Shown piece by piece: positions 1-64,000 of a stretch of 64,000 bases of DNA. This DNA is from Paramecium tetraurelia. Lineage: Eukaryota; Ciliophora; Oligohymenophorea; Peniculida; Parameciidae. Made by a program: the position numbers and the translations under genes. How positions within the stretch are numbered: position 1 is the stretch's first letter; each line of letters opens with the position of its first letter. Location: assembly GCF_000165425.1 (NCBI RefSeq), contig NW_001799631.1, positions 155,422-219,421 of the forward strand, read 5' to 3'. Under the pieces are notes generated by a model that saw only the letters and a list, made by a program, of their open reading frames with translations, had not been told where the DNA came from and ran no database searches.

Positions 1-845
1 AGAGTATCAAATTGGGGTATAAAAATCTTTTGATTCCAATATATGATAAGCATGCACAATACAATTTCTAAAGTATTATTAATAGCCTCCACTATATTTA
101 TATTCTCGTATTGAATGAGATCACTTATGTGATCTTAATCTGAGTAGTTTTTTTTTTCATTATAAAGAATGACAATGTAATAGATCCCTGACCAAAATGC
201 CGAAGTCATCAATAAAGCGACAATTAAAATACGAAATTAATATCTAAAAAGCTTGGTACAAAGAAATTTTAACAGGTTAGAAGACTTGATATTGAGGTGA
301 AATGCCAAGGTGACTCTAAGTGATTTAAAAACTGTGATATATACAAAAAGTCCCCGAAAAAAATTCTAAAATATCATTATGATTTTAGTTGTATGAAAAT
401 TATTCTAACCATCATATACAATTACAAGTAGAGTGAGGACAATGAATAAGTAAAGTGATAATCCTTGAAATATTGTTAAAAGTGGTGATAATTCCTAAAT
501 AGGGTTCCAATTCCGTAATTTATAAGTTTAGAATAAAAGGCCAACAGATATGAGGCTAAGAAGTGCAATAATTACAATAGAAGGGATTAGTGTTTGTTCC
601 GATATTTGTAAACATAATTATTACATTTAATTTATGTGATTCTAATTAAATTCAATATTACATAAATATCAATATCAAAGTAATATCATCAATCACTATA
701 TTACTTCTCAGTTGACAACTACATCAGCTATATCTAGTCAATATATCTGCACTTATTTTCAACATCCCTTCTATCAATATGAGAAGTAACATAACATAGA
801 TTTTCGGATCAATAAAGAAATTCAACAACATCATTTAAGATCCAA
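1..845. other. no confidently supported gene
   Basis: AT-rich stretch. TGA triplets are frequent in most frames. Plus-strand frames between about 495 and 780 stay open for 60-90 codons and give partly hydrophilic peptides, but three frames compete and none has a clear start or splice pattern. It may hold the tail of a gene that begins outside the window. Confidence 0.4.
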
Positions 846-1503
846 ATGATAGAATTCATCAAGAACTAAATTGAATATCACTGGGTTTTCAAAGACTCCT
901 ACACTTTAGCATTTTAAAGGCAAATAGACTTTGTCATTTACAACACTAGCCAAATTCATTATGAATAAACAAACACAGAAGAACAAAATATTACTTAATT
1001 AATTTAAGTCTCATTTAAGGATTTAATTAATGATTAAATATTATGTATATAATAAAGGATTAAGGTAAGGGATAGAGATGATATTGAATTTTACTTAGGT
1101 GATATAGAATTCAAATTACTATTTGAAGATATTTCGAATAAGATGAAAATGAATACAATTACCATCTTAGTAAATATAGAAATACATAGATGATGATTTG
1201 CTGTTTATATTTGGAAAAGCTATAAAGGAATATAATTCTATTTATTTGGATTCCAAGTTTGCATCTTTTCTAACTTAAATTTAAGGATGATTCAAAATTA
1301 TAGTCTAATTCAATTTATCAATTGAAGTATGTTCTCTAAATTAATAGAGGAGAACGATTCACACTTTTTCCAGGACCCAATTGATGTTTTTTTCACTTAA
1401 ATATTTTCTTTAAGCCCAGATTGAAAATGAACTTTAATATGAATTCGGATTCTTTAGTGGAGTAATATGGTTTATGAATATTAAGATTTATAGATGTTGG
1501 TGA
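846..1503 (+). CDS. hypothetical protein, two small introns
   Basis: No family recognised. The reading frame opens at ATG 846 (begins MIEFIKNQIEYHWVFKD) and uses TAA/TAG as Gln throughout. A 20-nt GTA...TAG intron is seen near 1173-1192. The simplest reading stops at TGA 1382-1384. If an intron at about 1328 ends at GAG rather than TAG, the frame continues into a convincing coding tail (rich in F, E, Q and W) that stops at TGA 1501-1503, just before the convergent pseudogene. The alternative is a one-base slip. The product is about 190-200 residues with no signal peptide. Function unknown. Confidence 0.45.
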
Positions 1504-1537
1504 TAATATATTATTTAATTATTTCATAATTTATAAT

Positions 1538-2432
1538 TCAGACATCAAATCCAAAGTATCCCAATATGTATTGGTTCTTTTCTCCCACATTGACTCTGCC
1601 ATCTACTCCGTATTGGGTGCCAAAAGAGTTCAATGATTTCCATGTAATTTTGCCATCAGTTTCAGTGTGCCAACCCACAACCATTAAAAATCTGATGCCA
1701 AAGTCTTGATCATTTTTCTTAGTGGTATAAAGTCCACTTGAGTATTCATTCAAGCTTGAGCCATCTTTAATAATAGTATACATTCATGATTACATTTCAA
1801 TGCCAGGACAACAGGACCTTTATTTATGATGTGATCTTGTATGTCTTGTGTTGATGTAAGTTCTATAAGATCTTTGGCTCTCAACTCTGATTTCTTGAAA
1901 CTCAAATCGTCACATCTGATTGGACATTTGTTCTTGAGGTTGAAATTGACTGTTTGCTTATACGAAAGACACTTATTGGTACTCAGACCATTCTCTAACA
2001 AGAAACTGAATTGTTTAGTGAAATGAGACGATACTTCTTGATGCTATTAACAATCTTCAATGATTTGGGTGTAGCAGAACATTTGTCCTCATCCCACTTG
2101 GTACATTGTAGCAATTCTTCAGCCGAAAGACGAGGTTACTTCGATGACGATCTAAGACAATTGGTCAGGTACAGAGACTAAGTGAAGATATGAGCCCAAT
2201 TTCCACCTTGGCAAAGACCCTGGGTTAGGATGGAATAAATACTTCAAGGAACACTGTTTAATCACAATTGTCAATCTGGGTTATAAGACTAGAGTGCTTC
2301 AAATCTATACGTCACATCATATTCCTTTGGGCGATAAGTGAGGAAACTAGGAGTCTGCTCAAGACTAACAAGGGTTACTAGGAGGAGAACACAACTAGTT
2401 ACGACTATTGTGAATGTGGTATATCTATTCAT
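1538..2432 (-). pseudogene. decayed papain-family (C1A) cysteine peptidase
   Basis: Successive frames give a recognisable cathepsin-like protein. It has an N-terminal hydrophobic signal/anchor starting at 2432, the segment QGLCQGGNWAH where active peptidases have a QGxCGSCW-like motif, a conserved NGLST...C region, a NKGPVV strand, and a C-terminal NSFGTQYGVDGRV matching the NSWG...WGxDGY signature. It is broken. Three in-frame TGA codons precede the active-site segment, and the frame slips at about 2086 and 1790. The nucleophile position aligns with Asn rather than Cys. No papain-type catalysis is expected. A TINAG-like non-catalytic paralogue is a possible ancestor, but the stops argue for a pseudogene. 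Confidence 0.7.
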
Positions 2433-2472
2433 TATATAATAATAATGAGACTGTTAATTATTTTAAATTCCA

Positions 2473-4105
2473 ATGAAGCATAGACCAGCTGCAAATAGTC
2501 TAAATTAGAAGGAGAATGAAAAATGCATAGGCAATCAATATTCATACAAATCAAGACCTCCTTTGTAATAAGATTTACTGATGAACCTAAAGAATTAACA
2601 ACTCAGGAATCTTGATGCCATCAGTTAGATACTATAATCCAAAATTTGTAAAGTCGAAAAAAGAGATAATGTTGAATACTTCAAATTCGATTTCAAATAA
2701 CAGAATATCTGTGACAGAGTGAAGTTTCTTAGTAATTAACCAGATGATGATAACAATAAAACTGAGAATTTTAAAGCTTAATATAAGGTTGGTAGTCGTA
2801 TTGGCCAAGGAGCCTATGCTTCGGTGAGAGTGGCTATTCAAATTGAATCAGGTACTAAAGTGGCTATCAAAATCTATGAGAAATCTAAAATACGCGATTT
2901 ATAGCGTCGCAAAGGAGTCCGCAGAGAAATAGAAATTCTTGAAAAGATAGATCATCCAAATATCGTCAAGATTATCGACACTTTGGAATCAAATAATCAC
3001 GTCAATATTATATTAGAATATGTGAGTGGAAGTTCACTTCACCATTTTATTCGCAAATAATAAGTATCTATTATATGATAATATATAAGGAACGAAGACT
3101 CGATGAAGAAACTGCTAAAACTATATTTAAACAAATCCTTGATGCAGTTTAATATTGTCATTCCAAAAATATAGCTCATAGAGATTTGAAACTAGAAAAC
3201 ATTCTATTAGAGGGCTAAACTCCTAAACTAATTGATTTTGGTTTTTCCACCTTCTTTCCCATTGAGAAAAAGGTCAAAATGTTCTGTGGCACCCCTAGTT
3301 ATATGGCTCCAGAAATAGTCACCAGGTAAGAGTATCGAGGAGATAAATCAGATGTTTGGGCCTTAGGAGTTGTCCTCTTTACGATGCTTCAAGGTGTCTT
3401 TCCCTTCAAAGGAGATACTGATGCAGAACTCTATTCTAAAATTCAATCAGGAGAATTCACAATTACTCATGATATCTCCAAGGAGGCCATTTCATTGCTT
3501 TATGGAATGCTCACGGCTGATCCAGATGAACGACCTACTGTAATTGAATTACTCAATTATCCATGGCTTAAGAGATAAAACCTATATACTGAAAACGAGG
3601 AAATCAAAAAAAAACATAAATTACCTGAAGATTTAATTGAAGATCTTAATACTATTACTAAAAATATGTCTTTCATTACTCCCACTAGTTAAATCAAATA
3701 ACAATTCTACTTTGATTTCTCTCATCTTAAAAATACTTCCAAACCCAATACTAATAAGGTATTATCATATTCCAATTTTAGGCCATTATTCCCAAACCCT
3801 CTTACTTCACTACCACCAATGCCCAGACCAAATCTAGAGAACCTTAATTTTTCAAAGTGGACAAGATATTAACCAAAAATGATAGACATACTACAACTCA
3901 TTCAAAAGAACGACATCCTACATTATCGAAAGAAAGACAATCCTCATATAGTTTTGAATCCAGTAGAGGTTTGTCTCAGAAAAAGAATCCTCATTAATTA
4001 ACTGTCCATCCTAGTTTCATACCAAGTGAAAAGAGCTTTCACTCTTTCAAAAGTCCTCAGATTGCTATGAATGATAAGCGTTCTTTCAATTTTTTTTATA
4101 ATTGA
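2473..4105 (+). CDS. Ser/Thr protein kinase, CAMK/SNF1-like
   Basis: Protein of about 527 residues with a central kinase domain. It shows the glycine loop GSRIGQGAYASV, VAIK lysine, HRDLKLENILLE catalytic loop, DFGFS, CGTPSYMAPEIV activation segment and DVWALGVVLFTML-type helix F. It phosphorylates proteins on Ser/Thr with ATP. The HRDLKLEN and GTPSYMAPE forms fit the CAMK group (SNF1/MARK-like). The roughly 100 N-terminal residues and the C-terminal tail (rich in S, K, P, T) are not recognised and may be regulatory. There are two introns: 26 nt after the HFIRKQQ segment (ends AAG) and 23 nt at 3759-3781. ATG 2473 is the first in-frame start. It lies 40 bp from the divergent peptidase pseudogene. 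Confidence 0.85.
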
Positions 4106-4193
4106 CTTTTTAATTGTATATTAAAGAACAAGAATTCGCAAGAATAAATGAAAATAAACATGTTTATAAATATTATATTCAATCTGGAGTCAC

Positions 4194-5288
4194 TCAATAT
4201 TTATCTGACAACATTCCATATGTATTTTAATTATATTGAATTCTAAACAACAAACTCTATAAATAATTCTAATAAATTACATTTGAGAACATTGTATCCC
4301 AATAAGGATTAGAAATAAGCATTGGTTAATAACTATACACATTTTCTATTGGACACTTGAACTCAGGCATGGGTGTCTATTCCATTAGTGGTGGAGGAAT
4401 ATTAAACAGATATTTTTCAATTTTGATATTTTTAGTTGTAAATATAGGCTTCTTCTCTTAAATCTTTTTGATTATATTTTATTAATCTAATCCTAGTTAT
4501 ACTTTAAATGTTTTCTTGTATTTCAATTTCTTTATTTAGACCTTCTATGCCTGCTTGTTAACCTTTTTCTCTAAATATTTATCACTACGTATAAATATAT
4601 TTTACTTTTACTCAACAAGGTATTTCATTATATTTTTAACCTAATCTATTGTTTAGTCATCAACTTTATCTCCAACTTTGATTTTTTTATTGTTTCGAAT
4701 TAACTATTTAAAAAGAACCTTCATCTTATCATCAATCTTTAATATTTTATCATTATCTTCATCATCATGACAATAAATGCTGGAAATCAAAAGGGGCTGG
4801 ATTTTCGCAATGATTACAGAACCTAATTGATGAGAATAAATACTTTCAGTTGTTTGATAAGCAACTTTTATCAATCGACGAATAATTTTCTTGACGTGAG
4901 CATAAAACTTATTCTTTATGTCCTAATCTGTTCTATTGTTCAGCTATTCAGCAATAAAAGTCTAAATGAGATTCATATAAAAACCCATTTATTCCCATAG
5001 AGTTCAATCAACTCAAAAAGCTAGTCAATTTCCTTGTCTGTTAAATTGGCTTTATTATATCGTCTATCGAGATGATTCGAAAACCTTTCTCGACAAGCTT
5101 TCGTGTCCCTATAAAACCCATGTGATTTTAAGGCTGAAGAAATTTTCTTCCATGCCAACCTTTCCTTTTCATACTTTTTCACAAATTTTTTTAAAAGCTT
5201 GTCTTCCTGTAATTATATACAATACAGTTACTTGGGGTGTCCAAGGCTTTCTTTTCTTTTTATCTTCTGAAGGGCAATGTTTAACCAT
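4194..5288 (-). CDS. Myb-type DNA-binding protein
   Basis: Protein of about 348 residues starting MVKHCPSEDKKKRKPWTP. The N-terminal half carries two Myb/SANT-like repeats. The first runs from the RKPWTPQED segment through W-KKISSAL and CRERFSNHLD; the second from LTDKEIDQLFELIELYGNKW to RTDQDIKNKFYAHVKK. The spaced tryptophans and the CRERF/IKNKFY third helices are typical of R2R3-like nuclear transcription factors. The rest is lysine- and glutamine-rich and unrecognised. Two introns interrupt the repeats: 25 nt ending CAG and 23 nt ending TAG. It converges on the upstream kinase gene with an 88-bp gap. Confidence 0.85.
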
Positions 5289-5762
5289 ATTAAATAATTT
5301 AAAAATATAACTATTCTTAGAATATATGTATGAGTGCTTAAACTTAAGGTTTTGAAGTCTACAATAAATACATACAATACATAAGCAATAAAGTTAAATT
5401 GTTATGTAATAAGGTGAATTTTTAACAATAAACTTTCTTAATTTCGTCGCAAATTGTCTTGAAAAATTTTCTTATTTGTAAAAAATGGAAGTTTCAAATA
5501 TTAATTATCTTTTATTAGATTTATATATGTGAAAATTTAATTCTCATTTCTTTTTTCGTGCCTCAAAACACAAATGAAGTAACTATACTCTAATTTGATA
5601 AATTTACATAACTTTGAGTACTGTATTAAATTGGAAAATATCTGCAATGAAATAAATTAAATTATTATGGAAATTTATAAATAAGAAAGTCATTTTAAAA
5701 AGATTAATTGGTTGTGGTTATTGAATTAATATTTTAATAAAGAATATTTATAAAACTCATTC
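5289..5762. other. intergenic, divergent promoter region
   Basis: AT-rich spacer between the divergent Myb gene and the eIF6 gene. No ORF or repeat is seen. It presumably carries both promoters. Confidence 0.6.
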
Positions 5763-6579
5763 ATGGCAAATCGATGTTAATTTGAAAACTCCAATGATAT
5801 TGGTGTCTTTTCTAAACTTACAAATGCATACTGTCTTGTTGCACTTGGAGGAAGTGAAAATTTCTATTCTGTGTTTGAATCTGAACTTGGATTAAGTATG
5901 CCAGTCATCCATTGTTCAATTGGAGGCACAAGAATTATTGGAAGATTGACTGCAGGTATATTATATTGTATAAACATAATCAGGAAATAAAAATGGATTA
6001 TTAGTACCAAATACATGCACTGATTAAGAACTCAAGTAAATCAGAAATTCATTGCCAGATGAAGTTAAAGTAAATATGTAAATTAATATCATAGGTTAAA
6101 AGAGTTGAAGAGAAATTATCAGCTTTAGGTAATTGTGTGGCTTGTAATGATTATGTTGCTTTGATACATTCTGATTTGGATAAAGAGACAGAGGAAATAA
6201 TTGCCGATACTTTGGGAGTTGAAGTTTTCAGAACAACTGTGGCTTAATAGGTTTTGGTTGGAACTTATTGTTGCTTTAATAATCAAGGAGGATTGGTGCA
6301 TCCATTGACAACAGTAGAAGAATTAGATGAATTAGCTAATTTACTATAAATACCATTGTGTGCTGGTACTGTAAACAGAGGTAGTGATATCATAGCATCT
6401 GGTCTTGTTGTTAATGATATTGCTGCTTTTTGTGGTACAAATTGAATATAAACTTTATAGGTTTGGATACGACATCTACAGAAATCACAGTGATTGAAAA
6501 AATCTTCAAATTGTAAGATAAAAATAAGTAAAATATGGAAGTGTAAATTCGTTAAGATATGATGCAAGAGTTGGAATGA
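5763..6579 (+). CDS. eIF6: translation initiation factor 6 (eIF6)
   Basis: Protein of about 245 residues that begins [16 protein letters not shown] and keeps the typical order of the eIF6 fold: GVFSKLTN, the [10 protein letters not shown] strand, [72 protein letters not shown] and [18 protein letters not shown]. eIF6 binds the 60S subunit, prevents early joining to 40S, and acts in 60S maturation. Three tiny introns (28, 25 and 26 nt) are placed by frame and by family conservation. The C-terminal tail is short and Gln/Glu-rich. It converges with the next minus-strand gene, 32 bp away. Confidence 0.95.
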
Positions 6580-6611
6580 TCTAATAATTATGTTGATTAA
6601 TATTATGTATA

Positions 6612-7594
6612 TCATTTAATTTCAATATTATCAGCTGAATCCTATTCATTATTGATCATACTATGATATTTATTGAATTCAGATCTGATGAACTCTACCT
6701 TTTGATTTAATTCACTGTAGTTTTCAGTCTCATCCTTTTTCATCTCTGCTTGAAAATGCTGAGCCATATTACATAAAGCCAAAATATCCTTCAGATATTG
6801 TACTTGAGTTTTTCTCTTCTAAAACCCAGATTTTTTATATGCCTGAGGAGAACATTAAACTTGTGGAAAAGAAAATAAAACTTTAATTTTATGTTTGAGG
6901 GGAGTTAATTTTGTATAACTTATCCTAGGAATAAGAATTTTTGTGAAGCTTTTTAAACTTGTTATTTTGGGGTTTTGGCTACTCATCTTAAGGAAGTCCA
7001 ATTTTTTTATAGTACTTTTTGAATCTAACATAAAAGGGATCCAATTTCATTCCCAAAGGTTTTGGAGATGGGATTTTCAATTCCACAGGGGATTGTAATG
7101 GAGATTTAATATCATCTATCCTTAAATCTATGGATTATCTTCGAGTCAAAAATTTATTATTATTTTTGATTTATTTTTGAGGACTAGGTATGAGTTCAAT
7201 AGAAGATCGTCTTAAATATTGAGATTCATTTGGTTTCCCTAAACTAATTCTTGATTTTTCTAAAATGTTCCTGCAGTTTTTTGATAAAATGCTCCATTTT
7301 TCTTCCTTTACCTCATCTAATTATACTGCAGGCTCTAAATCCATCTTTGAGAAAGTCTTTAAATAAGTGAGTTATGGTTTAGAGTAAGTATGATGATATT
7401 CTACATTATGCAGGGGAGTTTGTAATTTTTGATTATTCTTAGTCTTCATCATGTATTTCACAACTCCAGGAGCCAAATCTGCTTTAATTGTTTTTATTTT
7501 GATATCCAATTTTTCCCTTCTTAACTAATCAATTGATTATTAATACTTATTCAGGACTCTTATGTATCTAAGAGTTATCAAGGATTAATTGCAT
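6612..7594 (-). CDS. hypothetical basic protein
   Basis: About 312 residues, start ATG 7594 (MQLILDNSQIHKSPEQ). Two 22-nt introns are placed by frame. One is GTATTA...GATTAG near the start; the other ends AAG near the 3' part. Composition is lysine-, serine-, proline- and glutamine-rich, with many short SP motifs (SPLQSPVELKIPSPKP) and a C-terminal helical segment (ILALCNMAQHFQAEMKKD). It looks intrinsically disordered and possibly phospho-regulated. No domain recognised. The stop lies 32 bp from the eIF6 stop. Confidence 0.65.
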
Positions 7595-7633
7595 TATTTA
7601 ATAATATATGTGTTAAATAATAATGTTTAATTG

Positions 7634-8059
7634 TCAACTGATCACAGTGCAATTTAAACTTATTAAAGAATAAATACAGATTTTAGCATTCAAATCGATA
7701 TATGAATCCAATTGCGATAAATTAGCTTATTGATTTGGCATCATTTTTTAAATTAATCCTAATTGTAAGTTCAAATTCTTTTAATACACTTTTTGGATAC
7801 ATTTTTGACTGTTTTTAATGGGTTTAGAGGGTTTTACAGTAAATTTTGGATTAGACTTAAAAGGATTGGTTAATAAAAGACGAGAGTTGATTATTTGAAA
7901 ACTTTAATGAGAAAAAGGCCAAATCAAATATTATAATAATTAAAATTCCTATTGATTTCCGATAGCAATGCAGAATCTATATTTATCTTTAAATCGAAAA
8001 GAAATTATTATTTTTATATTAATTTGAGATATTTAAACAAAAATTATAATTCGATGCAT
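7634..8059 (-). CDS. hypothetical protein, uncertain
   Basis: Open frame of 142 codons from ATG 8059 to TGA 7634, 40 bp upstream of the next gene on the same strand. The first part is hydrophobic and possibly fortuitous. The second part (NPFKSNPKFTVKPSKPIKNS and following) has the K/S/P/Q composition of real genes here. No family recognised; the true start may be internal. Confidence 0.35.
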
Positions 8060-8308
8060 TTTAAAAAATATACCCATCATAAAACGTAGAATAATGAGGG
8101 GGTAAATTTAGATTAACATTTTATACGATGTTATCATAGATATTGATATAAGATTTCCAAATTTGAACTGCACAGATACATTTTGGAAATAACCTATACA
8201 ATGCACAATATTCCATTATCAATAAAATAAATTAGGAATTAAGCAGATTATAATAAATAAATTCATACGTAGTTAGTATAGAGAATTTAAAAAATAATAT
8301 ACAGGTAA

Positions 8309-9277
8309 ATGAATATTTCTGAGGCTAGAACAGTTGGTATATCACCACCTCAAAAATTCTCGAAGTTAAACCAATCTTAATAGTTAATTCCTGAAGAATG
8401 TCTTCCACCAACATTTTAAAGTCTCAATCCTTCTCCAAGAAGAGATGTTTACAAAAAAGGAATCAAGAAAACTTATAAAATGAAAGTATATTTAATTGCT
8501 AACTCACAAATTAGGATAATGAGAGAAAGAAGATGGTATGGTGTAATATATATATGAATGAAATGGACCCAATCTAATTGGCTAGGTCAAAAAAAGGAAG
8601 TAAGAAAATTAAAATACTTGTTTTAGAGTAATGTCGTATTTGCTCATAGGAAGAAGAAACTTCAAGATTCATCTATCCATGCATTTGTAGTGGCACAGCC
8701 AAATATGTGCATGAAGAATGCTTTAAAAATTGGATTCTTTTAAAGAATGGTATTGAAAAGGTTTATAAGAATGATGTAACAATCCATTATTATAATGTAT
8801 CAGATTAAATGTGAAGTTTGCTAACAAAAGATATCAATGAAAATTCACTTTTAAGAAGAAGTACATGCAGAAATAATTTAAGAAGTGCCTAGGCATTAAA
8901 AAGCATGCTGGCTTATATTAATCTTTATAATTTTATTATAGATAGCAGGAGCTGTCATATTGGGGGTCCTAGTAGGCTTTTCCAATGTTGGTTTAGCAGC
9001 AGCTATTACTTTATTGGGAGTCATTTCAATAGTGTTGATAATTTATCTTGTTGCTAAAGTTACTCACAGTTTAACAGTTGAAACTATTGATTAATGGGTA
9101 TTTCAAAATTACCATAAAGAATAAAGTCCTGAAAAAATTGGAAATATTATAAATATACCTCCATAACCTGCTTAAAACTAAAGCCCAAAGAGTCCGAGGT
9201 AGAGAAGAAAATCTTGTGTTCCTTAATTCTCTGGAATATAAATGATCTAATTAGACCAATATCCTTTAGATGTTTGA
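8309..9277 (+). CDS. RING-CH (MARCH-like) E3 ubiquitin ligase, membrane
   Basis: About 300 residues. A C4HC3 RING-CH (RINGv) domain is clear: CRIC, then YPCICSGTAKYVHEECFKNW, then IKCEVCQQKI. The order Cys-Cys-Cys-Cys-His-Cys-Cys-Cys distinguishes it from ordinary RING. Two adjacent transmembrane segments follow (LILIFIILLIAGAVILGVLV and AAAITLLGVISIVLIIYLVA). This is the MARCH layout: a membrane-bound ligase that ubiquitinates membrane cargo in endosomes or ER. The N-terminus is serine/proline-rich and the C-terminal tail contains SPKSPRQRRKS. Introns of 29 nt (after the YKMK codons), perhaps 27 nt, and 28 nt between the two RING halves are placed by frame. Confidence 0.88.
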
Positions 9278-9490
9278 ACATTCGACTATTTAAACTATAT
9301 AAATATGTACTCGTCATTTTATAATAATATCAAAAGATATTCTATATTGTCTAACTTCATTTTTGCATTAAAATTTTCTCTGTATTACATTATATTTTAG
9401 TATGAATATTCTTATATACAATTTTTAATAAGTCATTATAATCTATTATCGTCTGAGGACATCATCTTCTTTGTTTACATCTTCTAAATT

Positions 9491-9700
9491 TCAATCAATT
9501 TTGTTGTAGTCCCTTTTCTTCTCTGTCAATTTATTTTATAAATTCTAATCTTATTTAAGAAGTAACAATTTAAATTCCCATTGAGTGATTGTTTTAACTC
9601 TTCCACTATATTTGTGCCTTCCATGCATGTATTATTTGAAAATAATTGATTTTTCAATTAAGAGTATTATTGAGTAATTCCTTATTCTGCTTGTCTTCAT
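9491..9700 (-). CDS. small ORF, possible gene remnant
   Basis: Seventy codons from ATG 9700 to TGA 9491. An internal ATG at 9628 begins MHGRHKYSGRVKTITQWEF. The same frame continues past the TGA with charged, coding-like sequence (NLEDVNKEDDVLRRQ). This suggests either a stop-containing remnant or an unrecognised intron. It overlaps head-to-head with the plus-strand ORF at 9699. Confidence 0.3.
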
Positions 9701-10004
9701 GGATGAAGTTCTATAAAATGAACATGATAATATTAATGAAATTGGGATTAAGAAATTGAGAAAGTATAAATAACCTCAAATGGATTAAGAGTTGTAAATT
9801 AATAAAATTAAAGAATGTAATTCATCTTAAATTTATTTTAATTGTATTAATAATTAACTTCTGATTATACTACAACTCTATCTATTGTACACTTATTCAA
9901 GATCACAAAATTAAAAAATATACACTTAAAAATCTAATGATTTCAATAATCAATAGAGATATTGTGTTTAAGTCAATAAATAATCAATTTTATTACTGAT
10001 ATGA
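9699..10004 (+). CDS. small ORF, hypothetical
   Basis: 102 codons from ATG 9699 (MDEVLQNEHDNINEIGIKKL) to TGA 10002-10004. The first 45 residues are charged and coding-like; the remainder is Leu/Ile/Tyr-rich and weaker. Its start codon shares bases with that of the minus-strand small ORF, so at most one is likely genuine. Confidence 0.3.
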
Positions 10005-10128
10005 TTTAGTATAAATTCCTCAAACCATTGAATAATTAGTGGTGACAATTTATGAAAAAATTAAATTTGAATATTAAAGAATTAAATTTGAATAATTTGT
10101 GAAAAAAAAATCATATAAAAATTTAAAA

Positions 10129-12701
10129 ATGTCTCAAAATCCTACATCGAAAAAAGGATTAAAGCTGAGTGCTCCTTTTGAGCCAACAGCCAATCCTTCC
10201 TTTGCACAACCTTATTACCCTCCACCAAAATATTATAACGAACCACCCTACTACGCTTAGACTTATGTCCCTACCTCATCAAACCAACAAGGAATGCATG
10301 AATAGGGAAATACTATAAACTCATTGTCTCTGAATGGAGGTAACAATGCAAATCTAAGTCAATCAACATCCGCCAATGCAACCAACGGATAATAGCCACA
10401 ATAAAATGCTTAAAAGCCTAAGAAGAGATTGGTGTTAAATAGTAACACTCAATAAAAATTTGTACTTGATCAAACTGTGGAAAAGAAAGTATTACTTTAA
10501 ATTAAATAATAGGCTGATGAAGAGTAGAGGAAATTGGAAGAGTAAAAGAAGTTAGAAGAAGAGAAGTTAAAAAAAGAATAAGAATAACAAAGATTGCTAG
10601 AGCTAAGAAAACCTAAACCCTACTCGAAGGAAGAACTTAAGAAATTGGTCGAGGCAATTAATGTAATTTTAAAAATAATCATTTAGGATTTCAACGAGTA
10701 TTTTGATAAACAAGAGTGGTAACTTTTAAAGGAAAGAAAGCACTTTAACATAAAAGAGTTATAAACTAAAACTCAGCCTCCTAGAAAGGAAGGCAAGGTA
10801 AACACCTATACAAAGACACCAAATCAGAGACCCCCTAATAAACCAGCTGCACCTACAGTTTAACCATTTGACAGAGCACAAATCTAACCAGCAACTGAAA
10901 CTCAACCAAAGATCATCATTGTTAGAGTTGTTGAAGACATTCAAACCAAATAGTTAAAAGATAGAATGAAAACCTAAGCAGAAGATTTCTTCTAGACTTT
11001 GAATCAAACTCCTGAATAGAGAGAGATCATTTTCAAAGAACTGAGATACAGATTGAATTAATTGGCACCAGACAATTTTGAAATGGCTTCTCAAAATATT
11101 ATAAAAGTCGTAATAGATAAGTAATAGAAATTAATTATTATTATAGTAAAAGTGAAAATGATTCAACCTATTTGGAGTATTTGGCATAAAAAATCATTGA
11201 GAAATCCTAAACTGAACCAAAATATAGAAAACTATACACCAAATTATGTTAACTCTTAATCAAAGAGCCATAACTCACCATTGTCAAAGAGAAATAGGAT
11301 GGCAAGGCTAAGAGTGTGTCTCTCTTTAAGAATCAACTTCTTAATTAAGTCCAATAAGTCTTTGATGAGAGAAAGAACAAGAAGGAAGATCTGTCTCACA
11401 TGAAACCAGAGGAAAGAGAATAATATCACTTAATTAGAAAATAAAAAATTATGGGAAGTATGTACATTTATAATTACTCAAGATGTCCGCTTTATTGGAG
11501 ACTTATTTTTATCCAAAGTGCTTCCAATCTTAGCTGTCGAATATGCAATCAGAGAATTAATTTCCGATTATGTTGCCTAATATTTACCAAATCAAGAGAA
11601 TAGTGAAGAATCTATTGAGGGTTTGATTGAATTATTAGACTAAAGTAAATATATATACAAGCATATTTAGTTGGTGGATCATACAAGACTTAGAGCATTA
11701 CTGATTTTGATGTTTTGAAGAAGGATCTCGAATAATTCTTTGACGGTACAACCAAAAATTTGGAAGAAGCTAAAGCATTCTTATAAAAAAAGCTTGAAAA
11801 AAACCTATCCATTGATATCATTATGGAAATGTAACTAATTAATTTAATACATTAGATTCAATTTACTTATATCTAAGTATAAGGTCTCATAAAGAATTTC
11901 TATGTTGATAGAAAATGTGTAAGAGAGAAGAAACTAAGGATGGAAGGATCATTATAGCAGATAAGATTAAGCTTAGAGTGTAAAGACTATTCATCAAGAA
12001 CAAGAGAAGGAAATTATTGAATAGAATTATAATCAAAGTAAGAATAAGAACAAGAAATATTAAACATAATAAGTGCTCTATGTTGAAAAAAATTCAAGTT
12101 AATAATCATCTTCAGCATCTTCTCAATAAAAGTAGTAATTGTTTGATTTAAATGAATTGGCAATCTTTGTTTAAGGAACCTTCAACATGGAACCCTAACA
12201 ATAGGAAGCTAAACTTTTGGAAGAATTGAAAAGAGTCGGACCTTCAGATGAAGCAATTCAAAAGTTCTTCGAAATTTTCTTTGAATAACTTCTTTCATGT
12301 AATAGATTCAATAGATTATTTAGATAAATTAATTAAACAGAATATTGAAAGAGCTCAAATGGTCTTTGAATTATTGAGCAAAGCAGAAGCCAAGGAAGAG
12401 ATTGTCAAGAAGGCTACTCAGAAGGTAATTTGATAATTCTAGTTTGTAGGCTTTGAATGAAGACAAAGTGTACGATCTAGCTGATTCACCAACAGCAATT
12501 GATTTATTGGTTGATATCATTGGGTATTTCTTAAATGATTCAGATATCAACTCATTAAAGAAATTGTATTTCAAACCTGAAGTTGACATCGAAGACTTTA
12601 ATGATTTCATGAGCAAGATAGCCACTCAATTACTCATTAAATATTCTGATAAAGAGAATATAATTAAAGAATACTATGGCATCCTAGGTTATTAAATTTG
12701 A
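10129..12701 (+). CDS. eIF4G-like translation factor (MIF4G + MA3)
   Basis: About 800 residues. The N-terminus is rich in P, Y, Q and N (PYYPPPKYYNEPPYY), followed by a charged K/E/Q helix. The middle region has MIF4G features: YRKLYTKLCQLLIKEP, MGNVRFIGDLFLSKVLP and the GWKDHYSRQDQ helix. The C-terminal part (ELAIFVQGTFNM to IIGYFLNDSDINSLKKLYF) is MA3-like. Such proteins scaffold eIF4A and eIF4E/eIF3 on mRNA. At least six tiny introns (25-28 nt) are placed by frame and by this homology. An eIF4E-binding motif (YxxxxL-phi) could not be fixed by eye. It could be one of several eIF4G paralogues. Confidence 0.82.
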
Positions 12702-12797
12702 TTATATATATTTGTTGGATATGTAGTTGTTGTATAAGTATTGATATTTCCAATCAAATTAAATTAGAGTTAATTAAAGATACACCATTTATATATA

Positions 12798-13910
12798 TCA
12801 TTGTTGTTGTGGTTGTTGTTTTTTGATGTTCTTGCTCTTGGGGCCCATGGGAGTGAAATGATTGGTTGAACCTCTTCTATCAAGGAAATTCTTAATCATC
12901 TCAGAACTAACTCTAGAAGACATTGAACTGCCAACTCTATAAGGTGTAATGGAACTCAATCTCCTCTTCAACCACCTAACATTAATTTATAATGGTACTC
13001 TTCTTATTATTTTTATTCATTCCTTTTCTTAATATTCAATTGTTATGTTAGATTGGATCCTACTTTGTCTCTTTAAGAACTCGGGGGAATCATGTAGGAT
13101 CTATCCAACTACACTGGAGTCTCACCCAATTCTCCCCAAGTCATCAAAGGAGTTTTCATGTTTTGAGGAGCAGGAGAAAAGAGACCAAGCATGTCATCAT
13201 CCTCAAACCTCTAGGCTCCGACCAAATTGGGGGTGCTTCCATAAAAAACTTAAACACCCTATGCATTTAAGCATTCCTGAAGTTTTCTCTTTTGCAATTT
13301 CTAATCTATTTAATTGATTGCAAAATCTAAGGGCTTATGGTGATCAGAAAATCTGGTGTTTTGGATTTCCACTTTTTACAAATTCAATGAATTGTCTGTT
13401 TCTTTGAGTTCTTAGATTTCTGGTTGTAGTCTAAATAGTACAGATTCTTACCTTTCATTTCTAGGGTCCATTCTAAAATACAATGGATTCAAAGCCTTGT
13501 ATTCATTTAATTGGAGGTTGTTTTCTCTGTTGCCTTCAATCATATGCTATAATTTATCAGATTGAAGTGCTGCTTATTTAAGTCTATGTTATTCTTCCAC
13601 TTAAAACATCCATGCATGTTTCTAATACCATTAATCATCACCCTTCTTAATTATTTGATTTAAGGTAACATTTTCGTCTGAAGTATAAGTACTCAGAAAT
13701 TTACTTAACGACATATTTTCATCGGGATTTCTATTTTCTGATTATTTAAAAATGATACCCATCTTCATTTCTCATTTTGTCTAGTTTGTATAATTCAGGA
13801 TAATAGTCTCTTTTGATAATAATTTCTAATCTTCTCAAGTATTCCTCCTCAGGTAACACATTCCCTTCAACTCTTTATTTAGGTTTTGGCACAGGAAATT
13901 CATCACTCAT
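12798..13910 (-). CDS. ESS2: splicing factor ESS2/DGCR14 homologue
   Basis: About 349 residues starting MSDEFPVPKPKQRVEG. It has the ESS2 signature: LPEEEYLRRLEIIIKRDYYP, the conserved SLSKFLSTYTSDEN segment, and a late TPLMTWGELGETP motif. ESS2 is a nuclear protein associated with the spliceosomal C complex. Three introns of 21, 21 and 23 nt are needed and give a continuous frame. The C-terminus ends in a short Gln tract. It lies 96 bp from the convergent eIF4G-like gene and 29 bp from the kinesin stop. Confidence 0.85.
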
Positions 13911-13939
13911 TTTAATTTATATAGTAATTTAATTATTGT

Positions 13940-16132
13940 TCATTTAAAATAACTACGAAAATTTAATTCATCAGACACTTCCAAACTTGAATTTCGTTTT
14001 AGCATTGGTTCGTAATTCTCTTTGCCAACCTTACTCATACTGCTCTTTTCATGAGAACAGATATGTTTCAAAGGTTCCTTAAATTATTGACCACCACCTC
14101 CCTGTAATTCTATATATGAGGGACTGCTCATATTGATTTAAGATTAAAAGTAACTTTAAAATGACTCTATTTCATTTTTACTCTATTCTTCAATTTTCTT
14201 GTTATCTGTGACATCCCAAAATTATACATTAATGGCAGATGTATCAAATAAATACTTTGGATATTTAATAGGTTTAGATGTAACTAATTTTAGTGTTTCA
14301 GTATTCTCTCCTTTTAATTTAATTTCCTTTTTTAATTTAACTTTATAAATATTCTACATCATGACTTAGAGATTTTCAGTCATTTAATCTAAAGTGTCAT
14401 TATTCAACAACATCATCTCATCCATATCTATCATATTATGATAGCAAAGTGCTATTTTCTATAATTTATTTTTCTCATCCTGTAAATCTTTGCTTAATTA
14501 TTTATACTTTCTTGTTTTCGCCTTTTGATTCGCATATCTCTTTTTTGTTTGCACTACCGTTTCTTATTACTTCTACTTTAAATCCATGACTTGATTTTCC
14601 AAAGTCTATTTTTCTGATTTTTAAATTATGAATTCTTCCTATAATTCTTGATATTTTTTAATAGTTCCAAAAGAATCAATTACATCTTATTTAACTTCCA
14701 TTTCTTTGATTCCTTTTTCAGGCACCCATAGAACACCAACTCCGTGATAATGCAAATGAGTCCATTAATAATTGAGTTCTTTATTAATCATAGCTTGAAT
14801 GTGGTCAGAAGTTGTAAACTATTATCTAAATATTTTCCTTTATTCTTCCAGTTTTTCAATGATCTTCAACATCATCTCTTGTTATTACTTATCATCCACT
14901 CTGGCTTTTTATAGTTCATTAATCTTATCCTCATAATCCTTAATTACTCTATTGAGACTCTCATCATTATCAAATCCAACTATATTTTTAGAAACATTAT
15001 TTTCTATCTTCTTTGCATTAGTACCGAATCTCAAAGTAGATAATGTTTATTCAAATTAACTATAACATGGATTAACACATAGAATTATTGCAGTCCTGGA
15101 ATTACCACCCAAAGAGGATCGCAATATTTTAGTCAATGGAGAATTCCTGTATGGTATATGTTAATCGCTAAAATGATATCAATCTAAATGATTACTTTTT
15201 ATCTTAGGCTCTCAATGAAATGACTTAAGTTAAAAAGAACAGACTCTTATTAATATGTTTTGATTCATTTTATCTATCCTTGTATTGAGATCCTCCATTT
15301 CCACCAGCTGATGTGCCTCTCTTCTTAAGCATTGAATCATGAATGTTGATCTTCTCTGATCCTGCCAAATCCACAAAATTCAGTATCGACTCTGTAATTA
15401 CTGAATTAGGTCCGATGTAATTGGGAACACATCTCACATACAATCTAAAGATAGTGTGAGATCGACTGCTGCAATGGTTCATGACTGTTGAGGCATAATG
15501 TCGATTGCTTTCTCCAAATTGAAGAATATCCATGATTTCGTTAATATTAGTTACTACCTCTTCAACTGCTCCTTTAATAACAAATTCCTTATTGAAATCC
15601 TCATTTATTAATAGAGTGTCACTCAATCTTTCTTGAGTAGCCAATAAATCGTATACTTAGTCAGTATATATTTCAACATAACTGCATCTTAAGAAATATT
15701 GTCTATCCGATTGCTTTGCTATTTCTCCGAATAAATCTTTCAATCCTTATTTAAGAATTCCCTCTTCTTAATCATAGCCCATCATAGTATATGTCTTACC
15801 ACTCCCTGTCTGACCGTACATGAAGACTGTTCCATTTATGCCTTGCAAGGAAGATAATGTGATCCTCTAAATTTATTATGAGTATATAAATTTGGTGGTG
15901 TGTTTGGAATCGAAACATTAGTCTATTAATAATTCATTCTAAAGTGCATACTAAAAGTAAATTCAACTCTCTGGCCTGGGACGAACTTCCTCATCCTTAC
16001 TAAATCATTGAATCTATCATTTGAAATGGTTATGGTGTCTTGATTTTGAACTGACCAGATTTCCAAATCATTGTTGTCTCTTTCAGCCCCATTCGAAGGT
16101 CTGATTCGAACCACAACTTGGATGTTCTCCAT
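13940..16132 (-). CDS. kinesin motor protein, N-terminal motor
   Basis: About 720 residues starting [15 protein letters not shown]. The motor domain occupies the first 350 or so: VVVRIRP strand, P-loop [11 protein letters not shown], switch [12 protein letters not shown], switch [12 protein letters not shown], and the terminal [18 protein letters not shown] with [12 protein letters not shown] neck. The rest is a charged coiled-coil stalk followed by a Ser-rich tail. It walks on microtubules in cytoplasm or cilia. The N-terminal motor resembles the CENP-E/kinesin-7 type, but the class is not certain. A 28-nt intron splits the motor after the VEFTF codons, and another lies before the KSLFF region. 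Confidence 0.92.
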
Positions 16133-16220
16133 TTATTTTAATTTAAATTATTAACAGAATAATTTTATGCCGAAATGAATTATTATATATTGATATTAAT
16201 ATTTCTGATAATTCATTATA

Positions 16221-17392
16221 TCAAAAGACCTCTTCTCTGATTTAAAGGAATTCGGAAGCAGCACTCACCTTCTAAGTAAGAACTTCTTATAATCTTTCAA
16301 CGACTTCCAATTATTATTCTCTTTCAAAAGTTTAGGCTTCGTATTAAGCTTCTTATTCGGCAGCCCATCTCTCTTAAATAGCCAATGAATCTTCAGCATC
16401 TTCAAGGAATAACTAAGAGGGGATTAATCTTAATTATTACAGTTTAGTCTTCCAAGTCTTCAACAGCCTCTTAGATGGTGACTTTGAATTGAACAATTGA
16501 GTTTTCTAAGAAAGCCTTTCTCTCAACTAATCTCTTGTGTTCCTCTGTCAAATGACCACTTTAGACTTCCCAGTTGGCAGCTTATTTCTCTTCTGTTGCA
16601 AGGAGTGAAGCTCTGCTGGCAACTAATTGTTATCTGATTTGGGCCAAGAGTTCCAAAATCTTGATGATGCTCTTGTTGTCGACCTTGGAGGCTAATTATG
16701 TCAAGGCGTTGATGAGTGGCTATTGATATAATTATTTAATACTTTGAAGAGAGCGTGTTTGCTTTCCATTAATTTAGCTTAGACTTTCTCGAATCTGCTC
16801 TTGAGTTGAGCAAATGCAACACCTGCTTACAAATGTTAAACGATCTTTGAGGCTTCGTCAATGGCATCGATTTAATCAACATGTTCAGCATCCTTTCTAA
16901 CCCATGTTTCGTGTTGTGAATTTCTAGTAGCTTATTCATCAGCAAAGCTCTTCTCGTTATTGGCAATATCAGATGTGACAACTCTGACTTCAACTTCAGC
17001 TTCTCCCAAAGCCTCAGTGGTGGAGTCTCTCAAATTTGAAAGAGCAACAATCTATGTTTAGTGATAAGCGATCTCTTATTCTAAGTCAGCGATGATCTAT
17101 TCAAAATTTATACTATTTCTATACCTTCTCAAAGGCAACTGTGTCACTTTCGTGAACCTTGTCGGCTTTCTTTTGATCTCCATTGAGTTATGAAGCAATA
17201 TTGTTTAAGAGGATTTAGATTTCTCCGACTGGTCCTCCTGTTGCCAATTAAAGTTGGAGGACTGACAATATTGAGTTTCCAGAATGAATCCTTGTTGATT
17301 TAAGCCAACACTTCCTTTGGACTCTCACTTCTTGTTACTCTAGCAGTAGCCACTGCCAATATAAGTGTCAATACAGGGATGATTCTTGCCAT
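16221..17392 (-). CDS. trichocyst matrix protein precursor (frame slip near start)
   Basis: Secretory precursor with a signal peptide (MARIIPVLTLILAVATA), the conserved SPKEVLAQINKDS and QLQLATGGPVGEIQ segments of this family, then long coiled-coil stretches with the LTEEHKRLVERKAFLE motif. Trichocyst matrix proteins crystallise in dense-core secretory granules and expand on exocytosis. Three introns (28, 23 and 28 nt) are placed by frame. Near 17280 the frame slips by one base: the codons for DSF are followed by an extra nucleotide before the expected GNSILS. Everything downstream is intact to TGA 16221, so an assembly error or very recent inactivation is likelier than decay. Confidence 0.85.
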
Positions 17393-18026
17393 ATTAAAAT
17401 TAATAATGAAATATAATCACATCCAACAGAGAAGAGACATTAAAAAACCCGTTTTTCGATTATTTGTTAAAAATATATATATTCTTATTTTTATTATTAA
17501 CTTTTTGTTTCAAGCCAATCTAATGCTTCTATATATTTTTTATAACATAAAACCATGTTGACTCTTAGAGGTCTTTTCACAAAATAGTGAATATTCTGCT
17601 AATACAAAATTATATCTTATTAATTTATAAAATATCATATATAAACAATTTTAGTTTAAATTAAAATTAAGTTATTGATATTTTCAATAAAAGAATATCT
17701 AAATTGTGAATTCTGTCTTATAATCCTACTTTTTCAAAATTTACATACCATCTTACAGGAATTAAAGGCTTTAGACATACCTTTTGAAAGATTAGTTTAC
17801 AATTTGCTTTAATTCTTTCTATTAATGGTTATTTTTGCTTATGAAAAAATGGGTGCATAGAGACTACTGCTAGAAATTCTTTATTACTTAGTGGTATTTA
17901 TTGATTTGTTGTTGGTTAATAGTAGGCTTGACAGTAATTTTGGTTATTAAAATTTAGTTTTGTGTTTAAATAGAAAATGGGTTGTTAAAAAATAATTTAT
18001 TTATCTTTTTATTACTAATCCATATT
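17393..18026. other. intergenic, divergent promoters
   Basis: About 630 bases between divergent genes, mostly A/T with no convincing frame, RNA or repeat. Confidence 0.55.
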
Positions 18027-20923
18027 ATGAATAATTCTGGAGATGATATTTAGTTACTAAAAAAAACTATTAATGAGAAAGACTAACAGATAAGTGAGCT
18101 TGAAAAAAAATTGAGATTAGAGTAATTTAGAATGAAAAAGCAATAGAGTGAACTAAACTCGAAAATAGAGAATGAGAAATCTACTGCGCAAAATAATGCT
18201 GATTAAATCAACCGATTTGAATTGCAGATAAATAATCTTAAATCTAAGGTAGTTATGAAATTCATATTTTAGTTGAGTGAAACTGAAAAAAAGAATTTAT
18301 AGTTAATAGAAGAGATAAGTACCTTAAAAAAAAGAAGAACATCAGGTTCCACAGACGAGGACTTTCAACCAAAGAAAGAACTTCAAGGAGATTTTCCTTC
18401 TCTCCAATAGATTCTAGGAATAATACAAATAAATCAAGGCAATTATCAACCTGAACTTTCTAAACTATATGAATGCTACACATAAGCATGTCAAAGTAAA
18501 GACGAGCAAATTAATTCATTATAGGAAGAAATCAAAGATCTTACACAATAGATAGACATTAAAGTATACCTGTTAGCAAATGATGTTTTAGTAATCTGAG
18601 TCATCAAAGTAACTGGAATCATAAGAAGAACGAATTAAATAATTAAAATAGAGTCTGGATTAGAGAGAGAATGAGTTGAAGAATGTTGTGCAACAAACAA
18701 GTGATAATAGTGATCAAAAGATTTAAGAATTAGAAAAACAATATCAAACTTAATTAAGCGAAAAAGATAAACAATTACAAGAAGCAACTAAAAAAGCAAA
18801 GTTTGATGTTTTTAAGTTAAATAAACAACTTAATGAATAAAAGACATAAATAGAAAGTGAATAAGCCAAGACTAACTTATTGTAATAATAAATTGAAAGG
18901 CATGAAAGTTCATTGAGAGAATTGGAAATCAAAGTAAGATTTAATTCAAATCATTTTAGATTTCTGAATTAGAATAAAAGAATTTACACTTAATTGAAGA
19001 AGTAAAGCAAAAGCAATTAGAAATAGAAAGGCTTAATGAGGAAAGTCTGTCTAGAGTGTAAGGTGAGGAGATCTCTGTAGATAAGCCTTCATATTAAGAG
19101 TTAGTCGATTTAATCTAGAAATTTTAAGCAAATGAGATCACTTATCAATAAGAAATGAAAAATTTAGAGGAGGAACTAAACTTGAAGAATAACCATTCCT
19201 TTGAATTATAAGAGGAACTTAATCAATAAATTGAAAAATTCTAGTTGCATGATAGAAAAGTAATCTGATTTGCAATAAACTTAGTATTAAGATAGTCTAA
19301 AATCAATTAAGGCTTTGGAAGAATAATAAGCTAGTGAAAGACATGTTTCCTAAGATTTACAGCATTATGTTGAATAATTAAAATAAGAGAAAGAACATTA
19401 ATAAGCAGAATTTATACACAAAATTAAAGAGTTGAGTGAACACAATACCAACATTGATGATGCTGTTTATGATGTGGAATAAAAGTATTAAAAAATGATA
19501 ATGATTTAAGAAGAACAATATTAACGGAGGGAGTAGGAATTAATTCATTAAATAGAATAAACAGAGGAAAAATAAAGTTAACAAGAATAATTATTGAAAA
19601 AGTAAGAACAAAAGTATAAAAATGAAATTAAAGAAAAAGAGGAGAATAACAATTAATTGTTTTAATAAAAACAACTTTAAATTACTTAGTTGTAAAAATA
19701 ACTATAAGATGAAACTCATAAGACAAGAGAGGAAAGCAATAAATAAATAAATGAAATTAAATAAGAGAATTATAAAAAGGAGAAACAACTGGAGTAAAGG
19801 GTTTAAGAGGTAACAAAGCAATACGAGGGAGAACTTAATAAGATAAAAAAGATGGAGATCATTTTAAAGAAGAAAGAAAGAGAAATAGCAGAAGAAAAAG
19901 AAGGAAAAAGATTTGCTGAAGAATAATTACAAATTCTAACAGATAAATGCAATAAGTTGATTGAATAATATGATAATAAAATCAGAGAGATTTAGATTGC
20001 AAATTAAGTAACCAAGTAAGATTAACACAGACATTCCATATTTGATTAGAGAATGTCAATTTCAAGTTCAGACATCAATAAAACATTCGAAATTGAAGTT
20101 TTGAAAGCTCAAATTGAATAATTGTAATAAAAGGGAGATATAGAATTGTAAGCTGAAATTAATAGATTAAATGAAAGAGAAAGAGCATTAAAGAAGGAAT
20201 TGATTGATTTATAAAATGAAATAGGCAATGAACGACTCAACCTCACGGTAGTTTAAAGATAGTTAGAACAAGAAGTTGAAAGCTTGAATTAAGAAATTAG
20301 CAATTTGAAAATGGATCAATAGAGTGAATTAGATCAAATTAATGATTAAAATAATAGAAATTTATCATCTTAAAAAAATGAATTCTAAACCAAAATAAAT
20401 AAATTAGAATAAAAATTAGAACAACAAGCAAATCAATTTCAACAGAAGTAAAGTGAAATTGAAGAAGAAAAAGACAACATTATTTAATAGTTAAAGGGTA
20501 TACTATATTTTATATATATTTTTAGTTAAGATTAAATAATGTGAAGAATAAATTATTGAGTTAAAAGAAAAGAAAAACCTCAAGAATCCAACATAATAGA
20601 CAATAATCTAAGATGATAATTTACAACTTTAATAGGAAATAAATTCTTTGAATGAAAAAGAGAGAGTATTGAGGAAGGAGATATTGGATTTGTAGAATGA
20701 ATTAGGGAATTCGAAATTGAGTCAAACTATAAAAATCAGAGAACTAGAAACATTGGCTGAACAGTATAGATAAGAATCGATTCATGCTCAGTAAGAGTAA
20801 GATTATGCTGAATAATTGACTGCAAAGATTAGTATATAGTATGCTGATTTGGCCATGGAATATGAAAAGACTGTACTTCAAAATAGATCTTATCGTAAAT
20901 CAATTTCTAAAATAAAGTAATGA
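18027..20923 (+). CDS. large coiled-coil protein
   Basis: About 920 residues, starting MNNSGDDIQLLKKTINEKD and ending at the TGA after an IKQ codon run. It is almost entirely heptad-like sequence rich in Glu, Lys, Gln, Leu and Asn, broken by a serine/proline-containing linker near residues 100-130 and another (HSIFDQRMSISSSD) around residue 640. Two related segments, each with an ALKKELIDLQNE or VLRKEILDLQNE motif, suggest an internal duplication around residues 680 and 860. Five introns of 24-29 nt are seen. It is likely a cytoskeletal or basal-body scaffold; composition alone does not identify the family. Confidence 0.75.
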
Positions 20924-21068
20924 ACCACATTTTTATCATTATTATGAATTATATACTATTGAGTTATGTCTTTGGATTTCATATCAGAATGTGTAATAGT
21001 GAATGTAAATTCATAACTTTAAATCATTCTTGACAATAGTTGTTTATTATTTTTAATTTTATAATAAT

Positions 21069-23506
21069 ATGAATTCCAAAAATAAAAACAACGATAGTTC
21101 AAGTGAAGATGATGCTAAAGTTTATGAGACACTAACAAAATTGCCTCCCGCAAATGAACTAATGCCACGCAAATTGACCATCGATATTGATGTGAAATCT
21201 CTATTTCCCTTAAAGTGAGAATTTTATTTTTCGAAAAGTCAAGACCTTTGCCTTAATTTAATCAGATTTATTCCACATTCATTGAAGAAATTTAGACTAT
21301 ACAACATCCTATCGAAGCATAGTAGCAGGAAGAGAGAACTTTGCTTGAATATTTCGAGGAGAATAAATAAAACTTGATTTACAAACGATTTGATCAACTT
21401 GATCTATCCAAGCGGAATCCTAACGATAGAACTTATTTTTCTACTCTATTTGCTAATTTCAAGAAGTTCATTTTGCATATCATTAAATAGATAATATCCA
21501 CGAGTATATTTTCGAGGGGATCCACTCTTTGATTAGAAGCTAATACCATGTCAAACAGATTAATTGAAGTTCGATTCAAATTTTGAATCAGGAAATTTAT
21601 TCTGTGCATTCAAAAGAGCTGATAATGTCTATGATCTAATACTCCAAAATGATATTAATACTCGAGGCAATACACAATGGTTTTTTTTTAGTGTAACTGG
21701 AGCTTAAGCAGGTCAAACTGTTTAATTTAATTTGCTTAATCATGTAAAATAAAAACATAATACTAGCTCAAAAGCAGCAGTTTATTTAATGAAGGATTGC
21801 AACCAGCCATCTATTCAATCAAAGAGAACGAAATCAATAAAAAAGAATGGACTCGAGGTGGATTCAACATAAGTTATTTCAAGAGTCCCTTTATTAAAGA
21901 ATACCCTCAAACTATGAAAGCTAAATATTACTAATTGAGGTTCAGTTACACTTTTCAACACAATAATGACAAGGTCTATTTTGCTCATTCCTATCCCTAT
22001 ACCTACACTAATCTATTAGAATTTTTGAATTCCATTCTAATTAATCCAGAAAAGAATTAACACATGTCTAGGAAATCATTATGTACAACATTGGGTGGGA
22101 ATACATGCGAAGTATTAACAATAACATCCAACTCTATGTAACGCAGAGCCTACAGAAAAGGAGTAGTCTTTTTGGCCAGATAACATCCAGGAGAACCTTA
22201 GGGATCATATGTGATGCAGGGAATTATTGAGTATCTAACATCGAATAATCCCCAAGCAGAATATTTGAGATAGAATTGCATCTTTAAAATATTTCCTATG
22301 ATGAATACTGATGGAGTTGTCAATGGGAATTACAGATGTGGTTTAGAAGGAAGTGATTTCAATAGGAGATGGAAAAAGCCAAATAAGTATCTTCATCCCA
22401 CTGTCTATTATGCTAAGAAATACATTAAAGGATTTAGCAAGGAAAGGCAAATCATTTTGGTTATTGATCTACATGGACATTCGAGAAAGCAATCATCTTT
22501 TGTATATGGATGCGCTTACTCTTCTTAAGTTAAGACTATAGAGAGAGTCTTCGCTTTGCTTATGGCTAAAATGAATCCTTTTATGGATTACTCATCATGT
22601 ACATTTAGAGTTGAAAGCTCGAAGGATAAGACTGCAAGAATTCAAATTTGGAGAGAATTAAAAATCAATTGGGTTTACACTTATGAATGCAGTTTCTATG
22701 GGTAATAGAAGAAGCACTTCTAAATCAAAGACTATATCAATTGTGGGGTAAGCATCTGTAATTCATTATCTTAAATTGTAAAAGATACTTCTAAAGAATT
22801 CACAAATCAAGCCAACATCCCAGATATCTAATAATAAATGCTTGAGGAACTAGGCAAGATGCCTTAAACTGATGATCAAGATTAAGGCTCTGACACTAGT
22901 TAATCTGATGCAGAATTATCTGATGATGAAATCATACAATTATTTCAACCTAAAACTTATTCCTTGAAACAGAAAAACTTCCTAAAATAATTAGACACCA
23001 AGAAGAAACAAATTACTACCAAATAAACTTTAGTCACTCAAAAAAATAGCATTTTATAAGAATCACCTTCAAAAAATTAGCAATAATAGGATAAACTTCC
23101 CTAAAGTAGTTAAAAACCAAAGAATATTGCCTATAGAATTCCACCTCATGTGAAATTAAGATAAATTGAACCCATTAGAGAATAGTAATAGCCGATTATG
23201 GTTGATAAAAGCTGTTAGACTGATGATTGGATGTATAGATAATGGTTGATTTAAATTGGAAAACAGAAGAAATAGGAGGAATACCAAAGTCAAACTCCTA
23301 CGAAAAATATTTATAAATCCTCATCCCAATCAGCTACAAGATTTATTGTCAAAAACTCATCAAAGCCCGATAGAGGAAGAATTGATTCTATTTCCTTAGT
23401 TAATTCTGGAATATAAAAAAGTATTAAACTATTTAAATATTATTTAGCTGCATTTAGTTAATAAAGATAGATTATGAGATATTCAGGAAGCAACTTTATG
23501 TATTGA
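21069..23506 (+). CDS. cytosolic carboxypeptidase (CCP/AGBL, M14D)
   Basis: About 785 residues. The N-terminal beta domain contains FESGNLFCAFKR and NTQWFFFSV, typical of CCPs. The M14 catalytic domain has zinc ligands in ARQHPGEPQGS (HxxE) and DLHGHSRKQ (His), substrate motif NTDGVVNGNYRCGLEGSDFN, and a late YTYECSFYG with the probable catalytic Glu. CCPs remove glutamate from tubulin tails (deglutamylation) and are expected in a heavily ciliated cell. The C-terminal 250 residues are Q/K/S-rich. Introns of 29, 25 and 23 nt before the catalytic domain are placed by frame. Confidence 0.93.
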
Positions 23507-24507
23507 TTTATGTTTATTTTTGTTTCTAACATAATTCCATTCTTTATAATTAATTATTTCTATAGAAATTATATATATTGATTTAGATATCTAAAAATCA
23601 AAAGAGATTGAATATTGTTTTATATATTAACTCCATTTAATGTTAATGATACGATTATAGGGTAAATATGTATTTATCTGATTATCTTTAATATGACATA
23701 TATTTAAAAGGTATTTTAATTTGTAAAATTTTAAGAATAAAACTCCTCAAATATATTTAAATATTAGAATAGTAATATAAACTAATGTTATTGATTGAAG
23801 TCTTATTTTAATATCTATTTTTGACCCTATTAAGTCAAAATTTTTAAATAATAATTAAAAACCTAACTAAAATGATAACATCAACAAAATCAGTATTGAT
23901 ATTTGATATAATTTAGTAATATAATATTAGGACATTTATACAATATCATAATAATCTTCATTTTTGATTATTATGCTACCTTTAAAATAAATATCCACTT
24001 GATTTCTTCTAATTAGTCATAAACTGCTTATCTTATATCTCAAATTAATTGAGATACAAAACAAAATTTCGGTTTGCTCACTAGTTGTTTATCATTTAAA
24101 GTCTTAAAGTTTCAAATTCATTTATGTTAGTAAATCAAAATTCTCCAATTAAATTGTATTATTTGTAAATAAATTTTTGATTTGGCCATTAATATTAATT
24201 TTCTATAACTATTTAATATTCAACATTTAGAGGTTATTTAGTATAAAATTGAAACTTTTGTATAAGTACGCGTTATACAATTTTATAAAATATCACATTA
24301 TACACATTTAAAGCATGAAATTAAAATTCTCGATTTTCAATTAGGAATCCATTTTTGAATATTTTATATTTAAGATTGTATAACATAGATGTTAGAATTT
24401 CTTTCTGATACTAAACCTTAATTATTCAAAACTTTATCTACTTAAGTAAAGGAAATATGAAAAAATTATAATAAGTATTTAATGTGTTTTCCTATAAAAA
24501 AGGTCAA
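23507..24507. other. 1-kb AT-rich region, no gene seen
   Basis: No coding frame with gene-like composition was found on either strand, and no repeat or RNA. This is unusually long empty DNA for such a compact genome. Confidence 0.55.
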
Positions 24508-24756
24508 TCAATTTATTTCTGAACCTCTCTTGGATTGGTTTCTTACTGAGTGTATAAATTTTGGTTAATAATCACCAGGAAGTTTAATTTTTGGAGACAT
24601 TGGCGAATCCAAACCATCATTCTTATCCCAAATTTCATAAAATGTTGATTTATTGGATTCATCGAGATTATTTTGACTTAGTTGAATTGATCTTGATGAT
24701 TTTCTCTCCATAGCTTATTGCATAAATTTGTTGTTTAGAATATTGAAAGAACTCAT
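24508..24756 (-). CDS. small hypothetical protein (82 aa)
   Basis: Intron-free frame of 82 codons (MSSFNILNNKFMQQAMERKS) with Gln codons TAA/TAG and gene-like composition: Ser/Asn-rich, with KSTFYEIWDKNDGLDSPMSP and a basic end. No family recognised. It is flanked by long non-coding AT-rich DNA on both sides. Confidence 0.6.
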
Positions 24757-25218
24757 ACACTTTAAAACAATTATTAAAAAAATTATGGTTATTTTGATAT
24801 AAAATCTGAAGAAAAATTAATTAATCAAATATCATACTATTGATATATTTTCAAACCCTTATTTAATATTATATTATACAATTTATAATACAATCATAAA
24901 AAAAAAATTTTATTTTGAATCTTTTAATAAAGAAATGATATTATTAAAATGTCTATTTATAAATTTCTGCTGAACGTCTATTGATAATTTGAAGTTCAAC
25001 TATGAAAAGAAATTTAGAGCAAATCACTTAATAATGTTCATAGAATTCGCATAAGTTTATATATTTATTGTCAATACTTTAAAACAAAAAAGAGTTTTGC
25101 AAAATTTTAGACATCACGTTTAAGAATTTTTCAAAATTTCAATATTTTATTATTCTTATGTATAATATCAAATAGATATAGTTTAAAAAGTCATCTACAA
25201 CAATTTCTTTAATATTCC
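24757..25218. other. intergenic, no gene seen
   Basis: AT-rich spacer; short frames only. Confidence 0.5.
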
Positions 25219-25446
25219 TCATTTAATCTTGTGATTAGATCCATATGAAATGCCGTAAGAATTTTCGCAATCGCTCCTTAAATCTGATTAGGAATAAGTA
25301 AGATTTTCTTAATATCTTCTAATTTATTATAAATCAAGAGAGTCAAACTATATTATTTTGAGTACAAGAATTAAGTTGGTCCCTTTATTTTTAGGTTTTA
25401 GAGCTTTTTGATAAAACCTATGATTGTATAGCTCAAAAGCATTCAT
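25219..25446 (-). CDS. small hypothetical protein (75 aa)
   Basis: 75 codons starting MNAFELYNHRFYQKALKPKN, hydrophilic, ending at TGA 25219. A 30-nt GT...TAG segment inside it could be an intron without changing the frame. No family recognised; composition resembles neighbouring genes. Confidence 0.4.
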
Positions 25447-25818
25447 GATGTATAAAATTATTGCTAAGATTAATTATAGTTAGTAATTATAAAAAATTAG
25501 TTAAATAAAGATGATATCATAATTTTGATTAAATGTAAAATAGGTAAAAATAATTATAACCATTCACTTTAAGAAGCCAAAATCTTCAAATGAATGAATT
25601 GAGACTAAAATTAGATTTTGGTAATTTTGAAATTTATGTAATATCAATTTTATTTACTAAATTTTTAGATCAGTATTAAAATTAAAATTGAGCTAAATAA
25701 TATCAATGAACAATAAAAGAGAAACATAAATATTTTGATTATTGACAAGAGAGATCTATCTTTAATAAAATTAAATTTAAACTAATATATATATAAACAA
25801 ATTGAAGTAAACACAAAA
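25447..25818. other. intergenic, no gene seen
   Basis: AT-rich spacer upstream of the small ORF and downstream of the Rab gene; nothing recognised. Confidence 0.5.
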
Positions 25819-26454
25819 TCAACATTAGCATAGTTAAAATAGACTTTTCTTTTTTATGGATACAAATGAATTTTATAAGACAGGGTTTGCTTTACGATTT
25901 TCTTATTATTTCTTTTCTTCTAATTCCTACTTTTTAAGCCACAATTTAGCTACAAAATTAATGGCATTTTCTATGTTTCTGTTCTCCAAAGCAGATGATT
26001 CAAAGAACTCAAGTCCTTATGATTAAGCTAATTCTTTTCCTTCATCAAAATCAACTTCTCTTTTATAGTTTAAATCACTTTTGTTTCCGATTAATACTTT
26101 AATTGTATCAGGTGGGGAGTTCTGCTCAACTTCATTCATCCAATATTCTATTCTCTTAAATGACTATCTATCAGTGATATCATAAACAAAAAATATAGCA
26201 TGAGCTCCTCTATAATAATTTCTGCTTATTGTTCTAAATCTCTCTTATCCTGCAGTGTCCCAAAATTATAATTTAACGCTTTTTCCTGATTGTTCAATTA
26301 TTTTAGTCTTAAAGTCGATTCCAATTGTCGGAAGTAAATTTTATTAAAATTCTTAATCTGTATATCTCATAAGGAGTGAACTTTTTCCAATCCCAGTATC
26401 ACCCACTAGTATAATTCTTAATAAATAGTCAAACTCGAAATATGTTTCTGACAT
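25819..26454 (-). CDS. Rab-family small GTPase
   Basis: 211 residues in one exon. All G motifs are present: GDTGIGKSSL (P-loop), TIGIDFKTK (switch I, with the Rab IGIDFK form), WDTAGQERFRTI (switch II), GNKSDL (NKxD) and SSALEN (SAx). It ends in CQC, a CXC double-geranylgeranylation motif that would anchor it to membranes. A Rab8/Rab1-like trafficking role is likely, but the subfamily cannot be fixed by eye. Confidence 0.93.
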
Positions 26455-26902
26455 CTTTTCACTTTTAGGTATTTTATTATTAAATTTACAATTTTTCTTG
26501 AATCCAAGTTTTGAGAGTATTTCTCCCAGAAATAAACAGTATATATATTATTTTAAATAATAATTAATTTAATATTATTTTTAAACATAATCCATATATA
26601 ATAGTATATAAAAATTGATTGAAATATTTAGTACTGATATATATACATGATTAAATCTGTATTAAATTCCACAAAATTTTTCAATATAATTAATTTGAAG
26701 GAAAGTAAGCACTTAAGTTCCTCTATTTTAAATATTAACTATTTTATCTTTTAGTTTGATTACTATCGAGATGTTTTCTATGTTATAATCGTGATTTACT
26801 ATTATTTAAGTCTATTGTGATCAACAAATACTCCTGGAACAATTCCAACATTTAATGCCTCATTATTGTAATAGTTTTAATTAATTTTCATTTCTACAGT
26901 AC
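26455..26902. other. intergenic, no gene seen
   Basis: AT-rich spacer between the Rab start and the stop of the next minus-strand gene; nothing recognised. Confidence 0.5.
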
Positions 26903-27981
26903 TCATTGACTAATCTCTTTTTTTCTTTGTTTATTATTCCTCAATCTGCATTATTAAATCTTACCTATACTATTTTTACTTCTCTATTTTTCTTTACAGA
27001 TCATCCTAATCTTTTCTTTTAAAATGCTTATTCACAACTCCAAAATGTTCCAATTCTTATGATTTCTATTGCTATTCTCGCTCTTTCCATTATCGTTTTT
27101 ATTCAATTTATTCCATAATAGAATTATAGGCTTCTTTGTTCTTCTTCTATCTGATAGCTCTCTCTATAATTTATCGTTGCTCATCCTATTATCTCTTTTA
27201 TTCAGCAGCTTCCTTTATTAGTTTGTTTTCTATGTCGATTTTTTCTCTTTCTTTTTACTAGTAAATTTAATTGTATTTCTCCAATAATCCTTCATTTTGA
27301 TGGTAATTGTGCTTTAACTTATTCATGAACTAGTATAAATGTGGCAAATACATTTCTTCTTTACTCCTCATCTTATTGAAGTTTATTGACTTCTTCCTAC
27401 ATACTCTGTTTTTCAAATAACCGTATTTTAATTTATTCCATTCTTTTCTTATCTTCCATGTCTTTATATGATTAATTTAACTCATAACTAATTCTGTTCT
27501 TTTAATTTAGTTTCTCCAAAAGCTCTTCTTTAAAAATTTATTAATTTCTTAACATTTATTCACTGATCTATTGTTTTTCATTTAAATTCTATTGTCTCTA
27601 TAGTATTTTCTTCATTTCCTACTATTCCAAACTGTATTTAGCAAACTCAGCTTCTTTTTATTTCAATAAATGCAATTTCTGAATTTATTCAATATCTTGT
27701 CTCTGCATACCTTTTTGTATTTAATCAGCAAATAAATAATTATCAAAGCTTTCTGAGTCCTTTTTATTTCTTTCTAACATAGCTGCTTGTAGTTCCTATC
27801 TTTACATAATTTCTCAATTAGGTTACCTGTATTGCAATTTACGTTAATAGTCCTCCTATTTTAGTATCTGTTGCTGCTGGTCTGATTGAGAATTTTACTA
27901 CTAAATTAACCTGCTCCATTCTCCAGTTGGATCTAAGGAATAATATACTATATTCTTACTATTACTATTAAATTTATTCAT
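26903..27981 (-). CDS. coiled-coil protein
   Basis: About 345 residues starting MNKFNSNSKNIVYYSLDPTG. After a short Ser/Asn leader it is a continuous Q/K/E/R-rich coiled coil with no globular domain (RQDIEQIQKLHLLKQKEAEF, KEREKIDIENKLIKEAAEQK). Two introns are needed for an open frame: 22 nt (GTATTTGCC...CTAG) and 19 nt near the 3' end. The overall look is that of ciliary or basal-body filament proteins, but no family motif is visible. Confidence 0.7.
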
Positions 27982-28085
27982 TAATAAAATTATATTGTAA
28001 TTATTTAACTAAAGAATTAGAGGTTCATGTTGAGAATGAATATGAATTTATTTGTTAATAAGATATAAAAAAATGAATTATAATC

Positions 28086-28684
28086 TCATTCAGAGGTCTT
28101 AAAATATTCACTAAAACTTGAATGTTTTCTTATAGACATGGTGAGTTCGTAAGTTTAGATTTTAGATTCTAAAATCCTGTATTCCTCACAAACCTTTTAA
28201 TGAGAATCAAAAAGCAAGTTGTATTGTTCCCCAAATTCAAGAATTTTCATTTATTGTTCTTAAACCAACTATTTAAGTTGTTCATTTTCATATGCCAATT
28301 TCTAATTCATAAGGGCTTCACTCTTTAATTCGCAATTTTCATTTAGCAACATTAACATTCTTTTCTCGAGTTATAAAATCTCAGGATAATTATTGTTTAA
28401 ACTCCTACATTAACTTTGCTCTAATTTATTGATTTCTATTTAGCTAATATAACATATCTACTTTGTTCTAATTCACTTATGTAATCGTATAGGTTTGTAC
28501 TATCTTTTTTCTTTGCTATTGTGTTGGATTGGTAATTTTTGAATTAATTTTCATTTTTTTAAAATGGACTAGATTTAACTCCCGAGTTTGTTTACACTTT
28601 GACCAGTCGTTCTGGAGTAGCAAAATTGCATTGTGAAGTTCTTACAGTATGGAAAGACTAACAAGGCGATCTGTAAGCTTTCAT
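28086..28684 (-). CDS. coiled-coil protein, about 190 aa
   Basis: Starts MKAYRSPCQSFHTVRTSQCN, followed by a basic Ser/Thr-rich region and, after residue 70, a coiled coil (DYISELEQKINKLEQ, LMLLNENCELKSEALMNQ). A 26-nt GTA...TAG intron inside the ELEQ-KINK junction restores the frame. It ends at TGA 28086. Not assigned to a family; a leucine-zipper-like dimeriser is plausible. Confidence 0.65.
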
Positions 28685-29006
28685 AACTATTTATTAAAAT
28701 TATTCAAATTCCAATTAAGCAACCGATTATTATAAAATAAAACTTAGATAATTATATTGATATTTGCTTTAAGAATTTGAATAAAAATGAGAAGAAATTA
28801 TTTGATTCTCATTTTAATTGAATGTTTAGGAAGCTGTAAGACTTTTATCAGCATTAAAAAAAAAAATAAAAATTAATACAATTACATAACATACTTCACA
28901 GGAAAATGAAGATGTAACGCCAAATGGAGACAAGTTTAAGAAACATTTTATAAAAATATGTTAGAAGTAAAGATATTTTAACAAATTAACATGAGATGTT
29001 GAATCA
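28685..29006. other. intergenic, no gene seen
   Basis: AT-rich spacer; no frame or RNA recognised. Confidence 0.5.
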
Positions 29007-29231
29007 TCACTTCAATTATGTTATAAGAGATTTGCTATTTAAGACTTTAGCAACTAGAGTCCAAGCATTTTGGAGAAACTCTTCGGTTTTGGCTATTTCT
29101 TCTCCTAACTTTCTTAATTCTTCCCTCTTCTTTTGCTCTTCGTAATTCTTCTTTCGGAACATCTATTTCCAAGAGCAAGGTTTCTTTGTGATTGACTTAG
29201 ATGCAGATGCTAGGCTCTTCTCTTCACTCAT
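29007..29231 (-). CDS. small charged protein (74 aa)
   Basis: Intron-free 74-codon frame, MSEEKSLASASKSITKKPCS then a strongly helical K/R/E segment and an aliphatic end (EEFLQNAWTLVAKVLNS). Composition and codon use fit a real gene. No family recognised. Confidence 0.6.
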
Positions 29232-29326
29232 ATATATTAATTTTTTAACTAATTTAGACTCTATGTTAGTTAGCCTTTTAAAACGGATATAGCAAAAACG
29301 ATCTCTTAAATATAAATAGTTCTCTT

Positions 29327-29440
29327 ATGATTTAGAGAGATATTATAGATATTAGATCGGAAGAGTACAAAGAATTCTGGAATAAACTTAGATCCAGAAT
29401 CCTCTTGTTGAGTGGAGATGTAATTAGATTTGGAAGATGA
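29327..29440 (+). CDS. short ORF upstream of kinase gene (37 aa)
   Basis: 37 codons from ATG 29327 (MIQRDIIDIRSEEYKEFWNK) to TGA 29438-29440, 90 bp ahead of the kinase start. Its composition is more protein-like than the surrounding spacer. It could be an upstream ORF, a gene remnant or chance. Confidence 0.3.
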
Positions 29441-29530
29441 GTACTACTAATTAATTTGTTCAATGAATTTTATTATTTATGCATTTGTGTATATATATAT
29501 TTATAAAATTAAATTATTGCTTCAGGAAAT

Positions 29531-30937
29531 ATGAAAAAGTACAGAGAATTAAAAAAGACTGGGGACGGAACATTTGGAGTTGTGATCAAGGCTGAAGACA
29601 TGCAGAGTCACGATTTGGTAGCCATCAAAAAGATGAAACACAAATATCACAATTTTGAAGAATGCACTAACTTAAGAGAAGTTAAGGCTTTGATGAAACT
29701 TTAAAATCATCCAAACATTGTCAAGCTTAAAGAACGTAAGAATTGAATCAAATTAGTGTTTTTGGACAATGACACTCTCTGTTTAGTCTTTGAGTTTGTA
29801 GACAAAAGCATCTATCAAATGTACATCCAGCAAAAAGAGATGGTAACCAAATATAAGATGGAGCTTAGGGTAAAACCATTCCAGAAGACCAAATCAAATC
29901 CCTCATTTACCAAGTAGCCAATGGACTCAGTTACATGCATAAACATGGCTACTTTCATCGAGATCTCAAGCCAGAAAATCTCTTGGTCTCCAACGATGGC
30001 ATTGTTAAGGTTATAGATCTTGGATGCGCAAGAGAAATCAGATCAAGACCCCCATATACTGATTATATTGCTACCAGATGGTACAGGGTATATTCTCTGA
30101 CTTAATTCAATTTAAGGCTCCAGAGATCCTATTGAAATAAGCCAATTACAATAGTCCAGTTGATATATTTGCTCTTGGTTGTATCATGGCTGAATTATTT
30201 TTAAATAGACCTCTATTTCAAGGTAATTCTGAATTAGAATAATTCAATAAGATCCTTTCCACTCTTGGGTAATTTGATAACCTATCTTCTGTATTTTAGT
30301 ACTTTCACTTAATTCGAATGGTCTGAAGGATGCAGACTAGTTTCTCAAATGGGATTGGCATTGGCCTAATTTCAACCTCTTCAATTGCAACAGTTGATAC
30401 CTAATGCAAGCACTGAGGCCTTAAACTTGTTGACTTAAATGATTAGATGGGATCCCAACAAGAGAATCACTGCCACTCAAATGTTAACCCATCCATTTTT
30501 CTACAACATCGAGAAAGATTGCCCCTCCTATCATCTTCGAAGAGCAAGGCAAATCTAAAGATGAATTGAAATTGCCAGAAATGGGCAAAAAACCTAAGTC
30601 TTACAGTCAAAAGGAAGAACCCTAAAACCAATTCAAATAAAAATAATATGTACAATAACAACAGGTAGAAGATAATGATAGTAATGATCTGGATGACATA
30701 TTGGATTTTATAACCACTGAAAACAAACCTCTGCCTTCCAAATAATCTAGTTAGTCTTCCAAAAACTTAGAATATGGAGAATATGTTCCCTCAATTCCCT
30801 AAAATAGACAACCCAGGAATCTCTAATCAAGTCAAATACAAGAATAACAAAAGAAAGACAATAATTCAATCTATGATTTTAGCCATTTACAAAGTTTCAA
30901 ACCTGCAAAAATGCCTAATACAAATTCTAAATATTGA
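29531..30937 (+). CDS. RCK/MOK-like protein kinase
   Basis: About 445 residues with the kinase domain at the N-terminus: GDGTFGVV loop, [25 protein letters not shown], and a [16 protein letters not shown] activation segment with the TxY motif of the RCK (MAK/ICK/MOK) group. These kinases control cilium length and intraflagellar transport. The metal-binding DFG is DLG here (IDLGCARE), which is unusual. The C-terminal third is Q/S/P-rich. Introns near 29735-29755 (21 nt), around 29850, 30085 and 30270 follow the GTA...TAG pattern. Confidence 0.88.
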
Positions 30938-31002
30938 TCAGTGATTCTAGATTTTTTTGCTTAAGTTATATAATGTTTCAATAAATAAAAATATTTATCT
31001 TT

Positions 31003-31608
31003 TCATTTGAAATTCTGAATTTTCTTTGTATTCACAATCTCTCCTTCTTTCGAAAACAATATTAATAAAAATTATTTGTTAACCTCTAAAGATAATCTTA
31101 TTTTTCTGTACAATTAAAACCATTAGCAATCCACACAATAATCGACCAAATACAAAGAGTGTTTATGTTCCAAATCCTTTTTATCATAAAATACCAGAGG
31201 AACTCCAAATATTCTACCTGACTCAATTATATATTGATTCGAATATTTTGAATAAATTTTTAATTCTAATTAATCAACATACTTATTTGCAATCAAAAGT
31301 TTGGTCAACTATCCTAAAGTTATTTCCTTATTGTATATTGCAAAATTTATCAATCTTAAATATTCCTATGAGTAATTTCGTTATTGTTTATTTAACTCTA
31401 CAAATTATAGCTATTATTCCATTAAACTCTTATCTATTTCTACAATCTAAGGTTTATCAACTACCTCCGCACTAACATTCATTAATTCATCATAAAAATC
31501 TGGCTCTAATAAAATGATTTAGTGTTCTGGGAATTCATTGATGAATTTATTAAAAGTCCAAACCTCATCTTAGTTAAAAAAGAAAGAAAAATTAGCATAA
31601 AATTTCAT
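31003..31608 (-). CDS. tRNA-splicing endonuclease-like subunit
   Basis: 201 residues in one exon, start ATG 31608 (MKFYANFSFFFNQDEVWTF). The C-terminal half resembles the nuclease fold of Sen2/Sen34. The segment SGRIFGVPLVFYDKKD places a Tyr at the catalytic position, HKHSLYLV places the His, and RLSLEVNKQ the Lys, in the expected order and spacing. These enzymes cut introns from pre-tRNA in the nucleus. The N-terminal half is unlike anything recognised. Similarity is by pattern only, so a divergent subunit or a false match is possible. It is 65 bp from the kinase stop on the other strand. Confidence 0.5.
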
Positions 31609-31687
31609 TATATATATTTAAATTTCTGAATAATTTGAAATAAAGGATTATAAGCAATGGAATATTTAGTAAGTAAATTTATAATAA

Positions 31688-32698
31688 TCAATTACTTAAG
31701 AAGAATTATTTTAAGTATCTAGAAACATTATGTTTTAAAATTGATACTTAAAAATCCTTATCTTACAATCTTTATTTTAGACTCATTTAGAAAATAGTTT
31801 CATTTGTTAAGTAGTTTAATTTGTCAATAATCTATGGATTTAGTTAGGATTTTTAATTAACATTTTCAATAAATTGCTTAATTTTGCTATAATTCTATCC
31901 CAAATCAAATACAGAATTGGTTTTGGGAATTTCAGATTTAGATTCTTATTATTACTAACAAACGGAATTCTAATTACTTTTTCCTTCTTCAACTTTTATC
32001 AAATCTTCTAACTTAGTTAATTGTTAAGCTTTTTTTAGTTCTTTTAACTTTCTTTTCTCTTACTTACCTAGACTAACTCCATCTAATTTCAACTTCTATT
32101 AAATTAATTATAAGCTCATATTGATTCCTCTAGCGATGTTTTCAGGAGCTTTTTCATCAGGATGATTCTCTGAAGAGATTGTCTATTAAACATTATAACA
32201 CCCAGTTTAGAGTTCTTCCAATTATGATAAGATCTCCTGTTACAATCTTCTTTTGAGTTGTTTTTCTTCCTTTCTACTCAGATCTTTTTCTTCGGTATAC
32301 ATCTAAAATATTTTAATAAGTTTGTAAACATACTTTAGAATGTTTAATATTAATGAATTCCTGGTTCGGTCTGCCCAAAGGGTCTATAACAATTATTTTA
32401 ATGTGTGAGTCGATTTCAACTCTTTCTCTTCTGCTCGTCTTCTTCTCTCTTCTGCCTTCTTGCTCGTAAGTCTGTAAAATTGCCTTACATGTACAGGCCT
32501 TCGTTTTAAACATCTCAGCTACCTTCAAATATTTAAAAATTCATTTACATTACATAATGACAGTTTTTCAACTGTCAAAGCATGAAGAATTAGAGATCGA
32601 GTCTCTTGGGATATTTTTTGATAAGGTCTTTTTGGTTTGTTGGCTTCAAACGTCGATTAAATAGACTAATTCGGGAATTGTTCAGCGTGTTGTTCCAT
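31688..32698 (-). CDS. helix-turn-helix protein, transposase-like HTH
   Basis: About 315 residues starting MEQHAEQFPNQSIQSTFEAN. After a basic segment (KPKRPYQKISQETR) comes a helix-turn-helix: LILHALTVEKLSL followed by VAEMF and ACTCKAILQTYEQEGR, the layout of HTH domains of transposases and their domesticated relatives. A lysine/arginine stretch (REKKTSRRER) follows, then a helical Q/K/E-rich C-terminus with no catalytic domain. Introns of 26 nt (in the HTH) and 31 nt restore the frame. Likely nuclear and DNA-binding; whether derived from a transposon is inference. Confidence 0.6.
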
Positions 32699-33143
32699 GG
32701 GAAATGAGAAATATAATATACTAATTATTTATTCGGAATCTTTTTTCCAAACCATATAAATTTTTTTCTAATTTAGATTTGATGATTGCTAATAAATTAT
32801 AATGTTTTATGAATTTATTTTAGAATTTAAATTTATTTATTATTTTCTTCTGAAATTATTATATTATTTTCTCAGAAGAGAACACATCTACAATCCGAAA
32901 CCCTAAAGATGATAAAATATTTAAATATTTTATAATCTACTATTTCAAATATTAACTTTTTCTATTAAAACAACTTTTTATTCGCTTTTCAAGACTAAAC
33001 TTTTTTCATTTAAAGAAGAAATAAATTAATTTTAATTAGGAAATACATTTGAATAAGTGCTAACCCTCGAAAAATAAAGGAGAGAATAATAGTTGTTAGA
33101 TAAAATAAATATTTAAATAAGAGCTTAAAATTAAAATTTATAC
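32699..33143. other. intergenic, no gene seen
   Basis: AT-rich spacer between the start of the HTH gene and the stop of the next; nothing recognised. Confidence 0.5.
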
Positions 33144-34209
33144 TCAGTTGATTCTTCCCTTCATGTAATTAGAAGCACCTTCTAATTTTGTAGCAAGAAT
33201 TGATTCCACTTAATCTAATGATGCTAATTTCAGTAGTTCTTTGTTCGGTATCTCTTGCATATAAAGATCTCCAATTATCACATTGAGCTTCTTTCTACTT
33301 CTTTCCATTAGTAGCAGATTCCAATTCTCTTCCTGCATCATACTTTCTCTTTTTAGCAGCAGCCAACATATTTTCAACCTATCCAATCTTATTTTCAGCC
33401 TCAGCCTTTGCAGATTGAATGGCTTCTCTCTATTCTTAGATTGAGTAGATTTGAGCTTCATAATTGAGTTAGGATTGAATCTCCTCTTCTCTGTCATCAA
33501 TCAAGGCTTATTCCAAGGAAGCTCTCAATTCACCAATTTTAGCTTGAACACTTTGTAATTTCTCTGCAGAAAATGTTGAAGCCAACTAAACCAGAGCGAG
33601 GATAGGATTCTCTCCGCCTACTCTTTCTAATTCGGCAAGTACAACTTCAGCATCAGCTTCAGGTTGAATAGCACTTAATTTGGCAGCAATAACATCAAGA
33701 GCCTCAACTACTTTAGGTGTTTAAATTTCTCTTTCTTGATAAGCAGCATGATCTTCAGCTCTTTGTTCTCTCAATTATTCTTCTTATTGATTAAGGATAT
33801 TTAATTAAACTACTTGATTTTCAATTTCTTATTATAAAAGTTCAAGATCAGCTGTGTATTTATTGATATCCATAGTTGCTTCAGTGATTTCATTTGAAGC
33901 GAATTCAATTCTTCTATTGTATCCATAAATTTCAGCTTCACAATCAGCCTCTTAAGCAACATGCACTAATTCAGCATTTTATTATTAAAGAACTAAATTC
34001 TCTCTTAAATCTTGGAGCATTTTAGCGATGTCAGATAATGGTGATTGATTTCTCATTTAGATAGCAATTGTATCAAGTATCTTTTTTCCTAAAGGATGAT
34101 CTTCAAGGTTTTCAAGTTAGGCAAATACTGCGGCATGTGGATCTGAAGCGTGTTTAATCAAAACTGATTGTGTGAGTGCTATCAATGCTAAACAGATTGC
34201 AAACTTCAT
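33144..34209 (-). CDS. trichocyst matrix protein precursor (frame slip near end)
   Basis: About 354 residues: signal peptide MKFAICLALIALTQSVLI, then LENLEDHPLGKKILDTIAIQ, paired coiled-coil regions and the family's C-terminal pattern (NWRSLYARDTEQRTTEI, ending VESILATKLEGASNYMKGRI). The precursor is cleaved and packed into trichocysts. It is intron-free. Near 33212 the frame slips by one base (one extra A on the plus strand in TTAA). With the slip the protein reads into an unrelated tail; without it, the family C-terminus follows to TGA 33144. A homopolymer assembly error is the likeliest cause. Confidence 0.85.
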
Positions 34210-34710
34210 TTTTTAATAGTGATAATCAAGCGATGTCGTTTTTTCTTCAAAGCAATCTGTTAGTTTACTCTAAAGTTTTATTAATTTATTATATGGAATA
34301 GTTCTTTCGATAAGAATAATTCTATAACTTTTCCAAAAGCTAAATGAATTTACTTGACCTTTATTTTGCTCAAATTATTTAATAAAATAATCAATTAAAA
34401 ATTCTAGAAAAAATTTATACACTTAATAATAATTAATTAATATAATATAAAACAACCCATATTCAATATTCACAATCAAAAAAGAGTACGATTTTTCTTA
34501 TTTTTATATTGTCTCCAATCTTTAAGCCCTTTAATGGAAGAATCAGATCTATTCAACTTCTGTCTATCAAGGTTTGTTATTGGCTTTAAAATATCATAAA
34601 TGTGTCTTTATTTGAATTTGTTCTGTTTTTACCCATAATAAAATATATATAAATATAATAATTGGGGAATATTGTATGTTTTTATTATACAATTAATATT
34701 ATTAAGCTCA
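34210..34710. other. intergenic, divergent/tandem spacer
   Basis: AT-rich region upstream of the trichocyst gene and downstream of the L4 gene; no gene or RNA recognised. Confidence 0.5.
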
Positions 34711-36020
34711 TCATTCTGCTTAGGCAGCTCCCTTTTGAACTGAGAAATATTTAACTTTGATGTCTTGTTCCTCTTAGACGGCAGCCTTAGTAGCATCGCT
34801 TAAGGAAGCAGCAACTTTGTTGAAAGCAGCTTTTGAGGCCTTCTTAAGTGCCTTATTCTAAGGGAAATATAACGATTAATGAATACCTTCTTGATCTTCT
34901 TGGTTCCTTTGGTGTTGGCTTTGATGGCAGCAACGGCAGCAGCTCTTTGTTTTTTAGCATATGGGTTCAATCTGTCCATAGCCTTGGTGTTCTTCAATGG
35001 GTTCTTCTTTTAGACATCATGGAGGACTTTGGTTGTCTTGGCTGGTTGAACCTTCTCTTACACTTAGTTGGAGTTGATGATTCTAGCCAAATCTGGGTTG
35101 GTGAGGAGTGGTCTCAACAATTGATATCCGTCCTTGAGAACTGAAGCATATCTGTATGTTCCGAACAATTTATCGAGGTGAGCGAAGGCACTTTATGTCC
35201 AAATGACGAATCTTCCCAATTGACCTCCTGGAGCAAGTTAGAGGAGATTTAATCTGGTGACATTGACGACTTCAACTCCTGGGACATCTAATGGATTTAT
35301 CGATGAATATAATTACTTCTGAAGGCTTTCAACAATTTGGCATTCTCGTTGAAGTAGACAACCAATGGTCCCTTTCTGACTCTGTATTTCTTTCCTCTTT
35401 ATTTGCTGATTCCAGCTCTGACAACTTTGGTGGAAACAACCTTTTAGACATCTTCAAAAGCACCGAATCTCTTCAAGAAATTGAGAGCATCAGTAGTCTT
35501 TTCATATGATTCAATCTTGTCTTCAACAACGAGTGGGATTTATGGGACTTAACTGATTCTGTGACCTCTAGCCAATACCAATGGGACAATTCCTGTGGCT
35601 GCAACAGCTGTAGCAGCAGCATGTCTCTTTTATTTGATATTGACTCTTCTGTGCCATCTTCTCCATACTTTGATTGGTAAACTCATTCTTCCCTTTCTGC
35701 ATTGGTTACCAAAGGCGGCTTGGCCAGATCTGTGTGTTCCTGATCCAGAAACTCTTGGAATACGAGCTACGGCTCTACCAGTACCCCAGGATTCAGCACT
35801 GTGTTACATACCGGCTTATGGGTTGACAGCGTGAGCTATAATGGAAGTTTATCATAAGTCACATACCTTGTCTTCTGTTCTTGGCAATGTTAGTATGAAC
35901 GAATGAGACGATATCTGGTCTAATTGGTGTTTGGAACACAGCTGGGAGTGGGATGTGTTTGGCTGTGACCTTGGTTGAGTCGTCGGCTGAAAAAACTGAT
36001 ACTAAAGGAACGGATGTCAT
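34711..36020 (-). CDS. RPL4: ribosomal protein L4 (uL4)
   Basis: About 405 residues starting [17 protein letters not shown]. Conserved uL4 blocks include [18 protein letters not shown], the basic loop [55 protein letters not shown], and a lysine/alanine-rich C-terminal extension typical of eukaryotes. It is a structural part of the 60S subunit lining the exit tunnel. Three introns (about 29-31 nt) are placed by frame. G+C and codon choice (CTC, GGA, GTC, AAG) are higher than in neighbours, fitting strong expression. Confidence 0.96.
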
Positions 36021-36165
36021 TTCTTAAGATATTTTTTTAAATAAAAAATTTTGGTTTTTAAATTCTTATCATTGATTAATATATGCTAACAGTTTATATA
36101 CATATTCATATAATCATTTACTTGAACCTCACTCAATCACTCAGAAATTATTAAATCTTTTGAAT

Positions 36166-36186
36166 CCTCACATTCCTAATGTGGGG
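36166..36186. repeat. short inverted repeat/hairpin in intergenic spacer
   Basis: CCTCACATT and AATGTGGGG form a 9-bp stem (one G-T pair in RNA) with a 3-nt loop, inside the 318-bp spacer between the L4 start and the stop of the repeat protein gene. Role unknown; no poly-T tract follows. The rest of the spacer is featureless. Confidence 0.45.
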
Positions 36187-36338
36187 TATAAAGTCATTTA
36201 TGAGAATTTAAATATTTTCAAACGAATTTCTTTATATTATATAATATCTGTTATTTTAACTAATTAATGATTATGATTATATCCTAAAAACAATTAGAAT
36301 CAAATTCATCCAATATTAAAATTTATTTAAAATGAACA

Positions 36339-37819
36339 TCATAATTAATCATTATTCATAGCATTGTAGGAAGTTTAAAACACTCTTTCTCCATCCTCTT
36401 CGAAATGGTGCATTCTCAAATCCTTTTGTAATTGAGGGTCCAACTTATTAGGTGAACCCTGTTTGGTTCCATATTACGAATTATGAGTATCATAGGTGCC
36501 TAACTAACTGCCATAAACGAAATGCTATCTTCTTAAATCTTTGAGTTGTTCTTCACTCAAAGTATTAGGATTTGGAGTAATTTGACTTATTTTTTGAGGG
36601 TATTCTATAGGGTCAGTTCCCAATTGGAAATGGTGCTTCCTTAAATCCCTAATTTGATTTTTATCCAATTTAAATTAATCCACTTTTTCTGGCATTTAGT
36701 AACTAAAATATTGATAGAAATTACTTTCTATTGTTTTCAGTATTGTATTCTACTTGTTCATCTCCAAATTTGATAGCTGAGATTCTAGGATCTTTGGCAA
36801 GCTCAGGTTTTTGAGTATTTGGATTGACGTAATTGGTTCCATAACTAGTTTGATAATATCGATCATTCAAGAATCCATGTGTACCTATAGTCAATGAACT
36901 GGTTGGTAAGTTTGGTTAAGATACAGCAATGGCTGTTTTTTAGAACATCGATTATTTCGTTGTTTGGGGCATATCTGATTTTTGATAAGCAAAATCAAAA
37001 TGCGCTGTTCTTAAATCTAATAAGACTTCTTTATTGACTCTGATGACTTCCTTATTCTATTATCCTTAGAAGGCATCTTTATTCTGTGAACTCTTGACTG
37101 TAGGATCTTCACCCAAGACAAGATGAGATTCTTTGAGAAATTTCTCCAGATTTCCTTTAACATTGATTTTCGGATTCTATTATCCATCATGATATCGAAT
37201 GTAATTGGTAGTGTAATCTATTGGATTCTAAGATGACCGATAATTGATACATTCCCAATAGTGATGTTAGTCTTACGGATATCAGGAGCATGATATTCTT
37301 CTTTTTCAACTTTATATTCTTTGTTTGTATCTTGATATGTAGTAGTAAAGTAAGTTTTCAGATCTCCAAAATCATGATGATGTTTACGAATATTTACTTA
37401 TTGTTTTTTTTGAATATCCAACGGTTAATTCTTATATTATTAGTATTCAGTCTCACTAGGCACACTATGGAATCCCAATTTAAAATGATGACTGCGTAGA
37501 TCCTTCTAGGTTTCTTCAGACAGTTGTGCTTTTTATGATTCTTTTGGATTAAATGATAATTTTGCAATAGATTAATAATTGACATTGTCTTCTCCCAATT
37601 CAAAATGTGCTTTTCGAGGATTTGCAATGTATGCTTCAAAATGTTTAGCTTCTTCAGTTGCTGGTAATACCTTATCTGGTTTTTTGGCAATGTAGTCATC
37701 CAAGTAGTTCGTGCTACCAGAAGCTAACAAGTAATGCAATTGATCATACATTTATCAAAACCAACTGCGAAGTGAGCCATCCTAAAATCATTCATTTGTT
37801 TCTTGATATTGTTACTCAT
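36339..37819 (-). CDS. DLRxHF-repeat protein, axonemal-like
   Basis: About 465 residues built of repeats. A short motif of the form D-L-R-x-x-H-F-x-x-G recurs about nine times (DFRMAHFAVG, NPRKAHFELG, DLRSHHFKLG, NIRKHHHDFG, DLRTAHFDFA, DLRKHHFQLG, DLRRQHFVYG, DLRMHHFEED). Most are followed after 15-25 residues by a Y-x-T/S-x-Y block. Such evenly spaced tyrosine and HF motifs are common in microtubule inner proteins of cilia, and that is the proposed role. Introns of 26, 23 and 24 nt are placed by frame. No catalytic motif. Confidence 0.7.
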
Positions 37820-37881
37820 TATATTAAAGTTAGAGAATAATTATTATATATTAAATTTATATTTGTTGTTTTAATAATGTC

Positions 37882-38825
37882 TCATTAAGTTTGTCCAACT
37901 AGTGCTTCAGCAGCCTAAGGCACATCATCGACAGAGGCTTGTGATTCTGAACTTTATGTTTCTGTTTATTGAATTTCAGGAGTTTCAGATTATTATTCTT
38001 ATGATTATTATTATTCTTATTATTAAGCATCAACTTCTACTTATTATTATTATTCTTAAACTTATTCTTATACTTACTCAGTTGATTATACTTATTATTC
38101 TTATTAGACTTAGTCAACATTCACTTATTATTCTTTTTAGACTTATGGTACTTCAATTTATTCTTAAACTTCTTCGGCCATTTATGGTTATGTGGCAGTT
38201 GTCTCATCACCTTATCAATAGAATTGAGAATAATACTTGATGCATTATCGGATCCAGCCAATGATTATGATGGTTTTGCAATGAATACATCTTTTTATGT
38301 GTCAGCCATAACAAGTGGTTCTGTTAAACACTTTTCACTTGTCAAGAAAGCTACTTATTCATCTCTAGTAGAGTCTAAGGTAGTGAATTGTTATCTAAAA
38401 TGAATAAGATGATGTTACCCAATTGGAACATAAATGGAGAAGACTGGGATTTGGAAGTTCATGGCATCCTCAGCCTTGCATACTTTTCCTGATGTGCCTT
38501 TGAAATCGCATGCAGAGTAAAGTACAACACAATCTCCAGTGGCAGGTAAATCTTTTTCATATTAAGCAGCCAAAAAGACTTAGGATTGATCAGCACTAGT
38601 TAAGGATGATTAGTTTTCATCTTCATAATTGAATCCAGATTCATATTGTTTGGCAGGTTCTGAATTTTTAGCTAGTTCCTCCTCTGTAAACAATGAAGAT
38701 TATTGGGCGAAGACTGTGATTTACATGTAGGGCTTTTCCTCATCCTCCAACAATACAGCTGGTTCGTCTAAAAACTTGACTGCCTTGATAGCAACAATCA
38801 GCAATAAAATGTGAGATGCACGCAT
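37882..38825 (-). CDS. secreted beta-gamma-crystallin-like protein with Q/E/V-rich tail
   Basis: About 297 residues starting at ATG 38825 with a signal peptide (MRASHILLLIVAIKAVKFLD). A propeptide-like acidic region precedes a crystallin-type repeat: GDCVVLYSACDFKGTSGKVC and FSIYVPIG, followed by a second (VAFLTSEKCLTEPLVMAD). A low-complexity tail follows (EEVQEQIEVPQVQKEQQ and similar), ending ALVGQTQ. Beta-gamma-crystallin-like proteins occur in trichocysts, so a secretory granule protein is likely. A 24-nt intron and a 26-nt intron (ending AAG) connect the domains and are supported by the resulting frame. Confidence 0.65.
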
Positions 38826-39275
38826 ATTTATATATAATATTAAAAACGAATTAAACAATTTATAATAATTCAATTTGAACCTCCTACTTTCTAATCATAT
38901 TGGATATATATATACATATAAATAATTTTAAATATCATCATACACTAAAGACGTCCTCTATTTTCAACTCTCTCTACTCCTTAATCCTAGTAAGATTTCT
39001 GCATTTATTAAATGGAATTCTTGATTATGCATTTTTATTTCGATCTTTTAATCTTAACTTAATTTAAATCCAATAACTAGTATTTCATCAGTATTTTGAT
39101 ATTGTCTCTATTATGAACGTTAGAAAAATCACCCTCATTATATTTAACAAGGTCATTTGAATAAATATCTAGATATAATCTAATTGTCAAGAAAATTAAA
39201 TCTTTGAATTTTTTTGATATTCAATTACAACATGGCAGCATCTTTGAGAAAAAGTCATTTCCTGAATTAAAGATT
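38826..39275. other. intergenic, no gene seen
   Basis: AT-rich spacer upstream of the crystallin-like gene; nothing recognised. Confidence 0.5.
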
Positions 39276-39772
39276 TCATTCTTGAATCATCTGAATCAGA
39301 TCATTAATAATTTATTATTTAAACTTAAATTACAATAGATATTTATTTATCATTTCTTCTACTACTCCAAACCCTACTTGATACGAGGTACCAACTCCTC
39401 TATTATTAAAATATGATGAGAATTCCATACCTCTCACTTGTCTTGCCTTCTCTCTTATTTACTACATATTCTTGCTCTTGGCATTGGCTCTGATCTTCTT
39501 GAACATAGGTGCATATTTGAACACATCGGGAATCACAACAAATCTAATCTAACTGCCTCTCAAATAGACTTATTCTAAAGACATTGGTCTTCCATCTCGA
39601 GTGACCATCTGCACTTCATCCAATCGGACATTCATTGTATCCTTGCTTTAATATTTGTGGTTACTTCAGCCTCTGCCATGTATCCAGTGAACATCTCGCC
39701 TGTTTTGAGTTCGACTGTAACAATGTGATGAGCAGCTTCATGCATGATTTTGAGAGGGACACCCAAAGACAT
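39276..39772 (-). CDS. SNRPD3: spliceosomal Sm protein D3
   Basis: About 140 residues starting MSLGVPLKIMHEAAHHIVTV. Sm1 (VELKTGEMFTGYMAEAEDTMN) and Sm2 (YLRGSQIRFVVIPD) motifs are intact, followed by the D3-type FKYAPMFKK segment. It forms the heptameric Sm ring on U1, U2, U4 and U5 snRNAs. A 23-nt intron splits the Sm1 motif (after the AEAE codons). The C-terminus carries a short non-RG extension instead of the long RG-rich tail of animals. Confidence 0.92.
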
Positions 39773-39846
39773 TTAATTATATAATATTTAATATTAGTAT
39801 AAATTTACTTTTATATATATATAAATAAATAAAAAGATTTAAAGAA

Positions 39847-40250
39847 ATGGACAACAAGAAATCGTTATACGATAGATTTGGAGGTGATCAACAAGTGTCT
39901 GAATTGATCGATTAATTCTATTACAAAGTCCTGTTTGATAAGTTGTTAAGAGACAAGTTCTTGAAAGCTGATATGAGTCGTGTTAGATATCAATAGAAGA
40001 GATTCTTTTCTCAAATGATGGGCGACAAGAATACTTAATACACTGGCAAGTATATATAATCTAAGAACCCATTAGAGATTTAGTGGAAGTTCATAAAGAC
40101 TTGAATATTACAAATTAGCAGTTTGATAAATTTAAAGTGCACCTCAAAAACATCGCTCAGGACATGGAAGTAAGTGGAGCTGATTTAGAAGAGTTACTCG
40201 ATCACGTTGAAAAACACAGAGATCAAATAGTATTTAATAAAGCAGCATGA
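39847..40250 (+). CDS. truncated (2-on-2) haemoglobin
   Basis: About 125 residues (MDNKKSLYDRFGGDQQVSEL). It shows the truncated-globin N-terminal LYDRFGG helix, a Tyr pair at the B10 region (FYYKVL), DKFLKADMSRVRYQQKRFF, the YTGKDL motif with VHKDL carrying the proximal His, and ITNQQFDKF. It binds haem and O2/NO in the cytosol. The 26-nt intron inside the YTGK-DLVE junction fits the position expected in this family and is required for the frame. The stop TGA at 40248-40250 is 71 bp from the convergent small gene. Confidence 0.9.
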
Positions 40251-40321
40251 TTGAAACATGACAAGATAAGTATAAATAAGCCAATTCATAATTCTACTTT
40301 ATTATTATATATATTCATTAA

Positions 40322-40530
40322 TCATAAAAGCATCTAGGCTTTGAGTGATTTGGCCATATTGAAATTGAATCTCCACAATCTCTAAGTTGTCACTTGTGCA
40401 CACCTATTGTTTATAATCCAATCTCTTATTTATACCCATCTGAATAAACCAATGATATGTCTACATGTTGACAACCTCAGCACTGTGTCAGAGATTCAAG
40501 AAATCTCTTTGTAAGTGAATCCCAGAACAT
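40322..40530 (-). CDS. small hypothetical protein (about 61 aa)
   Basis: Start ATG 40530 (MFWDSLTKRFLESLTQ), 23-nt GT...TAG intron, then HIIGLFRWVQIRDWIINN and a basic end to TGA 40322. The spliced form reads continuously, whereas the unspliced frame stops at once. Rich in Trp, Arg and Ile; possibly membrane-associated or mitochondrial. No family recognised. Confidence 0.45.
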
Positions 40531-40735
40531 GATACCTTCCTACAGAGTTATTTCCTTCCTTAAAAAAAATAAAAATACTAAATTTGTAGTTTTATTACTG
40601 CTATATCTATTTGTTTAAAGGGATAAATTTTTGTTTTTAAAATCTCAGCACAATATATTCTGAACTGCAAAACATTAATTTAAGGTCTAAGATATAAGAG
40701 TTTCTAGCAGAAATTAGTCAATGAATATAAGGCAA

Positions 40736-41651
40736 TGGCTCTGAATTAGAACACTATTTGGTTTGATATCTCTATATTATACTCTCCTAGAATGTATATG
40801 AGATATTGCAGTTAGAAGATTGAAAATACCTTAAGTGATTAAACTCTATTTAAAATTTCCGAAATTCTCATTAATCCAAATCCTGATTATGATTGTAAGA
40901 TCTCTTTATTCAAACTTTATTTGGCTATGAAAATTTTGAACATAGAAATCCTTCTTATATATTAGATTTAAGCATATCATAAAAGGATAACCTCATAATT
41001 TCTATAAAGATTCAACTTGCAAAGATTATATGCCTTTTTTACTTAGAATTAAATTAATAATTTTTATTGTTATCTTGTAATCATTTTAACTAATTCTAAT
41101 TATATTGGATGCAATTCAAATAAAGTTGATGTTGCTATTGAATTACTGTGGTTTATTTATAAAATTATTGTAATAACCCAAAAATTTTAAGGGATGTAAT
41201 TTAGCAATATCTATAAAAAATAGATATTTCCTCTTTGATTTAATGAGAACTTTAAAATGTTATTTAAGTTTTTCTAAAATGTATGAACTTTGAAATACAG
41301 AAACCCATTCTTAAATTCATCTGCTAAGTATCTTCTATTAATCTTTTTGTCTCTGTTTTATTCCATATTTGCTATTGGTTAATACTTCATGAGATAACTA
41401 ATTTTATAAACCTATAGTTATCGGAAATGCATTTAGATAAGTTGATTGAATAAAATTCTTTATATTATCTCTCAGGACATATTCCAAATAGACAGGGATA
41501 AATTTGTTATATTATTTCATCAATACATCCCATTGATAAAGTACAATTGCATTGTACCTTGTTATTAATAGGGAAGTGGAGGTGGGTGATTATGCAATTT
41601 GCATCTGAACTGAGTGTTCATTTGAAACATAAAAATAGTTCTCTTAAATGA
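40736..41651 (+). CDS. probable gene with unresolved exons, hydrophobic
   Basis: Long open plus-strand stretches with gene-like codon use. One runs past 40736 (MALNQNTIWFDISILYSPRM) to TGA 41238, another from about 41280 to TGA 41651. Several GT...AG segments could be introns, and a likely transmembrane stretch (SAKYLLLIFLSLFYSIFAIG) appears when one 20-nt intron is removed. I could not find one splicing that reads through all. It might be a polytopic membrane protein or a decayed copy. Bounds are approximate. Confidence 0.35.
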
Positions 41652-41700
41652 AAAGATGTAATTATATAATATTTTTATATTTGAATATTGATGATTAACG

Positions 41701-42119
41701 TCAACCCTTCTTGTTTTCCAAATTCTCGAATTTTACCCATGAAGATCCAGATTCAATACTTTCTAACTAAAATGCAGATATTCACACACAGTTTACTTCA
41801 TCAGCTATTTCTTCTTCTGTATGCCCACTACGTAAAACTGATGTCCAAAAGTTTAGCCACTCCTCTTCTGATATCGTACCACTATTGTCAGTGTCTACTG
41901 ACTTAAATAATTCCTCTGTATTCAATTTTGCAAAATTACTCTTCCTTCATTACCATTGACATTTATATAAATACCAATATTTTATTGTTTCCGACTTCTC
42001 AATGGACTTTGATCCATCCACATCGAATCTTGCGAATAACTTTAACACTCGTTCTCTCATTTATGGAGATAACTGTATTATTTACAATTCTATACCTCTT
42101 TCCCTTAAGTTGGACCCAT
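41701..42119 (-). CDS. EF-hand calcium-binding protein
   Basis: About 111 residues starting MGPTQGKELSPQMRERV. It has two canonical EF-hand loops, DVDGSKSIEKSE and DTDNSGTISEEE, each with acidic or hydroxyl ligands at positions 1, 3, 5, 7, 9 and 12. A glutamate-rich C-terminus may hold a degenerate third hand. It binds Ca2+ and could act as a small sensor. Three introns (23 nt, 30 nt ending AAG, and 30 nt) are placed by frame. Its start is only 26 bp from the start of the channel gene on the other strand. Confidence 0.85.
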
Positions 42120-42145
42120 TCCTTATATTTTTTATAAATTTATTA
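42120..42145. promoter_or_regulatory. 26-bp bidirectional promoter interval
   Basis: Only 26 bases separate the start codons of the divergent EF-hand and potassium-channel genes. Unless the true starts lie further downstream in one gene, both promoters and 5' UTRs must fit here or extend into coding DNA. Confidence 0.4.
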
Positions 42146-45100
42146 ATGAATGACTAGGATTCTGGTTAGCACTTTCCATAGTCTCATCAGGCTCAAAATC
42201 AAATAGAAATCGCCAATAGAACATATAGCGAAATCCGTATGGAGCAGATTGTTGACGATTCTGACTACTTGTATCAATCCATGATCGATGATGACCAATA
42301 CTCTAGGGTCAAGGTCATTCCTACTATAGCTAATGAAACCATCATCTACCGAAATACTATTGATATGAAGAGATAACAACCTAACATATTTTAAAGATGC
42401 TTTGGAGGAAAGAGATCTTCGAATAAAGTTACTATGGCCTAGATCATTGATCTTCGATAAAAGGAGTTATTTAATGATTATGTATACGAGACTCAAAAGG
42501 ATGGGTTCCTTAAGCATGTCTAAAAGTACATTCATAAAATCAAAGTTCTTGAACCAGACTCATAATTTTACATCTTTTGGTAGGTCCTAAATAGTGCTAT
42601 GGTTATGATATTTTTCTTTTAAATACCTTTTGTTTTTGCGTATTAACCTCTTATAAAAGAGAAACAATCAGAGGACTATTTGAATTTCGAAATGTATGTA
42701 TTAAATTTAGCAATTGCAATATTTATAGTTGACATTGCTCTCTCTTTCAATATTGCCTTTTACAAATAAGGATATTTGGTGAGTGGGAGGAAACAAATAG
42801 CTTTAAACTATTTAAAAACTTATCTCTTCTTAGATCTGATCCCTTTATTTTGTCTAATTGAATATCGGATATTTCTTCTTTCTGACACACAATTCGGGAT
42901 CGAGATATTCTGCTTTCTTTTTAAAATTTACGAAGTCTTCAAAACTAGCAATATGATAGAAGAATACTTGCAATTAGAACCTTCAAGATTGTCAAAGTAT
43001 AGATTTCTAATGGTTATGCTTACTATCATTTGGCTATGTCATTTATTTGCATGTGTATTCTTTTTTATTGGAAGAAGGGAACTTAGTAAAGAAGACGATA
43101 GTGTTTCTTGGTTAAGTGAAAGTGATTTGATAAAAATGCATGGTGGATATACTAATTTAAAAAAACATATCTTTGAATTGCATTTATACTCCTTTTATTG
43201 GGCTGTCACTACTATGATTTCAGTTGGGTATGGAGATGTGACTCCTAAAAATGCGTGGGAAGTTGTTGTTACTGTAGTGACATAATTTATATCTTGTATT
43301 GTGTTTGCATATTCTGTTAATGCAATTTGGGAGATGATTAATTTATAGAATGAAAATAAACAGAAATTTCAGTATTTCTTAAAACATTATTTATTCTAGA
43401 AAGTATGTTAATGCAATTGAAAGATTTATGCGAGAACATAATGTGGACAGGCAATTAAAAGCCAGAATAGCAGCCTACTTATACCATCTTTGGGAATCTG
43501 AAAAAGCAAGGGATCACGAACTAGAATAGGCCATGATCCTAAAACTAGCTCCTGCTCTTAGAGAAGAATTAATTTATTAAACCCTAGGCAAGATGCTCAA
43601 TCACAATAAATTCTTCAGTTCCTTCCAATAAGATCTCTTAATAGAGATGGCATAAGATATTTAATAGTAATACTATTCTTAAGAAGAAGTGATATTCTAA
43701 GAAAGGGAAGAAATAGATGACTTTCCAGTCTTCTTCTTAACTAAGGGCTCTGTAGAAATATACTTGGATAGTGAGAAACGAATCAAATTGCACATTATGA
43801 AATCAGGCATCTTTGGAATTGTTGCTTTTATCACTGGCCATAAGAGAACAGCTTCAGCCCGTTGCTTAACTTACTCAGTTATATACAAACTCTCTAGAAC
43901 TTAATTTTTAAATAGACTAGAGAAATATTCTAAGGAGAAATAAAAATTCTTTGAGATCAGACATTAAGTTCTCTTCAATAAGAACTAAGTAGATTTAAAG
44001 TGTTACATTTGTGAAAGCAAAAAGCATTTAATTACCAATTGCAGAAAGACTCTCTACATACCTGAGAAAGTGTCTATTATATTTGAAACATACAATATTA
44101 AGAATCCCAGAAACCCAGCCTATTAAAGAAGAGTAGTCAAACAATAGTTTAAAGCTCTGTCTCACATAAGGGAAGTGTAAGTTAATGCAGTTGCCATGAA
44201 GAAGTACTTCCAAAATATCACATTCACCCAAAATTCAAGTGATGAAGATATAGAGTATAGTTCAGATGTGGATGATTATGAAGAGGAGATGGAGGACATT
44301 AAGAAGATAGTTGAGTAGGAGAAGGTAAATGCATAATTAAGAAGGAGAGGACAATGGATAGTTGATGACGATTATGAGATGAAGATTGATGAAGGTTAGG
44401 ATAATCAGAGTTTAGAGTAGTTATCAGATGGATTCAGAAAGTCTTAGCATTTAATTAAGCATTCTGATGAGGAAATCAAAAAGTAATCTAATAATAATAA
44501 AAAACAGAAATTCCAAAATCTAGTAAGATTATAAAAACTTAGGAATGTTAGAACTTATTCCATGTCCAGTTTGTCTCCAATTTAAGAATAAGTGAAGAAG
44601 CCCTCTCTCGTTAAAAAAGAGAAGACTCCATTAATGGCAAATAATGTTGTAGCGTAAAGGAAGAAGAGTAAATTAATATTGTAAAATGAAATCCAAGTAT
44701 GCGATAAGTCTTAATAACTTCAATAATCCAATGAGAAGTTGGATAAAGTATAATCACCTGATAGACATGTGTATAATGAATCTAAAAAGAGTGAACTCAT
44801 AAGAAAGATGAAATTTCTTTCTATTGCTTAGCCTAAGAATAAAGAAATTTAATCGATTTTAGATGAACTTAAGTAATTACTTCTATTATTATGATAGAAC
44901 TTATATATAAAATAGTTAGAATTTATAAGGTAGTGTTGCAAAAGAGACTGGATCTTCTTTGAGGACTGAGAAGGTTGATAATAATATTTAATAAGTTGAA
45001 ACTCATTCTGATGTTGATAGTCAATTTAGCATAGATCAAATGGCTAATTTTGATGCTTTTTTTGAAGAGGAGAATCCTGAAAAAGTAATAAAGAAGTTCA

Positions 45101-45162
45101 AAAAGCAAGCAAAAGAAAAACAGAAATAAAGAAGAACTACCATGATGAGACAATTTGTTTGA
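42146..45162 (+). CDS. CNBD-type potassium channel
   Basis: About 985 residues. Six-transmembrane core with pore motif TMISVGYGDVTP (GYGD, K+ selective), then a CNBD with IFGIVAFITGHKRTASARC (phosphate-cassette Arg). It belongs to the EAG/CNG/HCN superfamily. The S4 equivalent (FLFKIYEVFKTSNMIEEY) lacks the regular Arg/Lys array, so voltage sensing may be weak. Directly after the CNBD sits CYICESKKHLITNC, a C-x2-C-x4-H-x4-C pattern. The N-terminus and a 350-residue acidic/basic tail are unlike animal members. Two introns (28 and 25 nt) are placed by frame. Confidence 0.9.
44001..44042 (+). other. zinc-knuckle-like motif after CNBD
   Basis: Codons for CYICESKKHLITNC in the channel at 42146-45162. 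The spacing C-x2-C-x4-H-x4-C is that of CCHC zinc knuckles. The matching region of the second channel gene has CEACSSHHQFKHC at the same place after its CNBD. Confidence 0.6.
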
Positions 45163-45314
45163 GAATCAAGATACATATTTATTTTTTATATCTTACAATC
45201 ATCTTTCAATTATATTAATCATTCGAATTCAGAGCAATTGATTAATTGCTATTGTTTATTATACAATGTATTCAATATTTTATTATTAATTTATAAATAA
45301 AATTTAACGTATAT

Positions 45315-46735
45315 ATGAGTTAATTAGAACCATTTGAGCATCATTATAGTATTTAATACTTGGAAGTATTTGGATGTTGTCACACGAATCGACATATCTA
45401 CTCAGAGAAAATGATTTGCAAAGATTGTGGCATCTTCTTAAATAATGTAAAATTCATCATTAACTCTTAGCCCAACACCAAAGTCTACAAAACACTCAAA
45501 ATGAAATACAATGCATTTTTCAATCCAATTAAAGTGTTGCAAAAGATGATGGTAGAAGGTTAGCCAGCTGGACCTATCAAATAAAGATAATAATTCATAG
45601 AATTCATTTTGCAAGTGTCAGAAAGACTTAATCTCTCAATCAATACTTGTTTCCTAGCCATTGATTACATTGATGAATATTTCAATAAGGCTACAGTCGA
45701 TGAAAATCAAACATATCTATTTGTTTCGACAGCCCTTATGTTAGCGGCTAAGGCATAAGAACTTGATGAAAGAGTTCCTTTTATCAGCAAACTTAAGAGA
45801 TATGCCTCTATGACTAATCATCCTGAAATCAGTCAATTTAGCACACAAGATTTTAAATCTGCAGAAAAATAATTAATATAATCATTGGAATGGAAACTAC
45901 AAAGGAATACCCTATTAGATAGAATAGAAACTCTATTATCTTTTGGTGTAATTGACGATGATGATAGTTTAGGGCAACAATAGTAAAAAGAAAATAAGGA
46001 TTCAACTCATCAACAACATATCAAACTGAGGGACTTATAAGAAAATCAGATCTTATATTATGTTAAAGAAGTAGAGAGTAAATATGTTGAAATAGCTTTG
46101 TAAATTATTAAAGGTATTATTTCATTATATTAATAATTATTTTAGATGATTAACTATATTTCCAAACTGATTAGACTATCCTGGCTTTATCATGTGTTGC
46201 TTATCTAAGAAAAAAGGCTGGTCTTTTAAATATTTGGTCCCAGCAATTGTAAAGTCTGACTGGCTTTGGTGCTTAGAAAATATCATCTTCTGTTTCTTAA
46301 ATAATGACTCTTATTGCCAAAAGTAAGAGTTTCAAAACAATCTCAAAATTGTAGGTTAACCCTTCAGATTTATATTATGAATAAGTCAACACTCCTATCA
46401 ACACTCTCACAACAGTCAATTCAAATCACCTTCTGAATAGATAATTTTAGTTTGAATAAAAAAGGCAATCGTTTGGTGATGCTATGAATCAAAAAGTCAA
46501 AGTTCATCTGTTTTAATCTTAATCAACTGCTCACTTTGGTGATCTTAGCAAGTAGCAACTATACTATAATAACATGAATTACACTACAAATACCAATTAC
46601 TCATTTTTGAATGACAACTCTATAGGTCCTAGTAATTACATTAATTGTCATAAGATTCATCATAATGGGGAACTTGATAAAAAGTACGAATAAGCGCATA
46701 AAGTTGGGGTCAGTATGTTTAGATAAATGCAGTGA
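45315..46735 (+). CDS. cyclin-box protein
   Basis: About 462 residues. Residues 90-200 hold the cyclin fold: NTCFLAIDYIDEYF, TYLFVSTALMLAAKAQELDE and EKQLIQSLEWKLQRNTLLDR match helices of the N-terminal cyclin box, and a second helical set (QIIKDDQLYFQTDQTILALSC) follows. Such proteins activate cyclin-dependent kinases. Before it there is a Cys/His cluster, GCCHTNRHIYSEKMICKDCG, which could bind zinc and is unusual. One 33-nt intron. The C-terminal third is Q/N/S-rich. The class is not clear; it resembles transcription-type cyclins as much as cell-cycle ones. Confidence 0.85.
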
Positions 46736-47109
46736 CTATCTTATATTTTACTAATAAGGATAAAAATCATATATTTTTAAGTTGGTTTTCTCGAAAAGTA
46801 ATCATATCAATAATTATTGAAAGAATTTAGATATTCTTAAATATTTAATTATAAATATAATCGTTTTTAGAAAGACTAAATATTTTTAATTTAAATTATA
46901 TTTGTAATAATACTTCTAGATCAAAATTATGTAAAAATTTATATATTCTCATCTCTAAATTCTTTGGAATTGCATCTAATTGATTAGCTTATTATTTAAT
47001 TAGCATATCAGAATTTGTTGCTCGTGTTATTATTTTTTATACGTAATTATTTATAAGGATAATATTTGCTTTCTAAAATTTTCTATTTTCTTAATTATTT
47101 TTATTTGTG
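46736..47109. other. intergenic, no gene seen
   Basis: AT-rich spacer of 374 bases; nothing recognised. Confidence 0.5.
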
Positions 47110-49574
<2,465 letters not shown>

Positions 49575-49761
49575 ATTATATATTTTATGTATATTTCTTA
49601 ATAGTATTCATCAGATTTTGAATGAGTCACGGGTATGTTCTAATTATAATTATATAATTTTTGGGGATTTAAAACAGAAGTATCTTTTAAATAAATCATC
49701 ATTAAAGCAGAAGATGTCAATGGTTAGATAAATTTATTATATAAAATAACCTTAAATCTAT

Positions 49762-51419
49762 ATGAAGCGATCATTGAAACAGAAAAAACAATCTAAAAGC
49801 TCTAAGAATTCTGATGATATTACTGAGCCTCATGCAAAACTCTTACTGGAACGTTTCCCATATTCTATTAAAGACCTTCAATTTAGAGAAGTTCCGACTA
49901 TGCAAGTGAACTAAGACTTTTTTTTGGATCCCTTTAAGACAATAGAACATCTTTATGCCAAAGGCTATGAGAAATTTGGCATAGTGAAATTGCTTTTGCC
50001 TCCTGAGTTAATAGTTCCGGAGAAAAAGTTCTTTAGTGATTTGGAGTTGAAGTTGAAGGGAAAGAGAGTGGAGACAAGAGTTTAGACTTTGAATTCGCTA
50101 TAAGCAGGAGAAGTAAGTGCGTTTATTTAGATTAGATATTTGGTTCGAATACTGTTGGATTCACATTACAAGAGTATATGAGCTACGCTAACAAATTCGA
50201 ATGTAGTCACAAGTTATAGGGAGTAAGGGAAGTTTCGAATCAAATCAGGTAGAATGAGATAGAATTCTGGTCGATAGTGGACTTCCCAGAGAGGTACGAT
50301 GAAGTTGAGGTGGAGTATGCAGCTGATTTGTTGGCAACCAAGTATGCCACCGGTTTCTAAGATGGACAGTTGGGAAATTTGAGTAGCATAAACAAGAATA
50401 GCAATTCTATCTTCTAAGTTCTCCAAGAGAAGAGTGAGATGAGTGGAATTTCAGTGCCTTGGCTGTACTTGGGAATGAAGTATGCTAACTTCTGTTGGCA
50501 TAAGGAAGACTTGAATTTAAATTCCTTAAACTACATGCATGCTGGAGCTCCAAAAACATGGTATGAATGTCCTATCTAACATAAGGTATGCGATCCCTCC
50601 ATCTCATAGTGAAAAGTTTTTACAATATTTCAATAAGAAGTATGAGAAAGAAAGAATACATAACCCTCGTCTCTTGTATGACATAGTATGTCAGATTTCG
50701 CCTATCGAATTGGCTGAGCAATAAATTACAGTTATCAGGACAGAACAGCACCCTGGTGAACTTATTATCACTTTAGGTGCTACCTATCATGCAGGATTCT
50801 CACATGGTATTTTATTAAATATAAATTATAGGATTCAATTGCAGCGAGGCAGTCAACATTGCTCCTTCACAATGGCTTGATGAATATGATCGTGCTTCAG
50901 CTGAGTATCGTATGGATGGCAACTTAAAAAAAGTAATCTTTGATTTAAATTGTCTCAGATTAGTTTTCCCTTGGAATGGCTACTAACCAAGGTTGCCCTT
51001 ATGGCAGATCAAGTCAAGTTTACTAAATAATCATGGATCAAGGTATGTTTATTTGTGCTTACTTTTTCAGTTATATGACAAATTTAAAATGATGATCCGG
51101 ACTGAAATTGATAGTCGAAACAGCATCCTAGCTCTCTACGAATAGGTTAAGACTGTAGAATTTGCAAATAAATTAGAGAAGTATGATCGGAATGTCTGCA
51201 AAATCTGTTCAAATTATATGTTCTCTAGTTATATTTTCTGTGGAAAGTAAATCTTGTGTTGATCATTATAGGTGTTTAAAAAAGGGATGCATTGCTCATC
51301 AAAGTGTTTGTGCGTGTTCGAATCCCAAGATTTCCCTCTATATTCGATACAATAGTGAGGAATTATAAACAATGCTTACAACCTTAGAATCAAAGGCCAA
51401 TTCCAAAACGGGGTTGTGA
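49762..51419 (+). CDS. JmjN-JmjC-C5HC2 histone demethylase
   Basis: About 495 residues. A JmjN motif (FLDPFKTIEHLYAKGYEKFG) is followed by a JmjC domain: CWHKEDLNLNSLNYMHAGAP with Fe ligands His and Glu (H-x-E), TWYAIPPSH, and the third ligand in GFSHGFNCSEAVNIA. A C-terminal C5HC2-type zinc segment follows (CKICSNYMFSSY, then CLKKGCIAH). No ARID or PHD is present, so the layout is a stripped-down KDM5/JMJ14 type that would act on methylated H3K4. Introns (about 26, 25, 26, 28 and 25 nt) are placed by frame. Confidence 0.9.
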
Positions 51420-51777
51420 TTACATTAAATACTAATCAATTTAAAAGAAATTCATTTATATTATACTAAAAACTAGTTGAAATTTAATTCATCACCCTAA
51501 AAACAAAAAAACAAAAATATCTAACCTAACTTCACTTTACATAAAACTTATCAAGAATTTACAACTTTTACTTTACCTAACATAATTATGTTTCTATTTA
51601 TAAATTTTTATTAAAAATGGGATTATATTGGAAACGTTCAAAAAAATCAATTACTTTTTATGATTTAAGATATATACTAACAATTTCTCATTTAATCATT
51701 ATTCATCATCAGATTTCTTACAAAATGTTGATTAATACAATAATTATATATAATTTTGATAATTTTTAATTGTTTTG
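51420..51777. other. intergenic, no gene seen
   Basis: AT-rich spacer; nothing recognised. Confidence 0.5.
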
Positions 51778-52074
51778 ATGGATGCTTTTCTAGCACATAA
51801 TCACGTAATCATACTTACTGTTGCTGCTGTGAATGTTCTTTTATGTCTCATGCCTCCTTATAATCAAACTATTGCAAAATAATCACATTTTATCGATGAT
51901 AATGATGATAGCATTTAAGAAAGCACTACTAAAGTTTAAAGATAAAATCATAAATTCTAAACAGAAGAGGAAGAAGAGGAAGAAAACGTTGGTTGTCGTA
52001 AAAGTAACCAAGTCTAAGAATCTGACGAGTAAGATGAAGTCTTTTTTAGAATTTATGATGGTCTTAAAAAGTGA
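51778..52074 (+). CDS. small membrane-anchored or secreted acidic protein (98 aa)
   Basis: Single exon from ATG 51778. The N-terminus MDAFLAHNHVIILTVAAVNV with LLCLMPP is a signal anchor. The remaining 65 residues are acidic (EEEEEEENVGC, ESDEQDEV) and hydrophilic. No family recognised. Composition and a clean TGA stop support a real gene. Confidence 0.55.
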
Positions 52075-52301
52075 TTTAATACTCATTTCATAACCGATTA
52101 TATTTTAATTTCTATTAAACAAAGTATTCATTAGAAGAGGTTTAAATTCTAAAATAATTGCTTAAATCATTAATCATAATTTTATTCTCTTCCTTTATGA
52201 AATCTGAATTAAACAAATCAAATAAACATGAATAATAAACCAAAATTATATAAGAAACTATAGTAAATCACACTAAGTAATAATGAAATGAATAGTTATT
52301 C

Positions 52302-53063
52302 TCAACAACATAAATCTTCCTGCTTCTTTTTTTCTTATTATTATTGCTATTATCTAGTTTACAATCTCATATTTGAAGTTTTTCTTACTACAGCCTTGGA
52401 GTTATGAATTTCTCGGTTTAAAATATTTTTTGTAATGTGAGTAAAAGCTGCTTCAATATTGATTGATGATTTGGCACTAGTTTCATAGAAAGGAAATTAA
52501 TATTATCTGGCTAAAATAGGAATATAAAATAGAATTACATAATTCTAATCCTTCCTCATATGAAACTTCTCTTCTCTCTGTAATATCTGCTTTATTTCCA
52601 ACTAACATTCTGTTCACTGATTCTGATGCATACCTCATATTAATGATAAAGAGTACTTATCAATTTCAGCTATCCAAGTTTTCACATTTTCAAAGGACTC
52701 TCTGTCAGTAATATCATAAACGATAATAATACCTTGGGCACCTCTGTAATAGCTGCAAGTTATTGTTCTGAATCTGTCTTAGCCTGCAGTGTCCCACTAT
52801 GTTTATAAATATTTATAATTAACAATCTGCAATTTAACATTGTTTTCACCGATGGCAACAGTTTTAGTTTTAAAATCCACTCCAATGGTGTTGTAGAAAT
52901 TGTTGGTGAATTGATTTTCCTTAAACATTAATGAGGGTATATTACAGAATATCTCATAAGCATACACGACTTGCCCACACCAGAATTTCCAATTAATAAT
53001 ACTTTGAAAAGGAATTGACTAAGGAATTAGAAAACATGATTACTAATCAGAGTTTGAGCTCAT
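52302..53063 (-). CDS. Rab-family small GTPase, Rab1/8-like
   Basis: About 200 residues starting [18 protein letters not shown]. Motifs: [37 protein letters not shown] and SAKSS. The C-terminus LCC (last two residues Cys-Cys) is a double-prenylation site. It directs vesicle traffic. Five introns of about 23-28 nt interrupt it, unlike the single-exon Rab at 25819; all are placed by frame and by G-domain conservation. The GQDRF form in switch II is a conservative change from GQERF. Confidence 0.92.
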
Positions 53064-53208
53064 TTTTATTTCAAAATTATTACTGTTAATAATTAAATAA
53101 ATTAGAATTATAAAATATCCTAAGAGAATAATATAAATAACCCTCCAGATTATAAATGAATTGAAAATAAATAAGATAAAAAATTTACAATACAAACGTA
53201 TAAATGAA

Positions 53209-55834
53209 TCATAAATCATCTCTTTTATCATCACTTACAGTTTCCCATTTTGCGTCATCTGTATTTACTTTTTCCCATTTAGTTCCATCTTAATCGATGT
53301 GTGGTTCAGATGATGCCTCAGGTTCCTCTTCGATTTCAACTTCGAATTCCTTAATTGGTGCATCTCTGTCAATACCCAAGGCTGAATTGAATAATTTATA
53401 GAATCTACTAGCAAACTTTTCTGGACTTGGGATTGAATAGCCTAGATTACAATCAATGAAATAAATTACCTGAATTGACCAAAGCAGCCTCATAGAGAAC
53501 TTTAGCCATTTCTTCAGTTTCCTAATCAGGATCATCTTTAACTCTCTGTAACAATTCTTATATGGCTTAATGATTTGGATTGATTTCAACAATCTTCTTA
53601 CCAAATTGCTAAGAATTGCTTCCCTTGCTTGAATAAGCCTAAGCCTTTGATATTCTTTCCATATTAGCTGAATATCCTGATTCTGAGGAAACAACAATGA
53701 TGGGATCCTCAATCAATCTTTATGAAATGACGACTGAATCAACGTTTTCTGATAATAACTTTCTCCACCAGTCAGTCAAGGGTTAGAACACTTTCTTCAA
53801 AGCCTTTTATTTCTTTCTTTGTTCATCATTATCTTCTGGTTATTTGAAGTCACCTTTGCCAACATTAGTGAGTTTCTTTTGTTTATATTCATTCAAGTGT
53901 TAGAATGTGAATTCATCAACTGGATCTTCTAACAATAAGACTTCATATCCTTTCTTGATTAAGCCTTGAATGATTGGAGATGACAACAATTATTCCTTAT
54001 TTTCACCTGCCAAATAATAGATAGAGTCTTATCCTGGTTTTGATCTTTCAATATAGTCATCAAATGAAGTTAATTCAGTTGCATTCTTGCTTGAATACCA
54101 CCTAAAATAAAATATTAGGTATAATATTTAATATATGGATAATGTTGGATTAGAAATATGTTATGTTAGATCAGACGACTGTTTATATGATCACTTAATA
54201 AATAGAAATAATTCCATTTATTATCCATATTAATTTGTCATCATTGCATAACATACTTCATATAATAGTAATAATAATAATGATACCTTGTTAATTCAGC
54301 CAATTTCTATCTGTTTGATGAATCTTCAATGACACCCAATTTGATATTTTTTCCATACTCTTTCCAGAATTCATTGTATTCATCGATCTTCTTCTTTCTC
54401 TTCTCATCCTTCAATCTTTATTATTCTTCTGGAGTAGTTTCAGCCATGTTATCATCCTCTTCACCTTCTTCAGTATCTTCCTCATCTTCATCATCATATG
54501 AGGCAGCATCTTAGAATAATTCCAAGATCTTCTTAACAATCTTTCTACTGATGACCTTCAACATCTTAAGTTATTGAAGTGTTTCTCTATTGACATTTAA
54601 GGGTAATTCATCAGAATCAATAACACCTTTAACAAAACTTAAATATCTTGGAAGAATATCTTCGAATTCTTCACTGATCAAAACTCTTCTGACATACAAT
54701 TTCAAGTTTGTAGTTTATTTTCCATAATAATTATCGAACATATCACTGGGTGCTCTCTTTGGAACATAAATAAGAGATGTGAATTCAACTTCACCTTCAG
54801 CTTTGAAATGAACCCAGTTGAATGGATCTTCACCTGAATTTTTAGACAAGACTTTATAGAATTTCTTATAATCATCATCTGATATCTCTTCCTTTGGTCT
54901 CAACCAAATAGCTTTGTTTTCATTTACTTACACCCACTCAGACACCTTCTCTTTAATTGTTTTAGTTGCCTTTTTCTTTGTATCTGCATCATCATCATCA
55001 TCATCTTTAACTTTGACTTCATCATCATCAGTTTAATCCTATTGATCTTATTGATCTTATTATTATTCTGATTCCTCCTCTACTTACTTTGAAACTTCTC
55101 TTGTCACCTTCAAGTAAATTGGGAAATTGATAAATTCAGAGTACTTTTTGATCAACTCTCTAATTGTAGATTCTTCAGCAAATTCTACTGCATCTTATTT
55201 CAAATGAATAGTGACTTAAGTACCACGACCCAAAAGTGTTTCCTCTTGGATCTTTAGATACAGCAAATGAATGAGCTGCTTGAGATTCCCAAATGTATTA
55301 ATCATCATCTGAGTTCTTTGATGCAACAGTAACCTTCTGTCCTGCCAAGAAGCATGAATAGAAACCAACACCAAATTGACCAATCAAATTTACATTTCCA
55401 CCTTTGATTGCCTCGATGAATTGAGTTGTTCCTGATTTTGCTATTGTACCCAAATTGGAAATTAGGTCATTCTTAGTCATACCAATACCACTGTCTGTTA
55501 CTGAAACTGACTTCTCTTCTGTATTTATTTCAATTCTTATTGCTAATTCTGTCTTGTCTCCCAAAATCTCTGGATTTCTAACACTTAAGAAACGAAGTTT
55601 ATCAAGGGCATCGGCAGCATTTGAGATTAATTCTCTAAGAAAGATTTCCTTTTGAGTATAGAGAGAATTGATAAGAATGTCCATCAATCTACCTGTTTCA
55701 GCTTAGAATTCATGGGTTTCTTAGGATTGTTCTAATAACTTTTTTTATTCATCAGTCAAATCCTATGTCATCACTTATACTCCTGAGAGCATAAAGAGCA
55801 ACAGCAAGGCAAAGGCCTTCTATTTACTATTCAT
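53209..55834 (-). CDS. ER Hsp90 (endoplasmin/GRP94)
   Basis: About 800 residues. Signal peptide [20 protein letters not shown], then the GHKL ATPase: [23 protein letters not shown] and [11 protein letters not shown]. An acidic linker rich in D and Q separates it from the middle domain, and the protein ends with KRDDL, a KDEL-like ER retrieval signal. It folds secretory proteins in the ER. Two introns: 28 nt near 53445 and an exceptionally long one, 54102-54286 (185 nt), that appears to host a snoRNA. A one-base slip at 55232-55235 (A4 on the plus strand where A3 is expected) breaks the frame between GNT and LGRGT. Confidence 0.95.
54158..54254 (-). ncRNA. intronic box C/D snoRNA candidate
   Basis: Inside the 185-nt intron of the Hsp90 gene, same strand. 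It contains a perfect C box ATGATGA (54238-54244) and D box CTGA (54171-54174). They are bracketed by a perfect 8-bp terminal stem: ATGTTATG at 54247-54254 pairs with CATAACAT at 54158-54165. An imperfect internal C-like box (GTGATCA) lies between. The segment just before the D box, TATAAACAGTCGT, would be the guide. The intron is several times longer than any other in the window, which the RNA would explain. Confidence 0.65.
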
Positions 55835-56477
55835 TAAAAATATTTATTGATTTGCATTCACCATACCTTAAATAATATATATCCAAAAACACGTGTGTTA
55901 TCACACTTTCTAGAAATTAATTAAAAAAAACTCCTTTTTATATACATTTTCAAATCCATACAAATATTCCTGGTCATTCCCTTTGAATTGAACCAAAATT
56001 ATTCAATCTTTTATCAAATGTAAGCATTTCTTCACTTTAATTGTCTTAATTAAAAGGAATTTCTTAAATAAAATTAATTAATTCTCATAATATGTAATTT
56101 GGAAAAAAAAAAATGTGCTCATAAATTACTAAATACAATTAAGTGTGATATCCCAATCAATTTTAAAGATTGGAATTGTAACAAATAGTTGTCATATAAT
56201 TACATAGAATATTCATTATATATATATAATAACTATATCAAAATCTTGTTAATTTACGTATCATTTCTGTTTGCCCTATATTCTTATTTGTCTAATTAAC
56301 TATTAAGTTATTTTATGTTTTTCATAAAATTAATTGTTTAATTTAGAAATTAATTTACTACAAAATTCTATTATTTCTATAATATATCTAAATATATATA
56401 TACTTTAGCATAATAGAATTCAAAAAAATTGTGAATAAATCATAAAAAAGAAAGAAAATGTTTTAATAATAAAATAG
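55835..56477. other. intergenic upstream of Hsp90 and vWA genes
   Basis: 643 bases between divergent genes, mostly A/T, with A-runs and T-runs. No ORF or RNA apart from the sites noted separately. Confidence 0.55.
55890..55915. promoter_or_regulatory. possible heat-shock and ACGTG-core elements upstream of ER Hsp90
   Basis: CACGTG lies at 55890-55895 and TTCTAGAA (two inverted heat-shock half-sites, TTCnnGAA) at 55908-55915, 55-82 bp upstream of the Hsp90 start. Both are plausible binding sites for stress regulators, but short motifs occur by chance and their use in ciliates is not established. Confidence 0.35.
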
Positions 56478-58757
56478 ATGTATCCATTTAGAGCAACCAA
56501 ATCAAATTCTTAAGAGTCATTTTTTGTTTTGCTGGTAGATGGAACAACCTCTATGAATGCACATTATCCCATATTTTTGAAATGCTATCATAATGTATGC
56601 AGTAGTATCAAACATAAATTGGCCTTTCAATTTGGAAACCAAAAAGAAGGATCCGATGTTGTTCTTTATGATATCAATAAATTCTAAGATCATCATTAGA
56701 GCAATTTCAATAAAGTTTTTAAACAATTATTTGACATTCTACTTACTTAACACAAGGATAAAAAATATCTGACCATCTGTTTCATCTCAGATGGAGTTGA
56801 ACACTTTGTTTATGAAGAGTTTCTTCCATTGGTTGACCAAATAACTTCAACTTTCAAAATCTAATTTGCTAGCATTGCAGTCGGAAAAAATTTCCCGACG
56901 TCGATAAGCAATAAGTTTAGAGAAAGATTGCACAACAACGGAAATTTAGATTTTCCATCTATCTACGAAGTTATGGATCAGAGTGATTTAACTATATATT
57001 TAGATGATAATGACAATATAGCAATATAACCAGAGCAATAATAAAAATTGACTCAATAGTTTACAGATGCATTAGAGGGTCTCAAAAGATAATTGATTGT
57101 ATTTACTGAATAAATTGAATTGAATGAAATAGTATATACTTCATTCTTAGATATTCAAGATCAAAAAACTAAAATTGTTCGATGCAATTAACTATTTCTA
57201 TCTCCTAATCCCAATGTTTAAACAACAAAAAATGAAATAATCTAATCCTCTTCAAACGTTGAAGATTTAATTTAAATTTAGTAAGGAAGTGTTTAATAAC
57301 TATTGATACATTTGTAAGCTAATGATAAAATTCAGGAAGGCAAAGCAGAATTTTAGAAGCTGCTTGATATATCAAAATAAAGTCAAAAACTATTTATTAA
57401 GACAAATTAATAAATGAATCCTTAAGCAGATTTATAAGAAATTGCTGATAATCCAAAACTTGATTTAATTAATAAGATTATAGATTAGTGTGCATACACT
57501 GATTATTTAGCTTCTATAAAAGATAATGAAAATAGATATGCACAATTATAAGCAAATCTCGAAAAAAATCCACAGCTATGCATTGATAAAAATTTTCAAA
57601 CTCAATATAGAGAGATAAAAATTGAATAAATACTGAATAGCGTGTAACCTATGTAACAAGTTGAAATAGAGTAGGAAGTATAAATTAAATAGTAAAATAA
57701 AATAAATACCTATGAAATTAACTTTAATTCTAAATTGATCATATTGGTTGATTCTTTTACACTATAAAAATCGTTACAAGAGGAAATATTGAAAGCCAAA
57801 TAAACTGTTTATAATCAATAAGTGTAAGACAATACATAAACTTTTTGGTGGGCAGATACTATTTAAGAGAACCCAGAGTTGAGTGTTAGAAGTTAGCAAC
57901 TACCATTAAATTAAGCTATTTTATAGATTCTTAGAATTATAGAGGAAGATTAATCAGGTGTCAAAAATTTCACTATTTGTTTGATTATTTCTGGAGAACA
58001 TTAAATAGACTTTAAATTTTTAAGCCAAAAATAACAATAAATATAGTAATAAAATAAATTGATTGCATTTACAACCATGATTATTGAAAATGAATAGTTA
58101 AGTATCGATAAAAAAATAGAATAACAAAGATTGTCACTTGAATTGAGACGACAACTACATACAAATAATCTAACCCATTCTCTCTAAGTATCTGCTAGGG
58201 TTAAGATATAAGAATTTCCATAATATTTAAATTTATATTTTACCATGATTAATGGATATTAATCCAAATTTTATGGAATCAGAAGAAAAGGATGTTTTGT
58301 TAGATGCATGATTAAACAAAAAAATGCAATGTTTTTATTGAATTAGTTTATAAGCGATATAGAAGAGAGTAGACAATAAATAATTGAAGATTCGGATTTT
58401 ATACTAAATCTTCAAAAAATAAAACAACTGTATTACAAGAGGATGAATAATTATAAGGAACAAGAATTTCCAGATGAAAAATATTGTTTAGCAAAACTCA
58501 ATTCAATTTTTTAATGTATTGATAAAATCAATTTATAGAACTGTTGTGATTTCTTAGATTAAATATTCCATATCAAATTAGGATTTCACGATAAGAACTA
58601 GAAAGATTTCGATTTAAATTAACTCAATCAGGCGAGAAAAATAATGCAGTATAAGAAGAAGTCAAACCTATTATAGGTTACAATTACAATACTTGTTTTT
58701 GGAGCTATTTATTTAATTTTTAAGGGATACAAAATTAGTTTATAAAACGTATTATGA
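56478..58757 (+). CDS. vWA-like protein with C-terminal tail anchor
   Basis: 759 residues in one exon. The N-terminal 200 residues look like a von Willebrand A fold: FFVLLVDGTTSMNAHYP with a D-x-T-x-S MIDAS, YLTICFISDGVEHF as strand D with the second MIDAS Asp, and FKIQFASIAVGKNFP. A second similar region around residue 420 (KLIILVDSFTLQKS) is degenerate. The middle is Q/I/N-rich. The last 25 residues hold one transmembrane segment (VTITILVFGAIYLIF), a tail anchor facing the cytosol. Function unknown; probably an adhesive or scaffold protein on an internal membrane. Confidence 0.65.
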
Positions 58758-58818
58758 ATTGTAATATTTTTATCATTAATAAATTTAATTCAAATAATTA
58801 ATTACTAAACCTAAATTG

Positions 58819-60536
58819 TCATGCTTTTACTTAATTTCCAAAACAATCTAATATAAGGTTTTGTCGCTTGCTTCTGCTAACTTATGTAATGAATATATTA
58901 GCCTAACAATCTATCGATTATATATACCTTTGATATCGAAAATAGTAGATATTCTTACTGTTATATTTCAGTCCAGGTTATTTCATAAACTGTTTTAAGT
59001 CCTCAATAAATTTATCCTAATTCTGAATATCCAGTTTTTCATCATTGTAAGGTAATTTATTAGCTTGAAATTCCTTTTTTAAAGTCTTAAAATTGAAAAT
59101 AACAACTACCTGTTAAGCAGTAAAGAATTTTTCGCATTCTTATTTGAAATTTATGAAAGGCAATTATCCATTTTTAGCACTATTAAGAAAGATAAAAGCC
59201 AAATTGCATAGTATTCTTCTTAAAAAGAGGTACTAGTAATGAGTTATTGAAATTAAATAATTCCTAAATTTTAAGATATTAATTATACTTATTTTAATAG
59301 ACCTCATATTCAACGTAAGCAATAAGAATTCCTATTTCGTAATGTTAACATAACATAATTGTATATTACTATTATTAACTCTAAAAGAGATTAGGAGCTT
59401 AAAAAACATTTTGTTCACAAGCTTCTTAAATTGATTTTGAAATTTATGGTAAAAATTTGGCATTATCAAATACTTGTATATTGTGCTTTATAGAACTGGT
59501 TTTCTCTTTTACGGGTTCTTGTTCAATATCAGTATCTGGGGTTAACATTCTTTAAGGAAAATTAGTTGGTTGGCTGGCATAAGATTAAACGATTAATTTA
59601 TGTTGAAAAAATTGGCTCCAACTAATTCTATCTTCCTCATAATACAAAAGCATTCTTTCAATCAACTCAGGGATAGAATCATCAGCTTAAAACTAAGAGT
59701 AAATAAGAATTATAATACTTCGGGTAAGTCTCTGCTAACTCTAATGGGATTGTTTTTTAGATTGAATAATGAATTCTTAATAATTTTATCATCACCAACT
59801 TAGAAGGGTATATTATCGAAGATTAATTTGTAAAAAATAACCCCCAACTATTAAGATCAAAATTAATGTTACAGAGAAGATATCAGCTTAGTTAGTATAG
59901 GAAGAAGACCAGACGACTTAAGGAGAATAATATCCTGGAGTTCCTAATTTTGTATGATCTCCATATGGGTGAGCTTCTCTTGCAAAACCGAAGTCAGCAA
60001 TCTTGAGATTATGGATATAATACTTTATAAGTATCATTTAAAAAAAGGATATTTCCTGGTTTTAAATCTCGATGAATGATATTTTCAGCAATGAGTACTT
60101 TATATCCATAGCTTAGTTATTTAATGATTTCTAATGCTTCTTTAGGAGTGAATCTTTTTTTATCTTTCCTTTTTTATTTGATTAAACATTCTAGATCACA
60201 TTAACATCTTTCTTAGATTATGACAATTTTTTCTTCATGCACCAATACATCTATCACTTAAATAATATTTGGATTTCCTATTGCCACAGTTTTTATTTTG
60301 GACATTACTTCAAATTCCCTACTTTACTTTTTATCATGTTGAAGGATTTAGGTAATCTGAAAAATAATAATCTCAAATTCTATTACCTTTGCACATAACT
60401 TTTGATCAGAATTTGGTTTTGTTCTATCTCGGCATTCATATACAACCCCATAACTTCCTCTTCCGATTTACTTGTTTCTATCGATCTCATATTTTTCTTC
60501 CAGTAGAATTATATTATCATTTTATTCACAATCCAT
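58819..60536 (-). CDS. ULK/ATG1-like protein kinase
   Basis: About 520 residues with an N-terminal kinase domain: IGRGSYGVVYEC, CAK, HRDLKPGNILF, IADFGFAREAHPYGDHTKL, GTPGYYSPQ, ADIFSLGVIFYKLIF and ERMLLYYEEDRIS. The ADFGFAR and GTPGYYSP forms resemble ULK/ATG1-type kinases, which start autophagy, though other families share them. At least six introns (22-30 nt) are needed and each restores the frame. The C-terminal 250 residues are helical and unrecognised (ITHYQYLFLRRILCNLAF, FINFKQECEKFF). Confidence 0.82.
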
Positions 60537-60635
60537 CCTTTGATTTCAATTTTATTTATAAATAATTAATATCTTCTTTATAAAAATATAAATTAAAATC
60601 GAATATATTATTTATGATACAAATATTTAGTCTAT

Positions 60636-63063
60636 TCATAAAATTTTATACATAATTTGTCTAGCAATGTATTGAGCAAATCTATTCTTATGACCCCGTA
60701 TCTTCTCCAAAACTCTAGAATATATATTATAATTATTAATCAATTTAATCACTTTTGTGATATTATAATGCGGGTAATAATAATCGTATTCTTCTACTTT
60801 ATCTACGTTAGTTTCTGCATTGAATATGTAAGTCTAATTATCCTCCTGAGTCTCTTAGGCATTATTCCCAGAAGGCACAAGTAAGCTTCTATGACTCACT
60901 TGCCTCATGCCTCTACCTTTGATTATCAGTCTCTGATCTGGCTGATTCAAAGAACCCTATTAGGAATGTTAAACAACTGTCTAATCAGGATACGATGATT
61001 CATCTTCATCATTTCTTTGAATGCCTAATTTAATGAGAAATTTGCTGTCAACAGCAGCCAGAGTTTTGTTTTACTCCAAGATCTGATCCAAGGCTCTCTC
61101 CTTAATTAATTAGGAGTTGATCCTCGTCTTCTTTCTCTATCTAATAAAAGTATGTCTCTCATGATCGACACTGCTATTGTAAATTGAGATCACTTTATTT
61201 TTGTTTTTTCTAAAGAAGACTAGAGGACAATGTTTGAATTGATGATGACTAGAACATGCCTCACAGATTATTTGATTGTTATTGTCTCCAAATTACGCTT
61301 CGATCCAAAGTAAGTACTATAGCTTTTCATACTATGCGTTGTCATTCTACAGGATATTCAAGAAATCAGTTTAATTGATGTAGGCTACCTAAACAAAGGT
61401 TTAGGCCACCATGTCAAACTACATATAATCCTGAAAGAAGAACTCCCTTTCGCAAACCAGCTTCCCCACTTATGTATCTTTTAATTGTCCTGTCTAATAA
61501 TACTGACTTGATTCTTCCCGATAACACAATGTATAGTTTATCAGGATGGTCATCCTTCTTTATGATAAATTCTTCAGGGGCATAAGTTCTTTCATGAACG
61601 CAAAAGCAAAGTTTCTTAAGGATGTCATCAGAGAGATTTGACCCTAACAATTTAGATTTCTTTAAGTAACTGTAATACATTGCTATTTAAACCTCCTATT
61701 TTAATTTTGGATTCAATTATCCCATTAATTCATCCAAATCCAACTCTTCCTCCTATTTAAACTACAAGTAATATTCAATGTATTTTCGAACTCTAAATTG
61801 TAATTGTGTATTTAATCCCCTCTATTTTATGTGATTGCTTACAAGTCTAAGTTTGGCATTATTAAGATTTTATTATTCGGCTAATTTATAGAAGATACTT
61901 TGGATCATTCCTAATGCATACCCGAAAGTTCCAACCACTAGAAATGTCAGAAAAGTGACTAAGATCTTTTCAGGAGTTGTCACAGGTACAATATCTCCAT
62001 ATCCCACAGTCATCGAGGTTATGGTAACCCAATACAATGAAGTAAAGTATTTTACATATGCATCTGCTTCGTATATTCCTTGTTAGTGAAGCCAAGTGTG
62101 CGTGTAACCGTTATCTACTTCAAGAATTGCAAAGTAATGAAATAAACATGCACAGAAATGAGAAATCAACAAAAGAGAATAAATCAAACAGAATAGAGAA
62201 TATATTACAGCTGTCTTTTCCTTGAAATTAGAAATCTCCTCTATAACAACCATCGTCCTTCTTACCTTCGTCATGCGTATCAACATTAGGTAATTTGCAA
62301 ATGAGTAGCCGAACCATGAGAGTATGAAGGGCAACACAACTGTTAGATCAATAATGAACTCTCCTTTCACGTAATGCCAAAAAATATCGCGTTTAGATGT
62401 ATGTAATATTCCTCTAACATAGTAGCCTTTAAAAAAGTTCAAGACTAATTCGACCAAAAATATGCAACTTGGAAGAGTACTAAATAATAGGTAAGCATTT
62501 CCTATTTCTTCTCTGCTCAAATCAAAGGACAATTACAATGGAACATAGAGAATATTCATGATGGTTACAAACATCAAGATAACATCCCATACAAATAGAA
62601 ACTTATCCGCAGGTAATAAAACAGTTTGATTACTTTTTAGAAATGACCATATTCTTCCACCATAATGCATTGGCTAGTTTTCCTTCATACTTCATTTAAC
62701 CAACCTATTTCTTATTAAAATGACACATACTCTTGTTGGCTTATTTTCTAACAGTCCACTATAAAGGTAATATTAAAATGAGCTTGTCCGATCCCTTATC
62801 AAATAAAAAATGTTCTTATTCAATATCTTGAATCTATAAATAGGTGAATAATGCTTCATTTTAGTGATAAAAATGGCTATTTTTTGAATGATCTTTAAAG
62901 GCTTCAATTTCCATACACTAATTATTTTATCAATTTACTCACTGTTCTCGAACTGTTAGATTTCTTTTTCAACATTATTCATGGCTTCTAATTCGATCCT
63001 CTTATCTTCTTAATGCTTTGCTTCTTTTAGAGCAAACTATAACAAGAATCTCGGCTTATTCAT
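60636..63063 (-). CDS. CNBD-type potassium channel, second copy
   Basis: About 800 residues. TM core with S1-S4 (YLMLIRMTKVRRTMVV as S4, several Arg/Lys, so voltage sensing is plausible), pore TSMTVGYGDIVPVTTP (GYGD), and C-terminal C-linker and CNBD (EEFIIKKDDHPDKLYIVLSG). After the CNBD lies CEACSSHHQFKHC, like the knuckle of the channel at 42146. Its frame slips one base at 61479-61482 (T4 on the plus strand where T3 is expected). An in-frame TGA near 62691 is removed only if an 18-nt segment is spliced. The tail holds S/Q-rich, K-rich segments. Confidence 0.88.
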
Positions 63064-63545
63064 ATGTAATGATTTAGATTTATAAAATTGCTTATAAAAA
63101 ATTAACCATTCTTAACACAGATTAAGTTGTCGAAAATTAACCAAAAGTTATCTACTATACTTATAAGCCCCATACTCATTATAAATTTTTCAGCAAAAAA
63201 ATGGATTACATTTCGATACCCATCACACAATGATATTTGAGAATTTGGAATTTGAAACAAGAGGAATGAAAGATGAGTTCCTGGACAAATTAATTAGAAT
63301 GTCTTGAATTATAAAAGAGTTTCGGTTAAAAATTGATTAACAAATAATTAAGGAAAATAATAATGGGTAGTTGATATTAGAGAAAATTAACTTAATATTT
63401 ATATAACTTCTTACAATTTGATATAATTTGAAGATTGAGTAATTGTTGGTATCACTCTGATTGCTAGGGTCTCCCCCTGAACTTAAAAGCAATCGATGAA
63501 CAATCTCTCTTTTCAAAACAAAATTATAATTAATTCATTTATATA
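63064..63545. other. intergenic, divergent promoters
   Basis: AT-rich spacer between the second channel and the gene at the right edge; nothing recognised. Confidence 0.5.
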
Positions 63546-64000
63546 ATGGAAGAAGAATAATAAATCTTGAAATACGGAGACAATATTATTCTTAGATGCA
63601 TGGTAGACAACAAGATATACTATCTACTTGCTCGAAATGAACAGTACCTTATGGAGACTAGGTTGTAATTAGGTAACTCTTGCACCTTTAATATGTATAA
63701 TTTCCCTCAACATATGGTGTTCACTGTGTTTCCCAAACTTTTGTACGAAGCCCAAAAGAAATACAATTCCGACTAGTAGTTTGGAGCCTCTTTGGACTTT
63801 TAGAAGCAACTCCTTTATACGAGAATGGAGACAGAAAAAAAATATAATCAGAATCTTTTGAAGTAAACTAAGGGACAAAAAATCATGTATGGAGATACAA
63901 TAATGCTCTACCAACCATTGAGTTAAGTATTTTTGTTAAGAGCAGAAAACCGACCTTCTAACTGTCACCCAGATGACATTAAACCTTTACAGTTCCTTAA
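63546..64000 (+). CDS. IP3-receptor/ryanodine-like Ca2+ channel, N-terminal fragment
   Basis: Open from ATG 63546 (MEEEQQILKYGDNIILRCMV) to the window edge, about 150 residues. The pattern KYGDNIILRCMVDNKIYYLL, a C-TF-NMYNFPQH stretch, then GQKIMYGDTIMLYQPLSQVF followed by LRAEN resembles the N-terminal suppressor/MIR beta-trefoil of intracellular Ca2+ release channels (YGxxIxLxH-like). Paramecium has several such channels. Only the first part is visible, so the assignment rests on pattern alone and a different MIR protein is possible. Confidence 0.5.

Follow-up and report, generated by a model that had tools for sequence, protein, structure and literature searches.

Introns of Paramecium are among the shortest known, and a 185-nt intron in a Paramecium tetraurelia gene for an Hsp90 of the endoplasmic reticulum (ER) type raises the question of why it is so long. 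We analysed this intron within a 64,000-nt stretch of contig NW_001799631.1 (the window; GC content 29%), which belongs to a genome of 69 Mb in 231 contigs and is read in the ciliate code. The 185-nt intron very probably encodes one box C/D snoRNA, judging from its boxes, terminal stem, guide and distribution among gene copies.

A long intron in an ER-type Hsp90 gene

The host gene gives a Pfam HSP90 match of 642 bits, and endoplasmins are the top three solved relatives of its product. Judged by eye, the N-terminus is signal-peptide-like and the C-terminus reads KRDDL. This end (window about 53209-53230) is possibly a variant of the KDEL ER-retention signal. Reading the frame by eye, we found two introns in the gene, of 28 nt and 185 nt (Table 1). 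Predicted splicing of the longer one joins ACA AG to G TGG and restores the frame; frame and splice join together bear out the initial annotation, which had placed a 185-nt intron at this position in an ER Hsp90 gene.

At about window position 55240, exon 1 carries one extra T (ACTTTTGGG) relative to two further copies of the gene, on contigs C124 and C152, and the frame is shifted. Two more distant copies, on C53 and C61, are also in frame at this site (by eye). The extra T is probably an assembly slip in the window's contig.

Table 1. Host gene, introns and elements of the candidate snoRNA (window coordinates)
Feature	Position	Strand	Basis
Hsp90 host gene, ER-type (GRP94/endoplasmin-like)	53209..55834	-	ciliate-code translations, Pfam, structure relatives
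Second host-gene intron, 28 nt, ordinary size	53442..53469	-	reading frame
Long host-gene intron, 185 nt, phase 2, GTATC...TTTTAG	54102..54286	-	reading frame and predicted splice join
Predicted box C/D snoRNA including terminal stem	54157..54255	-	boxes, stem, fold
Terminal stem, 5' arm TATGTTATG	54247..54255	-	fold and stem scan
C box ATGATGA	54238..54244	-	fits RUGAUGA; unchanged in ohnolog C152
Internal hairpin, C box to guide, 12 bp in minimum-energy fold	54196..54223	-	folding
C'-like GTGATCA, 6/7 to RTGATGA	54188..54194	-	weak, by eye
Predicted guide TAAACAGTCG, one nt 5' of D box, pairing with CGACTGTTTA of LSU rRNA	54176..54185	-	rRNA scan
D box CTGA, ending 69 nt short of the 3' splice site	54171..54174	-	sequence
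Terminal stem, 3' arm CATAACATA	54157..54165	-	fold and stem scan

Parts and fold of the candidate snoRNA

On the gene's strand, the elements follow one another as 5' arm, C box, internal hairpin, C'-like GTGATCA, guide, D box and 3' arm. The ATGATGA and CTGA boxes reported for this intron are both present at the positions given in Table 1. The perfect stem said to flank them is there as well, with a length of 9 bp rather than the 8 bp first given, and the fold extends it to 13 bp including a G-U. Its offsets from the two boxes, 2 and 5 nt, count against a snoRNA. No convincing D' box was seen by eye in the candidate, and the mature RNA probably ends a few nucleotides beyond the boxes. The whole-intron fold has a z-score of -2.44, with 5 of 200 shuffles folding equally well.

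A second inverted repeat, of 11 bp, links the RNA to downstream intron sequence. Such a repeat would suit an insert that acts in cis, for example by joining the splice sites or regulating Hsp90 splicing through hairpins, but repeats of at least 11 bp arose in 97 of 1,000 shuffles and are not unusual, and we rejected the repeat as a meaningful feature on this count. A cis role also leaves the boxes and the guide unexplained, and we regard it as very unlikely.

Boxes and stem compared with chance

An intron that is merely long and AT-rich might contain boxes and a stem by chance, and patterns of C box followed by D box are indeed common genome-wide when the stem is disregarded (1333 + 1298 places, against 283 + 277 for the reversed pattern). 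The pattern that we tested consisted of RTGATGA, then CTGA, with a perfect stem lying no more than 6 nt from the boxes. Among 20,000 dinucleotide-shuffled introns, none combined both boxes with a stem of at least 8 bp, while one did so with at least 7 bp and three with at least 6 bp. Within the real window, boxes with a stem of at least 8 bp occur at the site of the candidate only, compared with 0.05 occurrences per shuffled window (20 shuffles). We also scanned 52 of 63 loci from the same genome (201,023 nt; the loci overlap and some cover the snoRNA locus itself), leaving aside L001-L011, which had been picked by the C/D pattern or the intron. All ten matches were the candidate snoRNA or its copies on C124 and C152. 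With the flanking stem absent from every shuffle at 8 bp or more, and with the guide match described below, coincidence is highly improbable. The combination of boxes, terminal stem, strand and position supports an intronic box C/D snoRNA, which it fits far beyond chance.

Predicted guide pairing with LSU rRNA

We compared the predicted guide with ten rRNAs, seven eukaryotic LSUs and three SSUs, all from records labelled prokaryotic. In six of the seven LSUs it pairs in D-box register at GA[C]TGTTTAA, over 9 bp in three and 10 bp in three; this Watson-Crick pairing was seen in LSUs of organisms other than the host. The string GACTGTTTA, which the initial annotation had tentatively assigned to LSU rRNA and proposed as a possible partner of the guide, proved to be present in 6/7 eukaryotic LSUs, the seventh (L060) having GACTGTATA instead. 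This count leaves out L053 (without Rfam check), L051 (an LSU fragment shorter than 190 nt) and seven archaeal loci. The sequences of L056, L061 and L066 are truncated, at one end or at both. With L051 added, GACTGTTTA occurs in seven and CGACTGTTTA in four of eight Rfam-confirmed eukaryotic LSUs, L060 being without. L053 has ATCTGTTTA; this LSU is eukaryote-like and strongly diverged, and its record carries the label Proteobacteria.

When the letters of the 15-nt guide were shuffled (n = 3,000), 253 shuffled guides reached at least 10 bp somewhere in the ten rRNAs, so the length of the pairing alone is not telling. Only 5 of the 3,000 matched at least six of the ten rRNAs with at least 9 bp. 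Only the recurrence of the predicted guide match at one conserved place is unusual.

The host's own rDNA gave no match in the assembly, either by a conserved LSU pattern or by the LSU DNA of L062, the latter search being one without a positive control. Conserved LSU strings searched in viral and genome collections returned only LSUs of other organisms, and one further search returned none. Across the genome, the guide with at most two mismatches occurs at 37 places, against 43 for its reversed control. Among the 18 of these 37 places that we inspected (L033-L050), a C box in the 130 nt upstream was seen at L033 alone, which is the candidate locus; L031 and L032 correspond to the copies on C124 and C152, which are identical.

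Rfam searches and their controls

No Rfam family matches the candidate at its gathering score. The sole match at E values up to 10 (54080-54310) is to sR11 (RF01150), which we take to be an archaeal C/D RNA family, at 13.4 bits and E 2.9. With a cut-off of 39 bits, membership of that family was rejected. The alignment takes in both the C and D boxes as well as the AACAGUCG that precedes the latter. Its score means nothing in itself, because sR11 also matches 15 other places in the genome at 12.5-17.3 bits (69 of 25,233 candidates scored) and gives below-cut-off matches in 6 of 14 control genomes. What does carry meaning is the shared guide. In two of seven archaeal loci, the consensus guide of sR11 forms a 9-bp pairing that addresses the same C, with one further 8-bp match elsewhere. 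We take this as a predicted target shared by sR11 and the candidate, not as proof of common descent.

As a control, SNORD14 was searched and gave three matches in the genome. Those on C213 and C227 score 31-33 bits against a cut-off of 64, are near-identical and have ATGATGA and CTGA boxes, while the third (28 bits) is without CTGA. Below the cut-off, this search also matches in 6/14 control genomes. The two near-identical loci, L080 (C213:106891-106969) and L081 (C227:231283-231361), are likely to be a pair of U14 snoRNA genes. Since this likely U14 pair also misses its cut-off, the absence of an Rfam match for the candidate is not decisive.

Placing the predicted methylated base

Counted five positions from the D box, methylation is predicted to fall on the C of GA[C]UGUUUA. 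Modification sites of human and plants were taken from the full table of PMC11542601, which gives human sites only where they are conserved in plants, and those of yeast from the available part of PMC5344495. We placed the numbering through yeast Cm2197. If this base is the marked C of TGCC[C]AGTG, 16 of 16 numbering constraints fit in L056. The same place, to within one nucleotide, is also the best in L053, L055, L060, L061 and L066 (11-13 of 16), and it is not the best in L062 (where a group I intron intervenes), L064, the fragment L051 and the archaeal L052. The predicted C lies 65 nt upstream of the Cm2197 base in L051, L062 and L066 and 72 nt upstream in L056, the spacing being 48-72 nt over the 15 sequences, out of 16, that allowed a measurement. 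Because of the 65-nt distance, the predicted C should be yeast C2132 and Arabidopsis C2133, provided that their spacing is 65 nt as well. In agreement with this, yeast m1A2142 and Arabidopsis Gm2125 and Am2127 coincide with the expected letters when that spacing is applied (by eye). Yeast Cm2197, the target of snR76, had been our first guess for the site and was rejected by the numbering, the site lying elsewhere.

Ribose methylation at the predicted C is absent from the Arabidopsis and plant lists and from the portion of the yeast list available to us. This absence would suit a genuine box C/D snoRNA with a different target (another rRNA site, an snRNA or none, as an orphan) or with a role in folding or processing. 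So would the missing rRNA of the host, the second 10-bp place in register in L062, the 10-bp pairings reached by shuffled guides and, from the accessible text of PMC6315972, a Tetrahymena C/D snoRNA with long 26S complementarity whose predicted base is unmethylated. Against such a role stands the exact-register pairing to a conserved stretch in six of seven eukaryotic LSUs, common to the sR11 guide. On balance, a different target or role seems unlikely, though it deserves serious weight, and LSU methylation at GA[C]UGUUUA is the most likely job of the RNA, a reading that we favour with some confidence.

Gene copies and intron length

By DNA search, the intron sequence matches three places in the genome, and no further genomic copies were found beyond the matched places (simple repeats skipped). 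C124 is redundant with the window's contig (C212), the two being 99.93% identical with differences in gaps only. C152 carries an ohnolog, 96.5% identical over the Hsp90 stretch (window 53619-56099) and 83-84% in the flanks, a pattern that looks like homogenisation of the gene (gene conversion) or else like strong constraint. C152 lacks about 3.5 kb between the Hsp90 stretch and the neighbouring stretches. The C152 intron has four changes in 185 nt, none of them in the boxes, the guide or the 9-bp stem. Two lie at the loop end of the internal hairpin; the other two form one outer pair, in which the change of G-U to A-C breaks the pairing instead of compensating. Comparison of the C152 and window introns accordingly yields no covariation support, the one pair changed on both sides being broken. 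Conservation in C152 is weak evidence, because the ohnolog gene looks homogenised.

C53 and C61 encode the same protein, but their intron at this site measures 25 nt and is without the insert; the homologous intron of C118 likewise measures 25 nt (lengths by eye). C118 is redundant with C61 (99.6%). Both C124 and C118 are short contigs, near-identical to parts of C212 and C61, respectively. Similarity between C53 and C61 is about 91% in the stretch where they match best. DNA matches between C53 and the window are collinear on either side of the Hsp90 gene, and C61 shows DNA matches on one side and protein-level matches on the other. We interpret the window/C152 and C53/C61 copies as the outcome of one older duplication, each branch of which now holds a recent pair. 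The insert would have been gained or lost in one branch, either order of the two states fitting these copies.

Conservation, as a check on the candidate within the ohnologs of one genome, gives a divided answer: boxes, guide and stem are kept in one pair and are absent from the other pair. The proposal that the intron owes its length to the RNA inside it gains support, since the syntenic ohnologs without the snoRNA-like insert have a 25-nt intron.

An insert present in one ohnolog pair and missing from the other would also be expected if the extra 160 nt or so were not an RNA gene but an internal eliminated sequence (IES) that had been retained, or some other inserted element. TAYAGY is an IES-like end motif. 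Neither intron strand has a TAYAGY end, the insert is kept in both recent ohnologs and the DNA search, which skips simple repeats, found no further copy, and we consider such an element extremely improbable.

Proposed mechanism and its meaning

From the intron, its boxes and stem, the guide match to eukaryotic LSUs, and the occurrence of a copy in one ohnolog pair but not in the other, all directly observed, we infer transcription, processing, protein binding, a target and methylation. The Hsp90 pre-mRNA would be spliced, and trimming of the intron piece between the paired ends would leave an RNA about 80-97 nt long. Standard C/D proteins, including the methyltransferase fibrillarin, would then bind it; the guide before the D box would pair over 9-10 bp with GACUGUUUA of LSU rRNA, so placing a methyl group on the ribose of the C that lies five positions from this box.

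A wider and doubtful reading, to which we give limited credence, is that the RNA guides an LSU cytidine unmarked in yeast and Arabidopsis yet addressed by sR11, a site kept in ciliates from the archaeal era or reinvented, and that gain or loss of the snoRNA in one branch of the duplication amounted to growth of a 25-nt intron to 185 nt around an RNA gene, or to the reverse shrinkage. If true, the host intron would directly display such growth or its reverse. The candidate supplies a predicted, testable guide-target pair for ciliate ribosomes at a position absent from the plant lists and from the part of the yeast list seen. The contrast of presence and absence between duplicated genes bears on how a snoRNA relates to intron size.

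Comparison with known systems

sR11 and the candidate have in common the C box, the D box and the guide core AACAGUCG-N-CUGA in the same register. They differ in that the sR11 model has 57 positions, the internal hairpin of the candidate being an insertion in it, and we do not claim homology. Literature text searches returned nothing useful on the guide letters or on the targets of sR11, and a term search of the archaeal paper PMC7994747, in the part available, did not find the predicted LSU site.

The likely U14 pair in this genome comprises C/D snoRNAs too, with C and D boxes identical to those of the candidate; the guides differ, and by eye there is no sequence kinship between SNORD14/U14 and the candidate. 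Like the candidate, snR76/HBII-180, which we equate with SNORD88, is a C/D guide for a cytidine in the same LSU stretch. The snR76 site TGCC[C]AGTG, by contrast, lies 65 nt downstream in the three LSUs with that spacing, and its guide is different. Tables in PMC2653536 and PMC2780460 give the pairing of snR76/HBII-180 as yeast Cm2197 and human Cm3701.

The closest parallel is with intronic snoRNAs of P. tetraurelia itself. According to PMC5485702, about 98% of the introns in this species are 20-30 nt long, annotation v2 has 720 introns longer than 40 nt among 94,711, and a handful of larger introns of ~80 nt contain snoRNAs, for which Chen et al. 2009 is cited; PMC6735861 mentions 142 annotated snoRNAs. 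As in those published cases, the candidate is a snoRNA inside an enlarged intron. Its intron is much longer, at 185 nt compared with about 80 nt, a difference that counts against the snoRNA reading. The kind is already known, and the candidate RNA may already be annotated or stand on published snoRNA lists.
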